Source of the DNA: Alteromonas sp. LMIT006
GTDB lineage: Bacteria; Pseudomonadota; Gammaproteobacteria; Enterobacterales; Alteromonadaceae
Assembly: GCF_024300645.1 (NCBI RefSeq)
Contig: NZ_CP101291.1
Span: 2,046,001 to 2,110,000, forward strand
Direction of reading: 5' to 3'
Length of the DNA stretch: 64,000 bases
The translations under genes and the position numbers were made by a program. Within the stretch, counting starts at the first letter, position 1, and every line of letters starts with the position of its first letter. This document shows positions 1 through 64,000 of the stretch, piece after piece. The notes below the pieces were generated by a model, which did not search any database, was not told where the DNA came from, and saw only the letters and a list, made by a program, of their open reading frames with translations.

Positions 1-291
1 TTTATCAATGAAGCCACAGCACCTGCAATCAAAACTCAAGGCGGTCACGCTGAGCACCACGTAGCAGAAATCGAAGTATTGTGTTTACCTGCTGATTTAC
101 CGGAGTTCATCGAAGTTGACTTAACAGAAGTTGCACTAGGTCAAACATTGCACTTATCCGACATCAAACTTCCTAAAGGTGTAGAGTCAGTTGAGTTAGC
201 AAAAGGTGAATCACACGACCTTGCAGTGGTTACTGTGAAAGCTGCTAAAGGCGCTGCTGCTGAAGCGGAAGGTGAAGCTGACGGCGAGTAA
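1..291 (+). CDS. rplY: 50S ribosomal protein L25 (CTC-type), 3' part
   Basis: The reading frame is open from base 1 to the TAA at 289-291, so only the last 96 residues are present and the start lies outside the window. The visible part is the C-terminal CTC-type beta domain of bacterial L25, ending in an Ala/Glu/Gly-rich tail ([14 protein letters not shown]). L25 binds 5S rRNA in the large ribosomal subunit; the long CTC form carries this extra domain. The pth start follows five bases after the stop, the usual rplY-pth arrangement, so the two are probably co-transcribed. Confidence 0.93.
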
Positions 292-296
292 GACCG

Positions 297-881
297 TTGA
301 CTAAGATCCAACTTATCGTGGGCCTGGGCAATCCAGGCCCCGAATATCAAAACACTCGGCACAATGCGGGTGAAATGTTTGTCTCATCTTTAGCCAAAAC
401 TTTTGGCTGTACCCTATCCCCTGAAGCAAAGTTTTTTGGACTCACCGGTCGCACTCGTATCGCTGGTCAAGATGTGCGTTTACTGTACCCTACGACATTT
501 ATGAATCGCAGTGGTAAAGCAGTATCTGCCATCGCTAACTTTTACAAGATAGATGTGGCAAACATTTTAGTCGCGTTTGATGAATTAGACCTTCCTCCAG
601 GAGTGGCGCGATTCAAAGTAGGTGGTAGCTCTACGCAAAACGGAATTCGAGATATTGTCAGTGCGCTTGGCAATCAAAAAGATTTTTACCGTTTGCGTAT
701 AGGTATTGGTCATCCCGGCCACAAAAGCAAAGTGACAGGGCATGTTCTAGGCAAAGCACCACACACCGAACAGACCAAAATTGACTCCAGTATTGATGAA
801 GCAATTCGCTGTACTGAAATATTATTAAAAGACGATTTAGTCACAGCACAGCAACGTCTGCACAGCTTTAGTGCTGAATAG
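297..881 (+). CDS. pth: Peptidyl-tRNA hydrolase
   Basis: Pth releases peptides from peptidyl-tRNA that has dropped off ribosomes. The 194-residue length is normal. N-terminal [10 protein letters not shown], the catalytic His in TRHNAG (residue 22), Asn70 in TFMNRSG and Asp95 in [10 protein letters not shown] are all present. A TTG start is used, five bases after the rplY stop; the protein begins directly at the conserved strand, which fits. Odd point: the usual GGHGGHNGL segment reads GGSSTQNGI here, so the His next to the conserved Asn (His113 in E. coli numbering, from memory) is Gln and the glycine-rich part is altered. The enzyme is otherwise intact. Confidence 0.95.
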
Positions 882-919
882 ACGTTTTTTGTTGTGTGAC
901 GTAATTTGAGGAATGACTT

Positions 920-2011
920 ATGGGTTTTAAATGTGGCATTGTTGGTTTACCCAATGTGGGTAAATCCACCCTATTTAATGCACTGACTAAAGCAGGTATC
1001 GAAGCAGCAAACTTTCCGTTTTGTACCATTGAACCAAATACCGGTGTTGTGCCTGTACCTGACCCTCGCTTAGACGCATTAGCAGACATCGTCAATCCAC
1101 AAAAGGTCATTCCAACCACGATGGAGTTTGTCGACATTGCGGGATTAGTCGAAGGCGCTTCAAAAGGCGAAGGTTTAGGCAATAAGTTTTTAGCAAACAT
1201 CCGTGAAACGGATGCTATTGGTCATGTAGTGCGTTGTTTTGATGATGAAAACATCGTTCACGTTGCGGGTAAAGTCGATCCTGCTGAAGACATTGATGTC
1301 ATCAACACCGAACTTGCTCTGGCTGACCTTGATAGTGTAGACCGTGCCATTATCCGTGTGGGTAAACGCGCAAAAGGCGGTGATAATGATGCAAAGTTCG
1401 AATTAAAGGTCTTAGAAAAGATCAAGCCTCATCTTGATGAAGGCCAACTTTTACGCAGCGTTCCATTAGAGAAAGAAGAACACGCCGCCATTGCTTACAT
1501 GAACCTACTTACGTTGAAACCAACCATGTATATCGCTAATGTCAACGAAGACGGTTTTGACAACAATCCATATTTAGATAAGGTATGTGAGATCGCTGCA
1601 GGTGAAAACGCTGTCGTCGTAGTGGTCTGTGCTGTAATCGAAGCAGAAATTTCTGAGTTAGAAGATGAAGATAAAGCCGAATTTTTATCAGAAATGGGAT
1701 TGGATGAGCCGGGTTTAAATCGAGTGATCCGCGGTGGCTATAATTTACTGACATTAGAAACTTATTTTACTGCAGGGGTCAAAGAAGTTCGTGCATGGAC
1801 CTATCCCATCGGTTCGACTGCGCCACAAGCTGCAGGTAAAATTCACACAGACTTTGAAAAAGGCTTTATTCGCGCTGAAGTGATCGGCTTCGATGACTAC
1901 ATTGAGTGCAAAGGTGAAGCCGGTGCCAAAGACGCTGGCAAATGGCGACTGGAAGGCAAAGATTACATCGTAAAAGACGGTGATGTGATTCATTTCCGCT
2001 TCAATGTTTAA
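920..2011 (+). CDS. ychF: Redox-regulated P-loop ATPase YchF (Obg-like)
   Basis: YchF is a universally conserved Obg-family ATPase that associates with ribosomes and takes part in oxidative-stress responses. The 363 residues match the family length. The P-loop GLPNVGKS is at about residues 9-16, the switch [11 protein letters not shown] is at about 71-79, and the guanine-specificity motif NKxD is replaced by NVNE, as expected for this ATP-preferring family. The C-terminal TGS domain ends in [12 protein letters not shown]. The ATG has an AGGAA Shine-Dalgarno sequence upstream. Linkage to pth is typical of gammaproteobacteria. A rho-independent terminator follows the gene. Confidence 0.97.
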
Positions 2012-2028
2012 CAACAATCGTCAAGCAC

Positions 2029-2055
2029 AAAAGGTCGGGGTTACCGGCCTTTTTT
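2029..2055 (+). terminator. Rho-independent terminator after ychF
   Basis: An AAGGTCGG / CCGGCCTT stem (one G-U pair) with a short loop is followed by a run of T. It lies about 20 bases after the ychF stop and separates the rplY-pth-ychF unit from the tRNA cluster. Confidence 0.85.
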
Positions 2056-2138
2056 GTACAGCCAAATCCTATAAAACATCACTGATCACTCAATATTTAA
2101 TCAAGATGCTTATTTTGCCAACTATTTAGCAAAAAAGG

Positions 2139-2167
2139 TTGACGCAAGCATTCGATATGTCCATAAT
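2139..2167 (+). promoter_or_regulatory. Stable-RNA-type sigma-70 promoter for the tRNA cluster
   Basis: TTGACG (2139-2144) and CATAAT (2162-2167) are separated by exactly 17 bases. The -10 is followed by a GC-rich discriminator (ACGCGCC), the hallmark of stringently controlled tRNA and rRNA promoters. Initiation would fall near 2174, about 36 bases before the first tRNA. The short leader contains a TTCCAAG / CTTGGAA hairpin (2177-2183 with 2196-2202). Confidence 0.75.
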
Positions 2168-2209
2168 ACGCGCCACTTCCAAGACACAGATTGTACTTGG
2201 AACTACCAA

Positions 2210-2286
2210 GGCTACGTAGCTCAGCTGGTTAGAGCACATCACTCATAATGATGGGGTCGCAAGTTCGAATCTCGCCGTAGCCACCA
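2210..2286 (+). tRNA. tRNA-Met (CAT), elongator
   Basis: A 77-base cloverleaf with encoded CCA. The acceptor GGCTACG pairs with CGTAGCC. The anticodon loop CTCATAA has CAT at 2244-2246. It closely resembles the E. coli elongator tRNA-Met as remembered, including an A-C mismatch in the T stem. The first acceptor pair is a normal G-C, not the initiator-type mismatch. Confidence 0.95.
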
Positions 2287-2316
2287 TTTTACTTTTTGTA
2301 AAATGACCAGAGAAAT

Positions 2317-2401
2317 GCGGGAGTGGTGGAATTGGTAGACACGCTGGATTTAGGTTCCAGTGCTTCACGGCGTGAGAGTTCAAGTCTCTCCTTCCGCACC
2401 A
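2317..2401 (+). tRNA. tRNA-Leu (TAG)
   Basis: A class II tRNA of 85 bases with a long variable arm and encoded CCA. The acceptor GCGGGAG pairs with CTTCCGC (one G-U). Anticodon stem CTGGA/TCCAG encloses loop TTTAGGT, with TAG at 2351-2353. It reads CUN leucine codons. Confidence 0.95.
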
Positions 2402-2406
2402 TCTGC

Positions 2407-2482
2407 TGGGGTATAGCCAAGTTGGTAAGGCAGCGGGTTTTGATCCCGCCATTCGTAGGTTCGAGTCCTGCTACCCCAGCCA
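2407..2482 (+). tRNA. tRNA-Gln (TTG), copy 1
   Basis: A 76-base cloverleaf with encoded CCA. The acceptor TGGGGTA pairs with TACCCCA. Anticodon stem GCGGG/CCCGC encloses TTTTGAT, with TTG at 2440-2442. It starts five bases after the tRNA-Leu and belongs to the same transcript. Confidence 0.96.
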
Positions 2483-2511
2483 TCTCTCTACTGTATCATT
2501 CATGTATCCAC

Positions 2512-2587
2512 TGGGGTATAGCCAAGTTGGTAAGGCAGCGGGTTTTGATCCCGCCATTCGTAGGTTCGAGTCCTGCTACCCCAGCCA
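2512..2587 (+). tRNA. tRNA-Gln (TTG), copy 2
   Basis: Identical in all 76 bases to the copy at 2407-2482, with anticodon TTG at 2545-2547. The 29-base spacer between the copies is unrelated to the sequence before copy 1 beyond a few bases, which points to a tandem duplication of the tRNA unit. The 91 bases between this tRNA and the next gene show no clear terminator. Confidence 0.96.
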
Positions 2588-2678
2588 TGAATTGCACAGA
2601 TATTCTCGAAACCATATCGTTATTAGTCTATTTGTTTTATAATCATTTTAATAATTAGAATAAATCTCCACTAATCAC

Positions 2679-4082
2679 ATGATCCACGATATTGTTGCCT
2701 TTATTAATAACATCCTTTGGGGTGACGGCCAGATTTTGATCTACATGCTATTGCTTGCAGGCATTTGGTTCACCTGGCGTCTTCGTCTATTACAAGTCAT
2801 TGACTTCAAACACATGTTTAGCCTACTCAAAGGCTCTACTGCATCTGATAGCCGTGGAATATCATCCTTTCAAGCACTTTGTACATCCCTTTCTGCTCGC
2901 GTGGGAACAGGCAACCTCGCTGGAGTCGCCGTGGCGATTTCTCTTGGTGGTGCTGGTGCTGTATTTTGGATGTGGGTGATTGCGTTTTTGGGCATGGCCA
3001 CAGGCTATGCTGAAAGTGTTTTAGGTCAAGTGTATAAGGTCAAAGATGCCAACGGTGAGTTTCGTGGGGGACCCGCTTATTATATCAAACAAGGCTTAAA
3101 CCAATCCTGGCTCGCAATTACCTTTTCGTTATGTTTATTTTTGGGGTATGGGTTTATTTTTTCGGCAGTGCAAGCCAACACCATTACCGATGCTCTGAAT
3201 AATGCCTACGACATTGATACGCTTTATTCTGGATTAGTTATTATTACCCTTGCCGGATTAATTGTGGTGGGCGGTCTCAAAACCATCGCGCGTTTTGCCG
3301 AATGGATTGTGCCTTTTATGGGCCTTGCGTATGTGGCTGTTGCCTTGGTAATCACCGTCATCAATATTGATTTGTTGCCTTCGGTATTATGGCAAATTAT
3401 CGCAGGTGCGTTTGGTTTGGAAGAAGCTGCAGCAGGAACGTTTGCTGCTGCCGTCAAGTACGGGGTCATGCGCGGCTTATATTCGAACGAAGCTGGCTCT
3501 GGTTCAGTGCCACATGCAGCCGCCGCCGCTACGCCCCACCCTAACCATCCAGCCTCACAAGGCTATATCCAGATGCTTGGTGTTTTTATTGACACGATGA
3601 TTCTGTGTACTGCAACTGCGTTCATTATTCTGCTCGCTGGTGGTGGTCAGTCAGAGCAAATGGAAGGCATTCGTTTAACTCAAACGTCAATGAGCTTTCA
3701 TTTAGGCGATGTAGGAGCTGATTTCGTTGCCGCTGCTATTGCTCTATTTGCCTTTACCTCAGTGGTAGCAAACTATGCCTATGGTGAATCTAACTTACAT
3801 ATCTTTAAACTGGACAACAAAATTGGCCGCTGGGCTTATACCGCTGGGTATCTGGCGATGATTTTGTGGGGTTCAATGGCAGCTCTGCCAAAAGTCTGGG
3901 CCGCAGCCGATATGGCTTTAGGTTTGATGACGGTCATCAATATCATCGCAATCGTCTGGCTGACCCCCACTATTGTGAGTATCAGTCGCGATTATATTAA
4001 CAAACGCAAATCTGGACAGAGCATGGCATATAAAGCCGGAGACTGCGAGATCCAAGGCGAGTCTGAAAAAGGTATTTGGTAA
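2679..4082 (+). CDS. Alanine/glycine:cation symporter family protein (AGCS)
   Basis: A sodium-coupled amino-acid importer of the AGCS family (AlsT/DagA type), taking up alanine or glycine across the inner membrane. The 467 residues form about ten to eleven hydrophobic segments. The family signature is visible as SARVGTGNLAGVAVA near residue 73, with GGPAYYIKQGL near 128 and SNEAGSGSVPHAAAAA near 268. It stands alone downstream of the tRNA cluster; its stop is only three bases from the stop of the convergent TraB/GumN gene. Substrate (alanine or glycine) cannot be told from sequence alone. Confidence 0.92.
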   Translation: MIHDIVAFINNILWGDGQILIYMLLLAGIWFTWRLRLLQVIDFKHMFSLLKGSTASDSRGISSFQALCTSLSARVGTGNLAGVAVAISLGGAGAVFWMWVIAFLGMATGYAESVLGQVYKVKDANGEFRGGPAYYIKQGLNQSWLAITFSLCLFLGYGFIFSAVQANTITDALNNAYDIDTLYSGLVIITLAGLIVVGGLKTIARFAEWIVPFMGLAYVAVALVITVINIDLLPSVLWQIIAGAFGLEEAAAGTFAAAVKYGVMRGLYSNEAGSGSVPHAAAAATPHPNHPASQGYIQMLGVFIDTMILCTATAFIILLAGGGQSEQMEGIRLTQTSMSFHLGDVGADFVAAAIALFAFTSVVANYAYGESNLHIFKLDNKIGRWAYTAGYLAMILWGSMAALPKVWAAADMALGLMTVINIIAIVWLTPTIVSISRDYINKRKSGQSMAYKAGDCEIQGESEKGIW

Positions 4083-4085
4083 CAT

Positions 4086-4943
4086 TTACCTTAATTGTGT
4101 CACTGAATATCCTTTGGCTTCGAGCATGGTAAGTACACTGTGCTCGCCAGCCAAATGCAAACCACCTACCAAGACCAATTCAGTATTATTATCTTCAAAC
4201 ATGGCTTCAATTTGAGGCACCCAACGCATATTGCGGTCTTTCAATAGTAATTGATACATTCGTGGGAATTCTCTCGGCATATCCGCAATGCCGATCTCCG
4301 CCATTGCTTTCATATTACCACTGCGCCAAGCCGCTAACATGCCGTCTAATAACGTTTTAGCGGTAGCAGTTTCAGTCACAGAATAGGAGATAAATAAGTC
4401 TTCTTGGCCTTCAGCCATGCCCATCATCATTGTCAGCTGCTCTTGAGGAGATTCTAGCCATGCAATGTCTTTACTATCTTGGTTCGCTTTATCAAAAAAG
4501 ATTTTATCAACACCTGGTTGGGTTAAACCCAAGATTTGCAGTTCTATAAACGTTATTGCTGTCCCTAATAATGCAGGCTTCATTGGTAAAAAATTCTCAA
4601 TTGGGATACCGCGTTGTTGTAAGTGTGATTTGACCAATGCCACTGTTTCAGGTGTCAGTACATCCTCAAAAGTGCGACCATCTTGAAAACTCATACTCTG
4701 CATCATTAATTGTTGAAATTGCTGAGTTTCCATAAAAGCCAAATCCGATTCAAAAATCAGCTCATCGCTCAAGGCGTAAATTTCTTCGAATAATATTGGC
4801 AAAGGTAATTCAGAGGCTGGTAAAACATGCACCGTACCTCCTATATAGAGAATGTCGCCATCTGGTGCTTTGACTTGCCAGATGGAAGTGGCTGAGGCAT
4901 TTGTTGAAAGGAAGAGTAAAACAGTAAATAGCAACGATTTCAT
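4086..4943 (-). CDS. TraB/GumN family exported protein
   Basis: 285 residues with an N-terminal signal peptide (MKSLLFTVLLFLSTNASA). Family motifs seen are IWQVKAPDGDILYIGGTVHVL near the start and VLVGGLHLAGEHSVL near the end, the two conserved Gly-Gly-x-His segments of the TraB/GumN (Tiki-like) family. Tiki proteins are metalloproteases; the function of bacterial members is not settled, so no reaction is assigned. It lies 39 bases downstream of a small membrane-protein gene and could be the last gene of the ubiF transcript. Confidence 0.85.
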   Translation of the reverse strand: MKSLLFTVLLFLSTNASATSIWQVKAPDGDILYIGGTVHVLPASELPLPILFEEIYALSDELIFESDLAFMETQQFQQLMMQSMSFQDGRTFEDVLTPETVALVKSHLQQRGIPIENFLPMKPALLGTAITFIELQILGLTQPGVDKIFFDKANQDSKDIAWLESPQEQLTMMMGMAEGQEDLFISYSVTETATAKTLLDGMLAAWRSGNMKAMAEIGIADMPREFPRMYQLLLKDRNMRWVPQIEAMFEDNNTELVLVGGLHLAGEHSVLTMLEAKGYSVTQLR

Positions 4944-4982
4944 AAAACTTGTCCGTGTAAATTATCACGAACACAATATAGG

Positions 4983-5156
4983 CTAAAACGCGAGCATTAC
5001 CAACTGTACTATCAACATGATCATGATCAACGGCCAGATAAACCGGCTGATTTTACTTGTGGTCTCATCACTGACTCGAAGATTGGATTTTTCAATCATG
5101 GGAATAAATATAATTAATGCAAGAAACAAGACACCTAATAAGACGAGTACCTCCAT
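4983..5156 (-). CDS. Small inner-membrane protein (57 aa), unrecognised
   Basis: A short frame not usually called because of its size. It encodes 57 residues beginning MEVLVLLGVLFLALIIFIP, then a charged loop (EKSNLRVSDETTSKISR), then a second hydrophobic helix ending MLIVQLVMLAF, so a two-helix hairpin in the membrane is likely. The ATG is preceded by AAGGAG seven bases upstream, an almost ideal ribosome site, and lies ten bases after the ubiF stop on the same strand. The good start signal, two helices and operon position argue for a real gene. Function unknown. Confidence 0.7.
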   Translation of the reverse strand: MEVLVLLGVLFLALIIFIPMIEKSNLRVSDETTSKISRFIWPLIMIMLIVQLVMLAF

Positions 5157-5166
5157 AAAGGGCTCC

Positions 5167-6336
5167 TTACTTTAAACCCATGGCGTGTTTGATAACCTGA
5201 CGTTTTGCCAAACCACCGTGCTGTGCTAAAAACAAGCCAAGATTCCGCAACGGCTTTAAGATGACATTGGTATTTGAAAATAGATGATACAACACATCCA
5301 TGCTATTCATCATTTGGCCATTGGCCGCTTGTCGTGGTAATTGGTAATAGCGCTTAAGAGATTTTTGTTCCGCAATGACACCCAATAAACAGCGCACATC
5401 AGCAAAGCCCAGATTGACGCCCTGCCCGGCTAACGGATTGATGGCATGTGCCGCATCGCCAATCAAAATCACTTTATCTTTAACATAGTGCTGTGCATGC
5501 ATACGCACGAGTGGGAAACGTGCTTTGTCCAACACTTCAAACTCGCCAACTTCTTTAGGAAAATGTGCTTTTATCGCTTGGGTGAGTTCTTGAACGGTCA
5601 TTAGTTCAAGCTCAGCCAAACGTTGCGGCGAATCATACCAAATTAAACTGGCATATTGTTCGTGCATGGGCAAAAACGCCACTGGCCCAGAGGGTTTGAA
5701 CGCTTGCCAAGTCAATGCTTGCGCCGCTTGAGCTTGCTCCTCAGAAGCATAGTGGTTGCGCACAGTAATCCCCATTGCTTGTTGATCGTATTCCCAGCCG
5801 ACCGTCGCAATACCAGTTTGTTTGCGAACTTGCGAATGCACACCATCGGCAGCGATGATCCAATTGCCTTGGAGCCTCTTTCCTGATTCAGTTTGAACTA
5901 CGGCATTGGCTGAATCAATAAAGGAAGCTTTGTCATGCATGACGGTAATGAGTTTTTCATCTTCCATCGCTTGAGCTAAGCCGAGTTGAGTAATGCGATT
6001 TTCGACAAAATATCCCAGTAATGATTGACCGACTTCACTGGCATCGAATTGTGTTTTGGCCCAACTTTCTTCCCATACTGCGAGAGAAGAATATGGTTGA
6101 ACACGCATAGCTGTAATATGTTTCCACGCGCCCAAATCGTCCAATAATTGTACACTGGCCATAGCTAAAGCAGACATCCTCAAGTCAGGCCCTTGATCGG
6201 AAGCAAATTCACTGGCAGGAAATGCTTCCAAGACAATGACACTGTGGCCAAGTTGAGCCAAGCCTAAGGCTGCGGCCGAGCCCACCATACCGCCACCTAC
6301 GACGATATAATCTGCGTTGTGCACTGCTTGGGTCAT
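5167..6336 (-). CDS. ubiF: UbiF-type FAD-dependent ubiquinone-biosynthesis hydroxylase
   Basis: A flavoprotein monooxygenase of the UbiH/UbiF/VisC/COQ6 family, about 389 residues. N-terminal dinucleotide fold VVGGGMVGSAAALG, central ADGVHSQVRKQTG and C-terminal IGDAAHAINPLAGQGVNLG are the three FAD motifs. DQGPDLRMSALA and GYFVENRITQ resemble E. coli UbiF more than UbiH, suggesting hydroxylation of the demethoxyquinol intermediate of ubiquinone synthesis. An upstream in-frame TTG at 6360 exists, but ATG at 6336 has CAGGAGT eight bases before it and starts just ahead of the FAD fold, so it is preferred. Confidence 0.88.
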   Translation of the reverse strand: MTQAVHNADYIVVGGGMVGSAAALGLAQLGHSVIVLEAFPASEFASDQGPDLRMSALAMASVQLLDDLGAWKHITAMRVQPYSSLAVWEESWAKTQFDASEVGQSLLGYFVENRITQLGLAQAMEDEKLITVMHDKASFIDSANAVVQTESGKRLQGNWIIAADGVHSQVRKQTGIATVGWEYDQQAMGITVRNHYASEEQAQAAQALTWQAFKPSGPVAFLPMHEQYASLIWYDSPQRLAELELMTVQELTQAIKAHFPKEVGEFEVLDKARFPLVRMHAQHYVKDKVILIGDAAHAINPLAGQGVNLGFADVRCLLGVIAEQKSLKRYYQLPRQAANGQMMNSMDVLYHLFSNTNVILKPLRNLGLFLAQHGGLAKRQVIKHAMGLK

Positions 6337-6491
6337 GCGCTGAACTCCTGAGAAAAACAAGGTTAATCCTTATACGTAAGAAACCCTATTATGTGTCACT
6401 CGTGATCCTTGCGCAATACTAGTCTTTGTGAACAATGTCCTGTAAAATCACGATGTTTTTCGATTCTTTGCATACAAGGTCAATACGACAG

Positions 6492-7919
6492 ATGAGCCAA
6501 AAACTCTATATCAAAACTTGGGGCTGCCAAATGAACGAGTACGACTCGGAAAAAATGGCCGACTTACTCGACTCAACACATGGATATTCGGTTGCCGAAA
6601 CGGCCGAAGAAGCAGATGTGATTTTGCTGAACACCTGTTCAATTCGCGAAAAAGCCCAAGAGAAGGTATTTCATCAACTCGGACGTTGGAAAAACCTCAA
6701 AAAATCCAACCCTGACCTTATTATTGGTGTAGGCGGTTGTGTTGCTTCTCAAGAAGGCGATCATATTCGTCAACGCGCACCGTATGTCGATATTATTTTT
6801 GGTCCACAAACCCTGCATCGTTTACCAGAGATGATCAATGACATCAAAGACGGTAAACCGGCTGTTGTGGATATCTCTTTTCCTGAAATAGAAAAATTTG
6901 ACCGTTTGCCTGAGCCTCGCGCTGAGGGGCCAACAGCATTTGTTTCTATCATGGAAGGCTGTTCAAAATACTGCACATTTTGTGTAGTACCTTACACTCG
7001 CGGTGAGGAAGTCTCCCGCCCTGTTGATGATGTGCTATTTGAAATTGCGCAACTCGCAGAACAAGGCGTTCGTGAAGTCAACTTGTTAGGCCAAAACGTG
7101 AATGCCTATCGCGGTGACCATCACGACGGAAGCGTCTGTCGTTTTGCTGAATTACTCGAACTGGTCGCATCCATTGACGGAATTGACCGTATTCGCTATA
7201 CCACTTCTCATCCGGTTGAATTTACCGATGATATTATCGCAGCATATGACAGTATTCCAGAACTAGTAGATCATTTGCACCTTCCTGTGCAAAGTGGCTC
7301 GGATCGTATTTTAAACTTTATGAAACGTGGACACACGGCAATCGAATACAAATCAAAAATCCGCGCATTGCGTAAAATCCGTCCAAACCTTTCTATGTCT
7401 TCTGACTTTATCATTGGTTTTCCTGGTGAAACCCAGGCCGATTTTGCAGACACGATGAAATTGATTGATGACATTGGTTACGACTTGAGCTTCAGTTTTA
7501 TCTACTCAGCTCGTCCAGGTACACCGGCTGCGGACATCGTGGATGACGTCTCTGAAGATGAGAAAAAACAGCGTTTGTATATTTTGCAGGACCGTATTAA
7601 TCAATCTGCACAGCGTATCGCACGCAACATGCTCGATACAGAGCAGCGTGTCTTGGTGGAAGGTCCATCCAAGAAAAATCCAATGGAGCTCACCGGTCGT
7701 ACTGAAAACAATCGTGTAGTCAATTTTGAAGGCTCACCCGATATGATTGGTCAGTTTGTGGATGTTAAGGTCACTGATGTCTATACCAATTCATTGCGTG
7801 GCGACGTTATACGCCGTGAATGTGATATGGGGCTACGTGTCGCCATATCACCACAAAGCATCCTTGCCAAACAACAAGACTCATTAGGTGTGCAGATCGT
7901 CACGCCTAAGTTTGCATAA
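6492..7919 (+). CDS. miaB: tRNA-2-methylthio-N6-dimethylallyladenosine synthase MiaB
   Basis: A radical-SAM methylthiotransferase that converts i6A37 to ms2i6A37 in tRNAs. The N-terminal domain carries the three auxiliary-cluster cysteines (WGCQMN, NTCSIRE, GGCVA). The radical-SAM cluster motif is CSKYCTFC near residue 156, and a C-terminal TRAM domain follows. Starting at ATG 6492 gives 475 residues, the family length, and the protein begins [19 protein letters not shown]; the longer frame from 6435 adds an unconserved extension. First gene of the miaB-phoH-ybeY-corC-lnt block. Confidence 0.96.
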
Positions 7920-7935
7920 TTTTTTAGAGGCATTT

Positions 7936-8991
7936 TTGAGTAACTTAGAATCGAACGAGCTTATCTTAGAAGCGGATAATAAGCGCCTTGCGAGCTTATG
8001 CGGTCCTTTTGATGACAACATCAAGCACCTTGAAAGACGTTTAGGAGTCGAAATCACCTATCGCAACAATCACTTTAAAATTATTGGTGAAACCTCTGCA
8101 TCGGATGTTGCCATAGATTTATTAAAAAATTTATTTGTGGAAACTGCTCCTGTTAGAGGAGTCATTCCAGAATTATCTGCAGACCAAGTTCACCTAGCCA
8201 TTCAAGGGGCTAAAGTCTTAGACCAAGTCAGCGAAGATGAACTCAACCCCTACGGTAAACAAGTTCACATTAAAACTAAGCGCGGCATCATTAAACCGCG
8301 TAATCCGAATCAAGCCCAATATGTCGCCAACGTCATTAACAACGACATCGCCTTTGGTATTGGCCCTGCGGGAACAGGTAAAACCTATTTGGCCGTGGCC
8401 TGTGCCGTAGATGCTTTAGAGCGTCAAGAAATTCGTCGTATATTGTTGACTCGCCCCGCCGTTGAAGCAGGCGAAAAACTCGGTTTTTTACCCGGTGACT
8501 TATCACAAAAAGTCGATCCGTATTTGCGACCATTATACGATGCATTATTTGAAATGCTCGGTTTTGAAAAAGTCGAAAAACTCATTGAACGCAACGTCAT
8601 CGAAATTGCGCCTCTTGCCTATATGCGTGGCCGAACCCTAAACGATGCTTTTGTCATTTTAGATGAATCACAAAATACCACCACTGAACAAATGAAAATG
8701 TTCCTTACTCGGATTGGCTTTAACTCTAAAGCCGTCATTACAGGTGATATTACTCAAGTGGATTTACCCAGAGGGGTGCGTTCGGGATTGCGTCATGCGA
8801 TAGAAGTATTGCAAGACGTAGAAGATATTTCGTTTAATTTTTTCAACGCCCATGATGTCGTACGTCATCCAGTAGTGGCTCGTATTGTGCAAGCTTATGA
8901 AACCCATGATGCGGAAGTAGCCAAACGCAAAGCAGTAGAAAAAGCCCAAAAACTTGCTCAGCAAGCAGCCAAAGATAACGATGCAAATTGA
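7936..8991 (+). CDS. ybeZ: PhoH-like ATPase (YbeZ)
   Basis: A 351-residue PhoH-family P-loop protein. Walker A is GPAGTGKTYLA and Walker B is FVILDESQN. The family is linked to RNA metabolism and works beside YbeY, with which it physically and genetically associates in E. coli (recalled, unverified). TTG at 7936 is chosen: AGAGG lies five bases upstream, it follows the miaB stop by 16 bases, and the alternative start would overlap miaB. The C-terminal tail is Lys/Ala-rich (KRKAVEKAQKLAQQAAKD). The ybeY gene starts inside its last codons. Confidence 0.93.
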   Translation: MSNLESNELILEADNKRLASLCGPFDDNIKHLERRLGVEITYRNNHFKIIGETSASDVAIDLLKNLFVETAPVRGVIPELSADQVHLAIQGAKVLDQVSEDELNPYGKQVHIKTKRGIIKPRNPNQAQYVANVINNDIAFGIGPAGTGKTYLAVACAVDALERQEIRRILLTRPAVEAGEKLGFLPGDLSQKVDPYLRPLYDALFEMLGFEKVEKLIERNVIEIAPLAYMRGRTLNDAFVILDESQNTTTEQMKMFLTRIGFNSKAVITGDITQVDLPRGVRSGLRHAIEVLQDVEDISFNFFNAHDVVRHPVVARIVQAYETHDAEVAKRKAVEKAQKLAQQAAKDNDAN

Positions 8992-9439
8992 TTTAGATGT
9001 GCAAATTGCGGTTGATGCTTTGGATTTACCTCAACCAGAGCAAATTGAGCAATACATCCAAACCACATTAGAACAAATTCAGCATGATTGTGCTGAAATG
9101 TCAGTTCGATTCGTTTCTAAGACCGAATCACAACAGCTCAATCGCGAGTATCGGGGCAAAGACAAACCGACAAATGTTCTGTCGTTCCCCTCTGATTTGC
9201 CCGATTTTATTCCCTCCAATCACATTGGCGACTTGGTAATCTGTCACGATGTGGTCGTGTCTGAAGCGGCAGCTCAGCACAAATCGATAGCGGCACATTA
9301 TGCTCATATGATCGTCCATGGCACCTTGCATTGTTTGGGCTTTGACCATATTAAAGATGATGAAGCTGAGTTAATGGAATCACATGAAATTGCCATATTA
9401 GCGCAATTAGGTATTGACGATCCCTACAACACAGATTAA
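8981..9439 (+). CDS. ybeY: Endoribonuclease YbeY (rRNA maturation factor)
   Basis: A metal-dependent single-strand RNase required for 16S rRNA 3' maturation and ribosome quality control. The zinc-binding motif is complete: VHGTLHCLGFDH, matching HGxLHxxGyDH. Also present is NREYRGKDKPTNVLSFP, the conserved central strand. ATG at 8981 gives 152 residues, close to the usual 155, and overlaps the end of ybeZ by 11 bases, so translation is probably coupled. Confidence 0.96.
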   Translation: MQIDLDVQIAVDALDLPQPEQIEQYIQTTLEQIQHDCAEMSVRFVSKTESQQLNREYRGKDKPTNVLSFPSDLPDFIPSNHIGDLVICHDVVVSEAAAQHKSIAAHYAHMIVHGTLHCLGFDHIKDDEAELMESHEIAILAQLGIDDPYNTD

Positions 9440-9481
9440 TTTAGATATTGTATTTTTTGCTAAGGTAAACAAAATAAAGTC

Positions 9482-10357
9482 ATGAACGACGACAATCCCC
9501 ACTCTAGTAACGGTTCTGCGCAAAGCAAAAGCTTTTTTGAAAAAATAAAAGACACGTTTAGCCCAGAACCGCAAAGCACGGAAGACCTCGTAGAAGTCAT
9601 CTCAGAGGCCCAACAAAATGACGTCATTGACCCACAAACACGGGAAATGATAGAAGGCGTTATCAACGTAGGCAATATCAAAGTTCGCGATATTATGATT
9701 CCTCGGGCTCAGATGATCACTATCAATATTGAAGATAAAGTCGAAGACTTTTTACCCCAAGTACTAGAATCCGCACACAGCCGTTTTCCAGTGATCAGTG
9801 AAGACAAAGACCATATCGAAGGTATTTTGCTTGCTAAAGACATGCTCAGTTATGCCTTTAACAGTGATGCCACCTTTGAGCTCAAAGATGTGTTACGCGA
9901 TGCCGTCATTATCCCTGAATCCAAACGAGTGGATATTTTATTAAAAGAGTTTCGTCAGCAGCGCTATCACATGGCGATTGTGGTCGACGAATACGGTGGT
10001 GTATCGGGTCTAGTGACCATTGAGGATATTTTGGAACTCATTGTTGGAGAAATCGAAGACGAACACGACGATGACGAAAATAGCATCGATGGTATACGCC
10101 CTCTTAACAAGCATACTTATTCAGTCAAGGCCCTCACGCCTTTGGATGATTTTAATGCCTTTTTTGAAACCCAATTCAATGAAGAAGAAGCCGATACTAT
10201 TGGTGGCATTGTTCTAAAAGGCTTTGGTCATATGCCCGACAGTGGTGAAAAGGTAAAAATTAACGGCATTGAATTCAAAGTCACTCACGCTGATAAGCGT
10301 CGTATCGTACAACTCAAAGTCACTTTACCAGACGTACCAAACGAGACCCCGGCCTAA
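9482..10357 (+). CDS. corC: CorC/YbeX-type CBS-domain transport regulator
   Basis: A 291-residue soluble protein of the CorC/HlyC family: a short N-terminal region, the [10 protein letters not shown] motif that opens the first CBS domain, a second CBS domain containing [20 protein letters not shown], an acidic linker ([10 protein letters not shown]) and the C-terminal CorC_HlyC transporter-associated domain. It is implicated in magnesium/cobalt efflux and recently in ribosome metabolism (E. coli YbeX). Its TAA shares its last base with the ATG of lnt. Confidence 0.93.
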
Positions 10358-11925
10358 TGCCCAAGCATTTACCACAGTGGTTAGCGCCTCTGTGGCGTCA
10401 AATGATCATGGCCCTAGTCTGCGGTGCCATGATGACACTGATTTATGCACCATTTGAGCATGGGCTGTTGGTGTTTTTTATTTTACCGGTTTGGTTTTAC
10501 CTCATATTGCGTTCTCAAGCACCTGGCAAAGTGGGCTTTGCTTTTGGCATGGGCTGGTTTGGTGCCGGTATAAGCTGGGTACATGTATCGATTGCTGATT
10601 ATGGTGGAGTGCCATTATTAGTATCATTGGCTTTAATGGGGGTATTATGTAGCTATCTGGCACTCTTCCCCGCGCTATTTGCTCGTTTGTTAGCATGGGT
10701 GAATCAACACAGTCAGCAACAGCTATTGCCGACCTTATTAGCCGCCCCCATCTTTTGGTATGCCGTTGAATATTTACGCGGTATCTTATTGACAGGTTTT
10801 CCATGGCTATCACTTGGTTACAGTCAGATAAATGGTTCGGCACATGCGACGCACCTCATTCCCATCTTTGGCGAGTTAGGCACTAGTGCGTGGATAGTAT
10901 TGGTATGTATTTGTTTAACACCAGCCACTAATCGTTATCTTTGGCGTCACGCCATTGAACCCAAATCAAATGGACTCTTTGCGCTCGGCTTGTTTTTGGC
11001 TGTTTTCATGAAATACACCAATTGGCATTGGGAAATTGAAGATCCACAACAATCTGTAAATCTCGCGTTAGTTCAAGGCAACATTCCGCAATCTCTGCGC
11101 TGGGTACCAGAAGAAGACGCCAACACCATGAATAAGTATCTTTCCATGACACAAGCATTATGGGACACACATGACGTCATCATTTGGCCTGAAGCGGCTA
11201 TTCCGCAATTAGAACCGCTTGCTGATGATTATCTCGCTGCATTACAACAACAGAGTATGGCATCGGATACCCCCTTGATCACTGGGATCCTTAATTATCG
11301 GGTGCCAACGAATGAAGCGTTTAATAATGTCATTGTCATTGATAAGCAATATACCTATGAGCATGCTAATCGCTATGCCAAACATCATTTGTTACCTATT
11401 GGTGAATTTGTTCCTTTTGAAGGGGTTTTGCGTAAATTGGCGCCTATTTTTGATTTACCTATGTCATCATTTACCCGCGGGGCGTATTTACAACCTAATT
11501 TACAAGCAGGGTCACTGTCACTCACCACCGCACTTTGCTATGAAATATTATTTGCCAGACAAGTGCGTGATAATCTCACGCCCAAAACAAATGCCATATT
11601 GACGTTAAGTAATGATGCCTGGTTTGGTGCCTCTCATGGTCCTTATCAACACATGCAAATCGCACAGATCAGAGCGCTTGAATTAGGGCTGCCGGTGATT
11701 CGAGCGACCAATAATGGGATCACCGGCGTTATTGATCATTATGGGCGGGTTACAGCACAACTTGAGCAATTTTCAACCTCACATCTTAGTTACGCGTTAC
11801 CATTAAAAAAGCGACATACCCCTTATTTTTACTTTGGTGAGGCAATAAATATGATTTGGCTAGGGATCATGCTCATGATTGCGGTATACTGCATGGTAAC
11901 AACACGAAAACAGACGTTACAATAA
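10357..11925 (+). CDS. lnt: Apolipoprotein N-acyltransferase
   Basis: Lnt adds the third acyl chain to lipoproteins at the outer face of the inner membrane. The 522 residues show about six N-terminal membrane segments, then a nitrilase-fold periplasmic domain with the expected catalytic triad: Glu in IIWPEAAIPQ, Lys in YAKHHLLPIGEFVPFE and Cys in TALCYEILFARQ. A final hydrophobic helix anchors the C terminus. It overlaps corC by one base. The block ends here; no terminator is obvious before the next gene at 11954. Confidence 0.96.
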   Translation: MPKHLPQWLAPLWRQMIMALVCGAMMTLIYAPFEHGLLVFFILPVWFYLILRSQAPGKVGFAFGMGWFGAGISWVHVSIADYGGVPLLVSLALMGVLCSYLALFPALFARLLAWVNQHSQQQLLPTLLAAPIFWYAVEYLRGILLTGFPWLSLGYSQINGSAHATHLIPIFGELGTSAWIVLVCICLTPATNRYLWRHAIEPKSNGLFALGLFLAVFMKYTNWHWEIEDPQQSVNLALVQGNIPQSLRWVPEEDANTMNKYLSMTQALWDTHDVIIWPEAAIPQLEPLADDYLAALQQQSMASDTPLITGILNYRVPTNEAFNNVIVIDKQYTYEHANRYAKHHLLPIGEFVPFEGVLRKLAPIFDLPMSSFTRGAYLQPNLQAGSLSLTTALCYEILFARQVRDNLTPKTNAILTLSNDAWFGASHGPYQHMQIAQIRALELGLPVIRATNNGITGVIDHYGRVTAQLEQFSTSHLSYALPLKKRHTPYFYFGEAINMIWLGIMLMIAVYCMVTTRKQTLQ

Positions 11926-11953
11926 CAATAATCACCTCATTTTAGGGAACACA

Positions 11954-13258
11954 ATGATTAAAATTACCAAGCATCTTATCATCGGCCTCTCTTCATTTTG
12001 TTTGTTTCACTCTTTTGCCTTCGCTGACTCCATCAAAGTCCTGAAAGCGGATAAACTTATCTCGGTAAGGGATGGCAAGGTTTATCCAAAACCGGTAGTG
12101 ATTGTTACTGATAATGTGATCACGCAAGTAGGTCAACAAGGTGATATGAGCATCCCTTCTGACGCTACTGTGATTGATTTAAGTGGGCATACCTTAATGC
12201 CAGGTCTAATGGATATGCATGTTCATCTCACCTCTGATGCCAATATTCATGGTTATAAGCGCTTGCAACGCGATACCTCCCGTGCAGCCATTACTGGCGT
12301 CGTCAAAGCCAAGCGTACCTTGATGGCTGGTTTTACCACAGTGCGCAATGTGGGTGCACCAAACTATGCCGATGTAGCGTTGCGTAATGCCATCAACGAT
12401 GGTGATGTACTGGGCCCTCGAATGTTCGTCTCAGGTCCGTCGATCGGCGTCACTGGCGGTCATTGTGACAATAACTTATTGCCGTTCGAATACGATGTCA
12501 CTTCAGAAGGTGTGGCTGACGGTCCATGGGCGATGAGAGCAAAGGTCCGTCAAAATATCAAATACGGCGCCGATGTCATCAAGTTTTGCGCGACCGGCGG
12601 GGTGTTATCCAAAGGCACCAAAGTTGGCGCACAACAGCTTACCTTTGAAGAAATGAAGGCGTTGATTGACGAAGCACATCTACGCGGGCTGACTGTTGCA
12701 GCACATGCACACGGTACAGATGGGATCAAAACCGCCATTCAAGCTGGGGTGGACTCGGTTGAGCACAGTTCATTTTTGGATGAAGAAGCCATCGCCCTAG
12801 CAGTCAAACACGGTACTTACCTATCTATGGATATTTATGTGACAGAATATATCCTTGGCGAAGGTGAGAAAGCTGGTATTTTAGAAGAAAGTCTTGCCAA
12901 AGAAAGAACCGTAGGCAAACGTCAACGCGAAAGCTTTACCAACGCGTTGAAGGCAGGTGTAAAAATGGTTTTTGGGTCTGACGCTGGCGTATATCCACAT
13001 GGTGATAATGGCAAGCAATTTGCGCGAATGGTGCAATTTGGCATGACCCCGATGCAAGCCATTCAATCCGCAACGATAGCCCCTGCGACCTTAATCAACA
13101 AGGAAAGCACACTCGGCAGTATTGATGTCGGTAAAGTTGCTGATATTTTAGCCGTATCAAATGATGTTCTTAACGATATCAGCGTGTTAGAAAATATCCC
13201 ATTTGTCATGAAGGACGGCATTGTGGTCAAGGATCACATAGGAAACACGGTACAATAA
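11954..13258 (+). CDS. Exported metal-dependent amidohydrolase (prolidase/imidazolonepropionase-like)
   Basis: 434 residues with a signal peptide ending FAFADS. A complete amidohydrolase metal site is visible: MDMHVHL (His89, His91), a Lys in ADVIKFCATGG that is carboxylated in relatives, AAHAHG, SVEHSSF and the catalytic Asp in FGSDAGVYPHG. This pattern matches the subfamily of periplasmic Xaa-Pro dipeptidase-like and Arg/Lys carboxypeptidase-like amidohydrolases. The exact peptide substrate is not decidable from sequence. AGGGAA lies upstream of the ATG, and the gene follows lnt by 28 bases, so it may share its transcript or have its own promoter. Confidence 0.88.
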   Translation: MIKITKHLIIGLSSFCLFHSFAFADSIKVLKADKLISVRDGKVYPKPVVIVTDNVITQVGQQGDMSIPSDATVIDLSGHTLMPGLMDMHVHLTSDANIHGYKRLQRDTSRAAITGVVKAKRTLMAGFTTVRNVGAPNYADVALRNAINDGDVLGPRMFVSGPSIGVTGGHCDNNLLPFEYDVTSEGVADGPWAMRAKVRQNIKYGADVIKFCATGGVLSKGTKVGAQQLTFEEMKALIDEAHLRGLTVAAHAHGTDGIKTAIQAGVDSVEHSSFLDEEAIALAVKHGTYLSMDIYVTEYILGEGEKAGILEESLAKERTVGKRQRESFTNALKAGVKMVFGSDAGVYPHGDNGKQFARMVQFGMTPMQAIQSATIAPATLINKESTLGSIDVGKVADILAVSNDVLNDISVLENIPFVMKDGIVVKDHIGNTVQ

Positions 13259-13356
13259 GCATTTTACGACTTTCGTCGCACAGTGGTCGGTCTTGTTGCA
13301 CCGAACATGACTTGGGAAAATAACGGACGTTAATACCGCAATAACTAGAGAAATAC

Positions 13357-15006
13357 ATGCTCGCACTGAACAAACTTTCGCTTAATAATCTACGAGGCGA
13401 TCTTCTAGGGGGTTTAACCGCTGCCATTGTCTCTTTGCCTCTAGCCCTTACTTTTGGTGTCGCCTCGGGCGCTGGCGCTGAAGCAGGTTTGTATGGCGCT
13501 ATTTTAATCGGGTTATTTGCCTCGCTGTTTGGTGGCACATCCACGCTTATATCGGAGCCTACAGGCCCTATGACGGTCGTTATGACCGCTGTCGTAAGTT
13601 CTCTTATCGCGTCTAATCCCGATAAAGGCATGGCAATGGCGTTTACCGTCGTGATGATGGCTGGTGCTTTTCAGATATTTTTTGGTTATTTAAAACTCGG
13701 TAAATACATTACTTTAATGCCCTACTCTGTGGTATCTGGCTTTATGTCTGGCATTGGTGTCATACTGATTTTACTGCAACTTGCACCTGCGCTAGGGCAA
13801 TCAGCGCCCGCTGGCGGTGTGATTGGCACAATCAGTCACATCCCTGAGCTATTGAGTAATATTCGCTTGCCTGAGTTAATGCTGTTTAGCATGACGTTGG
13901 TCGTGTTGTTTTTGACCCCTGCCAAATATAAAAAGTACATCCCGCCCCAATTGATTGCTCTAGTATTTATTACTTTGTTATCGGTGCTGTTTTTTAGCAA
14001 CGGTGGCATCAATCGCATTGGCGAAATCGACGTATCTTTGCCGTCGATGGTTATGCCCTATTTCACGCAAGAAGAACTGCGTATGATGCTCATTGATGCC
14101 ATGGTGTTAGGTATGCTGGGATGTATCGATTCGATGCTAACCTCGGTCATTGCCGATAACTTAACGCGTACCGAGCACAACTCCAACAAAGAACTAGTGG
14201 GTCAAGGTTTGGGGAATATTATGTCTGGCCTCTTTGGTGGTCTACCCGGTGCGGGTGCTACCATGGGGACGGTGGTCAATATTCAATCTGGAGGACGCAC
14301 TGCCCTCTCTGGCGTGTTCCGAGTAGCGGTGTTGGTTGTTGCCGTGTTTGGCGCAGCGTCCCTGATTGAAACCATTCCCTTAGCCGTGCTGGCAGCCATT
14401 GCCGTAAAAGTGGGTGTGGATATCCTTGATTGGTCCTTTATCAAACGTGCCCATCGCGTGTCTCGCCACTCTACCCTAATCATGTACGCGGTATTACTAT
14501 TAACGGTGTTTGTCGACTTGATTGTGGCGGTAGGCGTCGGTGTCTTTATCGCGAATGTCATCATCATTGAAAAGCTTTCTGCCGTTGAAGCACAGAAAAT
14601 CAAAGCGATGTCGGATGTGGATGATGAAATCCCATTAAATGATGAACAACGCGAATTGTTGAACAGTGCTCAAGGTCGTTTGTTGTTTTTCTATCTGTCT
14701 GGGGCGATGATCTTTGGTGTTTCAAAAGCGCTTGCGCGTGAACGTAAAAACATTGAAAGTCATGATGCTGTTATCTTTGATATCAGCCATGTTTCTTTGC
14801 TCGATGACACAATGACGCTTTCTCTAGAAAATGTCATTCTTGAAGCAGTAGATATGGGCAAACATGTTACGATTGTTGTGCGTACTGATGAAGCTAAAGC
14901 CAAACTGATGCAAGTAGGATTAGAAGCACATCTTTCGGATGAACATTTTACTAACTCTCGTACCAAAGCTTTAGAGCGCAGCACTCAGTTTCTAAACAGC
15001 TATTAA
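13357..15006 (+). CDS. SulP-family inorganic anion transporter
   Basis: 549 residues: a hydrophobic core of roughly eleven to fourteen segments followed by a C-terminal STAS domain (about residue 440 onward, with VIFDISHVSLLDDTMTLSL). N-terminal DLLGGLTAAIVSLPLALTFG and TGPMTVVMTA are typical SulP signatures. Members move sulfate, bicarbonate or C4-dicarboxylates, usually with sodium or protons. The ion cannot be assigned here; no carbonic anhydrase gene is adjacent. The 98 bases before it hold no clear promoter. It converges on greA. Confidence 0.9.
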   Translation: MLALNKLSLNNLRGDLLGGLTAAIVSLPLALTFGVASGAGAEAGLYGAILIGLFASLFGGTSTLISEPTGPMTVVMTAVVSSLIASNPDKGMAMAFTVVMMAGAFQIFFGYLKLGKYITLMPYSVVSGFMSGIGVILILLQLAPALGQSAPAGGVIGTISHIPELLSNIRLPELMLFSMTLVVLFLTPAKYKKYIPPQLIALVFITLLSVLFFSNGGINRIGEIDVSLPSMVMPYFTQEELRMMLIDAMVLGMLGCIDSMLTSVIADNLTRTEHNSNKELVGQGLGNIMSGLFGGLPGAGATMGTVVNIQSGGRTALSGVFRVAVLVVAVFGAASLIETIPLAVLAAIAVKVGVDILDWSFIKRAHRVSRHSTLIMYAVLLLTVFVDLIVAVGVGVFIANVIIIEKLSAVEAQKIKAMSDVDDEIPLNDEQRELLNSAQGRLLFFYLSGAMIFGVSKALARERKNIESHDAVIFDISHVSLLDDTMTLSLENVILEAVDMGKHVTIVVRTDEAKAKLMQVGLEAHLSDEHFTNSRTKALERSTQFLNSY

Positions 15007-15028
15007 AAAAGCCACCGCGTTAGGTGGC
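15005..15028 (-). terminator. Rho-independent terminator after greA
   Basis: On the minus strand a GCCACC / GGTGGC stem with a six-base loop is followed by TTTTTT. It overlaps the stop of the convergent SulP gene. On the plus strand there is no T run after the stem, so it mainly serves greA. Confidence 0.8.
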
Positions 15029-15053
15029 TCATGCAAATATCAAAATTCCTAGT

Positions 15054-15530
15054 TTAGTTGTGCTCAACTTCTAATATTTCAAACTCCACAACTCCTTTGG
15101 GCGTTTGAATATTGACCACATCATCCACCATTTTACCAATCAAGCCACGAGCAATCGGCGAGTTAACAGAAATCAGATTATTTTTAATGTCGGCTTCATC
15201 ATCGCCCACAATCCGATATGTAATCTCTTCATCCGTATCGCAGTTCAATATGGTCACGGTGACGCCAAAAATGACCTTCCCTGTATTAGGAATACTGGCA
15301 ACGTCAATCACTTGAGCGTTCGACAACTTACCTTCGATGTCTTGAATACGCCCTTCGCAAAAACTCTGTTGCTCACGCGCAGCATGATATTCAGCGTTCT
15401 CTTTTAAATCGCCGTGCTCGCGAGCTTCCGCAATCGCTTGAATAATTTGTGGGCGCTTGACCGACTTGAGTTCGTTCAGCTCTGCACGAAGTGCTTCTGC
15501 ACCTTGCACCGTCATTGGAAATTGTGTCAT
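15054..15530 (-). CDS. greA: Transcription elongation factor GreA
   Basis: GreA stimulates cleavage of backtracked RNA in stalled RNA polymerase. It has 158 residues, the standard length. The N-terminal coiled coil contains the conserved tip acidic pair in [18 protein letters not shown] (the DLxENAEY motif), and the C-terminal FKBP-like domain ends [13 protein letters not shown]. It lies downstream of carB, but a strong terminator between the two suggests largely separate transcription. Confidence 0.97.
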
Positions 15531-15569
15531 GGCTAATTCCTTGTTCTTTTGATTTTGTCATAACATTAG

Positions 15570-15616
15570 AACAAAAATGCGCCCTATCCTTGTTAAGCAT
15601 AAGGCGCATTTGTTAT
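15570..15616 (-). terminator. Rho-independent terminator between carB and greA
   Basis: On the minus strand AAATGCGCC and GGCGCATTT form a nine-pair stem with a loop of about 19 bases, followed by TTGTTC-type T-rich sequence. It sits about 50 bases after the carB stop and before the greA start. On the plus strand the same hairpin is followed by TGTTATTTT, so weak bidirectional action is possible. Confidence 0.7.
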
Positions 15617-15661
15617 TTTGAAGGTATTTTAAATGGCTTTAAACCATTTGTCACCTGTGAT

Positions 15662-18600
15662 TTAGGCGTTGTTCACCTGCTCATGAAGCTCTTGAACAGA
15701 TGTCACACGTGCCCGATCATCCGCTTCTTTAGAATTGATGGTCGCAAACGCCGCATTCAATGTCGTCGTATAAGTCACTTTATTTAACAGTGCTTCTTTA
15801 CGAATGTACACAGAATCGGTGATCGCTTGACGCCCTTCAGTGGTGTTAATGATATAAGCATATTCACCATTTTTGATGGCATCGACGATATTAGGACGGC
15901 CTTCTGAAACCTTATTGACAACGGCCACGTCTGTCACACCGGCATCATACAGTGCCGTTGCAGTACCACGAGTCGCTTCTAACTCATAACCACGTTCCAG
16001 CATTAATTTTGCCAGTTCGACCAAACGGACTTTGTCATTGTTACGCACGGACAAGAGTGCTTTGCCCCCTGTTGGAATTGGGCTAGATGCCCCCAAGTTC
16101 GCTTTGGCGTACGCCTCTTCAAACGTTTCACCAACACCCATGACCTCACCAGTAGAGCGCATTTCAGGACCTAGTAATGGATCAACACCTTGGAACTTCG
16201 CAAATGGCAAGACGACTTCCTTGACCGAGTAAAACGGCGGAATAATCTCATCTGTGACACCTTGGCTCGCCAATGACTGACCTGCCATGGCACGTGCTGC
16301 CACTTTGGCACATGCTCGACCGGTCGCTTTTGAAACAAACGGCACGGTACGCGCAGCACGAGGGTTTACCTCAATCAAGTAAACTTCATTGTCTTTAACC
16401 GCAAACTGGGTATTCATTAAGCCAATAACACCTAACTCAAGCGCCATTGCTTTGACTTGGTCACGCATGACCTGTTGAATCTCAGGTGATAATGAATATG
16501 GAGGCAGTGAACAGGCTGAATCACCAGAGTGAACCCCTGCTTGTTCGATGTGTTCCATAATGCCACCAATCACGACATCAGTGCCATCGCAGATCGCATC
16601 GATGTCAATTTCAATCGCATCATCTAAGAAACGGTCGAGTAATACGGGAGAATCATTTGAGACTTTTACCGCTTCATTGAGGTAACGCTTCAAATCTTTC
16701 ATGTCATAAACGATTTCCATGGCTCGACCACCTAATACATAAGATGGACGTACAACTAATGGAAAGCCAATATTTTCCGCTTCGGCTAACGCTTGTTCCA
16801 TATTGGATACGGTGGCATTTGCAGGCTGTTTTAAGTTTAGCTTATTGACCATGTGCTGAAAACGCTCACGATCTTCGGCACGGTCAATGGCATCAGGTGA
16901 CGTTCCGATAATTGGCACACCATTGGCCTCAAGCGCCCGAGCGAGTTTAAGCGGAGTTTGACCACCGTATTGAACAATGACACCTTTAGGTTGTTCAACT
17001 CGCACAATTTCGAGTACGTCTTCTAACGTCACCGGCTCGAAATACAAACGGTCAGAAGTATCATAATCAGTTGAGACAGTTTCTGGATTACAGTTTACCA
17101 TGATGGTTTCGTAACCATCTTCACGCATCGCTAGAGCAGCATGCACACAACAGTAATCAAACTCAATGCCTTGACCGATGCGGTTAGGACCACCGCCTAA
17201 GACCATGATTTTATCTTTATCCGATGGGTTCGCTTCGCATTCTTCATCATAGGTAGAATACATATAAGCGGTGCTCGTGGAGAACTCTGCGGCACAGGTA
17301 TCAACACGTTTGTAGACTGGCTTGATATCCATTTTGAGACGCGTATCGCGAATATCATCTTCAGCCACATTAGTTAAAGCAGCTAAACGTGCATCTGAGA
17401 AGCCCTTACGCTTAAGTTTACGCATCAAGTCGGCTTCAATACCCGCTAAACCAATACGCTCGACAAGTTGTTCAAGTTGAATGATTTCTTCAAGTTGCAC
17501 CAAGTACCAGCGGTCAACATTGGTGTAACTAAATACTTCATCAACCGTCATTCCCATACGGAACGCATCACCAATGTAAAGGATTCGATCTGCACCTGGC
17601 TCGCGTAATTCATACATCAACGTCTGCTTTGCATCAGGGCTTTCTGGATCAAGAATGGGATCAAGACCATTAATGCCTACTTCAAGCCCACGCAAGGCCT
17701 TTTGTAACGATTCTTGCTGATTACGACCAATCGCCATCACCTCTCCCACAGATTTCATCTGTGTAGTCAAACGATCATTAGCACCGGCAAATTTTTCAAA
17801 GTTAAAACGCGGGATCTTGGTCACAACGTAGTCGATGGCCGGCTCGAATGATGCAGGCGTTAGACCACCGGTAATATCATTAGCAAGCTCATCTAAGGTA
17901 TAACCAACGGCTAATTTGGCCGCCACTTTGGCGATTGGGAAACCTGTGGCTTTTGAAGCTAATGCAGATGAACGTGACACACGGGGGTTCATCTCAATGA
18001 TGACCATGCGACCGTCTTTTGGATTCACGCCAAACTGTACGTTTGAACCGCCAGTTTCTACACCAATTTCACGTAACACCGCCATCGCTGCATTACGCAT
18101 AATTTGAAACTCTTTATCAGTCAGGGTTTGAGCAGGAGCCACCGTGATGGAATCACCGGTATGCACGCCCATGGCATCAAAGTTTTCAATGGTACACACA
18201 ATGATGCAGTTGTCCGCCTTATCACGGACCACTTCCATTTCATATTCTTTCCAACCGATGAGTGATTCATCGATTAATAACTCTGAAGTCGGTGACAAAT
18301 CGAGGCCGCGTGCACAGATTTCGTTAAATTCGTCAATGTTGTATGCAATACCACCGCCGGTCCCGCCCATGGTGAACGATGGGCGAATAATACACGGAAA
18401 GCCAATGCGACTTAACACGTCGTGAGCTTGCTCCATCGAGTGGGCGATTTCCGCACGAGGACACTCTAAGCCAATGTCTTTCATGGCTTTGTCGAAGCGT
18501 TCGCGGTCTTCTGCTTTATCAATCGCATCTGCCGTGGCACCAATTAATTCAACACCGTATTTTTCAAGTACACCGTATTTATTTAAATCAAGTGCACAGT

Positions 18601-18889
18601 TTAGTGCGGTCTGACCACCCATAGTTGGTAATACAACATCTGGGCGTTCTTTTTCGATGATCTTTTCAACTACTTCCCAATGAATAGGTTCGATGTAAGT
18701 TGCATCGGCCATTTCGGGATCGGTCATAATCGTCGCGGGATTTGAGTTCACCAAAATCACGCGATAACCTTCTTCACGCAATGCTTTACACGCTTGCGCC
18801 CCTGAATAATCAAATTCACAGGCTTGGCCAATCACAATAGGACCGGCACCTAAAATCAATATACTTTGTATGTCAGTACGTTTTGGCAT
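15662..18889 (-). CDS. carB: Carbamoyl-phosphate synthase large subunit
   Basis: CarB makes carbamoyl phosphate from bicarbonate, ammonia (channelled from CarA) and two ATP, feeding arginine and pyrimidine synthesis. It has 1075 residues, full length. Two homologous synthetase halves are visible ([20 protein letters not shown] at the start, [18 protein letters not shown] in the middle), each with ATP-grasp segments, plus a C-terminal MGS-like allosteric domain ([18 protein letters not shown]) that in E. coli binds UMP and ornithine. The start is eight bases after the carA stop, so they are one operon. Confidence 0.98.
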
Positions 18890-18897
18890 CTCAATTC

Positions 18898-20025
18898 CTA
18901 CTTGTGTTGCTCAATGAGTTCAATAAAGTGGTCAAATAACGGCGCTGCGTCATGTGGGCCAGGGCTTGCCTCTGGGTGTCCTTGAAAACTAAACGCGGGC
19001 TTATCAGTTAAATGAATGCCTTGTAATGAGCCATCAAATAATGATTTATGAGTCACTTTGATGTTTTCTGGCAAATTGTCTTCTTTTACCGCAAAACCAT
19101 GGTTTTGCGAGGTAATCATCACGACATTACGTTCTAAATCTTTGACTGGATGGTTTGCACCGTGATGACCAAATTTCATTTTTTCAGTTTGCGCGCCACT
19201 GGCAAGGGCTAATAATTGATGCCCCAAACAGATTCCAAAAATGGGTAAGCCCTTATCTAAGAACGTTTTAATTGCCTCAATGGCATAGGCACATGGCTCG
19301 GGATCACCTGGACCGTTAGATAAGAAAATACCATCAGGATTCAATGCCAGTACATCTTCAGCAGGCGTTTGCGCAGGCACAACCGTTAATTTACAGCCAC
19401 GTTCAACTAACATGCGCAAAATATTGTGTTTGGCACCAAAATCATAAGCCACTACGTGATGAGGTAAATCTTGTAGGTCTTTGCCGTAACCTTCACCTAA
19501 TGCCCACACACTGTCGTTCCAAATGTGCGGTTCAGAACACGTTACTTCCTTGGCTAAATCCATGCCTTTCAAACCAGCAAACGATTGAGCGTGTTCTAAC
19601 GCTTGGCTTTCATCAATGTCACCTGCCATAATGCAACCGTTTTGCGCACCTTTATCGCGTAATATACGAGTCAGTCGACGCGTATCAATATCAGCAATGC
19701 CAATGATATTGTTGGCCTGCAAATATTCAGAAAGCGTTTGTTCGTTACGGAAATTTGAAGCAATCAACGGTAAGTCGCGAATGACTAAGCCTTTTGCCCA
19801 AATACTAGTAGATTCCACGTCTTCGCTATTCGTACCTGTGTTGCCAATATGAGGATAAGTCAGCGTGATGATTTGTTCAGCGTAGGATGGATCAGTGAGA
19901 ATTTCTTGATAACCTGTCATTGAAGTATTAAACACTACTTCGCCAACAGCGTGGCCAGTGGCACCGATTGCGGTACCTTTAAAGACAGAACCGTCTTCTA
20001 ACACCAAAAGGGCAGAATGAGCCAA
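18898..20025 (-). CDS. carA: Carbamoyl-phosphate synthase small (glutaminase) subunit
   Basis: The glutaminase subunit, delivering ammonia to CarB. The nucleophile Cys is in [15 protein letters not shown] and the His/Glu pair in [14 protein letters not shown] longer open frame begins at 20058, but the TTG at 20025 is preferred: GGAGG lies five bases before it, and the resulting [15 protein letters not shown] lines up with the N terminus of E. coli CarA. That gives 375 residues against 382. The start codon lies one base after the stop of a 40-codon leader ORF that crosses a terminator hairpin, so transcription attenuation with translational coupling is likely (inference). Confidence 0.96.
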
Positions 20026-20026
20026 G

Positions 20027-20149
20027 TCAACCTCCAGTCGTAGGATAACTAGGTGCAATCCTTAGATTACACATACAAAAAACGGGATAAAACATACTGA
20101 CATGTTCATCCCGTATAACATTCTTCGCGCTACTACTCGCCAAATCCAT
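20027..20149 (-). CDS. Putative carA leader peptide (40 aa)
   Basis: A 41-codon frame from ATG at 20149 to TGA at 20029-20027, beginning [10 protein letters not shown] and ending PSYPTTGG. It starts upstream of the terminator at 20077-20114, runs through it, and its last two sense codons (GGA GGT) are the carA Shine-Dalgarno sequence; the TGA ends one base before the carA TTG. This layout resembles the E. coli pyrBI leader (pyrL), in which ribosome-polymerase coupling over a leader ORF prevents termination. It has no run of Arg codons. No strong ribosome site precedes the ATG, and the ATG sits in a TCGCC / GGCGA hairpin loop, so translation is unproven. Confidence 0.45.
20077..20114 (-). terminator. 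Intrinsic terminator / attenuator in the carA leader
   Basis: On the minus strand ACGGGAT-g-AACAT-loop-ATGTT-tt-ATCCCGT forms a long, nearly continuous stem with a six-base loop, followed by TTTTTG. It lies about 70 bases downstream of the likely carA -10 box and about 50 before the carA start. It therefore sits inside the leader and not at the end of a gene, which makes it a candidate attenuator. Confidence 0.75.
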
Positions 20150-20183
20150 GAGGCGATTTCGTTCTTGCAGGCAAATTAGCGAG

Positions 20184-20212
20184 ATTATATATGCAGACTC
20201 GCAAATGATCTA
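20184..20212 (-). promoter_or_regulatory. Probable carAB promoter
   Basis: A perfect TATAAT on the minus strand (20189-20184) lies 40 bases upstream of the leader ORF start. The -35 region at 17-base spacing reads TAGATC, a poor match, so activation or an additional site may be needed. The surrounding stretch between carA and dapB is about 300 bases, AT-rich toward dapB (20220-20300), and otherwise shows only the leader structures described here. Confidence 0.5.
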
Positions 20213-20325
20213 GTAAAAATATGAAAATTTAGTAAAACAAAGGCTTTCATTAATTTTTTATGCGAAGCTTGTAAAAGTCATGTTAAACCCATGCTAAATC
20301 AGGCGTTTTAAACTGCTTTTATTTC

Positions 20326-21126
20326 TTATAAACCAAGCACATCCATCATTGAATAGAGCCCTGGCGGTTGCTTTTTGACCCATTTAGCGGCTCGTACTGC
20401 GCCTTTCGCAAAAGTCATCCGGCTTGATGCTTTATGAGTCAGTTCAATACGCTCACCAATGTCTGCAAACAATACGGTATGATCCCCTACTACGTCGCCA
20501 CCACGCACGGTCGCATAGCCAATCGTTTGTTGGTCACGCTCGCCTGTGTGTCCCTCGCGCCCGTATATAGCAACTTCATCATGATTTCTATCGATGGCAT
20601 GAGCAATACCTTTACCAAGAGCCAAGGCTGTACCAGATGGTGCATCAATTTTGTGTCTGTGATGCGCTTCTATGATCTCGATATCTGCGCTCTCCCCCAT
20701 TACCTGAGCCGTTTGTTGGGCAAGTTTAATAAGCAGATTAACACCTACGCTGTAATTGGCAGCAAAGACAATCGGAATGTGTTCCGACGCTTTGTGCAAA
20801 GCGGTTTCTTGTTCTAAACTGAGTCCTGTGGTACCAATTACAATAGGCAACTTATGCTGAATGCACCAATCCAAATGGGTAGACAACACTGTCGGCAAAG
20901 TAAAGTCGATCACAACGTCTAAACCCATGATTTGCGTGTTATTTAACGTGTCTAGGTTGACGTTTAGGGGCGTAATCCCAACTGCCACACCCGCGTCAAT
21001 ACCTAACAAAGGTGATGCTTCACGCACCGTGCCACTGTGCAATGACGTTTGCGGATCTTCCGCTACGGCCGTGATCAAATTCCGCCCCATCCGACCATTG
21101 GCACCTAACACACTGATACTTAACAT
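20326..21126 (-). CDS. dapB: 4-hydroxy-tetrahydrodipicolinate reductase
   Basis: DapB reduces the DapA product with NAD(P)H in lysine and diaminopimelate synthesis. The N-terminal Rossmann motif is VLGANGRMGR, the catalytic segment IEAHHRHKIDAPSGTAL holds the conserved His and Lys, and the C terminus is LYSMMDVLGL. The 266 residues are typical. Its position just upstream of carAB on the same strand is the order seen in many gammaproteobacteria. The 139-base gap to the divergent ydbS-like gene presumably holds promoters for both. Confidence 0.97.
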   Translation of the reverse strand: MLSISVLGANGRMGRNLITAVAEDPQTSLHSGTVREASPLLGIDAGVAVGITPLNVNLDTLNNTQIMGLDVVIDFTLPTVLSTHLDWCIQHKLPIVIGTTGLSLEQETALHKASEHIPIVFAANYSVGVNLLIKLAQQTAQVMGESADIEIIEAHHRHKIDAPSGTALALGKGIAHAIDRNHDEVAIYGREGHTGERDQQTIGYATVRGGDVVGDHTVLFADIGERIELTHKASSRMTFAKGAVRAAKWVKKQPPGLYSMMDVLGL

Positions 21127-21265
21127 AAACCCTCTTGATACAACTGTTTACAAAACCCAACCTTGAGACAGGTTTTCTTTTACAAAATTTGCGCCATAAT
21201 AACACGAATAACGGTCGATATGAGAGCGGATGTGTCTGCAATCATATATTTGTAAGGAAGGTTAA

Positions 21266-21847
21266 ATGACGACTCACACTGACGCTGAAACATTTGAAAC
21301 ACCGGATCAAGAAATCGGTTTTAGTAATCGTGTGATTACCAATGCTGATGGAACCACTATTCATTCTCCTGATATCACTCATATTTCTGCAGATTACCCA
21401 GGTATCAGCCTGCTAGTAGGTCTGTCGGTAGTCGCAGTACTCAGCATTGTCATACTTGGCCTCATTTTTCAGCCCTACTTCGCTCTACCGGAAAAGCTTG
21501 AATATTGGGGTATTCGCATCTGGGGAGGAATTGCGTTGCTATGGTGTCTACTTGAGGCTTATGAATACGGTGCCAACAAACGATTAGGCTATTGTTTACG
21601 AGAACAAGACATTACGATGTTCAAAGGGTGGCTATTTTGCAAAATCAGCACCCAACCCATCTGTCGTATTCAACACATTGAAGTGAAGCAAGGCCCTATT
21701 GACCGCAAAACGGGTTTAGCAAAATTACATGTGTTCAGTGCGGGAGATTTGACTCAAACCTTTATCATTCCTGGACTAGAAAAGGACAAAGCTGAATTCA
21801 TTCGCAACACCATTTTACAGCATAAGGAGTTACACCAACGTGGCTGA
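21266..21847 (+). CDS. YdbS-like PH-domain (bPH2) membrane protein
   Basis: 193 residues: a soluble N-terminal part of about 45 residues, two membrane helices (around residues 48-70 and 85-95), then one bacterial PH domain of the DUF304/bPH2 type (YCLREQDITMFKGWLFCKISTQPICRIQHIEVKQGP). It resembles B. subtilis YdbS. AAGGAAGG lies just before the ATG. The second gene of the pair starts eight bases before its stop. Such pairs are common, but their molecular role is not well defined; B. subtilis YdbST has been linked to bacteriocin resistance (recalled, unverified). Confidence 0.82.
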   Translation: MTTHTDAETFETPDQEIGFSNRVITNADGTTIHSPDITHISADYPGISLLVGLSVVAVLSIVILGLIFQPYFALPEKLEYWGIRIWGGIALLWCLLEAYEYGANKRLGYCLREQDITMFKGWLFCKISTQPICRIQHIEVKQGPIDRKTGLAKLHVFSAGDLTQTFIIPGLEKDKAEFIRNTILQHKELHQRG

Positions 21848-23399
21848 ATTATCGCAAAGCTTGCCTGAAGGTAATTCTGGCATACAGGGTGAATGGTCAC
21901 AAGTGGCGCCAATTGGGATCTTGTATTTTATTCAAAAATTCATTGTGATTGTGGTGAACAATGTCTTCTACATGTTGCCCATCTTATTTGTACTGTGGGA
22001 TAAAATCAAAGCCAACCCATGGATTGCGGTGTTAATTTTTGCTGGCATTTTGGGACTCTTAATCGGTTTTGCAGTGCTCTCGTTTGTGTTTTTTCGATAC
22101 CGGTTGTTTGACGGATCCGTTGAAGTAAAAAGCGGGATTATTTTCAAAAAACACATTAACTTGCCATTTAATCGTATTCAAAATGTCAAAATTGAACAGC
22201 CGTTTTACTATCGTCCCTTTGGCTTCGCTTCGCTTGCTTTTGACTCTGGTGGCTCACTTAATCAAGAAGCGCGTTTAATCGCTTTGCGCCTGAAAGATGC
22301 GCAACATCTTCGCAAGCAAATCAGTGAGGTGGCCACCGAGACAGATAATACTCAAACCATCAGCGAAACTATTACAAACACCTCCAAGGTAGAGGCGCCA
22401 TCGGATGAAACAGTGATCAACACTCGCACCGTTGGCGATCTCGCGATGCATGGTGTGACCTCTAACCGCATATATTTGTTGCTGGCTTTCATAGCGCCTT
22501 TTCTTGATGAAATCATTGAGTACTTTAGCGGCAAATTTGCAGGCTGGGGCCTCAATATTCAAAGTCACATCGAAAATGATCCGACTTGGCAGATAGGCTT
22601 GTACATGGTTGGTCTCTTTTTGTTATTTTTAGGGATCATGACCGTTCTATCTATCATTGGTGCGGTTATCCTATTTTGGGGATTTACGTTGAGTAAAACT
22701 CATGAAAAATTCATACGTCGCAGTGGCTTGATTAATCGACATGAGGTAGCAGTACCGATCAGCCGCATACAAGTTGCCATCATGAAGCAAGACTGGCTGG
22801 ATACGATATTTGGTAGGATTAATTTGCGCCTGGATCAACTCAACGCTCAAGCCAATGTCGCGAATCCGGAAGCATTAGCCAATAAATTAATGGTGCCTTC
22901 TGTTTTTGCATATCAATGCAGAGATATCTTAGCCCACGTCTTTCCTGAGCATCGTCTGCACGACACGCCATTTTTAGCCATTAAAAAGATGTTCATCATT
23001 CGCTTTGTATTATGGCTTGTGTTGCCTATTACCATCGGTTTAGCCGTTCTGTTTGCGTATCATAATGACCCAAATTGGCTTGCGCTATTGATGACGCCTG
23101 TTGTTTTGACAGCCTTAATTTGGCTGCGTTGGAAACGCTGGGGATTTGCCTATACCGATGATTATCTGTATATCAAAAAAGGCTTGTTTGGCGTAGATAG
23201 ATACTGCATTCCAGTTCATAAAATACAACGTGTCGCTATTTCTCAGAGTTATTGGATGCGTCGCAGTCAGGTAGCGTCTATCAAGTTTTATCTGGCATCC
23301 GGGAGCTACAGTATTCCATTGATCGACGAGACAGTTGCCAAACAGCTCCAATCTGTGATTTTATATCAAGTAGAATCACAGGCACGTTCATGGATGTAA
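21840..23399 (+). CDS. YdbT-like protein with multiple PH (bPH2) domains
   Basis: 519 residues with three repeats of a helix pair followed by a bPH2 domain: about residues 35-130 (FRYRLFDGSVEVKSGIIFKK), 240-350 (FIRRSGLINRHEVAVPISRIQ) and 375-510 (YTDDYLYIKKGLFGVDRYCIPVHKIQ). The recurring basic/aromatic pattern after each helix pair marks the repeats. The start is GTG at 21840, overlapping the ydbS-like gene by eight bases, with AAGGAG 11 bases upstream, so the two are translationally linked and probably form one membrane complex. Confidence 0.82.
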   Translation: MAELSQSLPEGNSGIQGEWSQVAPIGILYFIQKFIVIVVNNVFYMLPILFVLWDKIKANPWIAVLIFAGILGLLIGFAVLSFVFFRYRLFDGSVEVKSGIIFKKHINLPFNRIQNVKIEQPFYYRPFGFASLAFDSGGSLNQEARLIALRLKDAQHLRKQISEVATETDNTQTISETITNTSKVEAPSDETVINTRTVGDLAMHGVTSNRIYLLLAFIAPFLDEIIEYFSGKFAGWGLNIQSHIENDPTWQIGLYMVGLFLLFLGIMTVLSIIGAVILFWGFTLSKTHEKFIRRSGLINRHEVAVPISRIQVAIMKQDWLDTIFGRINLRLDQLNAQANVANPEALANKLMVPSVFAYQCRDILAHVFPEHRLHDTPFLAIKKMFIIRFVLWLVLPITIGLAVLFAYHNDPNWLALLMTPVVLTALIWLRWKRWGFAYTDDYLYIKKGLFGVDRYCIPVHKIQRVAISQSYWMRRSQVASIKFYLASGSYSIPLIDETVAKQLQSVILYQVESQARSWM

Positions 23400-23403
23400 G
23401 TTA

Positions 23404-24099
23404 ATGAATACAAATCATTCACGCGTATGGGACATCTATACCCGACTGTTTCATTGGTTGCTGGTCACTGGCATTGCCTACCAATACTACTCAGCAGAAA
23501 TAGCAGATACCGCAATTGATAACCATGCTTTGGTTGGTTATGGGCTCTTAGGCCTAATTATATGGCGGGTATTGTGGGGTCTAATCGGTCCAGTTCCAGC
23601 TCGATTTAGCACATTTCTATCCCATCCTAGGGCGTTAATCAAGTATGTAAAAGCCTCGCCAAAGCCGATCTTCGCAACGCACAATCCATTGGGCGCGTGT
23701 GCAGTCGTCTTGTTTTTGTTGTTCATCTCGCTTCAAGCTATCTCTGGTTTGTTTATGACGGATGATATTTTGTTTACTGGGGTCTTACACAATTGGTTAT
23801 CAAGTGCTATGACTGAGTCCATTATGTGGTTTCACAACAATGCCTTTAACCTGTTATTGGTTCTGATTGGCGTTCATGTATTTGCAGTTATGGTGCATGT
23901 CAAAACCACCGAGCCATATCTCATCAAAGCGATGTTCGACGGGAATAAACCCAATCACCAATATGCCGTGACATACGACTGGAGAATGCACATGAAATGC
24001 TTGATATGTATTGCGATAAGCGCGGTAAAGGTCTACTTGCTCGTCAACCATGTGCCAGATTGGTTGGGAGTGGAGCCCGAAGACCTATTTGATTTTTAG
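23404..24099 (+). CDS. Cytochrome b561-type di-heme membrane protein
   Basis: 231 residues, four to five membrane helices of the cytochrome b561 / Ni-Fe hydrogenase b-type fold. Likely heme-binding His residues lie in TRLFHWLLVTG, DNHALVGYG, WFHNNAF and GVHVFAVMVHVKT. It follows the ydbT-like gene by four bases. It faces the gene for a periplasmic cytochrome c', with only 11 bases between their stops, a pairing that suggests electron passage from quinol through the b-type cytochrome to the c-type one (inference). Confidence 0.88.
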   Translation: MNTNHSRVWDIYTRLFHWLLVTGIAYQYYSAEIADTAIDNHALVGYGLLGLIIWRVLWGLIGPVPARFSTFLSHPRALIKYVKASPKPIFATHNPLGACAVVLFLLFISLQAISGLFMTDDILFTGVLHNWLSSAMTESIMWFHNNAFNLLLVLIGVHVFAVMVHVKTTEPYLIKAMFDGNKPNHQYAVTYDWRMHMKCLICIAISAVKVYLLVNHVPDWLGVEPEDLFDF

Positions 24100-24110
24100 C
24101 TTACAATTGT

Positions 24111-24575
24111 TTAATCCGCCTTATAATCGTCATGACAAGCTTTACAAGTGCCAAAAATTGCGCGCATTTTGCCAACATATTCATCTGATTTTTTGTTTTG
24201 CACAGCATCAAGTAATTCTTTTGACTTAGTCGTCATATTTTGGGCTTTTTGGTTAAAGTCGCCTTGGTTATCCCATATTTTATCTAACGCACTGGTTTGG
24301 ACATCATTATTGCGTGTGTCTGCGACAAAATAATCAGGAAGCATTAGTGACAGCTGATGTAATCGCGTGGCATTTTTTTCAATTAATGCTTCATCAATTG
24401 GCATTTGTCCTTTGGCCATTGCGCCAAAAGGCCCTACATTGCTTTTGACAAGTTGAAAAATACTTTTGCGAAACTCAACTGCGTTTTTAGCTTGTTTGTC
24501 GCTAAGTGCTGCACTAGTCGAAAAAGAGGCAAGCAATATAGTGGATGCAGTGATAAGTGTTACGGATTTGAGCAT
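24111..24575 (-). CDS. Periplasmic cytochrome c' / c556 family
   Basis: About 154 residues with a signal peptide (MLKSVTLITASTILLASFS...). A single heme site CKACHDDY lies near the C terminus, as in the four-helix cytochrome c'/c556 family; N-terminal VEFRKSIFQLVKSNVGPFGAMAKGQ carries the distal-side Met region. ATG at 24575 is chosen over an upstream start at 24593 because it begins the signal peptide and follows AGGGA. Such proteins bind nitric oxide or pass electrons; here it probably partners with the convergent cytochrome b561. Confidence 0.88.
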   Translation of the reverse strand: MLKSVTLITASTILLASFSTSAALSDKQAKNAVEFRKSIFQLVKSNVGPFGAMAKGQMPIDEALIEKNATRLHQLSLMLPDYFVADTRNNDVQTSALDKIWDNQGDFNQKAQNMTTKSKELLDAVQNKKSDEYVGKMRAIFGTCKACHDDYKAD

Positions 24576-24623
24576 GAAATGTTCCCTATTCAAGGTGATT
24601 TATTATTTTTATACAGTCTAAAA

Positions 24624-24658
24624 CAAAAAAAGGTGCGATTTCTAGAGAAAATCACACC
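24624..24658 (-). terminator. Rho-independent terminator after dnaJ
   Basis: On the minus strand GGTGTGATTT pairs with AAATCGCACC (one G-U) around a seven-base loop, followed by TTTTTTTGTTT. It lies about 27 bases after the dnaJ stop and ends the chaperone operon. Confidence 0.88.
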
Positions 24659-24684
24659 GTTATTACATTTTTTGAAGACAACGT

Positions 24685-25821
24685 CTAGTTGGTTAAATCG
24701 TCAAAAAACTTTTTAACCCCGTCGAAGAAGCCTTGCTCTTTTGGACGATGCTTAGCTACTGTGCCATCCATTGATGCTTCAAATTCTTCAAGCAACGCTT
24801 TTTGTTTACTCGACAGATTGACTGGTGTTTCGATCACCACTTTACACATCAAGTCGCCAACAACATTCGAGCGAACGGATTTAACCCCCTTACCACGCAG
24901 GCGGAACATCCGTCCAGTCTGAGTTTCTGGTGATACTTTGAGTTTTACTTTGCCATCAAGTGTTGGGACCTGAATATCGCCACCAAGGGCCGCGGTAGTA
25001 AAGCTCAAAGGCACTTCACAATACAAGTTATTGCCATCTCGCTGAAAGATTTCATGCTCGCGCACGTGAACTTGTACATATAGATCACCAGAAGGCGCAC
25101 CCATTTCACCGGCTTCCCCCTCGCCAGATAAACGAATGCGATCGCCAGTATCCACACCAGCAGGGACTTTGACTGACAAGGTCTTGGTCTTTTCTTTGCG
25201 ACCTCGACCGCGACACTCGCCACAAGGGTCGCTGATCACTTTACCTTTACCGCCACACGTTGGACAAGTTTGTTGTACAGCGAAGAAACCCTGACGCATT
25301 TGCACCTGACCACTGCCATGACAGGTTGAGCAATTCTTAGGTGACGTACCAGGTTTAGCACCTGAACCATCACAAGGTTCACAGCTGACTAGAGTTGGTA
25401 CCTGAATTTCAATTTCTTTGCCACGCACAGCTTCTTCAAGAGATAATTCAAGGTTATAGCGCAAATCGCTACCACTGCGCGCACGTGAGCGACCGCCACC
25501 GCGACCACCACCAAAAATATCGCCAAAGACATCACCAAAGATATCACCAAAATCAGCGCCACCAGCACCACCTCCACCAAAGCCACCACGGCTTGGATCG
25601 AATGCAGCATGCCCATATTGGTCATACGCAGCTCGCTTTTGATCATCGGTGAGCACTTCAACGGCTTCTTGGATTTCTTTGAATTTTTCTTCCATGCCTT
25701 TGTCGCCCTGAGTACGATCAGGGTGATACTTCATTGCGAGCTTTTTATAAGCTTTTTTAATTTCGCGTTCAGTCGCCGATTTACTGACACCTAGAACTTC
25801 ATAATAGTCTCGTTTAGACAT
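24685..25821 (-). CDS. dnaJ: Chaperone DnaJ (Hsp40)
   Basis: The co-chaperone that delivers clients to DnaK and triggers its ATPase. It has 378 residues: J domain with the HPD motif (KYHPDRTQ), a Gly/Phe-rich linker, a zinc-binding domain with four CxxCxGxG repeats ([32 protein letters not shown]), two client-binding beta domains and a C-terminal dimerisation segment. It is the last gene of grpE-dnaK-dnaJ, separated from dnaK by 109 bases that contain two hairpins. Confidence 0.98.
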
Positions 25822-25846
25822 GCAACTTTCTCATTCTCGTTTCACA

Positions 25847-25917
25847 AACAAAGCGCAGTACGGTCAGGCAGCTGCGCTTTGTTTTTCAATTAGAGCAGAT
25901 ACTACTGAGGTATCTGC
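25847..25917 (-). other. Two tandem hairpins between dnaK and dnaJ
   Basis: Just after dnaK, GCAGATAC (25895-25902) and GTATCTGC (25910-25917) form an eight-pair stem. Then AACAAAGCGCAG (25847-25858) and CTGCGCTTTGTT (25872-25883) form a twelve-pair stem followed on the minus strand by TTTGTTTGTG-like sequence. Either could be a partial terminator or an mRNA end-protecting structure that lowers dnaJ expression relative to dnaK. Confidence 0.6.
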
Positions 25918-25930
25918 GTATTTTTAACGA

Positions 25931-27862
25931 TTATTTTTTATCGTCTTTGACTTCTTCAAACTCAGCATCAACTACATCGTCATCTGCTTTTTTGGCAGTT
26001 TGCGCGTCTGCTTCTGGCGCTTCTGCACCACCACCTTGCGCTGCCGCTTGTGCTTGAGCAATTTCCATCAACTTAGCCGAGGCTTCGATCAATGCTTGCG
26101 TTTTGGCTTCGATTTCCGCCTTGTCATCACTTTTAGAGGCGCTCTCTAGGTCGCTAATAGCAGCTTCGATCTTAGTCTTTTCATCTTCTGGTAACGCATC
26201 ACCCGCTTCTTCAATTTGTTTCTTGATAGAAGAGACCATACCGTCAGCAGAATTACGTGCTTGAACGAGTTCTTCAAACTTCGCATCCGCTTCTTTATTG
26301 GCTTCAGCGTCTTGTACCATTTGATTGATTTCGTCTTCTGACAAACCTGAAGAGGCTTTAATTGTGATCTTCTGTTCTGTACCCGTATCTTTGTCTTTCG
26401 CTGATACGTGTAAGATACCATCTGCATCAATATCAAACGTTACTTCAATTTGTGGTACACCGCGCGCTGCTGGACGAATACCTTCTAGGTTAAATTGACC
26501 TAGTGACTTGTTACCAGAAGCTTGCTTACGTTCACCTTGCAACACGTGAACGGTTACCGCTGATTGGTTATCTTCTGCAGTTGAGAAGGTTTGAGACTTC
26601 TTCGTCGGAATGGTCGTGTTCTTCTCAATCAGTGCCGTCATTACGCCACCCATGGTTTCAATACCTAATGATAATGGCGTCACGTCAAGCAATAGTACGT
26701 CTTTCACATCACCCGATAATACACCACCTTGAATCGCTGCACCGGTTGCTACCGCTTCATCAGGGTTAACGTCTTTGCGTGGCTCTTTGCCAAAGAAATC
26801 CGCTACGTATTTTTGCACAAGAGGCATACGTGTTTGACCACCAACCAATATGATGTCATTCACATCAGAAACCGATAAATCGGCATCCACAAGTGCTTGT
26901 TTGACTGGTTCTAAAGACGCTTTCACCATATCTTCGACCAGTGATTCCAGCTTCGCACGGGTGATTTTGATTGCCATGTGCTTAGGCCCAGACGCATCTG
27001 CTGTAATGTATGGCAAGTTCACTTCAGTTTGCTGCGCAGAAGACAATTCGATTTTGGCTTTTTCGCCCGCTTCTTTTAAACGCTGCATGGCAAGGGGGTC
27101 TTTTCTCAGATCAACGCCCTGCTCTTTTTTGAACTCGTCTACTAAATAGTTGATAACACGGTTATCGAAGTCTTCACCACCTAGGTGAGTATCACCATTA
27201 GTCGCAAGTACTTCAAACGTGTGTTCACCGTCCACTTCATCAATTTCGATGATAGAAATATCAAAAGTACCACCACCTAAGTCATAGACTGCAACCACAT
27301 TGTCGCCAGATTTTTTGTCCATACCATAAGCCAATGCCGCAGCAGTTGGCTCATTGATAATGCGCTTAACTTCTAAACCAGCGATGCGACCTGCATCTTT
27401 GGTTGCTTGACGTTGGGCATCGTTAAAGTAGGCAGGAACGGTAATAACTGCACCTGTCACCGGTTCACCAAGAAAGTCTTCTGCGGTTTTCTTCATCTTT
27501 TTTAAGACTTCAGCAGAAATTTGCGGCGGTGCCATCTTTTCATCTTTTGCTTGCACCCAAGCATCACCATTATCGGCTTTAATGATTTGGAATGGCATGA
27601 TGTCGATGTCTTTTTGCACTTCTTTATCTTCGAAGCGACGACCAATTAAACGCTTAATCGCAAACAACGTGTTTTGTGGATTGGTAACTGCCTGACGTTT
27701 CGCCGCAGCACCAACTAATGTTTCGCCATCGTTAGTGTAAGCGATGACAGATGGAGTTGTGCGATCGCCTTCCGCGTTTTCAATGACTTTTGCCTTGTCG
27801 CCGTCTAATACCGCAACACATGAGTTAGTTGTACCTAAGTCAATACCAATGATTTTACCCAT
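25931..27862 (-). CDS. dnaK: Chaperone DnaK (Hsp70)
   Basis: The ATP-driven Hsp70 chaperone. It has 643 residues: nucleotide-binding domain from [17 protein letters not shown], with [13 protein letters not shown] and [10 protein letters not shown]; the interdomain linker [12 protein letters not shown]; the substrate domain; and an acidic C-terminal tail ([15 protein letters not shown]) ending in KK after the EEVKD motif that interacts with the protein-folding machinery. GAGGAAA lies before the ATG. It has its own sigma-32-like promoter in the gap after grpE. Confidence 0.98.
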
Positions 27863-27904
27863 TGCAATTTCCTCAAAAAATTCTGGTTTTAAATACTTAC
27901 TTTC

Positions 27905-27933
27905 TTAATAGGGTTGTTAATTGCACTTTCAAG
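27905..27933 (-). promoter_or_regulatory. Sigma-32-like heat-shock promoter for dnaK
   Basis: CTTGAA (minus strand 27933-27928) and CCCTATTAA (27913-27905) are 14 bases apart, close to the sigma-32 consensus CTTGAA-N13-17-CCCCATnT. The -35 is embedded in a small palindrome (GCACTT-GA-AAGTGC, 27923-27936) that may also form a hairpin after grpE. Confidence 0.6.
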
Positions 27934-27950
27934 TGCCAACCTATAAAAAA

Positions 27951-28616
27951 TTACGCTTCAACGTCGATTGGATTGGCGGGTGCTTGTGACACCATCACCA
28001 TGGCCGGACGTAATAAACGGCCATTAATTTCATATCCCTTTTGCACCACTGCAATAACCGTATTCGGTGGTACTTCCGCACTTTCTTGCATAGACATGGC
28101 TTGATGCTGTTCAGGGTTAAACGCTTCGCCTTGTGGGTCAAGCACAACCAATCCGTGCTTAGTGACCGTGTCATTGAACGTCTTCTGTGTTAACTCAAGC
28201 CCTTCAAGTACTGGCTTTAATGCTTCGTTACTTGGATCGGCATAACGTACGGCTTGATCTAAGCTATCGATGACAGGAAGCAAATCACCAGCAAATTTTT
28301 CTAATGCAAATTTGCGCGCTTTATCAATCTCGGTTTCAGCACGACGTTTGGCGTTTTCACCTTCTGCTAAGGCTCGCAATGCCCCTTCTTTTTGATCGTG
28401 CAATGCTTGTTGCGCTTGAGCTAACTGAGCTTGTAACTCAGAGATTTGTGCGTCTTTAGGATCGATTTCAACTACCTCTGCGGTGTCTGTATTCTCAGGT
28501 TTCTGTGCCGTATCAGCAGATACATCACTGTTTTGTACATCAGATACTTGTTCTTCTGCTACCTGAGATTGCTCTTCTTGAGTTTGGTCATTTTGCGGTT
28601 CTTTTGACTCGCTCAT
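27951..28616 (-). CDS. grpE: Nucleotide exchange factor GrpE
   Basis: GrpE releases ADP from DnaK. It has 221 residues from the ATG at 28616, chosen because GGAGG lies six to seven bases upstream; a longer frame from 28685 would start upstream of the heat-shock promoter and is rejected. It has an acidic, Gln-rich N-terminal region, a long coiled coil ([20 protein letters not shown]) and the C-terminal beta domain with [36 protein letters not shown], the GrpE signature. It heads the grpE-dnaK-dnaJ operon. Confidence 0.97.
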
Positions 28617-28654
28617 GCTTGCCTCCAAATAACGTTTAGCTTGATTTCGTTGAT

Positions 28655-28682
28655 AAATGGGGATAATTTTTTGGACTTCAAG
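28655..28682 (-). promoter_or_regulatory. Sigma-32 heat-shock promoter for grpE
   Basis: CTTGAA (minus strand 28682-28677), 14 bases, then CCCCATTT (28662-28655): a perfect match to the sigma-32 consensus. Transcription would start about 30 bases before the grpE ATG. Confidence 0.88.
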
Positions 28683-28775
28683 CATCTTTGTCTAGTTAAC
28701 CCTTATTTTTTTAAGGAAATGTGATAGTGTGAGTGCATGAATGTGGTGGAATGAAACTAAACAACTGGATATGAC

Positions 28776-31673
28776 ATGCTTTCTACGCCTTTTTTAGTTG
28801 TGGTTGTGCTATCGTTTTTTGCGATGATGGCAGCATTATTTTGGTTAACCCCTCGCCTTTCTATTCCAAACCGATTAAAAACTCCCATATTTAGCTTAAG
28901 TTTAGGCGTGCACTGTACTAGTTGGGCTATGCTTGGCACGGTAGCACAAGCTGCTCAGCACCAATGGGCCATATTCCCAACCTATTTAGGGATTATGTTT
29001 ACCATGATTCTGGGACACAGCATGGTACAAAAAGTATCTGTTCTTAGTGCACAAAGTAATAGTGCATCTTTAGCCGACTTTATGGCATCGCGTTGGCCCC
29101 ATGTTGGCTGGTATGGCACACTTGTCACATTACTGGCCTGCGTAACGGTTATCCCCTATATTGCATTACAGCTCATGGCGTTAACAAACATTGGCGAGTT
29201 ACTGCTTAATCGTTCACCGCAAAATCTTGGTCTATGGGTCACTGTATTGCTGATAATTAGCATCGGCTTATTAAGTTTTAGCCGAGGCAGCTTACTGCAG
29301 CAAGGACAAAGTATTTTATTACTCAGTGCGATTAGCTCAATTATTAAACTGACTGCTTTACTCAGTGTGTTAATGTTTATTAACTATGCTTTATTTGACA
29401 ACACATCAGACTTTGTCATTAACACCCTCACTACGGTTAAGCCTGTCAGCAATTCGGCGTGGATCAGCTATGCTAGCTATTGTCTACTTGGTTTATCTGT
29501 CGTATTTTGCTCGCCTCGTCAATTTCACATGGCATTTGTCTTAAATCGCGATAACCGTATTTTTGGTGAGGCACGCTGGCAGTTTAGTGCCTTTTTACTT
29601 GGTATGGGTTTGCCCATACTACCCATAGCGCTTGCTGGACAGTATCTTTTTAATGAACAGGTATTCAGTGCAGAACTCTACACGCTTGCTATCCCGTTGT
29701 TTAATGACGCAGCGTGGCTCAGTGCGCTGGTCGTATTAGGTGTTCTTGCTGCAGCGGTCCCCATGATATTGGTCGCAACCATTAGTTGCAGCGTCATGTT
29801 AGCAAACAATGTCGTTAGCCCTATTTGGGTCAAGCGCAATTTGAATCAAGTCAGCCCTTTAACGCATAAACGGGTATTAAATATACGTCGGATCACTATT
29901 GTTTCATTCTTAATTGCGGCTTATGTATTTTTCGAATACGTTGCACAATACACTGAACTGGTTTTTTCTGGTTTTGTAGCGCTAGCTTTGATTGCGCAGT
30001 TACTGCCAAGTTTTATCGCATCCCTTTATGTAAAACGCCCAAATGTTATTGCACTGAGTCTTGGCATTGCATCAGGGGTCACAGTGTGGATTGTGTATTT
30101 AAGTGGTTTTTTTGCGCTTGATGACGTGATTATTTCTTGGGTTGGGGTTGAGCAAGCCTTACCGATGACATTATTCATCAGTATTGGTCTCAATGCATTC
30201 ATCATTACTGCTTGCCAACACTATTTGCAAACTAAACTGCCTTTTTACAATGCTCATTCTGAAGAATTAAAATACTCAGAGCCAAGCAATGCCTCATTGA
30301 GTTTGTTAATGACCTTATGTGATGCGGTCTTACCCAAAGAAGAATATAAGGCAATACACAGCATCACCAAAACAGAATTACGCTTTGAAAAAGCGCGTAA
30401 CGCGCTCGTAAATCGGGTCGGCCTTGCCAGTACTAATATGCTCATAGACAATGCTCAGCAATACTCCGAGCAGCCTAATACACTGCTTAATTGGGTGCAG
30501 GAAACACAAGAGCTATCAGAAGCTAAGCGGATAGCGGAAGCGGAAAACAAAAGTAAAACGAGATTCTTAGCAGCTGCTGGGCATGATTTGATGCAGCCGT
30601 TCAATGCTGCCCAGTTACTCAGCAACATTTTGTATGACAAAACCAAAGATACGCCCCAGCACAAAATTGCTCATGACCTGCAAGATGCCCTCAAGCATGC
30701 AGGCACCTTACTTACGTCTTTACTAGATGTTACAAAGTTAGACTCAGGAGTAATGAAAGCACGCCCGAAACCCTTTCAATTGCACCCTACACTATTACCA
30801 TTGATCAGAGAATTTAGTGTCATTGCCAAAGCACAAAATGTTACCTTACATTATGTACAGAGCAATGTATGGCTTAAAACCGATCCTAATTTGTTTTTGC
30901 GGTGTTGCCAGAATTTAATTGCCAATGCGATTCGATATACTGCCATGAGCCACCCTACAGGTGGTGGCAAAATAGTTATCGGATGTAAACGCTATGCCAA
31001 TAAAGTTTATCTGCATGTCATTGATAATGGCCCAGGGATCCCTGCAGAACAACACAAAATGATTTTTGATGAATTCACGCAACTCGGGCAACACCGAGGA
31101 CAAGAAGGGCTTGGAATCGGCTTGACCATTGTAAAAGGGATATGTGAATTACTAAACATCAAGATTAAGGTCAAGTCTCAACCTCAGCGCGGAAGCCTGT
31201 TCGCGCTTGATTTACCCATAGTCAATCAGAGTAATGTCATCTCTACTGAGCCTGTCTCAATGAAGGAATCTCGCATTTTACAAAAACAGTTATTGTTGTG
31301 GTTAGTTGAAAATGATGACGCAGTTGGCAATGCAATGTTACGACTTGCTGAGCATTGGGGCATGGAAGCGAGGTGGTTCAAAAATCAAATTGAATTAAGC
31401 GATGCCATTCAAAGTGATGAGTATCCCGATGTCATGATATTGGATTATCATCTGCATGATGGCGAGCTTGGCACACGAGTCTGGGACAATGCCTGTGTTG
31501 AATGGCAAAATAGAGGTCGCATTGCTCCAGTCGGGATTTTAGCGACTGCGGATAGAAGCACTGAAGTAAGGGAAACCGCAAATGACTTAGGCTTAACTTA
31601 CCTGCCTAAGCCAATCAAGCCAGATGTTCTTAAACGGATCATCATCAACAAAACTACTCGCTCAGTGGCGTAG
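28776..31673 (+). CDS. SLC5-domain hybrid sensor histidine kinase (CrbS/MxtR-like)
   Basis: 965 residues. About residues 1-490 form twelve or so membrane helices of the sodium:solute symporter type (ADFMASRWPHVGW, TVIPYIALQLMALTNIG). A linker is followed by a HisKA domain with the phosphorylated His603 in AAAGHDLMQPFNA, an ATPase domain (NLIANAIRYT, DNGPGIP, GLGIGLTIV) and a C-terminal receiver with Asp890 in VMILDYHLHDGE. This architecture matches CrbS of Vibrio and MxtR of Pseudomonas, which control acetate use through a LuxR-type partner. A NarL-type regulator lies immediately convergent, overlapping its last 20 bases, and is the likely partner. Confidence 0.85.
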   Translation: MLSTPFLVVVVLSFFAMMAALFWLTPRLSIPNRLKTPIFSLSLGVHCTSWAMLGTVAQAAQHQWAIFPTYLGIMFTMILGHSMVQKVSVLSAQSNSASLADFMASRWPHVGWYGTLVTLLACVTVIPYIALQLMALTNIGELLLNRSPQNLGLWVTVLLIISIGLLSFSRGSLLQQGQSILLLSAISSIIKLTALLSVLMFINYALFDNTSDFVINTLTTVKPVSNSAWISYASYCLLGLSVVFCSPRQFHMAFVLNRDNRIFGEARWQFSAFLLGMGLPILPIALAGQYLFNEQVFSAELYTLAIPLFNDAAWLSALVVLGVLAAAVPMILVATISCSVMLANNVVSPIWVKRNLNQVSPLTHKRVLNIRRITIVSFLIAAYVFFEYVAQYTELVFSGFVALALIAQLLPSFIASLYVKRPNVIALSLGIASGVTVWIVYLSGFFALDDVIISWVGVEQALPMTLFISIGLNAFIITACQHYLQTKLPFYNAHSEELKYSEPSNASLSLLMTLCDAVLPKEEYKAIHSITKTELRFEKARNALVNRVGLASTNMLIDNAQQYSEQPNTLLNWVQETQELSEAKRIAEAENKSKTRFLAAAGHDLMQPFNAAQLLSNILYDKTKDTPQHKIAHDLQDALKHAGTLLTSLLDVTKLDSGVMKARPKPFQLHPTLLPLIREFSVIAKAQNVTLHYVQSNVWLKTDPNLFLRCCQNLIANAIRYTAMSHPTGGGKIVIGCKRYANKVYLHVIDNGPGIPAEQHKMIFDEFTQLGQHRGQEGLGIGLTIVKGICELLNIKIKVKSQPQRGSLFALDLPIVNQSNVISTEPVSMKESRILQKQLLLWLVENDDAVGNAMLRLAEHWGMEARWFKNQIELSDAIQSDEYPDVMILDYHLHDGELGTRVWDNACVEWQNRGRIAPVGILATADRSTEVRETANDLGLTYLPKPIKPDVLKRIIINKTTRSVA

Positions 31674-32325
31674 CAGATGCAATATCTAGGTACTGCCGAT
31701 AGATTACCCCAGCTTGGGTGCGATTGATTAATGAGAGTTTTTTGAGTACCGCTGAAGCATGCTGTTTAACGGTAGACTCTGAAATCTCCATTGTGTAAGC
31801 AATTTGTTTATTCAGAAGGCCTTCTGCCATATATTGCAATACTTTGAGTTGATGTGGCGTAAGCGACTGCAATTTTTGAATAAATTCGTCATCCAGTTCA
31901 TCTTCATCACTATCAATCGGATACCAATTATTACCCGTCAAAATGTGTTTTACTGCATCCTTTAATTGTTCTAGCTGGGTGGATTTGGGAATAAAACCAC
32001 TCGCACCTAGCTTTTTGGCTTTGTTAATAATGTGGGGATCTTCATGTGCAGAAATCATAATGACTTGCTTTTCTGGAAACTCATTTAATATGGTCACTAG
32101 ACCATCCAACCCATGAACGTCAGGCATCGCAAGATCTAAAAAAATCATATCCACCAGCGGATTCTCTCTTAATACAGTCAAGGTAGAAGCAAAATCTTCG
32201 GCCTCTAAAATAAGTTCATGAGTCAATTCTGATAATGCATATTTTAGGGCATTGCGAAACAATGGATGATCATCCACCAGCAAGAAGTGATGTGACATGA
32301 ATGAAGTAGTTGATGAAAAAGACAT
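31654..32325 (-). CDS. NarL/LuxR-family response regulator (CrbR/ErdR-like)
   Basis: 223 residues: receiver domain with acidic pair VDDHP, phospho-acceptor Asp64 in IFLDLAMPDVHG and Lys in FIPKSTQ, an acidic linker (DSDEDELDDEF), then a LuxR-type helix-turn-helix (LTPHQLKVLQYMAEGLLNKQ). ATG 32325 has AAGGGA about nine bases upstream; a second ATG at 32298, starting at MSHHFLLVDDHP, lacks one. It overlaps the 3' end of the hybrid kinase in convergent orientation. Pairing with that kinase, and control of acetyl-CoA synthetase, is inferred by analogy to CrbSR; no acs gene is in the window. Confidence 0.85.
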   Translation of the reverse strand: MSFSSTTSFMSHHFLLVDDHPLFRNALKYALSELTHELILEAEDFASTLTVLRENPLVDMIFLDLAMPDVHGLDGLVTILNEFPEKQVIMISAHEDPHIINKAKKLGASGFIPKSTQLEQLKDAVKHILTGNNWYPIDSDEDELDDEFIQKLQSLTPHQLKVLQYMAEGLLNKQIAYTMEISESTVKQHASAVLKKLSLINRTQAGVIYRQYLDIASATPLSE

Positions 32326-32405
32326 GGTTGCGTTCCCTTTGTCCAGTCGCTTAATAAAAAAACTATCATGCTCTGTGTGTTTTTTACAGTGATATTTTTA
32401 AAATA

Positions 32406-32431
32406 CAAAAAAGGCGACCAGTGGGTCGCCT
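32406..32431 (-). terminator. Rho-independent terminator after the TonB-dependent receptor
   Basis: On the minus strand GGCGACC / GGTCGCC form a perfect seven-pair stem with a four-base loop, followed by TTTTTTGTATTT. Confidence 0.9.
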
Positions 32432-32452
32432 AAACTCAGGTAATAACAACGT

Positions 32453-34786
32453 TTAAAAACGATACCCTGCCGTGAGGTGAACGGTCGCAGGTGCCCCATA
32501 ATATCCGATTAAGGTGTTATCGCCACCTAGACCCGGAGTGTATAGGTCACGGTTAGATGGATCGCTTGGGTCTGGGGCTACGAATTGATAACCACCGACT
32601 AAGTATTCTTCGTCCGTGATATTTTTAAAATGCAATCCAGCGTACCAATTGCCATCATCATGCTGCCAATTGATGGATAAATTCAGTAAGCCATATCCAT
32701 CCTGTACTAATAAATTATCTAGCTCTGTGATGCCGTATTCAGAGCGATAATAGTAGTTACCATTGACACTGAATTCACCCATTGAGGATGGAATAAAGTA
32801 GGTAAAACCAAGATTGATGGTACGTTCTGGCGTATTCGATACTTCAAAGCGATCTGCAATGTTATTAAAGCCCCCGTTACCATCCGCTTCTAACACTTCG
32901 TCAAACTCTGCGTCGATTAAACCAATCGCAGCGGTCAAGGTTAAATCATCCGTGGCTTGGTAAGTAATTTCGGCTTCTACACCAGTTGCTGATGATTTAC
33001 CCACGTTCCCCAACACTTGAGCCAGTTCTGACGCATCTTCAGTAGGCAGGACGGATACATATTGACGGTCTTTGTGGTCGAGATCAAAGATTGTGATATT
33101 GGCTCGTAAGTTATCATTCCACTCACTCTTCATACCCAATTCGATTGAGTCGACAATCTCTGGATTAACGGCGTCTTCGTTGGCACTCGCACGAGGATTA
33201 AACGTGCCCGATTTAAAACCCTGTGAATAGTTCGCATAAAACATGACATCTTCAGCATACTGATATTCAATACTGACACTTGGCGTAAAGCGGGACCAGC
33301 TTTCAGATTTTGGTGCGTCTAAAACACCATCACCATCGGTATCGTCACCTAATACTCTTGGCACGATTTCGCCATCGAATGTTGCTGCTGGACGCGTATA
33401 TCCAGGTACCCAGTTATTATAAGGGTATGCACCGTCAAAAATAAGCCCGTTGTGAACAAAGGCTGATTTTTCTTCGTCTGTATAGCGTGCACCGACTGCC
33501 ATAGACACTTTGTCGGATACGGCAAAATTCGCTTGGGTGTAAACTGCCCAACTATCAGAGTTATTGCACCCTGTGACCTCACGCGTTAACCCTGGAGTAG
33601 AAAACGCAGCTCGCCCTAAAACATTCAGTATCGCATCAAAGTTGCCGCACGATTCACCCTCATACGCATACAAACCACCTACAACGGTGTAATCATCCTG
33701 CGAGTATGAGAACTGTAATTCGTGTGAATCGGATTCATCAAAGTACTCTGCTGGCACATCAAAGATATCTAGTGGTGTGTTGTCAAAGTCGATATTAGTG
33801 GGTGAATAGCCTTCTCGATGAGCCATAATGTATTTAATGCTCATAGCGTCACTAAGGTCATGGCGAATGGTTAGACTATGCCCTTCTAGCTCGACTTTGT
33901 TCCATGTCGGCAATGAAGTATATGAGTCATAAACGCTATCAGGCACCGGCGCATTAGTGAGTAAACTTGGCAATAAACGATAGCCGCCTTTGGCATTCGA
34001 GTCATCATCGGTTTTGTCATAGCTTAAGCGAATAAACCAATCGTCTGCTGGGGTGAGTTCCACATCAAAACGCATCGCGGTAAGATCTTTGTTGTAGTTT
34101 TCTCGGTCTTGGTTATCTAACGCAGATTCTAAAAATTCACCGTAGCCATCGCGATTGAGTGCGGCATAACCAAAGCCAAAATACAGTTTATCTTCTATGA
34201 TTGGCAATTGACCGGTTAATTTAATGTCTCGTTGCGAATAACTCCCTGCGGTGACTTCTGCAGTAAAGCTGGGGTCACCGCTCATTTCTTTAGTGACGTA
34301 TTTCACCGCACCGCCAATCGTATTTTTGCCATATAAGGTCCCTTGCGGCCCTCTAAGCACCTCAATACGCGATATATCTAGCAAGTCCAAAACGGCACCT
34401 TGTGGGCGGGCCATGTAAACATCATTGACATAGATGCCGACACCTGGTTCATAGCCCCACAATGGATCCTCTTGACCAACCCCTCGGATAAACGCGGTTA
34501 GCGTTGAATTGGTACCGCGACTCGTTTGCAAGGTGGTATTGGGTGAAAATTGTTGTACTTCAGTAATCACTTCAATGCCTTTTGCAGCAAGTGCATCGGC
34601 ACCAAGACTGGTAATTGACACTGGTACTTCTTGCAGTGATTCGACGGTTTTACGGGCAGTCACTTCGATGCGTTCTAGTTTACTTTCATCATCCTGCGCA
34701 AAAGCAGAAGGCTGTATACTGGCACATAAAGCGAGTGCAATTGACGTACTTATAACGGATTTTTTATAGCTTGTTTTAGTTTCCAT
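32453..34786 (-). CDS. TonB-dependent outer-membrane receptor
   Basis: 777 residues from ATG 34786, which begins a signal peptide (METKTSYKKSVISTSIALAL...); upstream in-frame starts (34798, 34930) have no ribosome site. A TonB-box-like LERIEVTARK is followed by the plug domain (SLQEVPVSITSLGADAL, VLRGPQGTLYGKNTIGGAVKYVT), then a 22-strand barrel ending in the typical aromatic residue (HLTAGYRF). The ligand is unknown. It is divergent, across 194 bases, from the putative PHB-utilisation operon, so uptake of a 3-hydroxybutyrate oligomer or another released compound is possible but speculative; an iron-siderophore role is the main alternative. Confidence 0.9.
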   Translation of the reverse strand: METKTSYKKSVISTSIALALCASIQPSAFAQDDESKLERIEVTARKTVESLQEVPVSITSLGADALAAKGIEVITEVQQFSPNTTLQTSRGTNSTLTAFIRGVGQEDPLWGYEPGVGIYVNDVYMARPQGAVLDLLDISRIEVLRGPQGTLYGKNTIGGAVKYVTKEMSGDPSFTAEVTAGSYSQRDIKLTGQLPIIEDKLYFGFGYAALNRDGYGEFLESALDNQDRENYNKDLTAMRFDVELTPADDWFIRLSYDKTDDDSNAKGGYRLLPSLLTNAPVPDSVYDSYTSLPTWNKVELEGHSLTIRHDLSDAMSIKYIMAHREGYSPTNIDFDNTPLDIFDVPAEYFDESDSHELQFSYSQDDYTVVGGLYAYEGESCGNFDAILNVLGRAAFSTPGLTREVTGCNNSDSWAVYTQANFAVSDKVSMAVGARYTDEEKSAFVHNGLIFDGAYPYNNWVPGYTRPAATFDGEIVPRVLGDDTDGDGVLDAPKSESWSRFTPSVSIEYQYAEDVMFYANYSQGFKSGTFNPRASANEDAVNPEIVDSIELGMKSEWNDNLRANITIFDLDHKDRQYVSVLPTEDASELAQVLGNVGKSSATGVEAEITYQATDDLTLTAAIGLIDAEFDEVLEADGNGGFNNIADRFEVSNTPERTINLGFTYFIPSSMGEFSVNGNYYYRSEYGITELDNLLVQDGYGLLNLSINWQHDDGNWYAGLHFKNITDEEYLVGGYQFVAPDPSDPSNRDLYTPGLGGDNTLIGYYGAPATVHLTAGYRF

Positions 34787-34980
34787 GTCACTACCCATGT
34801 AAATAAGTTGTTTTGTAAGTGTGAAATATCTTTCGTAGACAAGCTTACTTCGACTTTTGAAAAAAATCGCTAGCACGATAGTACTATAGGCTTTTACAGT
34901 GAAATACATCACTATTTGTAAAATTCGCAATCTTCTTTGCGTAACATAAAAATAACAACTCAGTAAAAAATGGAGTCGCT

Positions 34981-36276
34981 ATGCTAAGTATTTTTGGCTT
35001 GCTAGGTGGATTGGCGTTATTAATTTTTCTAACCATTCGAGGCATGAATCTATTTATCGCTGCACCCTTGTGTGCGGTATTCGTCGCATTGTGCAATGGC
35101 ATTGCCGTATTCACGGGTGAGGCAAATTTTGTCACCATGTATATGTCTGGCTTTACCAGCTTCGTTGGCGCTTGGTTCTTTATGTTTTTACTTGGGGCAC
35201 TGTTTGGTAAATTCATGGAAGATACTGGAGCCGCTGACGCCCTAGCGCAATGGATTGTGACCAAACTGGGGTTTCAACACGCTGTGTTGGCCATAGTCAG
35301 TGCCTGCGCTATTCTGACCTATGGCGGCGTTTCTCTTTTTGTCGTTGCGTTCTCGGTTTATCCAATGGCCTTAAGCCTATTTAAAGACGCTAACTTACCA
35401 CGTCGCTTTATTCCAGCTACATTAGCATTTGGCTCGGTTACATTCACCATGACGTCAGCTGGCAGCCCAGAGATCCAAAACTGGATCCCCATCCCCTACC
35501 TTGGCACCTCTGCCTTTGCTGCGTGGGAAGTCAGCTTAGTGGTTGCGATATTTATGGCGCTGTTTGGTTATTGGTGGCTCAAACGAATGATTGGTAAAGC
35601 CGTCGCTGCAGGAGAAGGCTTTGTCGCGCGTGATGACGACCCGCAAGTCACCCAGCGCAAATTGCCCAATCCAATAACGGGTATCATACCCATCATAGTA
35701 GTATTAGTGCTGTCTTTTATCTTCCATGAAACGTATGGAAAGATGGCTCTGATTGTCGCGCTAGGCGGTGGTGTATTAACACTTTTGGCAATCAATTATC
35801 GCTATTTTATCAGCATCTCAAAAGCTATAAACCTAGGTACTACTGGCGCACTTGTTGCTATTGGCAATACCGCAGCAGTTGTTGGTTTTGGTGCAGTTGC
35901 CAAAAATACCCAGGCGTTTTCCGATACCGTGGCAATCATGACTAATTTACCCGGCAACGAATTAATCGGGGCCGCGGTCGCCGTCAGTGTGATTGCAGGC
36001 TTAACCGGATCTGCATCCGGTGGACAAGCGATTGCACTCCCCTTGCTGGCCCCACATTATCTTGAGCAAGATGTTGACCCAGAAGAGCTGCATCGCATTG
36101 TCGCCATTTCCTCAGGGGCGTTGGATTCCTTGCCGCACAACGGATATGTGGTCACCTTAATCCGAGCCATCTGTGGTGAAAACCACGCCAATGCTTATCT
36201 GCCTTTAGGGGCATTAACCGTGATAGTACCATTGCTTGGTGTGATCATGGCGATTGCGTTATTCAGTATCTTTTAA
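34981..36276 (+). CDS. GntP-family permease, putative 3-hydroxybutyrate transporter
   Basis: 431 residues, around twelve membrane helices. ALFGKFMEDTGAADALAQWI, TYGGVSLFVVAFSVYPMAL and TGSASGGQAIALPLL are typical of GntP-type organic-acid permeases. GGAG lies six bases before the ATG. It is the first gene of a tight group that ends with 3-hydroxybutyrate dehydrogenase, so 3-hydroxybutyrate is a more likely substrate than gluconate (inference from context). No gluconate kinase is near. Confidence 0.85.
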   Translation: MLSIFGLLGGLALLIFLTIRGMNLFIAAPLCAVFVALCNGIAVFTGEANFVTMYMSGFTSFVGAWFFMFLLGALFGKFMEDTGAADALAQWIVTKLGFQHAVLAIVSACAILTYGGVSLFVVAFSVYPMALSLFKDANLPRRFIPATLAFGSVTFTMTSAGSPEIQNWIPIPYLGTSAFAAWEVSLVVAIFMALFGYWWLKRMIGKAVAAGEGFVARDDDPQVTQRKLPNPITGIIPIIVVLVLSFIFHETYGKMALIVALGGGVLTLLAINYRYFISISKAINLGTTGALVAIGNTAAVVGFGAVAKNTQAFSDTVAIMTNLPGNELIGAAVAVSVIAGLTGSASGGQAIALPLLAPHYLEQDVDPEELHRIVAISSGALDSLPHNGYVVTLIRAICGENHANAYLPLGALTVIVPLLGVIMAIALFSIF

Positions 36277-36292
36277 GATAAGGAGCACGTGT

Positions 36293-37507
36293 ATGTTGAT
36301 GCGAATTATCCTTTTTATCATTATTGGGCTGTATATGTTTAATACCGAAGTCACTCTTGCTCAAGCACAGACATTCAGCAAAGAGAAACGCGAATTTTCG
36401 ATGCCGTCGCTGACGTTTTTTAACGGTCAAACCATTTCTGACGTTCGGGTTGGTTGGGAAGCCTATGGATCGCTTAACGAAGCAAAAGACAATGCCATCC
36501 TCATCACTCACTATTTTACCGGTAATTCACACGCTGCAGGACAGTACGAAGAAGATGGCGAGCCTGGCTATTGGGACGTAATAATTGGTCCGGGTAAGGC
36601 GATAGATACCGATATTTACTATGTCATTGCAGTGGACACACTAGCAAACCTTGGGGTTCACGACCCATATGTGATTACAACTGGTCCTGCAAGTATCAAT
36701 CCTAAGACCAATAAACCTTATGGCTTATCATTTCCAGTGATCACTATGCGCGACCAAGTAAATGTCCAAAAAGCATTGATTGAGTCGTTAGGTATTACCA
36801 AACTACATGCTGTGATCGGTGCATCAATGGGATCGATGCAAGCCCTTGAATGGGCCAGCGCATATCCAGAAATGGTGCCAAGAGTCGCAGCTGTGATTGG
36901 TTCTGCTCATTCTGATGCATGGACAACGACCGCGCTAGAACATTGGAGCATGCCAATCAAGTTAGATGCCAACTGGAATAATGGGGATTACTACGACAAC
37001 AAACCACCCATTGCGGGTCTTACCGCTGCATTAATGGCCATCACACAAACCGCGCTTCATCCTGATTACATGAATTTGATTGGCACACAACTCGGTCATT
37101 TTCCTCTAGAAGAGGCTCCTTTAATGAACATTACCTCAGACCATGCGATTACCACTTGGCTCAAACAAAGAGCGGCTGAACGTGCTGAGGTAATGGATGC
37201 TAACCATTTGCTGTATCTGGTTAGAGCATGTCAGTTGTATATGGCTGGACAAAAAGACTCTCTTAAAGAGGGGTTAACAGCCCTTAATGCCAAAGTATTG
37301 TTGATGCCTGCCAGTAATGACTTGTTATTAATGCCCTATCATCTAGAATTAATGCATCAAGCATTGACTGACATGGGCAAATCATCAGAACTAATTTATT
37401 TGGATGGGGATTTTGGACACCTGAACGGGTTAGCCACCATCGCACAAGCAAACGATGCTTTGCAAGAATTTTTAAAAAGTTCACCAACGGATAATCACAA
37501 TGACTAA
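36293..37507 (+). CDS. Exported MetX-like alpha/beta hydrolase
   Basis: 404 residues of the homoserine O-acetyltransferase (MetX) fold. The nucleophile elbow is GASMGSMQALEW; the Asp and His candidates lie in ASNDLLLMP and GDFGHLNGL. Start ATG 36293 has AAGGAG seven bases upstream and begins a hydrophobic signal sequence (MLMRIILFIIIGLYMF...), whereas true MetX enzymes are cytoplasmic. It sits between a permease and a PHB depolymerase (16 bases after one, overlapping the next by eight). A role as a periplasmic esterase acting on hydroxybutyrate oligomers is therefore proposed. No methionine-pathway gene is nearby. Confidence 0.72.
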   Translation: MLMRIILFIIIGLYMFNTEVTLAQAQTFSKEKREFSMPSLTFFNGQTISDVRVGWEAYGSLNEAKDNAILITHYFTGNSHAAGQYEEDGEPGYWDVIIGPGKAIDTDIYYVIAVDTLANLGVHDPYVITTGPASINPKTNKPYGLSFPVITMRDQVNVQKALIESLGITKLHAVIGASMGSMQALEWASAYPEMVPRVAAVIGSAHSDAWTTTALEHWSMPIKLDANWNNGDYYDNKPPIAGLTAALMAITQTALHPDYMNLIGTQLGHFPLEEAPLMNITSDHAITTWLKQRAAERAEVMDANHLLYLVRACQLYMAGQKDSLKEGLTALNAKVLLMPASNDLLLMPYHLELMHQALTDMGKSSELIYLDGDFGHLNGLATIAQANDALQEFLKSSPTDNHND

Positions 37508-38525
37508 ACGGACTCTAATGCTTGTCAGTTTTTTAAGCTTTTTGGCTCGTGCAGAAGCTCCCCTAGAACAATTAAATTTGCACACCGAACAGGTGACTAT
37601 TTCAGGTTTATCTTCTGGAGCTTACATGGCCGGTCAGTACCATCTTGCTCATGCTGAACACGTGTCTGGTGTCGCTATGCTTGCTGGTGGCCCCTATTAT
37701 TGTGCCCAAGGTAATCTCGGCCAAGCCATGGCGGCCTGTTTGCACAAAGAAGATGCTCCGATTCAGTTAGATGCGATAAATCGCACAATTGAAGATTATC
37801 AATCTCGAGGCTTACTAGCTTCGGATAGTGCAATAAAAGATTCAAAAGTTTGGATTTTTCATGGTGATAACGACGAAACCGTTGGACGTCATGTGGCGGA
37901 ACATCTTGTCAGGCAATACCAGCAATGGTTTAAGCAAGATAATATGACAGTGATATTTGATGACGAAGCCAGCCATCATTTTCCAACGGTGAGCGAAGGA
38001 CATGCGTGTGATATCTCTGTTTCTCCATTTATAGGGGCTTGCCAATTCGATGCCGCAGGTGCACTTTTAAATGCCACTGCGGGCCAACTCAATGCCCCTA
38101 GTACTTCAGAGCAAGGTAAAGTGTACTCAATTAAGCAGCATAAGCTCGGTGGAGATTCAGCCAAAAGTATTGCTAAAAATGGTTATGTATATATTCCCGA
38201 TGTGTGTTTGGATGGCGAACCATGTTCCTTGCACGTGAGTTTCCATGGCTGTAAACAGAATGCCAAAACCATCGGCATGCAATACATCGAAGATACCGGC
38301 CTTAACCGCTGGGCGGATACCAATCGTATGGTTGTTCTGTATCCACAAACTAAAAACTCTCTTGCCCTACCGTTTAACCCTTATGGTTGTTGGGATTGGT
38401 GGGGCTATACCGATTATCAATATGCAACACGTGAAGGCCAACAGATTAAGGCGATACACACTATGATCCAAGCTTTGGGTGCTCTGGGTAAATCCAGTGC
38501 CATGAGCCAACGCAGTGTTGACTAA
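37500..38525 (+). CDS. Extracellular short-chain PHA (PHB) depolymerase, catalytic domain type 2
   Basis: 341 residues with an N-terminal signal-like segment (MTKRTLMLVSFLSFLARAEA). The alpha/beta-hydrolase nucleophile is in ISGLSSGAYMAGQ; the Asp is in FHGDNDETVG and the His in EASHHFPTVSEGHACD. C-terminal PYGCWDWWGYTDYQYA is a family hallmark. Several Cys pairs suggest disulfides outside the cytoplasm. There is no separate polymer-binding domain, so the enzyme may act on amorphous polymer or oligomers. It hydrolyses poly(3-hydroxybutyrate); the dehydrogenase gene follows by 18 bases. Confidence 0.84.
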   Translation: MTKRTLMLVSFLSFLARAEAPLEQLNLHTEQVTISGLSSGAYMAGQYHLAHAEHVSGVAMLAGGPYYCAQGNLGQAMAACLHKEDAPIQLDAINRTIEDYQSRGLLASDSAIKDSKVWIFHGDNDETVGRHVAEHLVRQYQQWFKQDNMTVIFDDEASHHFPTVSEGHACDISVSPFIGACQFDAAGALLNATAGQLNAPSTSEQGKVYSIKQHKLGGDSAKSIAKNGYVYIPDVCLDGEPCSLHVSFHGCKQNAKTIGMQYIEDTGLNRWADTNRMVVLYPQTKNSLALPFNPYGCWDWWGYTDYQYATREGQQIKAIHTMIQALGALGKSSAMSQRSVD

Positions 38526-38543
38526 TTTTAGGAATGTAAGTTT

Positions 38544-39317
38544 ATGACCCCTCAACAAAAAACTCTTTTTATCACCGGTGGAGCCAGTGGCATCGGTTAT
38601 GCAATGGCTGAATATTTTTGCGCTCAAGGGCACACCATCATCATTGCAGATATCAATCTTGAAGCCGCGCAAGTAGCGGCTAATAAATTAAGTGACTCAG
38701 GCTATCATGCCCACCCGATTAGACTAGACGTTGGTAGTTTAGAAGATATTGCGAGCTTACCAGAGAGAATGGGTGACGTTAAAGTCGATGTCTTAGTGAA
38801 CAACGCTGGCATTCAACATGTCTCTCGCATTGAGGATTTTCCACCTGAAAAATGGCAATTACTCATCAATATAATGCTCGTAGGACCCGCTATGCTCACC
38901 CAAACGTTTTTACCTGGGATGCGAGAGCGTAATTATGGCCGTATTATCAATGTGGGTTCCATCCACTCTCTTGTTGCCTCCCCATTTAAGTCCGCTTATA
39001 TTGCAGCAAAACACGGGCTAATTGGTTTGGCAAAAACCGTCGCATTAGAGAATGGCGATAAAAACATTACCATCAACACGCTTTGCCCTGCTTACGTTAA
39101 GACGCCATTAGTAGAAGCTCAAATTGCCAAGCAAGCAATTGAAAATGGGATCTCAGAGGAAGATGTCGTGAATAAAATCATGCTCGAACCCATGCCCAAA
39201 AAAGCCTTTATCGAGCCATTAGAACTGGCGCAAACCGCTGAATTTTTGATGTCTAATGCTGCCAAAAACATGACCGCGCAAACCTTAGTCCTCGATGGGG
39301 GTTGGGTTGCACGCTAA
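38544..39317 (+). CDS. bdhA: 3-hydroxybutyrate dehydrogenase (short-chain dehydrogenase)
   Basis: 257 residues of the classical short-chain dehydrogenase fold: TGGASGIG cofactor loop, NNAGIQHVSRIEDFPPEKW, the catalytic Ser in VGSIHSLVAS and YIAAK (Tyr-x-x-x-Lys). NNAGIQHV with IEDFPxEKW is characteristic of D-3-hydroxybutyrate dehydrogenase, which oxidises 3-hydroxybutyrate to acetoacetate with NAD. It ends a four-gene group (permease, hydrolase, depolymerase, dehydrogenase) that forms a coherent pathway from PHB to acetoacetate. Confidence 0.9.
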   Translation: MTPQQKTLFITGGASGIGYAMAEYFCAQGHTIIIADINLEAAQVAANKLSDSGYHAHPIRLDVGSLEDIASLPERMGDVKVDVLVNNAGIQHVSRIEDFPPEKWQLLINIMLVGPAMLTQTFLPGMRERNYGRIINVGSIHSLVASPFKSAYIAAKHGLIGLAKTVALENGDKNITINTLCPAYVKTPLVEAQIAKQAIENGISEEDVVNKIMLEPMPKKAFIEPLELAQTAEFLMSNAAKNMTAQTLVLDGGWVAR

Positions 39318-39361
39318 AAACGTGATACATTGCGCGTAATAACAAACAAAGTGTTACGCGC

Positions 39362-40237
39362 ATGGCCTACTCAACTGTCGGAATATTAGGGAAACCCCAA
39401 CACGAAGCCACTTATCAAAGTGTGCTTGGCCTAATTGATTATCTGCAAGAAAAACAATGCACAGTTTTAGTCGAAGAACGCCTGCATAAAGAACTCATTG
39501 GTACTGATTTACCGGCAGCGAATTTGGTCGAAATTGGCCAAGCTGCTGATTTAGCAATTGTGGTCGGTGGCGACGGAAATATGCTCGGTGCTGCGCGCGT
39601 GCTTGCTCGATACGATATTCATGTGGTGGGTGTTAACCGAGGCAACTTGGGTTTTTTAACCGACATTAACCCCGACAATATTGTGGCCGATTTGGATGAT
39701 ATATTTGCCGGTAACGGTATTGTTGAGGAGCGATTTTTACTCGAAGTGGATGTGCGCCGTCACGACTCGTTAAAATCAACAAATGTTGCGGTAAATGAAG
39801 TCGTACTGCATCACGCCAAAGTCGCGCACATGATGGAGTTTGAGGTCTATATGAACGATAATTTCATGTTCACGCAGCGGTCAGATGGCTTAATTGTCGC
39901 CACTCCTACTGGCTCCACAGCGTATTCATTATCAGGCGGAGGCCCCATAATGATGCCATCACTGAATGCCCTCACCTTAGTGCCAATGTTCCCTCACACC
40001 TTAACCAGCCGCCCTATCGTTGTTGATGCAGATAATACCGTGAAATTGATTATTTCGCGTGAGAATACCGATGATTGCCAAGTCAGTTGTGACAGTCAGG
40101 TGGGCTTGAGTATCATGCCTGGAGACGAAGTCATTATTCGCAAGTTCCCTTCTCCACTGAGAATCGTTCATCCATCTAGTTACGATTACTTTAATGTATT
40201 ACGCTCCAAGCTCAATTGGGGCAGTAAACTTTTTTAA
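39362..40237 (+). CDS. nadK: NAD kinase
   Basis: Phosphorylates NAD to NADP with ATP. 291 residues, usual length. The catalytic GGDGNMLGAARVL is near residue 63 and GVNRGNLGFLTDI follows; the conserved NEVVLHH and DGLIVATPTGSTAYSLSGGGPI segments are intact. It lies directly upstream of recN, in the widespread nadK-recN order. Confidence 0.97.
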   Translation: MAYSTVGILGKPQHEATYQSVLGLIDYLQEKQCTVLVEERLHKELIGTDLPAANLVEIGQAADLAIVVGGDGNMLGAARVLARYDIHVVGVNRGNLGFLTDINPDNIVADLDDIFAGNGIVEERFLLEVDVRRHDSLKSTNVAVNEVVLHHAKVAHMMEFEVYMNDNFMFTQRSDGLIVATPTGSTAYSLSGGGPIMMPSLNALTLVPMFPHTLTSRPIVVDADNTVKLIISRENTDDCQVSCDSQVGLSIMPGDEVIIRKFPSPLRIVHPSSYDYFNVLRSKLNWGSKLF

Positions 40238-40263
40238 GCGAAAAAGCAAAACTGATCTTGATA

Positions 40264-40309
40264 CTGTATAAAATACTGTATATATTTACTGAATTGTATA
40301 TTTAACCAG
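40264..40309 (+). promoter_or_regulatory. Tandem LexA (SOS) box-like sites before recN
   Basis: The consensus CTG-N10-CAG is nearly matched twice: CTGTATATATTTACTG (40276-40291) and TTGTATATTTAACCAG (40294-40309), each with one off-consensus base in the conserved triplets. A further half-site begins at 40264 (CTGTATAAAATACTGT). E. coli recN also has multiple SOS boxes. The last box ends 20 bases before the recN ATG. Confidence 0.7.
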
Positions 40310-40329
40310 TACTTTAGGTTGTTTAAGCT

Positions 40330-42009
40330 ATGTTAACTGCACTCTCAATTGAAAACTTTGCTATTGTGCGCAACGTCTCTGTACAGTTCAAAGGAGGCTT
40401 ATCTGTCATCACGGGTGAAACAGGTGCGGGTAAGTCAATTGCCATTGATGGATTAAGTTTGTGTTTGGGTGCGCGAGCCGATGCGTCTTCTGTTCGCAAA
40501 GGAGCTGATAAAGCGCAACTCAATGCCTGGTTTGACTTATCTGACTTACCCAAAGTTGCCCAATGGTTATCTGAACATGAAATGCTCGATGATGAGCAGA
40601 CAAATCACTGCCATATCCGTCGTGTCATTTCTGCTGAAGGTCGTTCTAAAGCTTTTATTAATGGCGTTTCCGTTACATTAAGCCAACTTAAACTACTCAG
40701 TCAGCAACTATTAGCTATTCATGGGCAGCATGCACATCATTACCTTTTGAAACCTGAAGCACAGCTTGAGTTAATAGATAAATATGCCGAACACACTGAA
40801 CTCTTGAATGAAGTAGCACGTGCTCATCAGCATTACCACACCTTGCAACAACAACTTAATCAACTGCAAAAAGCACAACAACAACGCGCTGACCGACGTC
40901 AACTCCTTAGCTATCAAGTTCAAGAATTGAATGATTTTTCCCTCCAAGAAGATGAGTTTACTGAGCTAGAAATTGAGTACAAGCGCCTTAGCAACGCCCA
41001 AGATCTACTTGAAAACGCGCAAAAAGCGTCGTATCGAATCAGTGAAGATGAGCAAGCCAATGCCGTTCGCATGGTACGTAAGTCAATCCAAGAGTTATCT
41101 GAGCAAGTTGATAACGACCCTGCCCTTACTGATATCATTACCTGTTTAGCAGAGGCCGAAATTAACCTGAATGAAGCAGCTTCGCAACTGAATGAATATT
41201 GTTCTGACTTAGAGCTTGACCCGATGCGTATGCAGCAAGTTGAGAATCGATTCAATCAGGCGATGGAACTTGCACGTAAACACGCTGTGATGCCAGAGAG
41301 CCTTTTCTGCCATCATCAAATTCTCAAGCAAGAATATGAATCCTTACAAGGCGATGAGGAGTCTATACAAGGTATCCAAACAGAATTAAACGAAGCTAGA
41401 AATGCGTACACTGCTGCCAGTAGCAGGTTGAGTAATTCACGGCACAAACACGGTGAAGCATTAGCACAAGCAATTGTTCAGAGCGTATCCAAAATGAATA
41501 TGCCACACACACAAATGCAATTCACAGTGCAACACAATCCACAAGGCCCCTTTACCTCACTTGGCCAGGACGAGGTGCAAATTATGATCACAACGAACCC
41601 TGGACAACCTATGGGACCGATTGATGAGATAGTTTCTGGCGGTGAATTATCAAGAATTGGACTTGCTATACAGGTAATTACTTCAGATCAAAATCAGATC
41701 CCTACACTCATTTTTGACGAAGTAGACACAGGTATCAGTGGCCCAACTGCGTCTGTGATTGGACAGTTATTGCGCAGTTTAGGTCAAACTACGCAAGTTC
41801 TGTGTGTCACCCATTTACCACAAGTGGCTGCCCAAGGCCATCAGCAATTGTTTGTAAATAAGCTCACCGATGGACACAGTACAGAGACAACAATGCGTGA
41901 ACTCTCGCCTGAACAACGTTCACGTGAACTTGCACGACTATTGGCGGGAGATGAAATCACTGAGACTGCCCTAGCAAATGCTAACGAATTATTAAAAAAT
42001 GTCAGCTGA
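40330..42009 (+). CDS. recN: DNA repair protein RecN
   Basis: An SMC-like ATPase for double-strand break repair. 559 residues: Walker A GETGAGKSIAIDG near the N terminus, a long coiled-coil middle (Gln/Glu/Leu-rich, about residues 150-380), then the signature SGGELSRIGLA and Walker B TLIFDEVDTGISGPTA. The LexA-type boxes upstream fit SOS induction. It is transcribed separately from nadK, 92 bases downstream. Confidence 0.97.
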   Translation: MLTALSIENFAIVRNVSVQFKGGLSVITGETGAGKSIAIDGLSLCLGARADASSVRKGADKAQLNAWFDLSDLPKVAQWLSEHEMLDDEQTNHCHIRRVISAEGRSKAFINGVSVTLSQLKLLSQQLLAIHGQHAHHYLLKPEAQLELIDKYAEHTELLNEVARAHQHYHTLQQQLNQLQKAQQQRADRRQLLSYQVQELNDFSLQEDEFTELEIEYKRLSNAQDLLENAQKASYRISEDEQANAVRMVRKSIQELSEQVDNDPALTDIITCLAEAEINLNEAASQLNEYCSDLELDPMRMQQVENRFNQAMELARKHAVMPESLFCHHQILKQEYESLQGDEESIQGIQTELNEARNAYTAASSRLSNSRHKHGEALAQAIVQSVSKMNMPHTQMQFTVQHNPQGPFTSLGQDEVQIMITTNPGQPMGPIDEIVSGGELSRIGLAIQVITSDQNQIPTLIFDEVDTGISGPTASVIGQLLRSLGQTTQVLCVTHLPQVAAQGHQQLFVNKLTDGHSTETTMRELSPEQRSRELARLLAGDEITETALANANELLKNVS

Positions 42010-42080
42010 ACTTCTTATTGGTTGCAAGGTCTTATGCGCTAGGTTAGCATTTACGCATTGATTGAATTAAAAAGATAACT

Positions 42081-42446
42081 ATGCAAGTAATTAAGCAAAC
42101 ATTGGCTGTCGTCATATTAGTGATGAGTTTTTCTTCGTTAAGTGGCTGCTCAAACTGGATCTATCGCATTGACATACCGCAAGGCAACTACTTAGACAAA
42201 CGAGATGTTGAGAAACTACGTGTTCAAATGACTAAAGAACAAGTGGAATTTGTTTTGGGCAAGCCAGTTATCAACGATTTGTTCAATCAGGACACTTGGT
42301 ATTATGTTTACGAAATCAAACGTGGCATGAAAGGATTTGGCGAAGATTTACGTAAAGAGCTGGTGTTGCGTTTCGAGGATAACAAACTTATTTCTGTTGC
42401 TGGTGACTTTGAAGTCTCTGAAGACTTTGATACACCGTTGAGTTAA
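42081..42446 (+). CDS. bamE: Outer membrane protein assembly factor BamE (lipoprotein)
   Basis: 121 residues. A signal peptide with lipobox LSGC places the mature N-terminal Cys at about residue 23. The SmpA/OmlA domain follows: IPQGNYLDKRDVEKLRVQMTKEQVEFVLGKP and WYYVYEIKRG are the family motifs. It is part of the BAM complex that inserts beta-barrel proteins into the outer membrane. The recN-bamE neighbourhood is common in gammaproteobacteria. Confidence 0.95.
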   Translation: MQVIKQTLAVVILVMSFSSLSGCSNWIYRIDIPQGNYLDKRDVEKLRVQMTKEQVEFVLGKPVINDLFNQDTWYYVYEIKRGMKGFGEDLRKELVLRFEDNKLISVAGDFEVSEDFDTPLS

Positions 42447-42450
42447 GACT

Positions 42451-42717
42451 ATGGATAAAATTCTCGAACACGTTGACCTCAAACGCCTAGCCAGAGTGTG
42501 TGGCTTGATCTTACTACTCCCATTGGCAGCAACTATTTTAGATGAGAACTTCCGATGGGGAGCGTTCGACTTCCTCGTTGCTTACGTGCTTTTTTTCTTA
42601 GCCGGGGCAAGCATTCAAGTCACTATACGTCACCCACAGGCGCTGTATAAGTTTAGTGCGGCGTTAGTATTTATGACGGTTGCAATTTTATGGGCGGTAT
42701 TGGCAACAGGTGGCTAA
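42451..42717 (+). CDS. Small integral membrane protein (88 aa), unrecognised
   Basis: 88 residues with three predicted membrane helices (about residues 15-30, 37-56 and 66-86). A charged N terminus (MDKILEHVDLKRLAR) comes first, and the loop TIRHPQALYKF lies between helices two and three. It begins four bases after bamE and is probably co-transcribed with it. No catalytic motif is recognisable and no function is assigned. The 54 bases after it hold no clear terminator before the convergent rluB. Confidence 0.75.
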   Translation: MDKILEHVDLKRLARVCGLILLLPLAATILDENFRWGAFDFLVAYVLFFLAGASIQVTIRHPQALYKFSAALVFMTVAILWAVLATGG

Positions 42718-42771
42718 TCACCTAGTTGCCACTTAGCCTATCAAAAATTAAATCTTACGCTATTTCAAGTG

Positions 42772-43653
42772 CTAACGACGACGCATGGATTGTGATGTGC
42801 GTTTGTGCGCTTTTTTCCGTACTTCTTTGTGCTTCTTGACTGAACGTCGCATTTGCGCAAGCTTTTTATGATCCAGTTCGCTGTCGTGAATACCTAATAC
42901 CGTCTGTTGCTCATTGGGCAGTTGTACGCTTTTGCGCAAGGCATTCACCACATCCAGTTCAGCTTCAACCCAAGCCCCTTGTGGCAGACGTTTTGGCAGT
43001 TCGACAGGGCCGTATTGCAACCGGATCAAGCGAGACACCTGCACTTCTTGAGATTCCCACAAACGACGCACTTCACGGTTACGCCCTTCTGCAAGCGTGA
43101 CATCAAACCATTGGTTGATGCTGTCTTCTGCAGCCACTCGTAAACGCACATCATCAAATTTGGCTAGGCCATCTTCAAGTTCGACCCCTTTGGTCATGTT
43201 CGTGATCATCGCTTGGCTTACCGCACCAAAGACTCGCACAGCATAGTGGCGTTGTACCTGATGTTTGGGATGCATCAAACGGTTAGCAAGTTCCCCATCA
43301 TTAGTAAACAACAACAAGCCACTGGTATTCAAGTCCAAACGTCCTACAGCAATCCAACGGCCATTGCGCAACGGAGGCAATCGGTCAAAGACGGTATCAC
43401 GGCCTTCTGGATCAGAATTAGTACAGATCTCGCCTTCAGGTTTGTTATACATCAGGACGCGACAGACAAAGTCGTCTTTGTCGTATTTGACTAAGTTACC
43501 ATCGACTCGAATTTGTTCGCCAACCTCTGCTCGGTCACCTAATGTTGCCACTTTACCATTAATAGATACACGACCAGCTTGGATCCAGCGTTCCATTTCA
43601 CGACGAGAGCCAACGCCAGCGTTAGCAAGAATTTTTTGGAGTTTTTCAGACAT
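42772..43653 (-). CDS. rluB: 23S rRNA pseudouridine(2605) synthase RluB
   Basis: 293 residues of the RsuA/RluB family. N-terminal S4 RNA-binding domain (EKLQKILANAGVGSRREMERWIQAGRVSING), catalytic Asp in VGRLDLNTSGLLLFTNDGELA, and EGRNREVRRLWESQ. The C terminus is a basic Lys/Arg tail (KKHKEVRKKAHKRTSQSMRRR). RluB makes pseudouridine 2605 in 23S rRNA. It is the last gene of the leftward rnm-yciO-scpA-scpB-rluB group, one base after scpB. Confidence 0.93.
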   Translation of the reverse strand: MSEKLQKILANAGVGSRREMERWIQAGRVSINGKVATLGDRAEVGEQIRVDGNLVKYDKDDFVCRVLMYNKPEGEICTNSDPEGRDTVFDRLPPLRNGRWIAVGRLDLNTSGLLLFTNDGELANRLMHPKHQVQRHYAVRVFGAVSQAMITNMTKGVELEDGLAKFDDVRLRVAAEDSINQWFDVTLAEGRNREVRRLWESQEVQVSRLIRLQYGPVELPKRLPQGAWVEAELDVVNALRKSVQLPNEQQTVLGIHDSELDHKKLAQMRRSVKKHKEVRKKAHKRTSQSMRRR

Positions 43654-43654
43654 G

Positions 43655-44314
43655 TTAGTGCAGTTGCTCAGAGGTTGATGGTGATTCAGGATCGATTATA
43701 TCAGATTGCACGCTTTCAGGTGAGTTTTGTATGCTTTGAATCTGATTTTGTGTCTCTGCGGTCAATCCTTGCGCGTCCTCTAAGGCCGCTACAAAGGTAT
43801 CCACATCTGGCAGTTCCGATAATGATTGCATCCCAAAATAATCCAAAAAACCTTTGGTCGTTGCGTATAACGCTGGGCGCCCGGGGACTTCTTTGTGTCC
43901 CACAACGCATACCCAGTCTCGCTCTTGCAAAGTTTTCATAATATGACTGCTGACCGTAACGCCACGCACTTGTTCAATCTCACCTCGAGTAATTGGCTGT
44001 CGATAAGCAATCAAAGCTAACGTTTCGAGTAATGCCCGAGAATATTTCGGCGCCGTTTCTTGCCATAATCGCCCTAACCATTGCGATAAACTATCTTGTG
44101 ACACAAAGCGCAAACCTGACGCCGTTTCCTGTAACACAATACCCCGAGGTGCATAATCTAAAATCAACTCATTAATGACCTTGTTGAGTGCTTGGCTAGA
44201 AACAGAAAAATCCAACAATACAGTGGACTTAAGACGGTCGCGGCTGATTGGCTGTTCAGATACAAAAATTGCTGCTTCAATCAATTGTTTGAGTTGCTCA
44301 TGAGATATTTTCAT
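43655..44314 (-). CDS. scpB: Segregation and condensation protein B
   Basis: 219 residues. Two winged-helix domains typical of ScpB; EQLKQLIEAAIFVSEQPIS opens the protein and ALLETLALIAYRQPITRGEIEQVRGV is the most conserved motif. The last 50 residues are low-complexity (Gln/Ser/Pro). With ScpA and SMC it forms the condensin that organises the chromosome. Three bases separate it from scpA. Confidence 0.95.
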   Translation of the reverse strand: MKISHEQLKQLIEAAIFVSEQPISRDRLKSTVLLDFSVSSQALNKVINELILDYAPRGIVLQETASGLRFVSQDSLSQWLGRLWQETAPKYSRALLETLALIAYRQPITRGEIEQVRGVTVSSHIMKTLQERDWVCVVGHKEVPGRPALYATTKGFLDYFGMQSLSELPDVDTFVAALEDAQGLTAETQNQIQSIQNSPESVQSDIIDPESPSTSEQLH

Positions 44315-44317
44315 ACC

Positions 44318-45169
44318 CTACTCATCCTCTACTGCCAGTTGTGCTTTTAACCTAACATTGACGACACCTAAGGGATCGGCCTGCATGCATTCAAGCAATC
44401 CCTCTTTGGTTAATTCTAATATCGCCAAGAAGCTCACGACACACCCCGCTTTGCCCTCTTGTGCCGAAAACAAATCGGTTAATGCCATAAACGTATCGTG
44501 TTTCAGGGTCTGTAAAATCTGACTCATTCGTTCACGGGTTGAAAGTTGTTCACGCTCAATCTGATGATGCGCAAACGCCTCAGCACGTTGCATAGCCTCG
44601 GCAAACGCTAAGACAATATCGGCCATCGCGACATGCGGATGGATTTTTTCAGGGGCAATATTTTCAGCTGGGGAAGCGTTTGCGACAAATCTGTCGCGTC
44701 CCATTCTTGGTAATGCATCCAATTCTTGCGAGGCGTGTTTAATGATTTCATATTCTTTGAGGCGTCTGATGAGTTCAGTGCGCGGATCGATTTCATCTTC
44801 CTCAGCAGCTGGCGGTTTGGGCAAAAGTAGACGCGATTTGATTTCAGCCAAAATCGCCGCCATCAACATGTATTCGGCTGCAAGCTCAAGCTTAACTTCC
44901 TGCATAAGCTCGACGTATTCCATATATTGTTTCGTGATTTCTAATATGGGTAAATCAACGATGTCGATTTTTTGTTTGCGGATGAGATACAGCAACAGGT
45001 CAAGCGGGCCCTCGAAGGTTTCCAGGATCACTTCTAAGGCATCGGGTGGAATGAACAAATCTTCTGGCTTTTCCACCAAAGCTTCACCGTGTACGAACGC
45101 CAACGGCAAAGGCTGTTGAATCATCGTTTTCTCAGCTGGATTTGCTTGTGGTTTTTCCGAATCGCTCAC
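44318..45169 (-). CDS. scpA: Segregation and condensation protein A
   Basis: The kleisin subunit bridging the SMC heads. The N-terminal FEGPLDLLLYLIRKQKIDIVDLPI and AEYMLMAAILAEIKSRLLLPKP are diagnostic; the C-terminal winged helix contains FLAILELTKEGLLECMQADPLG. The frame is open up to 45277, but that would overlap the yciO end. GTG at 45169 (four bases after the yciO stop, about 283 residues) is preferred; ATG at 45124 is an alternative giving 268 residues. The start is uncertain, the identity is not. Confidence 0.93.
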   Translation of the reverse strand: MSDSEKPQANPAEKTMIQQPLPLAFVHGEALVEKPEDLFIPPDALEVILETFEGPLDLLLYLIRKQKIDIVDLPILEITKQYMEYVELMQEVKLELAAEYMLMAAILAEIKSRLLLPKPPAAEEDEIDPRTELIRRLKEYEIIKHASQELDALPRMGRDRFVANASPAENIAPEKIHPHVAMADIVLAFAEAMQRAEAFAHHQIEREQLSTRERMSQILQTLKHDTFMALTDLFSAQEGKAGCVVSFLAILELTKEGLLECMQADPLGVVNVRLKAQLAVEDE

Positions 45170-45173
45170 TCGT

Positions 45174-45793
45174 CTACTCAAACACACTAACATCGCCACT
45201 GCCGTGACGAATAACGTTGATTTCTCCTTCCGATAAATCCAGCACTGAAGTCGGTTGCTCTCCAATGTAACCGCCATGGATAATCAGACCAACCAGTTTT
45301 TCAAGTCGGTCACGGATCGCGTCTGGATCCGATTCTGCCATATCTTCACCTGGCAAAATCAGGGTAGTGCTCATTAGTGGTTCACCCAACTCCTCCAATA
45401 TCGCCAAGGCAATTGGATTATCCGGCACGCGAATCCCGATGGTTTTACGCTTGGGATTTTGTAACCGCTTAGGTACCTCTTTGGTCGCTTTAAAAATAAA
45501 TGTATAGGGCCTGGGGTATTGTTCTTGAGGAGTCGGAACGAAACATTATCGACTCGTGCGTATTCGGATAATTCAGACATATCACGACACATCAACGTGA
45601 AATTGTGTTCTTTAGACAAATCCCGAATGCGACAAATTTGCTCTAAAGCTGCTTTATTGTCCATTTGGCAGCCGATGGAATAACCTGAATCGGTTGGATA
45701 CACAATGACCTGTCCCGCCTTAATGATCTCAACCGTTTGTTTGATCAAACGCGGTTGGGGATTATCAGGATGAATATAAAAAAACTGACTCAT
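45174..45793 (-). pseudogene. yciO: YciO (Sua5/YrdC family) with a one-base frameshift
   Basis: The N-terminal part reads in one frame from ATG 45793 (MSQFFYIHPDNPQPRLIKQT, IVYPTDSGYSIGC, SKEHNFTLMCRDMSELSEYA) to NNTPGP, then becomes nonsense. The rest continues in another frame (KATKEVPKRLQNPKRKTIGI, PDNPIALAILEELGEPLMST) to TAA at 45174. One base is missing in the GGGCC run at plus-strand 45507-45511; restoring it gives 206 residues, the size of E. coli YciO, with every family motif. The family binds RNA and resembles the threonylcarbamoyl-AMP synthase TsaC. The break could be a true mutation, a sequencing error or, less likely, recoding. Its start overlaps the rnm stop (ATGA). Confidence 0.85.
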
Positions 45794-46638
45794 GATGCGT
45801 TCCTGCATTCTGGCCAATCTGCCCATACGGTGGGCAAATCGGCATCAATATCGAGCTTGCGCCCGAGCTCGCTCCAAGGACTTGGAGCATGAAAGTCCGA
45901 GCCCACTGCAGCAAGCAGTTGATATTCCCGAGCCAGACTGAATAAAAGTTGTTTTTTGGTCGGTGGCATATTGGGATGGGTAACTTCCATTCCTTGCCCG
46001 TTGGCGTGTTTAAAATCACTTAACAAACGTCTGAGCCATTTGGTTTTCATGTCATAATGACCAGGGTGTGCCAACACCGCTACTCCACCAGCATCGCGGA
46101 TCCATTCAATGGCCTGTGTCATACTTGGCCATGGCGCATTGACATACGCCTTTTTGTCTTTGCCTAAATATTGTGAAAAAGCACTTTGCCAACTGCTCAC
46201 TTCCCCACGATCTAATAATACTTGGGCCAAATGTGCGCGAGTAATTTGACCATTACCCACTCGTTGCATAGCATCGTCAAACACACCATTAATACCGATT
46301 TTGGCCAGCTTGTCGCACATTTTTTGAGCGCGAGCTAATCGTATACTGGCCTGTTCGGCCAACCGTGCGCCTAAAGTCTCATCTTGACAATCAATGTGCA
46401 ACCCCAGGATATGGATTTCAAAACCGTGCCATTTGGTAGAAATTTCAACACCACTGATTATATGCAAAGGTCGTTTTTGTAACGCTTGATATTCTCGCGC
46501 TTCGGCTACCCCTTGTACGGTATCGTGGTCAGTAATGGCCAACACATCGATTTGTTGATTATGCGCACGCATAACGAGTTCCGCTGGCGATAATTTGCCA
46601 TCCGAATAGTGTGTATGCGTGTGTAAATCTATTTTCAT
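45790..46638 (-). CDS. rnm: PHP-domain 5'-3' exoribonuclease RNase AM (YciV)
   Basis: About 282 residues of the PHP phosphoesterase family. Metal ligands are seen in KIDLHTHTHYSDG, AITDHDTVQG, ISGVEIST, VLAHPGHYD and VGSDFHAPS. E. coli YciV (RNase AM) matures the 5' ends of rRNAs and degrades short oligonucleotides. ATG at 46638 starts right at the first metal motif; an ATG at 46647 adds three residues; neither has a strong ribosome site. It is divergent from the trp operon, as in other gammaproteobacteria. Confidence 0.9.
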   Translation of the reverse strand: MKIDLHTHTHYSDGKLSPAELVMRAHNQQIDVLAITDHDTVQGVAEAREYQALQKRPLHIISGVEISTKWHGFEIHILGLHIDCQDETLGARLAEQASIRLARAQKMCDKLAKIGINGVFDDAMQRVGNGQITRAHLAQVLLDRGEVSSWQSAFSQYLGKDKKAYVNAPWPSMTQAIEWIRDAGGVAVLAHPGHYDMKTKWLRRLLSDFKHANGQGMEVTHPNMPPTKKQLLFSLAREYQLLAAVGSDFHAPSPWSELGRKLDIDADLPTVWADWPECRNAS

Positions 46639-46649
46639 CAAATACATAG

Positions 46650-46677
46650 TTGCAATTGTATTAATAATGGTTAGTAT
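46650..46677 (+). promoter_or_regulatory. Probable trp operon promoter
   Basis: TTGCAA (46650-46655) and TAGTAT (46672-46677) are 16 bases apart, about 55 bases upstream of the trpL start. I could not make out a convincing TrpR operator palindrome overlapping it. Confidence 0.45.
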
Positions 46678-46732
46678 ATATCACACAACTGAACAAACCA
46701 ATGTTCTAATAAGGTTCCATAAGGTATTACCC

Positions 46733-46780
46733 ATGCTTACAACGCACATTGCAAATATTTGGTGGTGGCAGTCTCTCTAG
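46733..46780 (+). CDS. trpL: trp operon leader peptide (15 aa, three consecutive Trp)
   Basis: A 16-codon frame encoding MLTTHIANIWWWQSL, preceded by TAAGGT. The three adjacent TGG codons are at 46760-46768 and the TAG stop lies at the edge of the segment that can form the antiterminator. It serves as the sensor for charged tRNA-Trp: ribosome stalling at the Trp codons frees GGGCT (46780-46784) to pair with AGCCC (46809-46813) and so prevents the terminator. Confidence 0.92.
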   Translation: MLTTHIANIWWWQSL

Positions 46781-46807
46781 GGCTGTGCTTTGTGTGTGTG
46801 TAAGAAT

Positions 46808-46835
46808 AAGCCCGTCATATGTAACGGGCTTTTTT
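46808..46835 (+). terminator. trp operon attenuator
   Basis: AAGCCCGT / ACGGGCTT forms a strong stem with an eight-base loop, followed by a T run. It lies between trpL and trpE. Its left arm is the same AGCCC that can alternatively pair with GGGCT right after the trpL stop, giving the mutually exclusive structures needed for attenuation. Confidence 0.92.
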
Positions 46836-46858
46836 ATTGGATTAAGGAAAATAACAAC

Positions 46859-48445
46859 GTGACTGGCGAAAATCATTCATTGTTCCCAAATAAAGGCGTT
46901 CAATCCCGACGCTTTGCAGTTCCCTATTGCGACGATCCACTCGCGCAATACTATGCAATGTGTCACGACCAACAAAATACCATGTTGCTCGAATCAGCTG
47001 AAATTGACAGCAAAGACAATCTAAAAAGCATTATGCTCCTGAACGCCTGTGTGCGAATAGAATGTGTGGCTAATCAAGTTACGCTCACGGCACTCAATGC
47101 CAATGGACGCGCAGCTTTGCAGTTACTCAGCGAAAGCTTGTCAGATTACATCAGTGCACAAACCGACCATGTGATGCAATGTACTTTTCCAGCCATTGAT
47201 CCCAACTTAGATGAAGAAACTCGTCTGCAAGCGGATAATGTATTCACGGTATTACGCGATGTTGTGACCAAGATCCCACATGAAGATGAGTTTGGGATCT
47301 TTTTAGGTGGCTGCTTTGCGTATGATTTGTTTGCAGTTGCAGAGTCACTGCCGGAAGTGCCCACTGGCAAAAACACCTGTCCGGATTTTGTGTTTTACCT
47401 TGCAGATACGTTGGCACTGATTGATCACAAAACAAAAGAGAACCACATAATCCTAAATCAATTCTGTGCCAGCAAGCATGTCAGTGAACAACTGGCTCAA
47501 GCACAAACACAACTAGCCAATGCGTTTGCCCAAATCCCAAGCTCTTTGGATAAACAGATCACTCATCCTAATTTAACACTTAGCCCTGATGATGTGTTAA
47601 CTGACAGGGACGATGCAACGTTTTGCCAAGATGTTCTCGGGTTAAAAGAACACATATTGGCGGGGGATATTTTTCAAGTCGTGCCCTCTCGCACCTTTTC
47701 ATTGCCCTGCCCCGAGCCGATTTTGGCTTATGCCAAATTAAAAGTGCTCAATCCAAGTCCATATATGTTTTATATGCACGACAAAGATTTTAGCCTGTTT
47801 GGCGCTTCTCCTGAATCTGCTCTCAAATATACGGCCAAGACCAATCAAATTGAAATTTATCCCATTGCAGGCACACGTCCTCGAGGCAAACGTGCCGATG
47901 GTTCGATTGACTTTGATTTGGATGGGCGGATAGAGCTGGATCTGCGCGAAGATCTTAAGGAAAAATCCGAGCACATCATGCTGGTTGATCTGGCACGCAA
48001 TGACGTCGCGCGAGTCTCTATACCAGGTACCCGACACGTAAAAGAGTTACTCAAAGTTGACCGCTATTCACATGTGATGCATTTGGTTTCTCGCGTTGTG
48101 GGTCAGCTTGCCCCACATCTGGATGCATTACACGCTTATCAGGCCTGTATGAATATGGGGACACTCGTTGGTGCCCCAAAAGTCTCTGCTGCTCGCTTAA
48201 TTAGACAAGTCGAAAATCAACGTCGTGGCAGTTATGGTGGTGCCGTTGGCTATCTCGATGGGCAAGGTAATATGGATACCTGCATCGTGATCCGTTCGGC
48301 CTTTGTCCAGCATGGTACTGCGCATATTCAAGCGGGTGCGGGGGTAGTGTATGACTCTGTACCACAAGCTGAAGCGGATGAAACACGCGCCAAAGCACAG
48401 GCCGTGATACGCGCCATTATTGCTTCGCAAGGAGAATCGATATGA
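46859..48445 (+). CDS. trpE: Anthranilate synthase component I
   Basis: Makes anthranilate from chorismate with ammonia from TrpG. GTG at 46859 with AAGGA upstream is chosen; the longer frame from 46790 would run through the attenuator. 528 residues. The tryptophan feedback site LLESAEIDS is present near residue 43, and the catalytic half contains AGDIFQVVPSRTF, IAGTRPRGK and the C-terminal QAGAGVVYDSVPQAE. It overlaps trpG by four bases (ATGA). Confidence 0.97.
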   Translation: MTGENHSLFPNKGVQSRRFAVPYCDDPLAQYYAMCHDQQNTMLLESAEIDSKDNLKSIMLLNACVRIECVANQVTLTALNANGRAALQLLSESLSDYISAQTDHVMQCTFPAIDPNLDEETRLQADNVFTVLRDVVTKIPHEDEFGIFLGGCFAYDLFAVAESLPEVPTGKNTCPDFVFYLADTLALIDHKTKENHIILNQFCASKHVSEQLAQAQTQLANAFAQIPSSLDKQITHPNLTLSPDDVLTDRDDATFCQDVLGLKEHILAGDIFQVVPSRTFSLPCPEPILAYAKLKVLNPSPYMFYMHDKDFSLFGASPESALKYTAKTNQIEIYPIAGTRPRGKRADGSIDFDLDGRIELDLREDLKEKSEHIMLVDLARNDVARVSIPGTRHVKELLKVDRYSHVMHLVSRVVGQLAPHLDALHAYQACMNMGTLVGAPKVSAARLIRQVENQRRGSYGGAVGYLDGQGNMDTCIVIRSAFVQHGTAHIQAGAGVVYDSVPQAEADETRAKAQAVIRAIIASQGESI

Positions 48446-49053
48446 ACCATTTAAACGTTGTCATGCTCGATAACATCGATTCATTTACCTATAACTTGGT
48501 CGACGAATTGCGGACCTTAGATGTCAATATGCGCGTGTATCGCAATACGGTGGATGTCACAGTCATTGTTAATGCGATTGACGAGCTGGCGAAACAAGGC
48601 CCAACGTTATTGTTGTTGTCCCCGGGACCAGGAGCGCCCCACGAAGCAGGGTGTATGCCTGAGTTAATCCAACGCATGGCCGGTTATGTTCCGATTTTAG
48701 GAATTTGTTTAGGACATCAAGCTATCGTTGAATTTTGTGGTGGAACAGTGGTGCGAGCCGAAGCTGTGGTGCATGGCAAAGCCTCACTGTTAACTCATTG
48801 TGGCGACAAGATGTTTGCCAATATGCCCCAGCCCATGTCCATTGCTCGATATCATTCATTAGCCGCAGGGCTTATCCCAGAAAATCTTGAAGTGTTGGGA
48901 CACGTAAACGATATCCCCATGGTCGTGTTTGAACCAAAACGCAAAATGTTAGGTATGCAATTTCACCCTGAATCGATTTTGACCCATAGCGGCAGTCAGT
49001 TACTGCGCGACAGTATTGATTACCTACTCGGCACAAATGGAACCCAAGATTAA
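48442..49053 (+). CDS. trpG: Anthranilate synthase component II (glutamine amidotransferase)
   Basis: 203 residues, class I glutaminase. Nucleophile Cys in [14 protein letters not shown], His-Glu in [12 protein letters not shown]-terminal [17 protein letters not shown] and oxyanion SPGPGAP. It is a separate gene and not fused to trpD as in E. coli. It provides ammonia to TrpE. Confidence 0.97.
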
Positions 49054-49064
49054 GGAAGCGATTT

Positions 49065-50078
49065 ATGTTAGATATTCTAGAAAGTTTATACGCCCAAAAT
49101 GACTTATCACAAGCACAAAGCGAAGAGATATTTAGTCAAGTCATGCAAGGAAAAGTCAGCGAAATTAGCTTAACCGCGTTATTGACCGCCTTAAAAATCA
49201 AAGGTGAAACGCCTGAAGAAATCGCCGGTGCCGCCCAAGCTATGGTGACCAATGCTACTGCATTTCCAAGACCAAACATCCCATTTGCGGACATTGTCGG
49301 CACCGGAGGTGATGGCCATAACACCATTAATATTTCCAGTGCTGCTGCCGTGGTGGCCGCATCATGTGGCGTTGCCGTCGCTAAGCACGGTAATCGCAGT
49401 GTTTCCAGTCAGTCCGGTTCAGCTGACTTATTTAACGCGTTTGGCTATAACTTGATGCACACGCCAGAGCAAGCTAGAGCCACCATGGATGCAAGTAATT
49501 TGTGTTTCCTGTTTGCTCCGGTTTATCACGCTGGGGTAAAGCATGCCATGCCGGTTCGCACCGAACTCAAAACGCGCACCATATTTAATGTTCTGGGTCC
49601 ACTCGCTAACCCTGCTCGACCGACTCATTCAGTCATGGGTGTTTATACACCAGAGTTACTGATTCCTTATGCTCATACCTTGCAACTTCTCGGTCACGAG
49701 CGTGTTCTAGTTGTGCATGGTAGTGGCTTAGACGAATTTGCATTACATGGTGAAACACAAGTAGTTGAAATTGATGGTGATTCACTTACAGAATACGTTG
49801 TCACTCCAGACGACTTTGGCTTAGAAAGTGCGCCATTAGAAGCCATCGTTGGGGGAACACCGGAACAAAACAAAGCGGCCATTGAAGCCGTATTCAAAGG
49901 TGAAGGTGAGCCAGCGCATACCCATGCCATTGCCATGAATGCCGGTGCTTTACTTTATCTATGCGGCCAAGCTAATACTTTTGCTGATGGGGCTCAACTT
50001 GCTTTATCTTCCATTGCACAAGGCAACCCTCTGCAAACTATCCAAAGAGCTGCCCAACTGAGTCAGGAAACCAATTAA
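49065..50078 (+). CDS. trpD: Anthranilate phosphoribosyltransferase
   Basis: 337 residues. The PRPP-binding [17 protein letters not shown] and the anthranilate-site [17 protein letters not shown] are intact; [21 protein letters not shown] follows. It transfers phosphoribose to anthranilate. Eleven bases after trpG, with AAGGAAG upstream of its ATG. Confidence 0.97.
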
Positions 50079-50079
50079 C

Positions 50080-51459
50080 ATGGCCAATGTTTTAGAAAAA
50101 ATCGTTATCGATAAGCGCGAAGAGCTCATTACTAGAGAAGCTGAGTTACCCTTGGCTACCTTTAAAGACAGCTTAGTGCCATCACAAAAAAGCTTATATC
50201 AAGCCCTGAGCCAAGCAAACGCTGGCTATATTTTTGAATGCAAAAAAGCATCGCCCTCAAAAGGTCTCATCCGTCCGGTGTTTGATTTGGACGAGATTTT
50301 GGCAGCTTATACCACTGAAGCCGCGGCTCTTTCAGTATTAACCGATGAAAAATATTTCCAAGGCACTTACGAATACTTGCGCTACGTCACTGATAGAGTC
50401 GACATTCCGGTGCTCAACAAGGACTTTTTTGTCAACACGTATCAAGTTTACCTTGCCAGACATTACAATGCAGATGCGATTTTATTGATGTTATCCGTAC
50501 TGTCTGATGAAGAATATCGCGAACTGCACGAGGTTGCAGACACTTTATCACTTGATGTATTAACCGAAGTATCCAATACCGAAGAAGCCCATCGTGCGGT
50601 GTCCTTAGGTGCCAAGATCATCGGTATCAACAATCGCAATTTGCGTGACTTATCGACTGATTTAGCCGCGACAGAACACCTTGTGCCACTGTTGCGAGAA
50701 CTCGGCCATCAGGGCGTATTAATTTCTGAGTCGGGTATTTACACACGTCAAGACGTAGCCCGTTTGGCTCCGTTAGTCGATGGCTTTCTTGTAGGTTCAT
50801 CGTTAATGGCTCAAGAAAACTTATTACAAGCTGTGCAAAAGTTGGTTTATGGTGCGGTCAAAGTGTGTGGCATTACACAACTTGAACAAGCAAAAGTCAT
50901 ATTAGACACACCGGTTTCGTATTTGGGACTGATATTTGCGCCACAATCTAAGCGCTGTGTCTCTTTTGAGCAGGCTTTACAAATCACTTCACAGGCACCC
51001 GGACGATATGTCGGTGTGTTTGTGGATGCATCAATAGATGATGTGGTTAACATTGCCCAACATTGTGGACTGTTTGCGGTTCAGTTACACGGCAACGAAG
51101 ACGATGAGTATGTTCTAAGTTTACGCGATGCCTTACCTAATACGTGTCAAATCTGGCGTGCGGTTGGCGTAACCGATACAATACCCACTTTGCCAAATCA
51201 TTGTGATCGTATTTTATTGGATTGCAAGGTGGGTGAGCAAAGTGGTGGCACCGGCCAGGTATTTGATTGGTCATTATTAGATGGTCTGCAAACAAATACG
51301 CCAATTGCATTGGCTGGCGGATTAACTCCTGACAATATTCAACTGGCCATCCAAACAAAAGCAGACCTCTTGGATCTGAATTCTGGTGTAGAATCCGCAC
51401 CAGGTATAAAAGACATTGATACAATTAATCGTGTATTTGAATTACTGCGTCAATACTAA
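50080..51459 (+). CDS. trpC: Bifunctional indole-3-glycerol-phosphate synthase / phosphoribosylanthranilate isomerase
   Basis: 459 residues, a fusion of two TIM barrels. The TrpC half (about 1-255) has FECKKASPSKGLIRPVFD, DKEYFQGTYEYL-type loop and SGIYTRQDV; the TrpF half (about 258-459) has VKVCGITQLEQAK with the catalytic Cys and LLDCKVGEQSGGTGQ with the catalytic Asp. This TrpC-TrpF fusion is usual in gammaproteobacteria. It starts one base after the trpD stop. Confidence 0.97.
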   Translation: MANVLEKIVIDKREELITREAELPLATFKDSLVPSQKSLYQALSQANAGYIFECKKASPSKGLIRPVFDLDEILAAYTTEAAALSVLTDEKYFQGTYEYLRYVTDRVDIPVLNKDFFVNTYQVYLARHYNADAILLMLSVLSDEEYRELHEVADTLSLDVLTEVSNTEEAHRAVSLGAKIIGINNRNLRDLSTDLAATEHLVPLLRELGHQGVLISESGIYTRQDVARLAPLVDGFLVGSSLMAQENLLQAVQKLVYGAVKVCGITQLEQAKVILDTPVSYLGLIFAPQSKRCVSFEQALQITSQAPGRYVGVFVDASIDDVVNIAQHCGLFAVQLHGNEDDEYVLSLRDALPNTCQIWRAVGVTDTIPTLPNHCDRILLDCKVGEQSGGTGQVFDWSLLDGLQTNTPIALAGGLTPDNIQLAIQTKADLLDLNSGVESAPGIKDIDTINRVFELLRQY

Positions 51460-51473
51460 ATGAGTAAAAAATC

Positions 51474-52655
51474 ATGAATCAGTTAAATAGTAAATTTGGT
51501 GAGTTCGGGGGTATGTATGTTCCCGAGCTGTTGATTCCAGCATTAGATCAGCTTGAAAAAGCGTTTTTGGATGCCAAAGACGACCCAGAATTCAAACAGC
51601 AATTCAGCGATTTGTTACACGATTATGCTGGCCGTCCTACGGCGATGACTTTGACGCGTAACCTCGTTTCGAATCCCAAAGTAAAGCTGTATTTGAAGCG
51701 TGAAGATTTGCTTCATGGTGGCGCACACAAAACCAATCAAGTATTGGGTCAGGCTTTGTTAACCAAAGCCATGGGCAAAAACGAAGTCATCGCTGAGACC
51801 GGTGCTGGCCAGCACGGGGTGGCGACAGCTCTAGCGTGTGCCTTACTTGGCTTAAAAGCGCGTATTTACATGGGGGCTAAGGACGTTGAACGTCAATCTC
51901 CGAATGTGTTTAGAATGCGTTTGATGGGTGCTGAAGTCATTCCTGTTAACTCAGGTTCAGGTACCCTCAAAGACGCCGTCAATGAAGCCATGCGCGATTG
52001 GTCTGCGAATTACGACAAAGCACATTATTTATTAGGAACCGCTGCCGGTCCTCACCCATTCCCTACCATAGTACGCGAATTTCACCGCATGATCGGAGAA
52101 GAAACACGAGAGCAAATGCTTGCTAAAGAAGGTCGCCTGCCTGATGCAGTCGTAGCCTGTGTCGGTGGTGGTTCAAACGCCATTGGCATGTTTGCCGATT
52201 TTATTGACGAGCCAAGTGTTCGTCTGGTCGGTGTTGAACCGGCTGGTAAAGGCCTCCATACGCATGAACACGGGGCAACTATTTGCCAGGGAACAAAAGG
52301 TATTTTACACGGTGCGTTTAGTTACATTATGCAAGATGCCGATGGACAAATTGAAGAGTCCTATTCCGTGTCTGCTGGCCTTGATTACCCTGCTGTGGGT
52401 CCACAACATGCTTATTTGCACGAAATTGGTCGAGCCGAATACGTTGCTGCAACGGATGAAGAAGCACTGAATGCTTTCAAGTTGTTAGCGCGCAAAGAAG
52501 GTATTATTCCGGCGCTTGAATCGTCGCATGCCCTCGCTCATGCTCTGAATATGGCCGATGAAGCCGAAAAAGAAACGATCATTGTAGTGAACTTATCTGG
52601 TCGCGGGGATAAAGATCTCGCTTACGTAACCTCTATTTTAGGAGACGATTTATAA
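51474..52655 (+). CDS. trpB: Tryptophan synthase beta chain
   Basis: 393 residues. The PLP lysine is in [12 protein letters not shown], the phosphate loop is [10 protein letters not shown], and the indole-site catalytic Glu is in [14 protein letters not shown]. It condenses indole and serine. The stop shares its last base with the trpA ATG, so expression of the two subunits is coupled. Confidence 0.98.
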
Positions 52656-53470
52656 TGTCCCACGCTCACCGTTACGACAACATGTTTACTGCCCTTGCCG
52701 AGAAACAGCAAGGTGCTTTTGTGCCATTCGTTATGATTGGCGATCCAACGATTGAGACGTCTACTCGTATTATTCAAACGCTGATTGATCACGGCGCTGA
52801 TGCATTGGAACTCGGTTTTCCTTACTCTGATCCCATTGCCGATGGCCCAACGATTCAAGCTGCGTCCATTCGCGCGTTAGCGCACAAAATGACTCCCAGC
52901 GATTGCTTTACTGTTATTCGCAATATACGTGCAGCGAACCCAGATATTCCAATTGGTTTATTACTCTACTCTAACCTTGTGCTTGCTCGTGGCGTTGAAA
53001 CGTTTTACGCCGATGCGTATGCTGCCGGTGTGGATTCCATTTTGATTGCGGATGTGCCAATTCGTGAAGCGGCGAGATTTGTCGATGTCGCTAAGGCCAA
53101 TCACATCGACCAGATCTTAATTGCTCCTCCCAATGCGACCGATGAGACCCTCGACGCGCTCGGTAAATACTCTTCTGGTTATACCTATTTACTTGGTCGT
53201 GCTGGGGTAACGGGTGCCGAAACCGCTGCGCAAACGCCTGCGCACGAATTGATTGACAATCTCAATCGCTTCAATGCCGCACCGCCTTTACTCGGTTTTG
53301 GGATAGCCCAACCTGAACAAGTTAAGGACGCTATCTCCGCTGGTGCGGCTGGGGCTATCTCAGGTTCAGCGGTGGTCAACATCATTGCTAAGTATCTTGA
53401 TGATGAGGATGCAATGTGTCAGGCGCTGGGTGAGTTTGTCCGTGCCATGAAAGATGCGACCCAGTTTTAA
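52655..53470 (+). CDS. trpA: Tryptophan synthase alpha chain
   Basis: 271 residues. The catalytic Glu is in [19 protein letters not shown] and Asp lies in the same segment; the phosphate-binding [28 protein letters not shown] is intact. It cleaves indole-3-glycerol phosphate to indole, channelled to TrpB. Last biosynthetic gene of the trp operon. Confidence 0.98.
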
Positions 53471-53503
53471 ACAGTATATCTACTCTACCCTATAGGAAAT
53501 ACC

Positions 53504-53803
53504 ATGCTTTACGCGATTATTGCACAGGACAAACCCGATACATTAGAGCAGCGCCTTGCGGCCCGCCCAGACCATTTGGCGCGATTAATCGCATTAAAAG
53601 ATGCTGGACATTTGGTTATGGCGGGACCCCATCCAGCCATTGATTCTGACGATCCAGGCCCTGCTGGATTCACTGGTTCGTTGGTGATTGCTGAGTTTGC
53701 ATCTTTAGAAGACGCGCAAGCGTGGGCAAATGCCGACCCTTATATTGATGCAGGTGTGTATGAACAAGTTACGGTAAAACCTTACAAAAAAGTTCTACCG
53801 TAA
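53504..53803 (+). CDS. yciI: YciI-like (YCII) domain protein
   Basis: 99 residues, a ferredoxin-like single-domain protein. [28 protein letters not shown] carries the conserved Asp/His pair of the YCII family, and the C terminus reads [24 protein letters not shown]. It follows trpA by 33 bases, the position yciI holds in relatives where it is linked to trp and ispZ genes. The biological role is not established. Confidence 0.9.
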
Positions 53804-53858
53804 TTATTGAACCGCGAATGGCGTCTTAACCGTGAATCACTTCAAGTAAGTGCAACTA

Positions 53859-56681
53859 TTATTGAAGCGATTCGTGGATCACTTCCACATTGATCATCCG
53901 GTCTTCAATCAGATATTGATTGGCCGCTCGTCTAACATCTTCCACTGTGATAGACCTAATCAAATCCTCTAGGTCAAACCAACGGTCTACCGCATTGGGT
54001 TCAGTATGCAGCAATCCCAAACGGTTTAGCCAAAACCCATTTTGCTCAAGCGCTTGATTGATCCCCGCAACCAATGGCTCGACTGCACGTGATAACTCAT
54101 CATCACTGATCCCGTCTTCACTTTTGATCTCCGCGACAATCTCATCATAAGCCTGCATAACTTGTCCAAGCTGTTCCGGTGAAGTCTGTGTATCAAATTG
54201 AATATAACCATCATCCACCACATACCGAGATTGCGTATTAAACACACCAGGTGAATACGCTGCACCCAATTCTTCGCGAAGCTTTTGGGTCACTTTTAGG
54301 CTCAACACTTCGCGTAAAATATTCAAGGTGTTATTGCGTTTTTTATCGCTGTTATCCGCGGTGTGATAGACGCGAATTGCCAACGCATTTTGTGGATTTC
54401 CCTGATGCGTTAAACGATACTGTCCTGGAGTGTCTAGTCGTAAATCTGTGACCTTACGCTTTTGTGGTGGGGTAAAATCATATGCTAGAGCACCGAACGT
54501 TTGTGCAACAAAATTAATCACCTCTTCCACATCAACATCCCCTACTATTGAGAGCGTCATAGGACCATCAGCAAGTTGTTCTTGACGCTCCGCATTGAGT
54601 TCTGCAAAGGTACGACTTAACGCAACGGGTAATTCAGGGGTACTTACCCTTACATCATTGGCGTAGAGTAGATTTTGTAACTCAAAACTGCGCACCGCAT
54701 TGACCGAACTTTTGGCTTGCTGATATTGCTGTTGGGTATTTTGCCGATAAAGATTTTCTAATGCTGGATCCCATGCCGCATCCGACACAAAGGCGGCCAT
54801 AAGCTGCAGTTGTAATAATAGGTGTTCATTAGACGCATTGAAGCGCCCTCCCCATGTATTAAAACGAGGCACAAAGCGCAAACTCACATCTTTGTCAGAG
54901 AGTAATTCACGCAGTTCATTGACATTATGTTGGCCTAAACCTGCCGCCACCATGTAATTATAAAGCTCTTTTAAACCGGAATCTTTCTCGGTAAAAAATT
55001 GATAGCCTGTTCCGTAGCGCAGATCAAACTCAACTTGCCCTGTGACTAATTTAGTCGGCTTCACGTTAAGACGTAAGCCGTTATCGAACATAACTGTGGT
55101 AATGTCATAGACTTCATCATACTCGCGTAATACGACTTCACCATCTTGACCAAAATCAGTGTAGGCAAAGGCCTTTGTCACCGCAAATTCATCCGGGACA
55201 ATCTCAAGATCAAGCGCAGCATTAAACGCCGTTTTAATGTCTTCTTGGGTGATTTCGGCAGATGCGTCACTTTGCACAAATATAGTGGGCTCGACGGCTG
55301 AGAACTGATCAATCATTACTTGATTTATTTCGTCTAAGGTAAAGGTCTGCATCAACTCCTCAAACAGTTTAAGCTCAGCCTGAGGCGACAAAATCGCTCT
55401 TTCGTCATCCAGACTTTCCAAAAGCGCCTGGGTGATACGAGCGGTATCCAGTGTATCGGCTTCTGAGGCCACCGTATAAAGGCCATTGCGAATACTGGTG
55501 ATTTGACGGTCAGCTTCATCCCATGACACTCCAAACTCTTGAATTTTTAAAATTTCAACAACCAATTCGCTTAACGCATCACGCCAGCGATCTGGTGACG
55601 TACTGACGAGAGACAAAGAGATATCCGCCCGTTCGAACAGATTAAATTGTGCGTGATAAGCATTTTCAAACGATGCTTTACCAGTCAGTAACTTCGATGC
55701 CAAACGGTAATTCAAAATACTATTCGCGATTAACTTCAAATACTCATCTCGGCGTTGCGCAACACTATCCCCTTTAGATTCAGACATTTGACTTAACGTT
55801 ATCATGACTTGAGTCGGCAAACCTGGAGCTTGATGCACAACAAACACAGGCTCACCTGGCATACTTAACTCACCAACTAACGTGTCTGGACGTTGTGACT
55901 CATTGCTCCAATCAGCAAAATTCGATTCGATTTTTGTTTGCATCTTTTGCGCATCAAAATCCCCAACGATGATCAAAGTGCTATTAGCTGGAGTGTAATA
56001 ACGAGCATAAAAATCTTTTAGTTGTGCTGCGGTCATAGCTCGTAGCGTGTCTTTGGTGCCAATTGCCCAGCGCTGTGCATAGCGCATGCCCTGGGTGTAC
56101 TGATTAAATTGCTTTTGTTGTGCTTGGAAAGCCAGAGTATTACGCGCATCATACTCGGCAAGCACCACTGGGATTTCTGCCGCTAATGCGGTTGCTGATA
56201 TTGTGAGATTGGAAGCCGTTTCTCGCATCAAAAACAACGCTGTATCAATAATTGCTTCAGAGTTTGTTGGCAAATCTAATTTGTACTGCGTTTCGTGAAA
56301 GCTGGTTGAAGCATTGGTGTCTGCACCGAAACTCAAGCCATAGCGCTCTAAAATCGCTACCATTTCGCCTTCAGGTACATTGGTTGAACCATTAAACGCC
56401 ATATGTTCAAGTAAATGGGCAAGCCCTAACTCATTATCCGCTTCATCGAGACTGCCCACGTTAATGTGTAAACGCACGGCAATTTCGTTTTTTGGGGTTT
56501 GATTTTCAACCAAATAATACGTCAAGCCATTCGCTAACTGTCCTTGTTTGATACGTGGATTATCAACTAACTGAGTCGCAATCGGCAACTGTCCCGAGTG
56601 CCACAGTTCATGTGGTGTTTTCACTTGCGTGGCACAGGCAGTTAAACCAAACACAAAAACTATCAACCAAAATATTCGCAT
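53859..56681 (-). CDS. M16-family metallopeptidase lipoprotein
   Basis: 940 residues from ATG 56681 (AGAGG seven bases upstream); an upstream in-frame start at 56717 is rejected. A signal peptide with lipobox LTAC predicts a lipid-anchored periplasmic protein. The inverted zinc motif HLLEH (HxxEH) lies near residue 102, with a downstream Glu-rich helix expected for the third ligand. Four M16 repeats give a pitrilysin-like two-half clam-shell. Such enzymes degrade short peptides. No partner gene is adjacent. Confidence 0.9.
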   Translation of the reverse strand: MRIFWLIVFVFGLTACATQVKTPHELWHSGQLPIATQLVDNPRIKQGQLANGLTYYLVENQTPKNEIAVRLHINVGSLDEADNELGLAHLLEHMAFNGSTNVPEGEMVAILERYGLSFGADTNASTSFHETQYKLDLPTNSEAIIDTALFLMRETASNLTISATALAAEIPVVLAEYDARNTLAFQAQQKQFNQYTQGMRYAQRWAIGTKDTLRAMTAAQLKDFYARYYTPANSTLIIVGDFDAQKMQTKIESNFADWSNESQRPDTLVGELSMPGEPVFVVHQAPGLPTQVMITLSQMSESKGDSVAQRRDEYLKLIANSILNYRLASKLLTGKASFENAYHAQFNLFERADISLSLVSTSPDRWRDALSELVVEILKIQEFGVSWDEADRQITSIRNGLYTVASEADTLDTARITQALLESLDDERAILSPQAELKLFEELMQTFTLDEINQVMIDQFSAVEPTIFVQSDASAEITQEDIKTAFNAALDLEIVPDEFAVTKAFAYTDFGQDGEVVLREYDEVYDITTVMFDNGLRLNVKPTKLVTGQVEFDLRYGTGYQFFTEKDSGLKELYNYMVAAGLGQHNVNELRELLSDKDVSLRFVPRFNTWGGRFNASNEHLLLQLQLMAAFVSDAAWDPALENLYRQNTQQQYQQAKSSVNAVRSFELQNLLYANDVRVSTPELPVALSRTFAELNAERQEQLADGPMTLSIVGDVDVEEVINFVAQTFGALAYDFTPPQKRKVTDLRLDTPGQYRLTHQGNPQNALAIRVYHTADNSDKKRNNTLNILREVLSLKVTQKLREELGAAYSPGVFNTQSRYVVDDGYIQFDTQTSPEQLGQVMQAYDEIVAEIKSEDGISDDELSRAVEPLVAGINQALEQNGFWLNRLGLLHTEPNAVDRWFDLEDLIRSITVEDVRRAANQYLIEDRMINVEVIHESLQ

Positions 56682-56780
56682 TAAATTGCCTCTATCCTTT
56701 TCTTTCTGACTCAACATTCGCTAAGATAAATATGAATTCAGTTCATTACCAATTCAGACATTTACTATAGACTTAACGCA

Positions 56781-57089
56781 ATGATAGTTCGAGTATTTAT
56801 TTGTGTAATTCTGTGTCTGTCCAGCTCAATGGCCATGGCTCACATAGAGAACGAAACGGAACCGCGCAAGCTGACCGTGCGCCACGCTATGGACGCAGAA
56901 AAACAAGCTGCCATTGTCGCGGCAAAACGTCTTCACGAAGGACGGATACTACAAATGCAACGCTATGGTGAACGCTATCGTTTCAAAATGATGAGCAAGG
57001 ATGGCCGTGTGACCACTGTTGAGATTCATAGCAAGCAACTCAAATCGGCACAAACACTGCGCCCGTCTAATCAGAAAAAGGACCACTAA
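56781..57089 (+). CDS. Small periplasmic PepSY-like protein
   Basis: 102 residues with a signal peptide ending SMAMAH. The mature part (AAIVAAKRLHEGRILQMQRYGERYRFKMMSKDGRVTTVEIHSK) has the alpha-beta-beta layout of a PepSY domain. Its TAA shares its last base with the ATG of the response regulator, so it is the first gene of a three-gene two-component operon. In similar operons the small protein may tune the sensor; that is inference. Confidence 0.75.
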   Translation: MIVRVFICVILCLSSSMAMAHIENETEPRKLTVRHAMDAEKQAAIVAAKRLHEGRILQMQRYGERYRFKMMSKDGRVTTVEIHSKQLKSAQTLRPSNQKKDH

Positions 57090-57763
57090 TGCGATTATTA
57101 ATTGTTGAAGATACGCCACAATTATTGGTTCAGTTGGATATGTTTTTTCAAAAAAATGGATTCAGCGTGGACTTGGCCGATGACGGTGAACGTGCCTTAT
57201 TTTTGCTCAAAGAATATGAATACGATGCGGCGATTATCGACTTAGGACTGCCCAAACTCGATGGACTAGAAGTCATCAAAGCCGCACGCAAACTCGATAT
57301 AAAGGTGCCAGTCCTGATTTTAACCGCCCGTGACAGTTGGCAGCAAAAAGTCAATGGTCTTGATGCGGGTGGCGATGATTATCTGACCAAACCGTTTCAT
57401 GAAGAAGAACTCCTCGCTCGAGTCAAAGCCCTTATCCGTCGCTCATCAGGTCATGCGTCATCCGAACTCAAAGCGGGTCCGATTACCTTGGATTTATCAC
57501 TCCAACAAGTTTATGTCTCAGAGCAACCGCTTGAGCTTACCGCCTATGAATACAAGGTGTTGGAGTATTTGATGCTTCATCCCAAAAAAGTGATTTCAAA
57601 ATCTGAACTCACCGAACACATTTATGACCAAGATTTTGATTTGGACAGCAATGTTATTGAAGTTTTTGTCGGACGGTTACGCAAAAAACTAGACCCGGAC
57701 AACTCTATTAAACCCATTGAAACCTTACGTGGCAGAGGATATCGCTTATTTTCGCCCGCTTAA
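57089..57763 (+). CDS. OmpR-family response regulator (PhoP/QseB-like)
   Basis: 224 residues: receiver with phospho-acceptor Asp51 in AAIIDLGLPKLDG and Lys in DDYLTKPFHEEELLARV, and a C-terminal winged helix (LTAYEYKVLEYLMLHPKKVISKSEL, NVIEVFVGRLRKKL). The sensor kinase follows by 17 bases. Resembles PhoP/QseB; the regulon is unknown. Confidence 0.93.
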   Translation: MRLLIVEDTPQLLVQLDMFFQKNGFSVDLADDGERALFLLKEYEYDAAIIDLGLPKLDGLEVIKAARKLDIKVPVLILTARDSWQQKVNGLDAGGDDYLTKPFHEEELLARVKALIRRSSGHASSELKAGPITLDLSLQQVYVSEQPLELTAYEYKVLEYLMLHPKKVISKSELTEHIYDQDFDLDSNVIEVFVGRLRKKLDPDNSIKPIETLRGRGYRLFSPA

Positions 57764-57780
57764 ACGCCCTGTCTCTCACC

Positions 57781-59067
57781 ATGCGCAGTGTATTGTCGCT
57801 GTGCTTAGTGGTTATTTTTGTGCTGCCCGCGTTGGTGTGGTCCATTAGTACGGCCCACCTTAGCTCACTTGAGCGCGCAAAAATGACTGAACTGGAATTA
57901 ATGAGCTATGTGCTGATAGCAGACTTTGATCTTCGTGAAAGTGTCATCACCATGCCCGTAGCCGTATTGGATGAGCGTTTTAATATTACGCAAAGTGGTT
58001 ATCACGGGTATATCAAGCTCAATGACACGTTGATCTGGCAATCCGTCTCGGTCACCGATTCCATTGAGCCAGCAAAGCTACCGCGCACTGGTGCTGGTGA
58101 GTCACGTTTTTCAACGATTGAACACAACGGTGAGACATGGTATCTATATAGTTTTACCGCCGAGTTTCTCAACTATAATCGCTATGAAGCGATTCATTTT
58201 CACATTGCCAATCATGCCCGAGATATGCGAGCTGAACACGCTGTGTTCACTCGTACATTGTGGCAATCAACATTAGTCATTTCATTGGTTATTACCATTG
58301 TTCTCATTCTTAGCTTGTTATCCGTTTTACTCCCAGTACGCACCTTAATTGCTCAGCTAAAACGCACCCGTCAAGGACAACAAAGTCAGTTATCGGGTGA
58401 GTTTCCATTAGAGCTCAATGCAATGAAGTCCACCATCAATAAGGTTTTACAGGAAGAACAACAACAACGAGAACGCTATCAAAATGCTTTGCAAGATCTG
58501 GCGCATTCCCTTAAAACCCCTCTTACGGTCATTAAAGGCGACCCAGCTTTACCACCTAGCTTGCATCCTCAGGTTGACCAAATTGATCAAATCATTCAAA
58601 GGCAGCTTTCGCGAGCGCGTTTTAGTCAAAAGTCAGGACATCAGCGCATTGCGCTCTCGCCTGTGATTAAAAAAGTTTGCGAGAGCATGCACAAAATTCA
58701 CGCCGATAAAGCGCTGAGTATTATGTACGATGAGACTCAATCTGTTGAATACGCAATAGACCAAGCAGATTGGTATGAAATCCTTGGTAACATTCTAGAT
58801 AATGCCTGTAAGGCTGCACAAAAACACGTAAAAGTCAGATTAAAAGAGGATCTGCAATGGGTGATGCTAAGCGTCGAAGATGATGGACAAGGTATCCCCC
58901 TTGCACAACAAAAGCAGATCCTTAAACGAGGTTATCGGCTAGACCAATATACGGAAGGCTCTGGAATTGGCCTTGCCACTGTCAACGACTTAGTCGATTT
59001 ATATGGTGGCAAAATACGGTTCAGTGAAACCTTACCATTTAGTCTTTCGATTTATCTGCCAAAGTAA
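57781..59067 (+). CDS. Sensor histidine kinase (PhoQ-like)
   Basis: 428 residues: an N-terminal membrane helix, a periplasmic sensor domain of about 125 residues, a second helix (around 160-185), then HisKA with the phospho-His in LAHSLKTPLTVIKG (PhoQ-like H box) and an ATPase domain with NILDNACKAA, DDGQGIP and GSGIGLATV. The two-helix topology with a mid-size periplasmic domain fits sensing of cations or peptides, as in PhoQ, but an acidic metal-binding patch is not obvious. The last 29 bases overlap the convergent AI-2E family gene. Confidence 0.9.
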   Translation: MRSVLSLCLVVIFVLPALVWSISTAHLSSLERAKMTELELMSYVLIADFDLRESVITMPVAVLDERFNITQSGYHGYIKLNDTLIWQSVSVTDSIEPAKLPRTGAGESRFSTIEHNGETWYLYSFTAEFLNYNRYEAIHFHIANHARDMRAEHAVFTRTLWQSTLVISLVITIVLILSLLSVLLPVRTLIAQLKRTRQGQQSQLSGEFPLELNAMKSTINKVLQEEQQQRERYQNALQDLAHSLKTPLTVIKGDPALPPSLHPQVDQIDQIIQRQLSRARFSQKSGHQRIALSPVIKKVCESMHKIHADKALSIMYDETQSVEYAIDQADWYEILGNILDNACKAAQKHVKVRLKEDLQWVMLSVEDDGQGIPLAQQKQILKRGYRLDQYTEGSGIGLATVNDLVDLYGGKIRFSETLPFSLSIYLPK

Positions 59068-60133
59068 AATCCGCATCTTTATCGTCATCTCGATGTGGCT
59101 TAAAATACTCATCGGCATCATCGGCAGACAACAGAACCGCTAACCACATGGTTTCCTCACGAGATTCTAAAGCGATTTTGACAATCATCGTCAATGGTAC
59201 GGACAATAACATGCCCACTGAACCGAGCAACCAGCCCCAAAATATCAACGACAAAAACACCACCAAGGTACTTAAACCAAGACCGCGCCCCATATAGCGA
59301 GGTTCAATCACATTCCCCATTATGGTATTGACGACGATAAAGCCCAAGCCGGTTAAGCCTGCTTTGGCAAACCCGAATTCCAAGAATGCCACGAGTACTG
59401 CTGGGATCGCCGCGATAATCGAACCAATATTGGGAATGAAATTTAATAAAAATGCTAATACCGCCCATAACATAAAGTGGTCGACTCCCAAAAAGTACAA
59501 CCAAATGCCAATCAACGTGCCAGTCGCCAACGAAACAAGGGACTTGATCCCAAGATAATCTTTGACCGACTGTAAAAAGCGGTCAATGTGATGCAGCTTC
59601 ATACCAGGATCACGTAATGCAATATGCACACGCTTGGGAATACTCTCTGCCTCAAACAACATGAAAATCACGGTCAAAATGATCAGAAATAAATTCGAAA
59701 GCACCCCACCTAAACCAGAGATAAAATTAGTGGCAACGGACATTGCTGTACCCGGGTCGAGGTGATTGAGAATGAGATCTTTATCAATGTAAATATTGAA
59801 ATTTCGCAATTGTTCCACAATCCACACGAATTCTTTGCTAAGCTGAGCTTGGTAGACAGGCAGATTTTGGCGAAATTCGGCTAAGGATTGACCAACTAGA
59901 CCGGCGAGCATAAATCCAATTACGATAATTAGCAGTATAACTAAAGTAACAGAGAGCCAACGTGGTATGCGATAGCGCGAGGCAAGATTAATCAATGGGC
60001 TACATGCAATCGCGATAAAAAGCGAGAGTAAGAATGGAACCATAATGGCGCTAGCGGCTTTGATCCCAGAAAGCACGACGACGACCGCGGCGGTCACCAC
60101 AAATGTTTTGGCTGTTGAAGATTGTAATTCCAT
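59039..60133 (-). CDS. AI-2E family transporter (PerM-like permease)
   Basis: 364 residues, about seven to eight membrane helices with the family pattern: paired N-terminal helices (ASAIMVPFLLSLFIAIACSP), a long soluble loop, and C-terminal LLNFIPNIGSIIAAIPAVL plus VIEPRYMGRGLGLSTLVVFLSLIFWGWLLG. The family includes sodium/proton antiporters and putative autoinducer-2 exporters; function here is not assigned. It has an acidic C-terminal tail (DDADEYFKPHRDDDKDAD). The gene overlaps the sensor kinase 3' end. Confidence 0.9.
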   Translation of the reverse strand: MELQSSTAKTFVVTAAVVVVLSGIKAASAIMVPFLLSLFIAIACSPLINLASRYRIPRWLSVTLVILLIIVIGFMLAGLVGQSLAEFRQNLPVYQAQLSKEFVWIVEQLRNFNIYIDKDLILNHLDPGTAMSVATNFISGLGGVLSNLFLIILTVIFMLFEAESIPKRVHIALRDPGMKLHHIDRFLQSVKDYLGIKSLVSLATGTLIGIWLYFLGVDHFMLWAVLAFLLNFIPNIGSIIAAIPAVLVAFLEFGFAKAGLTGLGFIVVNTIMGNVIEPRYMGRGLGLSTLVVFLSLIFWGWLLGSVGMLLSVPLTMIVKIALESREETMWLAVLLSADDADEYFKPHRDDDKDADFTLADKSKD

Positions 60134-60203
60134 AGATCCCTAGCAAGCAAACGAGTGTGTTTGATAAAGCACTTTGTACACATAATAACAGGAACTTACC
60201 GTA

Positions 60204-60572
60204 ATGAAATTAGATGATGCTACGATCCGCATAAAAAATTTACGCTTGCGTACCTTTATCGGCTTTAACGAAGAAGAAATGCAGAAGAAACAAGATGTTG
60301 TCATCAACGCTGTCATTAAGTACGACGCTATAAAGGCAGCTGAAAACGACAATGTTGACCTTGCTATCAATTACAAAGTGATCACGAAGGCGGTCATTAA
60401 ACTCGTTGAAAACAATCGTTTTTTGTTACTAGAAAAGCTGACTCACGACATACTTGCATTGTGTGCCGATCACCCTTGGGTCAAATGGGCGGAAGTTGAA
60501 GTGGATAAGCCTCACGCGTTACGTTTTGCCGATTCAGTTTCACTGAGTATCGCATGTTCAAAGGACGTCTAA
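60204..60572 (+). CDS. folX: Dihydroneopterin triphosphate 2'-epimerase
   Basis: 122 residues of the FolB/FolX fold. IRIKNLRLRTFIGFNEEEMQKKQDVVIN and NNRFLLLEKLTHDIL (catalytic Lys) with VEVDKPHALRFADSVS match E. coli FolX much better than the aldolase FolB. It epimerises dihydroneopterin triphosphate to the monapterin form. The E. coli neighbour yfcH also follows here. Confidence 0.93.
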   Translation: MKLDDATIRIKNLRLRTFIGFNEEEMQKKQDVVINAVIKYDAIKAAENDNVDLAINYKVITKAVIKLVENNRFLLLEKLTHDILALCADHPWVKWAEVEVDKPHALRFADSVSLSIACSKDV

Positions 60573-60602
60573 TTCTTATATTGGCAGATTAAAGGAAGCA
60601 CT

Positions 60603-61508
60603 ATGCGTATTTTGATAACGGGTGGCACAGGTTTAATTGGACAAGCATTTGTGCACGCTCATCTTAACGAACACGAGTTTCTCATCGTGAATCGCAACCC
60701 GAGTAAGGTATTGCAGACGTTTCCAGAAGCGATATCAGCAGGCAAGGTTGAGAGCATCACGTTGGCTGAACTGAACAAAGATGTGAGAGTGGATGCGGTC
60801 ATTAATCTCGCAGGTGAACCCATTGCGGATAAGCGTTGGAGCGATAAACAAAAGCGTTTGATTTGTGACAGCCGTTGGCATACCACCCAAGCGCTAGTGG
60901 ATTGGATGCATACAGCGACGACTAAGCCTACTGTTTTTATCAGTGGCTCAGCCATTGGCTATTACGGACGGCAAGATGAAACACCTGTGGCAGAAGACTT
61001 TGCGGATATCCATCATGAGTTTAGCCATGAACTGTGCGCACAATGGGAAGCCATTGCGCAAGGTGCACCGGAATCCGTGCGTATATGTGCTGTACGTACT
61101 GGTGTTGTACTTAGTGCAGAAGGTGGGGCATTAGGTAAAATGCTTCTGCCGTTTAAATTTGGCTTAGGTGGCCCTGTTTCGCCAGGCTCGCAAGGGTTTT
61201 CTTGGATCCACATCGACGACATGGTTGCAGGATTGGCGTTTTTGCTCAATCAGAAAGACGTATCCGGTGCTTTTAACTTTACCGCCCCGAACCCTGTATC
61301 AAATGAGGTGTTTTCAAAAGCTTTAGCCAAGCGCTTGAACCGCCCTTGCCTGTTTAAAGTGCCACAAATTTCGATGAAGCTGTTATTAGGCGAAGGTGCA
61401 GATTTGCTCACAACGGGGCAATTTGTGATCCCTCAACGCTTGCTTGATGCCGGATTTGAATTTCGCTATGCCACGGTACAAGAAGCCTTAGATGCGCTAG
61501 AGTTATAA
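60603..61508 (+). CDS. yfcH: TIGR01777-family NAD-dependent epimerase-like protein (YfcH)
   Basis: 301 residues, extended short-chain dehydrogenase fold. N-terminal TGGTGLIGQAFV nucleotide loop, NLAGEPIADKRWSDKQKRLICDSR, SGSAIGYYG and the C-terminal DUF1731-type domain ending QEALDAL. Substrate unknown. folX-yfcH adjacency is conserved with E. coli. AAGGAAG precedes the ATG; the stop overlaps a convergent gene by six bases. Confidence 0.92.
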   Translation: MRILITGGTGLIGQAFVHAHLNEHEFLIVNRNPSKVLQTFPEAISAGKVESITLAELNKDVRVDAVINLAGEPIADKRWSDKQKRLICDSRWHTTQALVDWMHTATTKPTVFISGSAIGYYGRQDETPVAEDFADIHHEFSHELCAQWEAIAQGAPESVRICAVRTGVVLSAEGGALGKMLLPFKFGLGGPVSPGSQGFSWIHIDDMVAGLAFLLNQKDVSGAFNFTAPNPVSNEVFSKALAKRLNRPCLFKVPQISMKLLLGEGADLLTTGQFVIPQRLLDAGFEFRYATVQEALDALEL

Positions 61509-61925
61509 TATTTTCTTTGTCTGTTTGGCTTGGTAAACAGACCAGGCCAAACACGCGGCCACAGTCACATCGACGCCCAAGCATACATCGGGATAAAACC
61601 AACTCACACCGTCATTGACCACGAGCCAATGATGCACGTAATCATAGAACCCGTGATACAACCACACGCCCATTGCGACCTTGTCCTTGCGCTCATTTGA
61701 CCATTCTTGCATGTGACTGATGCCGACCAGCATGAAAATGGGCATGCCAAAAAACATTTCTTCAATCACACTTTGCGTGGGTGTCGAAGACCACAGTGCG
61801 AAGCCGACATAAATAGCAGGTAGGAAAATGGTGAGTTGCAACAAGTCCCAGCGCATGAGACGAGCGTAGCGATAGAGCGCTATGCCAAAGGCGATGCCGA
61901 GCAGGATGAGTATAAGTTGCTGCAT
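61503..61925 (-). CDS. Small membrane protein (140 aa) downstream of ccdB, unrecognised
   Basis: 140 residues with about four to five hydrophobic segments. Acidic and His-rich stretches lie between helices (SVIEEMFFGMPIFMLVG, HGFYDYVHHWLV, WFYPDVCLGVDV). Conserved-looking His residues in a membrane protein could bind a cofactor or metal, but no family is recognised. GAGG lies five bases before the ATG, and the gene begins 17 bases after ccdB on the same strand, so read-through from the toxin-antitoxin operon is likely. Confidence 0.7.
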   Translation of the reverse strand: MQQLILILLGIAFGIALYRYARLMRWDLLQLTIFLPAIYVGFALWSSTPTQSVIEEMFFGMPIFMLVGISHMQEWSNERKDKVAMGVWLYHGFYDYVHHWLVVNDGVSWFYPDVCLGVDVTVAACLAWSVYQAKQTKKIL

Positions 61926-61942
61926 AAAAACCTCAGAATGAC

Positions 61943-62257
61943 CTATATTCCTGTGAATAAAGCGTCGTATGCATTGAGTAATTCATCCCTTTGGTCTGAA
62001 ACATTGAACATGAATTTATTCAACCTCGATGCCTCGATGGTGAACATGACATTTGTAGACACATAATAATATTCTGAATTATCTTTAATTGTCACAGATA
62101 ACCGCTCTAAAGCGAGCGTTTCGTTATGTGTAACAAAGGCAACCAAGCATGAAGATAAATCACGGTAAAGGTCATTTTGTAACACACAAACATAAGGGTA
62201 ATCGGCTCGACTTTTTGCGATTGGGTTTTGAAATACATCAAACTGATTGATATGCAT
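61943..62257 (-). CDS. ccdB: CcdB-type toxin (DNA gyrase poison family)
   Basis: 104 residues from ATG 62257, which starts the conserved strand INQFDVFQNP; an ATG at 62275 would overlap ccdA. The family pattern is clear: YPYVCVLQNDLYRDLSSCLVAFV and a C terminus DALFTGI. The F-plasmid toxin ends MFWGI; the Trp needed there for gyrase poisoning is Thr here, while Gly-Ile is kept. The TAGG upstream of the start lies in the ccdA stop. The region is noticeably AT-rich, consistent with acquisition. Confidence 0.85.
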   Translation of the reverse strand: MHINQFDVFQNPIAKSRADYPYVCVLQNDLYRDLSSCLVAFVTHNETLALERLSVTIKDNSEYYYVSTNVMFTIEASRLNKFMFNVSDQRDELLNAYDALFTGI

Positions 62258-62265
62258 ATAAATGC

Positions 62266-62490
62266 CTAAACACAAATATCTTCATCATCAAAAGGTAACC
62301 CTTTCGCTGCTATATGTTGATTATATTTTTGAATTTTTTCTTGGTTTTGTTCCAGCCATTTTTTAGATAACTCCTGTTTTAGAGCGTTTTCTAAACTGTT
62401 GCTGAGATTTATACCCAGTTTTTTAGCATCACAAGTCAATGATTTATCTACATACACATTGACCCTAACTTTTTCTTTTGCAGACCCCAT
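62266..62490 (-). CDS. ccdA: CcdA-type antitoxin
   Basis: 74 residues from ATG 62490 (GAGAG just upstream). An N-terminal ribbon-helix-helix (KEKVRVNVYVDKSLTCDAKKLGINLSNSLENAL) for DNA binding, then a toxin-binding tail with KWLEQNQEKIQKYNQHIAAKGLPFDDE, the CcdA hallmark. It precedes ccdB by eight bases. An upstream start at 62532 would overlap the promoter region and is rejected. Confidence 0.87.
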   Translation of the reverse strand: MGSAKEKVRVNVYVDKSLTCDAKKLGINLSNSLENALKQELSKKWLEQNQEKIQKYNQHIAAKGLPFDDEDICV

Positions 62491-62513
62491 AAAACTCTCA
62501 TGCGCAAAACCTG

Positions 62514-62537
62514 TACACACAATATAATACACACAAT
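62514..62537 (-). promoter_or_regulatory. Direct repeat over the ccdA promoter, candidate CcdAB operator
   Basis: On the minus strand ATTGTGTGTA occurs twice (62537-62528 and 62523-62514), four bases apart, giving a 14-base period. A -10-like TATTAT (62529-62524) lies between the copies, 34 bases before the ccdA start. Ribbon-helix-helix antitoxins bind such repeated sites, so autoregulation is plausible. Confidence 0.5.
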
Positions 62538-62562
62538 GATATTTTGAAAATGTTTTTAATAT

Positions 62563-64000
62563 CTACAACACCTTACGCAACAACGTCGTGGTATTGAGTT
62601 TCAACAAGACTCGACAACTTGCCGCGCCCAGTAATCCTACCACTATAGCCCCCGTCAATGGGGCGACGACCCAGTATTCATAGTGAATGGATGTGGACAT
62701 TTGAAACACTTGAGATTGCAATAGGTACAAACTGACTTCATTAGCAAGTGCTGCCATGAATCCCGCCACTGAACCAATGATCAAAAACTCATAGATCACC
62801 GAACGTCGAATCAACCCACCTTGCGCCCCTAAGGTGCGTAAAATAGCTAATTCGCGCTGCCGTTCATCCATTGACGCTTGAACCTGTGCAATCAACACCA
62901 ACGCACCAGCTACCAATACAAGCACTAGAATAAACTCAACCGCTGCTGAAACTTGGTCAATGATGCTGCGGATTTGATTAATACGCGCATCTACATCAAA
63001 CAAGGTCACATTTGGGAATGGGCGCAAAAGTTGAGCTAGCTCTGGCTTGCGCTCCTCGGGTAAGAAAAACGAGGTTATATAAGTAGGTGTAAATCGCGCC
63101 ATAGCATCGGGATGCAAGACAAAGAAGAAGTTAGGCTGCATGGTTTGCCAGTTCACTTGACGCAGTGATGTGACCTGTACATCGACGATTTCTGAACCAA
63201 TGTTAAAACTCAAGACATCGCCCATGCCAATGCGCATGCGTTTAGCCGCTTCCACTTCAACAGAAACTGGGTAAATCCCCTCACCTAATTCACTGTTTTC
63301 ATATGACCAGGCATCATGCCACTCACCGGCTACAATTTCGTTGGCTTGTTGTAATTCTGTTCCCCAAGTCAGGTTGGCTTCTCGCCCCATTCCTGCACGT
63401 CGTTCATTCGTGCTATCTTCATCTTCTTTAGTGACTTCTGAGCGCAATACAACATCATTTATTTTGGCAAAGCGCCCTCGGGTCACTGGGTATAAATCGT
63501 CGGATAACACAGCGTTTTGAGCAAAGTGCTGTGCCAAATGATCCTTTTGCGCTTCGGTGACATTGATCATGAAATAATTGGCCGTGCCTTCGGGTAATTG
63601 CTCTTGCCATTGCTTCACAATATCGTTACGCATAACCAGTACAACCAGCAGTAGCATAAGGGTGAGCGCAAAACTGATCAATTGCACAGAGTTGTCTAAT
63701 GCTCGGCGTTTTATCCTTGCCCAAGCAAGCTGAGTTGCTGACATTCTTCCTTGTCCCAAGACTCGGCCAAGGGCTATTAAGCCATACGTTGCGCCTAACA
63801 ATAAAACCACTAGGATAAGGCCCGAAATAAACATGATGGCGCTAACCTTGAAGTTCTGTGAATAGGCATACATCAACCCAAAGATCGCCAATCCTGATGT
63901 TGCATATTGCCCGCCTCGACTTTTGAGTGTAGAGACCATATCTCGGCGCAACACCCGTAACGGCGGGATCGCAAATAAGCCCAGCAATGGATATAGGCAG
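62563..64000 (-). CDS. YbbP-like ABC transporter permease, C-terminal part
   Basis: The frame is open to the window edge, so the N terminus is missing; at least 478 residues are present. It has FtsX-like domains with several membrane segments. Characteristic stretches are PPLRVLRRD near the visible start, a large extracytoplasmic domain with a MacB-like core, and DERQRELAILRTLGAQGGLIRRS, the cytoplasmic coupling motif of FtsX-family permeases. E. coli YbbP (with the ATPase YbbA and TesA) is the closest recalled relative. The cargo is unknown. Confidence 0.85.
   Translation of the reverse strand, partial: CLYPLLGLFAIPPLRVLRRDMVSTLKSRGGQYATSGLAIFGLMYAYSQNFKVSAIMFISGLILVVLLLGATYGLIALGRVLGQGRMSATQLAWARIKRRALDNSVQLISFALTLMLLLVVLVMRNDIVKQWQEQLPEGTANYFMINVTEAQKDHLAQHFAQNAVLSDDLYPVTRGRFAKINDVVLRSEVTKEDEDSTNERRAGMGREANLTWGTELQQANEIVAGEWHDAWSYENSELGEGIYPVSVEVEAAKRMRIGMGDVLSFNIGSEIVDVQVTSLRQVNWQTMQPNFFFVLHPDAMARFTPTYITSFFLPEERKPELAQLLRPFPNVTLFDVDARINQIRSIIDQVSAAVEFILVLVLVAGALVLIAQVQASMDERQRELAILRTLGAQGGLIRRSVIYEFLIIGSVAGFMAALANEVSLYLLQSQVFQMSTSIHYEYWVVAPLTGAIVVGLLGAASCRVLLKLNTTTLLRKVL

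Follow-up and report, generated by a model that had tools for sequence, protein, structure and literature searches.

Gene content of the locus

We analysed a window of 64,000 nt from Alteromonas sp. LMIT006 (GCF_024300645.1, NZ_CP101291.1, positions 2,046,001–2,110,000, forward strand); unless stated otherwise, coordinates refer to this window. Between 34981 and 39317 (ORF coordinates) lie four ORFs, all on the plus strand, that encode a permease, an esterase, a depolymerase and a dehydrogenase. The permease and esterase genes are 16 bp apart, the esterase and depolymerase genes overlap by 8 bp, and 18 bp separate the depolymerase and dehydrogenase genes. We thereby reproduced the coordinates and spacings of the original prediction, which had described four genes on one strand with gaps of 16 or 18 bases and an overlap. 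Its family calls (GntP-type permease, MetX-like hydrolase, PHB depolymerase and 3-hydroxybutyrate dehydrogenase) all scored above the model cut-offs, GntP marginally.

The first gene (34981–36276, plus strand) encodes a GntP-like permease, a proposed importer of 3-hydroxybutyrate (3HB) or short oligomers, which narrowly passed the Pfam model GntP_permease PF02447 (22.8 bits against a cut-off of 22.5). Assignment as a gluconate transporter was ruled out by a best score of 33.5 against a gluconate-model cut-off of 647. The second gene (36293, at an ATG, to 37507, plus strand) encodes an exported alpha/beta hydrolase of the E22 family, which we propose hydrolyses 3HB oligomers. The protein reached 560.6 bits with the E22 MetX-like model NF005262 (cut-off 450) and contains the motifs GASMG, SNDLL and GHLNG. 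The homoserine O-acetyltransferase MetX was excluded by scores below both models (NF001209, 269 against 331; TIGR01392, 249 against 500). Homology to esterase E22 (PDB 5jkf) is near full-length (E = 4e-151); unlike that enzyme, the block esterase is connected with PHB genes through linkage and a palindrome described below, and is a proposed oligomer hydrolase.

The third gene (37500–38525, plus strand) encodes a putative exported, single-domain type 2 PHB depolymerase, with 360.9 bits for the type 2 extracellular scl-PHA depolymerase model NF050059 (cut-off 280). Residues 23–319 match PDB 2d80/2d81, which we take to be the type 2 catalytic domain of the extracellular scl-PHA depolymerase of Penicillium funiculosum. 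S39, D125 and H159, presumably the catalytic triad, are invariant among 16 aligned sequences and follow the same Ser/Asp/His order as in the 2d80 enzyme. Bacterial PHB depolymerases usually carry a C-terminal substrate-binding domain; we found none here, the catalytic domain stopping at residue 326 of 341 in the NF050059 match. The 2d80 enzyme appears to be single-domain as well, because its 318-residue chain aligns almost entirely to the depolymerase. The two proteins are alike in family model, single-domain length and conserved Ser/Asp/His positions, whereas the block's putative depolymerase is bacterial and lies inside a locus with a receptor and a sensor. Sec-type signal sequences, read by eye, are present at the N termini of both the esterase and the depolymerase.

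The fourth gene (38544–39317, plus strand) encodes a 3HB dehydrogenase according to TIGR01963 (327.6 bits, cut-off 307.05), and its top PDB matches are 3HB dehydrogenases. GntP-permease/3HB-dehydrogenase gene pairs occur in Pseudomonas and Bacillus; the block shares this pairing but adds secreted enzymes, a receptor and an SLC5 kinase.

A divergent receptor and a two-component system

Divergent from the permease gene is a minus-strand gene (32453–34798) for a TonB-dependent outer-membrane receptor (Plug and TonB_dep_Rec, Pfam), a proposed importer of 3HB oligomers. Its ORF opens upstream at 34930, and the start at 34798 was picked by the signal sequence. An ordinary siderophore receptor is not favoured, as the TIGR01783 score of 162.9 lies below the cut-off of 223.5. 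When seven candidates were scored per genome, a single dominant match with 47–72% identity was found in 103 of the 147 family genomes surveyed. In a tree of 105 receptors, cut down from 109 hits, the 90 sequences with at least 42% identity formed one clade; xanthomonad and steroidobacterial receptors were only 27–38% identical.

Also in the window are genes for a hybrid histidine kinase (28776–31673, plus strand; HATPase_c and HisKA, Pfam) and a LuxR-type, ErdR/CrbR-like response regulator (31654–32325, minus strand; Response_reg and GerE, Pfam). Pfam returned no transporter domain for the N terminus of the kinase, and we therefore used fold prediction. The predicted model of residues 1–450 (pLDDT 85.6) had SGLT2, NIS, DUR3 and CHT1 as its top Foldseek matches; as modelled, the sensor domain is a transporter domain of the SLC5/APC fold fused to a hybrid kinase. 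The protein is a CrbS-like paralogue; its N-terminal pieces are 31% and 33% identical to an acs-adjacent kinase in the same genome, and its sensor half shows 28–38% identity among 19 relatives. The regulator adjoins the receptor in most loci read among relatives. Its top NCBIfam model is ErdR (188 bits, cut-off 390), a cut-off that cannot separate the two regulators of this genome because the acs-adjacent one, with 211 bits, also scores below it.

The block's kinase and regulator are not the acs-linked pair itself: a different SLC5-kinase/LuxR pair adjoins acs (TIGR02188, 992 against 725) in this genome, so that linkage to acs, looked for as a feature of the CrbS/CrbR (MxtR/ErdR) acetate regulators, is absent from the block pair. 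The block pair and CrbS/CrbR have in common an SLC5-domain hybrid kinase, a LuxR-type regulator and a similarly laid-out palindromic target, a candidate one in the block; the block pair differs in being shorter, in having no PAS domain that we could find in the kinase and in its TAC/GTA half-sites.

A candidate operator between receptor and permease

A matrix match marks a putative palindromic operator, CTAGCACGATAGTACTAT, in the receptor/permease intergenic region (34870–34887, no strand assigned). The motif was derived de novo from 74 intergenic regions, cut to 62 by similarity, and the resulting palindrome, TAGTAC-N4-GTACTA, has a good score in every one of the 62 receptor/permease regions of this derivation set. 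Its EM score was 608 (150 restarts), compared with 38.7–47.4 in five shuffles (80 restarts). The site is the sole matrix match of at least 7 bits in the 64-kb window and the genome's only site one mismatch from TAGTACNATNGTACTA.

At loci outside the derivation set, the motif was found at 22 of 29 receptor promoters compared with 26 of 367 other ORFs, and also ahead of 3HB-dehydrogenase-like genes or their operons; three of the four such genes scanned pass TIGR01963, and the fourth falls short by 0.5 bit. It likewise precedes all four unlinked esterase genes examined, whereas an operator of at least 10 bits lies upstream in just 6 of 17 unlinked depolymerase cases examined. Genome-wide in 60 genomes, all seven exact matches lie between receptor and permease. 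When one mismatch was allowed, the palindrome pattern had 22 sites and its reversed control 29; of the 15 palindrome sites with one mismatch, just 4 fall at the block or at another operon (L185). Specificity therefore lies in exact matching and in position alone. Two weak operator-like sites in the Alteromonas genome (177071 and 1938668) have no clear 3HB-related neighbour and are probably due to chance, because the reversed control yields 11 sites at the same stringency. Scans for sigma-70 promoters and terminators returned about as many sites as shuffled sequences. We infer that the block's own LuxR-type regulator may act at 34870–34887.

Conservation and linkage among relatives

Comparing the block across genomes, the check proposed with the original prediction, we found a strong depolymerase match in 55 of the 147 genomes, and esterase and permease in all 55. 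In 46 of these genomes, depolymerase and permease are no more than 4.5 kb apart, and in nine they are not close together; the receptor is present in 54, and receptor, permease and depolymerase are linked in 44. The conservation of the four-gene block is far beyond chance. Counted by named depolymerase loci, 28 of 80 have no receptor or permease nearby, some contigs being short. Linkage counts omit one weak E22 match (G073, 29% identity), one receptor match (G133, 39% identity), secondary receptor copies and GntP matches of 40% identity or less. Seven weak depolymerase matches, counted separately from the 55 strong ones, fall among genomes with the receptor near a type 1 depolymerase.

The receptor is kept more widely than the type 2 depolymerase (103 versus 55 of 147 genomes). 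In 28 genomes it lies away from the permease, and for 26 of these a gene for a type 1 PHB depolymerase was found no more than 5 kb from the receptor gene. In 22 of them this gene, above the NF050058 cut-off, shares the strand of the receptor gene and lies immediately upstream, under 350 bp away; the other four receptor genes are transcribed divergently from a 3HB-dehydrogenase homologue (TIGR01963 313.6 in the one scanned). Type 1 counts include only matches over the NF050058 cut-off, which none of 14 controls passed; the fold family is broad, and a threshold of E 0.001 admits matches from every one of the 147 genomes and from 13 of the 14 controls. Judged by family models, the occurrence of type 1 or type 2 depolymerases beside the same receptor is a non-orthologous swap.

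On the evidence of sequence and linkage, the conserved unit also takes in the divergent receptor, the response regulator, the SLC5-type kinase and the candidate palindromic operator. Co-occurrence, conservation and family models give good support to the predicted route from PHB through 3HB to acetoacetate, but the notion of a self-contained four-gene locus is not, as the conserved unit is larger. The set recalls TonB-receptor polymer utilization loci, exemplified by the carbohydrate TonB-dependent receptors of Xanthomonas (PMC1790865), in its secreted depolymerase, TonB receptor, exported hydrolase, permease and sensor logic. Receptor, secreted depolymerase, permease and dedicated regulator are conserved together as in such loci, with 44 of 55 linked and the regulator mostly adjoining the receptor. 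It differs in that a polyester would take the place of a sugar polymer, and no SusD-type partner was noticed among the block's genes in a gene listing read without a model search.

Model of PHB utilization and alternatives

Our preferred model, to which we give a probability of roughly 0.7, is that the locus serves the TonB-dependent use of extracellular PHB and PHB oligomers and is regulated through a sensor and an operator of its own. The secreted depolymerase would, from its family, convert PHB to 3HB oligomers and monomer. Linkage suggests that the TonB-dependent receptor actively imports the oligomers into the periplasm; the exported E22 esterase would convert them to 3HB. The GntP-like permease would import 3HB, which the dehydrogenase, by family assignment, would convert to acetoacetate, and a CoA-transferase pair encoded elsewhere would feed acetoacetate into central metabolism. 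The SLC5-type kinase may sense 3HB or a similar short acid and would signal to the LuxR-type regulator, which would act at the receptor/permease palindrome and drive both divergent units. Points against this model are that 3HB itself could cross porins, that the depolymerase has no substrate-binding domain, that the kinase's sensor half and the xanthomonad and steroidobacterial receptors show low identity, and that some depolymerase genes lie apart from receptor and permease.

The original prediction implies a simpler arrangement, in which the four structural genes are enough, porins pass the fragments, and the receptor and two-component genes are there by coincidence. The short distances between the four genes agree with it, as does a locus (L052) in which depolymerase, esterase and permease stand together without an adjoining receptor. 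However, the receptor elsewhere in that genome has a 10.5-bit site, the palindrome is common to receptor/permease loci, and the same receptor is present in 54 of the 55 genomes with the type 2 depolymerase and recurs beside unrelated type 1 enzymes; we regard this arrangement as quite improbable. It had also been argued that the polymer is external because no phaC is present. The gene is indeed absent from the 64-kb window, but a 617-aa phaC ORF elsewhere in the genome (G000:C1:359727) invalidates that argument. With phaC in the genome, and seen more often alongside the depolymerase (12 of 55 genomes) than in the others (8 of 92), the locus could recycle storage PHB made by the cell itself or by its kin. 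This seems very unlikely given the export signals on depolymerase and esterase and the 43 of 55 depolymerase genomes that show no phaC. These signals and the low phaC frequency among relatives rescue the earlier conclusion, and external polymer is the likelier substrate.

The core of receptor, permease, E22 esterase and regulators might instead handle a different ester or oligomers of some other hydroxyacid, with the PHB depolymerase as an accessory in some lineages. Receptor and permease are linked without a type 2 depolymerase in 22 genomes, and in 20 of these no type 1 enzyme passes the cut-off either; because these 20 keep receptor and permease without either depolymerase, the unit may act on other esters or on oligomers that it scavenges. 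An acyl-CoA ligase gene between permease and esterase at one locus (L137) points the same way, and we know of no natural substrate of E22 enzymes. We nevertheless consider another substrate unlikely, since type 1 PHB depolymerases, too, are found beside the receptor, the dehydrogenases of two depolymerase-less blocks (L136 and L139, both scanned) pass TIGR01963, and the same palindrome precedes 3HB-dehydrogenase-like genes. Regarding the signal, the kinase and regulator may answer acetate as CrbS/CrbR do, exerting general short-acid control. The shared SLC5-kinase architecture with a LuxR-type partner and the resemblance of the palindrome to the ACTU motif of CrbR (PMC5715377) make this a possibility, but we lean against it: a separate pair already adjoins acs, and the acs promoter has no match to the block palindrome (best score −3.3).

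Implications for marine polyester degradation

Our literature search returned nothing on the passage of PHB fragments across the outer membrane or on the signal that induces secreted PHB depolymerases, and nothing usable on E22 or on GntP with 3HB; in the main text of a recent review of PHA biodegradation (PMC11893044), the terms TonB, outer membrane and permease do not occur. The locus gives a named candidate receptor, sensor and operator for PHB uptake. On some PHBH films in seawater, Glaciecola- and Colwellia-type bacteria are reported to dominate, and isolates that degrade PHBH are reported with close similarity to Glaciecola lipolytica (>99%) and Aestuariibacter halophilus (>97%) (PMC5877338). 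The genomes of both species contain the block (L058 and L063), and bioplastic uptake by such marine bacteria is now directly testable via the locus. Because receptor and palindrome persist while the enzyme changes, together they may help to mark PHB users in marine genomes, some carriers having no recognized depolymerase.

More broadly, we see about even odds that TonB-powered uptake of polyester oligomers in Gammaproteobacteria is built on a constant chassis of the receptor, an SLC5-kinase/LuxR pair sensing 3HB-type acids and the palindrome. Unrelated depolymerases of type 1 or type 2, permeases of the GntP or MFS kind, and hydrolases, either exported E22 enzymes or HSL-like ones that are apparently cytoplasmic, would have been slotted in independently. 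If so, carriers without a depolymerase, as in 20 of the genomes sampled, would scavenge oligomers freed by others.

The structural genes encode a probable route from polymer to 3-hydroxybutyrate

The original prediction described four co-directional genes for the use of external polyhydroxybutyrate (PHB), and their coordinates and spacings proved exact: a GntP-like permease (34981–36276), an E22-type esterase (36293–37507, with its ATG at 36293 after a 16-bp gap), a type 2 PHB depolymerase (37500–38525, overlapping the esterase by 8 bp) and a 3-hydroxybutyrate (3HB) dehydrogenase (38544–39317, after an 18-bp gap). The depolymerase scored 360.9 bits with the NCBIfam model of type 2 extracellular scl-PHA depolymerases (cut-off 280). 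Its residues 23–319 aligned with the solved PHB depolymerase in PDB 2d80 and 2d81 (E = 2e-49 and 6e-49), which we take to be the enzyme from Penicillium funiculosum. Residues S39, D125 and H159 were invariant in an alignment of 16 sequences, and the protein length leaves no space for a substrate-binding domain. The second protein matched the E22-type MetX-like esterase model (560.6 versus a cut-off of 450) and PDB 5jkf (E = 4e-151), carries GASMG, SNDLL and GHLNG motifs, and fell below the MetX model cut-offs. The dehydrogenase exceeded the TIGR01963 cut-off. Membership of the permease in GntP is marginal (22.8 versus 22.5); by the gluconate models it is no gluconate transporter. Signal sequences were judged by eye.

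The source genome is a single contig of 2.53 Mb, and the block recurs at 93–99% protein identity in a Glaciecola sp. MAG record (L055). Directly after it, at 39362–42446, lie what we take to be NAD kinase, RecN and a BamE-like gene; they hold the same downstream position in many relatives and are apparently a frozen neighbourhood outside the pathway.

The conserved unit extends beyond four genes

PHB use was broadly the right reading of these genes, but an incomplete one, as the conserved unit is larger. Its usual order is a kinase (28776–31673, +), a LuxR-type regulator (31654–32325, −) and a TonB-dependent receptor (32453–34798, −), followed by the permease, esterase, depolymerase and dehydrogenase on the forward strand. 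Across 147 family genomes, taken evenly from a larger group, the type 2 depolymerase was strong in 55 and weak in 7 more. All 55 encode both esterase and permease (Fisher p ~4e-22 and ~2e-18, ignoring kinship of the genomes), and 54 the receptor, the exception being G090, whose contig stops at the permease. Depolymerase and permease lie within 4.5 kb in 46 of the 55, and in 44 the receptor is linked to both. At least 571 depolymerase matches were confirmed. Of the 80 best, some on short contigs, 48 had permease and receptor nearby, 4 had the receptor without the permease and 28 had neither; near the 48 we found esterase (39), dehydrogenase (40), regulator (39) and kinase (32).

Nine Xanthomonadales/Steroidobacteraceae contigs (L104, L113, L114, L116, L124–L126, L130 and L134) hold the same kinds of part in another order, with the permease divergent from receptor and depolymerase, and seven have a kinase match nearby. 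Their receptors are only 27–38% identical to that of the window, so the likeness is one of part kind and may not reflect orthology.

The receptor is retained while depolymerases are exchanged

When seven candidates were scored per genome, the receptor gave one dominant match in each of 103 of the 147 genomes (47–72% identity); extra copies (E ≤ 1e-60) were 31–41% identical, except one at 52% in G039. In a tree of 105 receptor-like sequences, the 90 with at least 42% identity grouped in a single clade that no other sequence entered (support 0.868 with a midpoint root), and the second G039 copy falls inside it.

The receptor lies away from the permease in 28 of the 103 genomes, and we read the surroundings of all 28, together with two paralogous copies (L161–L190). 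At 22, a same-strand gene lies directly upstream, 38–237 bp away by ORF ends, encoding mutually similar proteins of about 305–353 amino acids. Type 1 depolymerases passed the NF050058 cut-off in 45 of the 147 genomes, and in those 22 a match lay within 350 bp of the receptor; all 12 upstream proteins scanned one by one passed. Because the seven weak type 2 matches sit among the 22, they are no separate evidence. In four more loci (L164, L182, L186 and L187) a type 1 enzyme lies 4.2–4.6 kb from the receptor, which is divergent from a 3HB-dehydrogenase homologue (the one scanned passed TIGR01963), bringing to 26 of 28 the genomes with a type 1 enzyme within 5 kb. The other two are G005 (L185), whose receptor lies apart from its block, and G136 (L189), at a contig edge. 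Of the 55 type 2 genomes, 14 also encode a type 1 enzyme. Further type 1 matches form a second set in longer frames, many of about 626–834 amino acids (for example G062:C1:433853, G037:C6:1582077 and G082:C1:4872623), which may be multidomain enzymes.

On the far side of the kinase, L166 encodes an MFS permease and an HSL-type esterase in which no signal sequence is evident; with such genes, unrelated families would occupy the slots of permease and hydrolase. GDSAG and HGGG occur in all six translated esterases of unlinked-receptor loci; the three scanned (L166, L163 and L171) had LipP1-like scores of 252–264, under the cut-off of 350. The MFS assignment was confirmed solely in L166; no NCBIfam model matched the permease-slot proteins of L163 and L171 at E ≤ 1e-60.

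A proposed operator connects the dispersed genes

From 74 divergent receptor/permease intergenic regions, reduced to 62 without near-duplicates, palindromic EM found TAGTACcATgGTACTA (width 18, score 608, against 38.7–47.4 for five Markov shuffles). All 62 reach at least 10 bits, an in-sample count, and the sole window site of at least 7 bits lies at 34870–34887, 93 bp ahead of the permease gene. In loci outside training, 22 of 29 receptors had a site of at least 10 bits in front of them, against 26 of the 367 remaining ORFs (Fisher p ~4e-17, kinship ignored), a site between divergent genes counting for both; the seven negative promoters include those of the paralogous receptors L188 and L190. 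Outside the receptors, most sites are at genes for 3HB-dehydrogenase-like proteins, kinases, the MFS position, depolymerases and acyl-CoA ligases. Four dehydrogenase-like proteins encoded at or next to an operator (L161, L169, L179, L185) were scanned: three passed TIGR01963, and one was 0.5 bit short. The operator preceded all four unlinked esterase genes examined (12.6–20.0 bits; the one in G107, a fifth, begins at the edge of its contig) and only 6 of 17 unlinked depolymerases. It also precedes AMP-forming acyl-CoA ligases at L185:1861-5415 (21.7 bits; thiolase and 3HB dehydrogenase downstream) and L161:16445-18919 (19.0 bits; 3HB dehydrogenase downstream), operons that are likely further regulon members.

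Exact matches to TAGTACNATNGTACTA numbered seven in 60 genomes, all between receptor and permease. Allowing one mismatch gave 22 sites, versus 29 for a reversed control pattern. Of the 15 sites with one mismatch, three belong to the block, in G149, in G004 and in the source genome G000 (which has no such site outside the window), and one to the L185 ligase operon; no block gene was found near the remaining 11 (surroundings examined for eight). The pattern search misses many block operators because they differ from it by more than one base.

The proposed sensor has a paralogue beside acs

Residues 1–450 of the kinase gave a predicted fold (mean pLDDT 85.6) whose best PDB matches were SLC5 transporters, among them SGLT2, NIS, DUR3, CHT1 and SMCT1. 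At 965 amino acids the window kinase is short (978 in L059); a domain scan found no PAS domain in it, and PAS_7 in the three longer homologues scanned. According to PMC9100948, in which the word hydroxybutyrate does not occur, CrbS/R and CbrA/B were the only SLC5/STAC kinases with an experimental characterization before the RpuS/R pair that it describes.

A second SLC5-type kinase and LuxR-type regulator adjoin acs elsewhere in the genome (TIGR02188, 992 versus 725), which makes the block pair a paralogue. Both regulators failed the ErdR cut-off of 390 (block, 188; acs-side, 211). The acs-side kinase is split into overlapping ORFs of 264 and 886 amino acids in different frames (L191:7366-10810; G000:C1 ~252.4–255.8 kb), by either a frameshift or a sequencing error. 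On the acs upstream region the block matrix scored only −3.3 at best. Upstream of acs (L191, start 13416, − strand) lies a palindrome-like ATAGACCAAAGTCCTAT with GAC/GTC half-sites, by eye nearer than the block operator to the CrbR motif (ACTU) matches published in PMC5715377. Judged from these sequences, the block and acs-side regulators may read TAC/GTA and GAC/GTC half-sites, respectively, a possible operator divergence between paralogues.

Polymer, oligomers and the source of substrate

External polymer had been proposed because no phaC lies in the window, yet the genome carries a full-length phaC at C1:359727, and a CoA-transferase pair. That reason was wrong; taking the system as a whole, external polymer is nevertheless still a reasonable substrate, because phaC occurs in only 12 of the 55 type 2 depolymerase genomes (8 of the other 92; 20 of 147 overall). 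According to PMC5877338, PHBH was degraded by isolates from PHBH films whose 16S identities were >99% to Glaciecola lipolytica and >97% to Aestuariibacter halophilus. The block is present in genomes labelled Aliiglaciecola lipolytica E3 (L058) and A. halophilus (L063, without the esterase). We take Aliiglaciecola lipolytica to be the former Glaciecola species. None of the open-licence papers that our searches listed ties a TonB receptor to PHB use in its title or abstract opening, which is weak evidence of absence, and PMC7830162 lacks the terms TonB, permease and transporter.

What speaks most against a strict PHB reading is the set of blocks without a depolymerase: 22 genomes link receptor and permease without a type 2 enzyme, and 20 of them also lack a type 1 enzyme over the cut-off (G042 and G081 have one). 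The type 1 search cut both ways, adding depolymerase links while making the evidence for depolymerase-less carriers firmer, and it left the balance between the readings unchanged. Our preferred alternative for these carriers, given a search covering types 1 and 2, is that they scavenge oligomers; the two dehydrogenases scanned from such blocks (L136 and L139) both pass TIGR01963. In another, the gene between permease and esterase (L137:10652-12325) encodes an AMP-forming acyl-CoA ligase, which might offer an alternative to the route through the dehydrogenase.

The stronger result is a chassis of receptor, sensor and operator, conserved for PHB use, whose enzymes are interchangeable; the reactions of the enzymes, the substrate of the receptor, the signal and the binding to DNA are all inferred.
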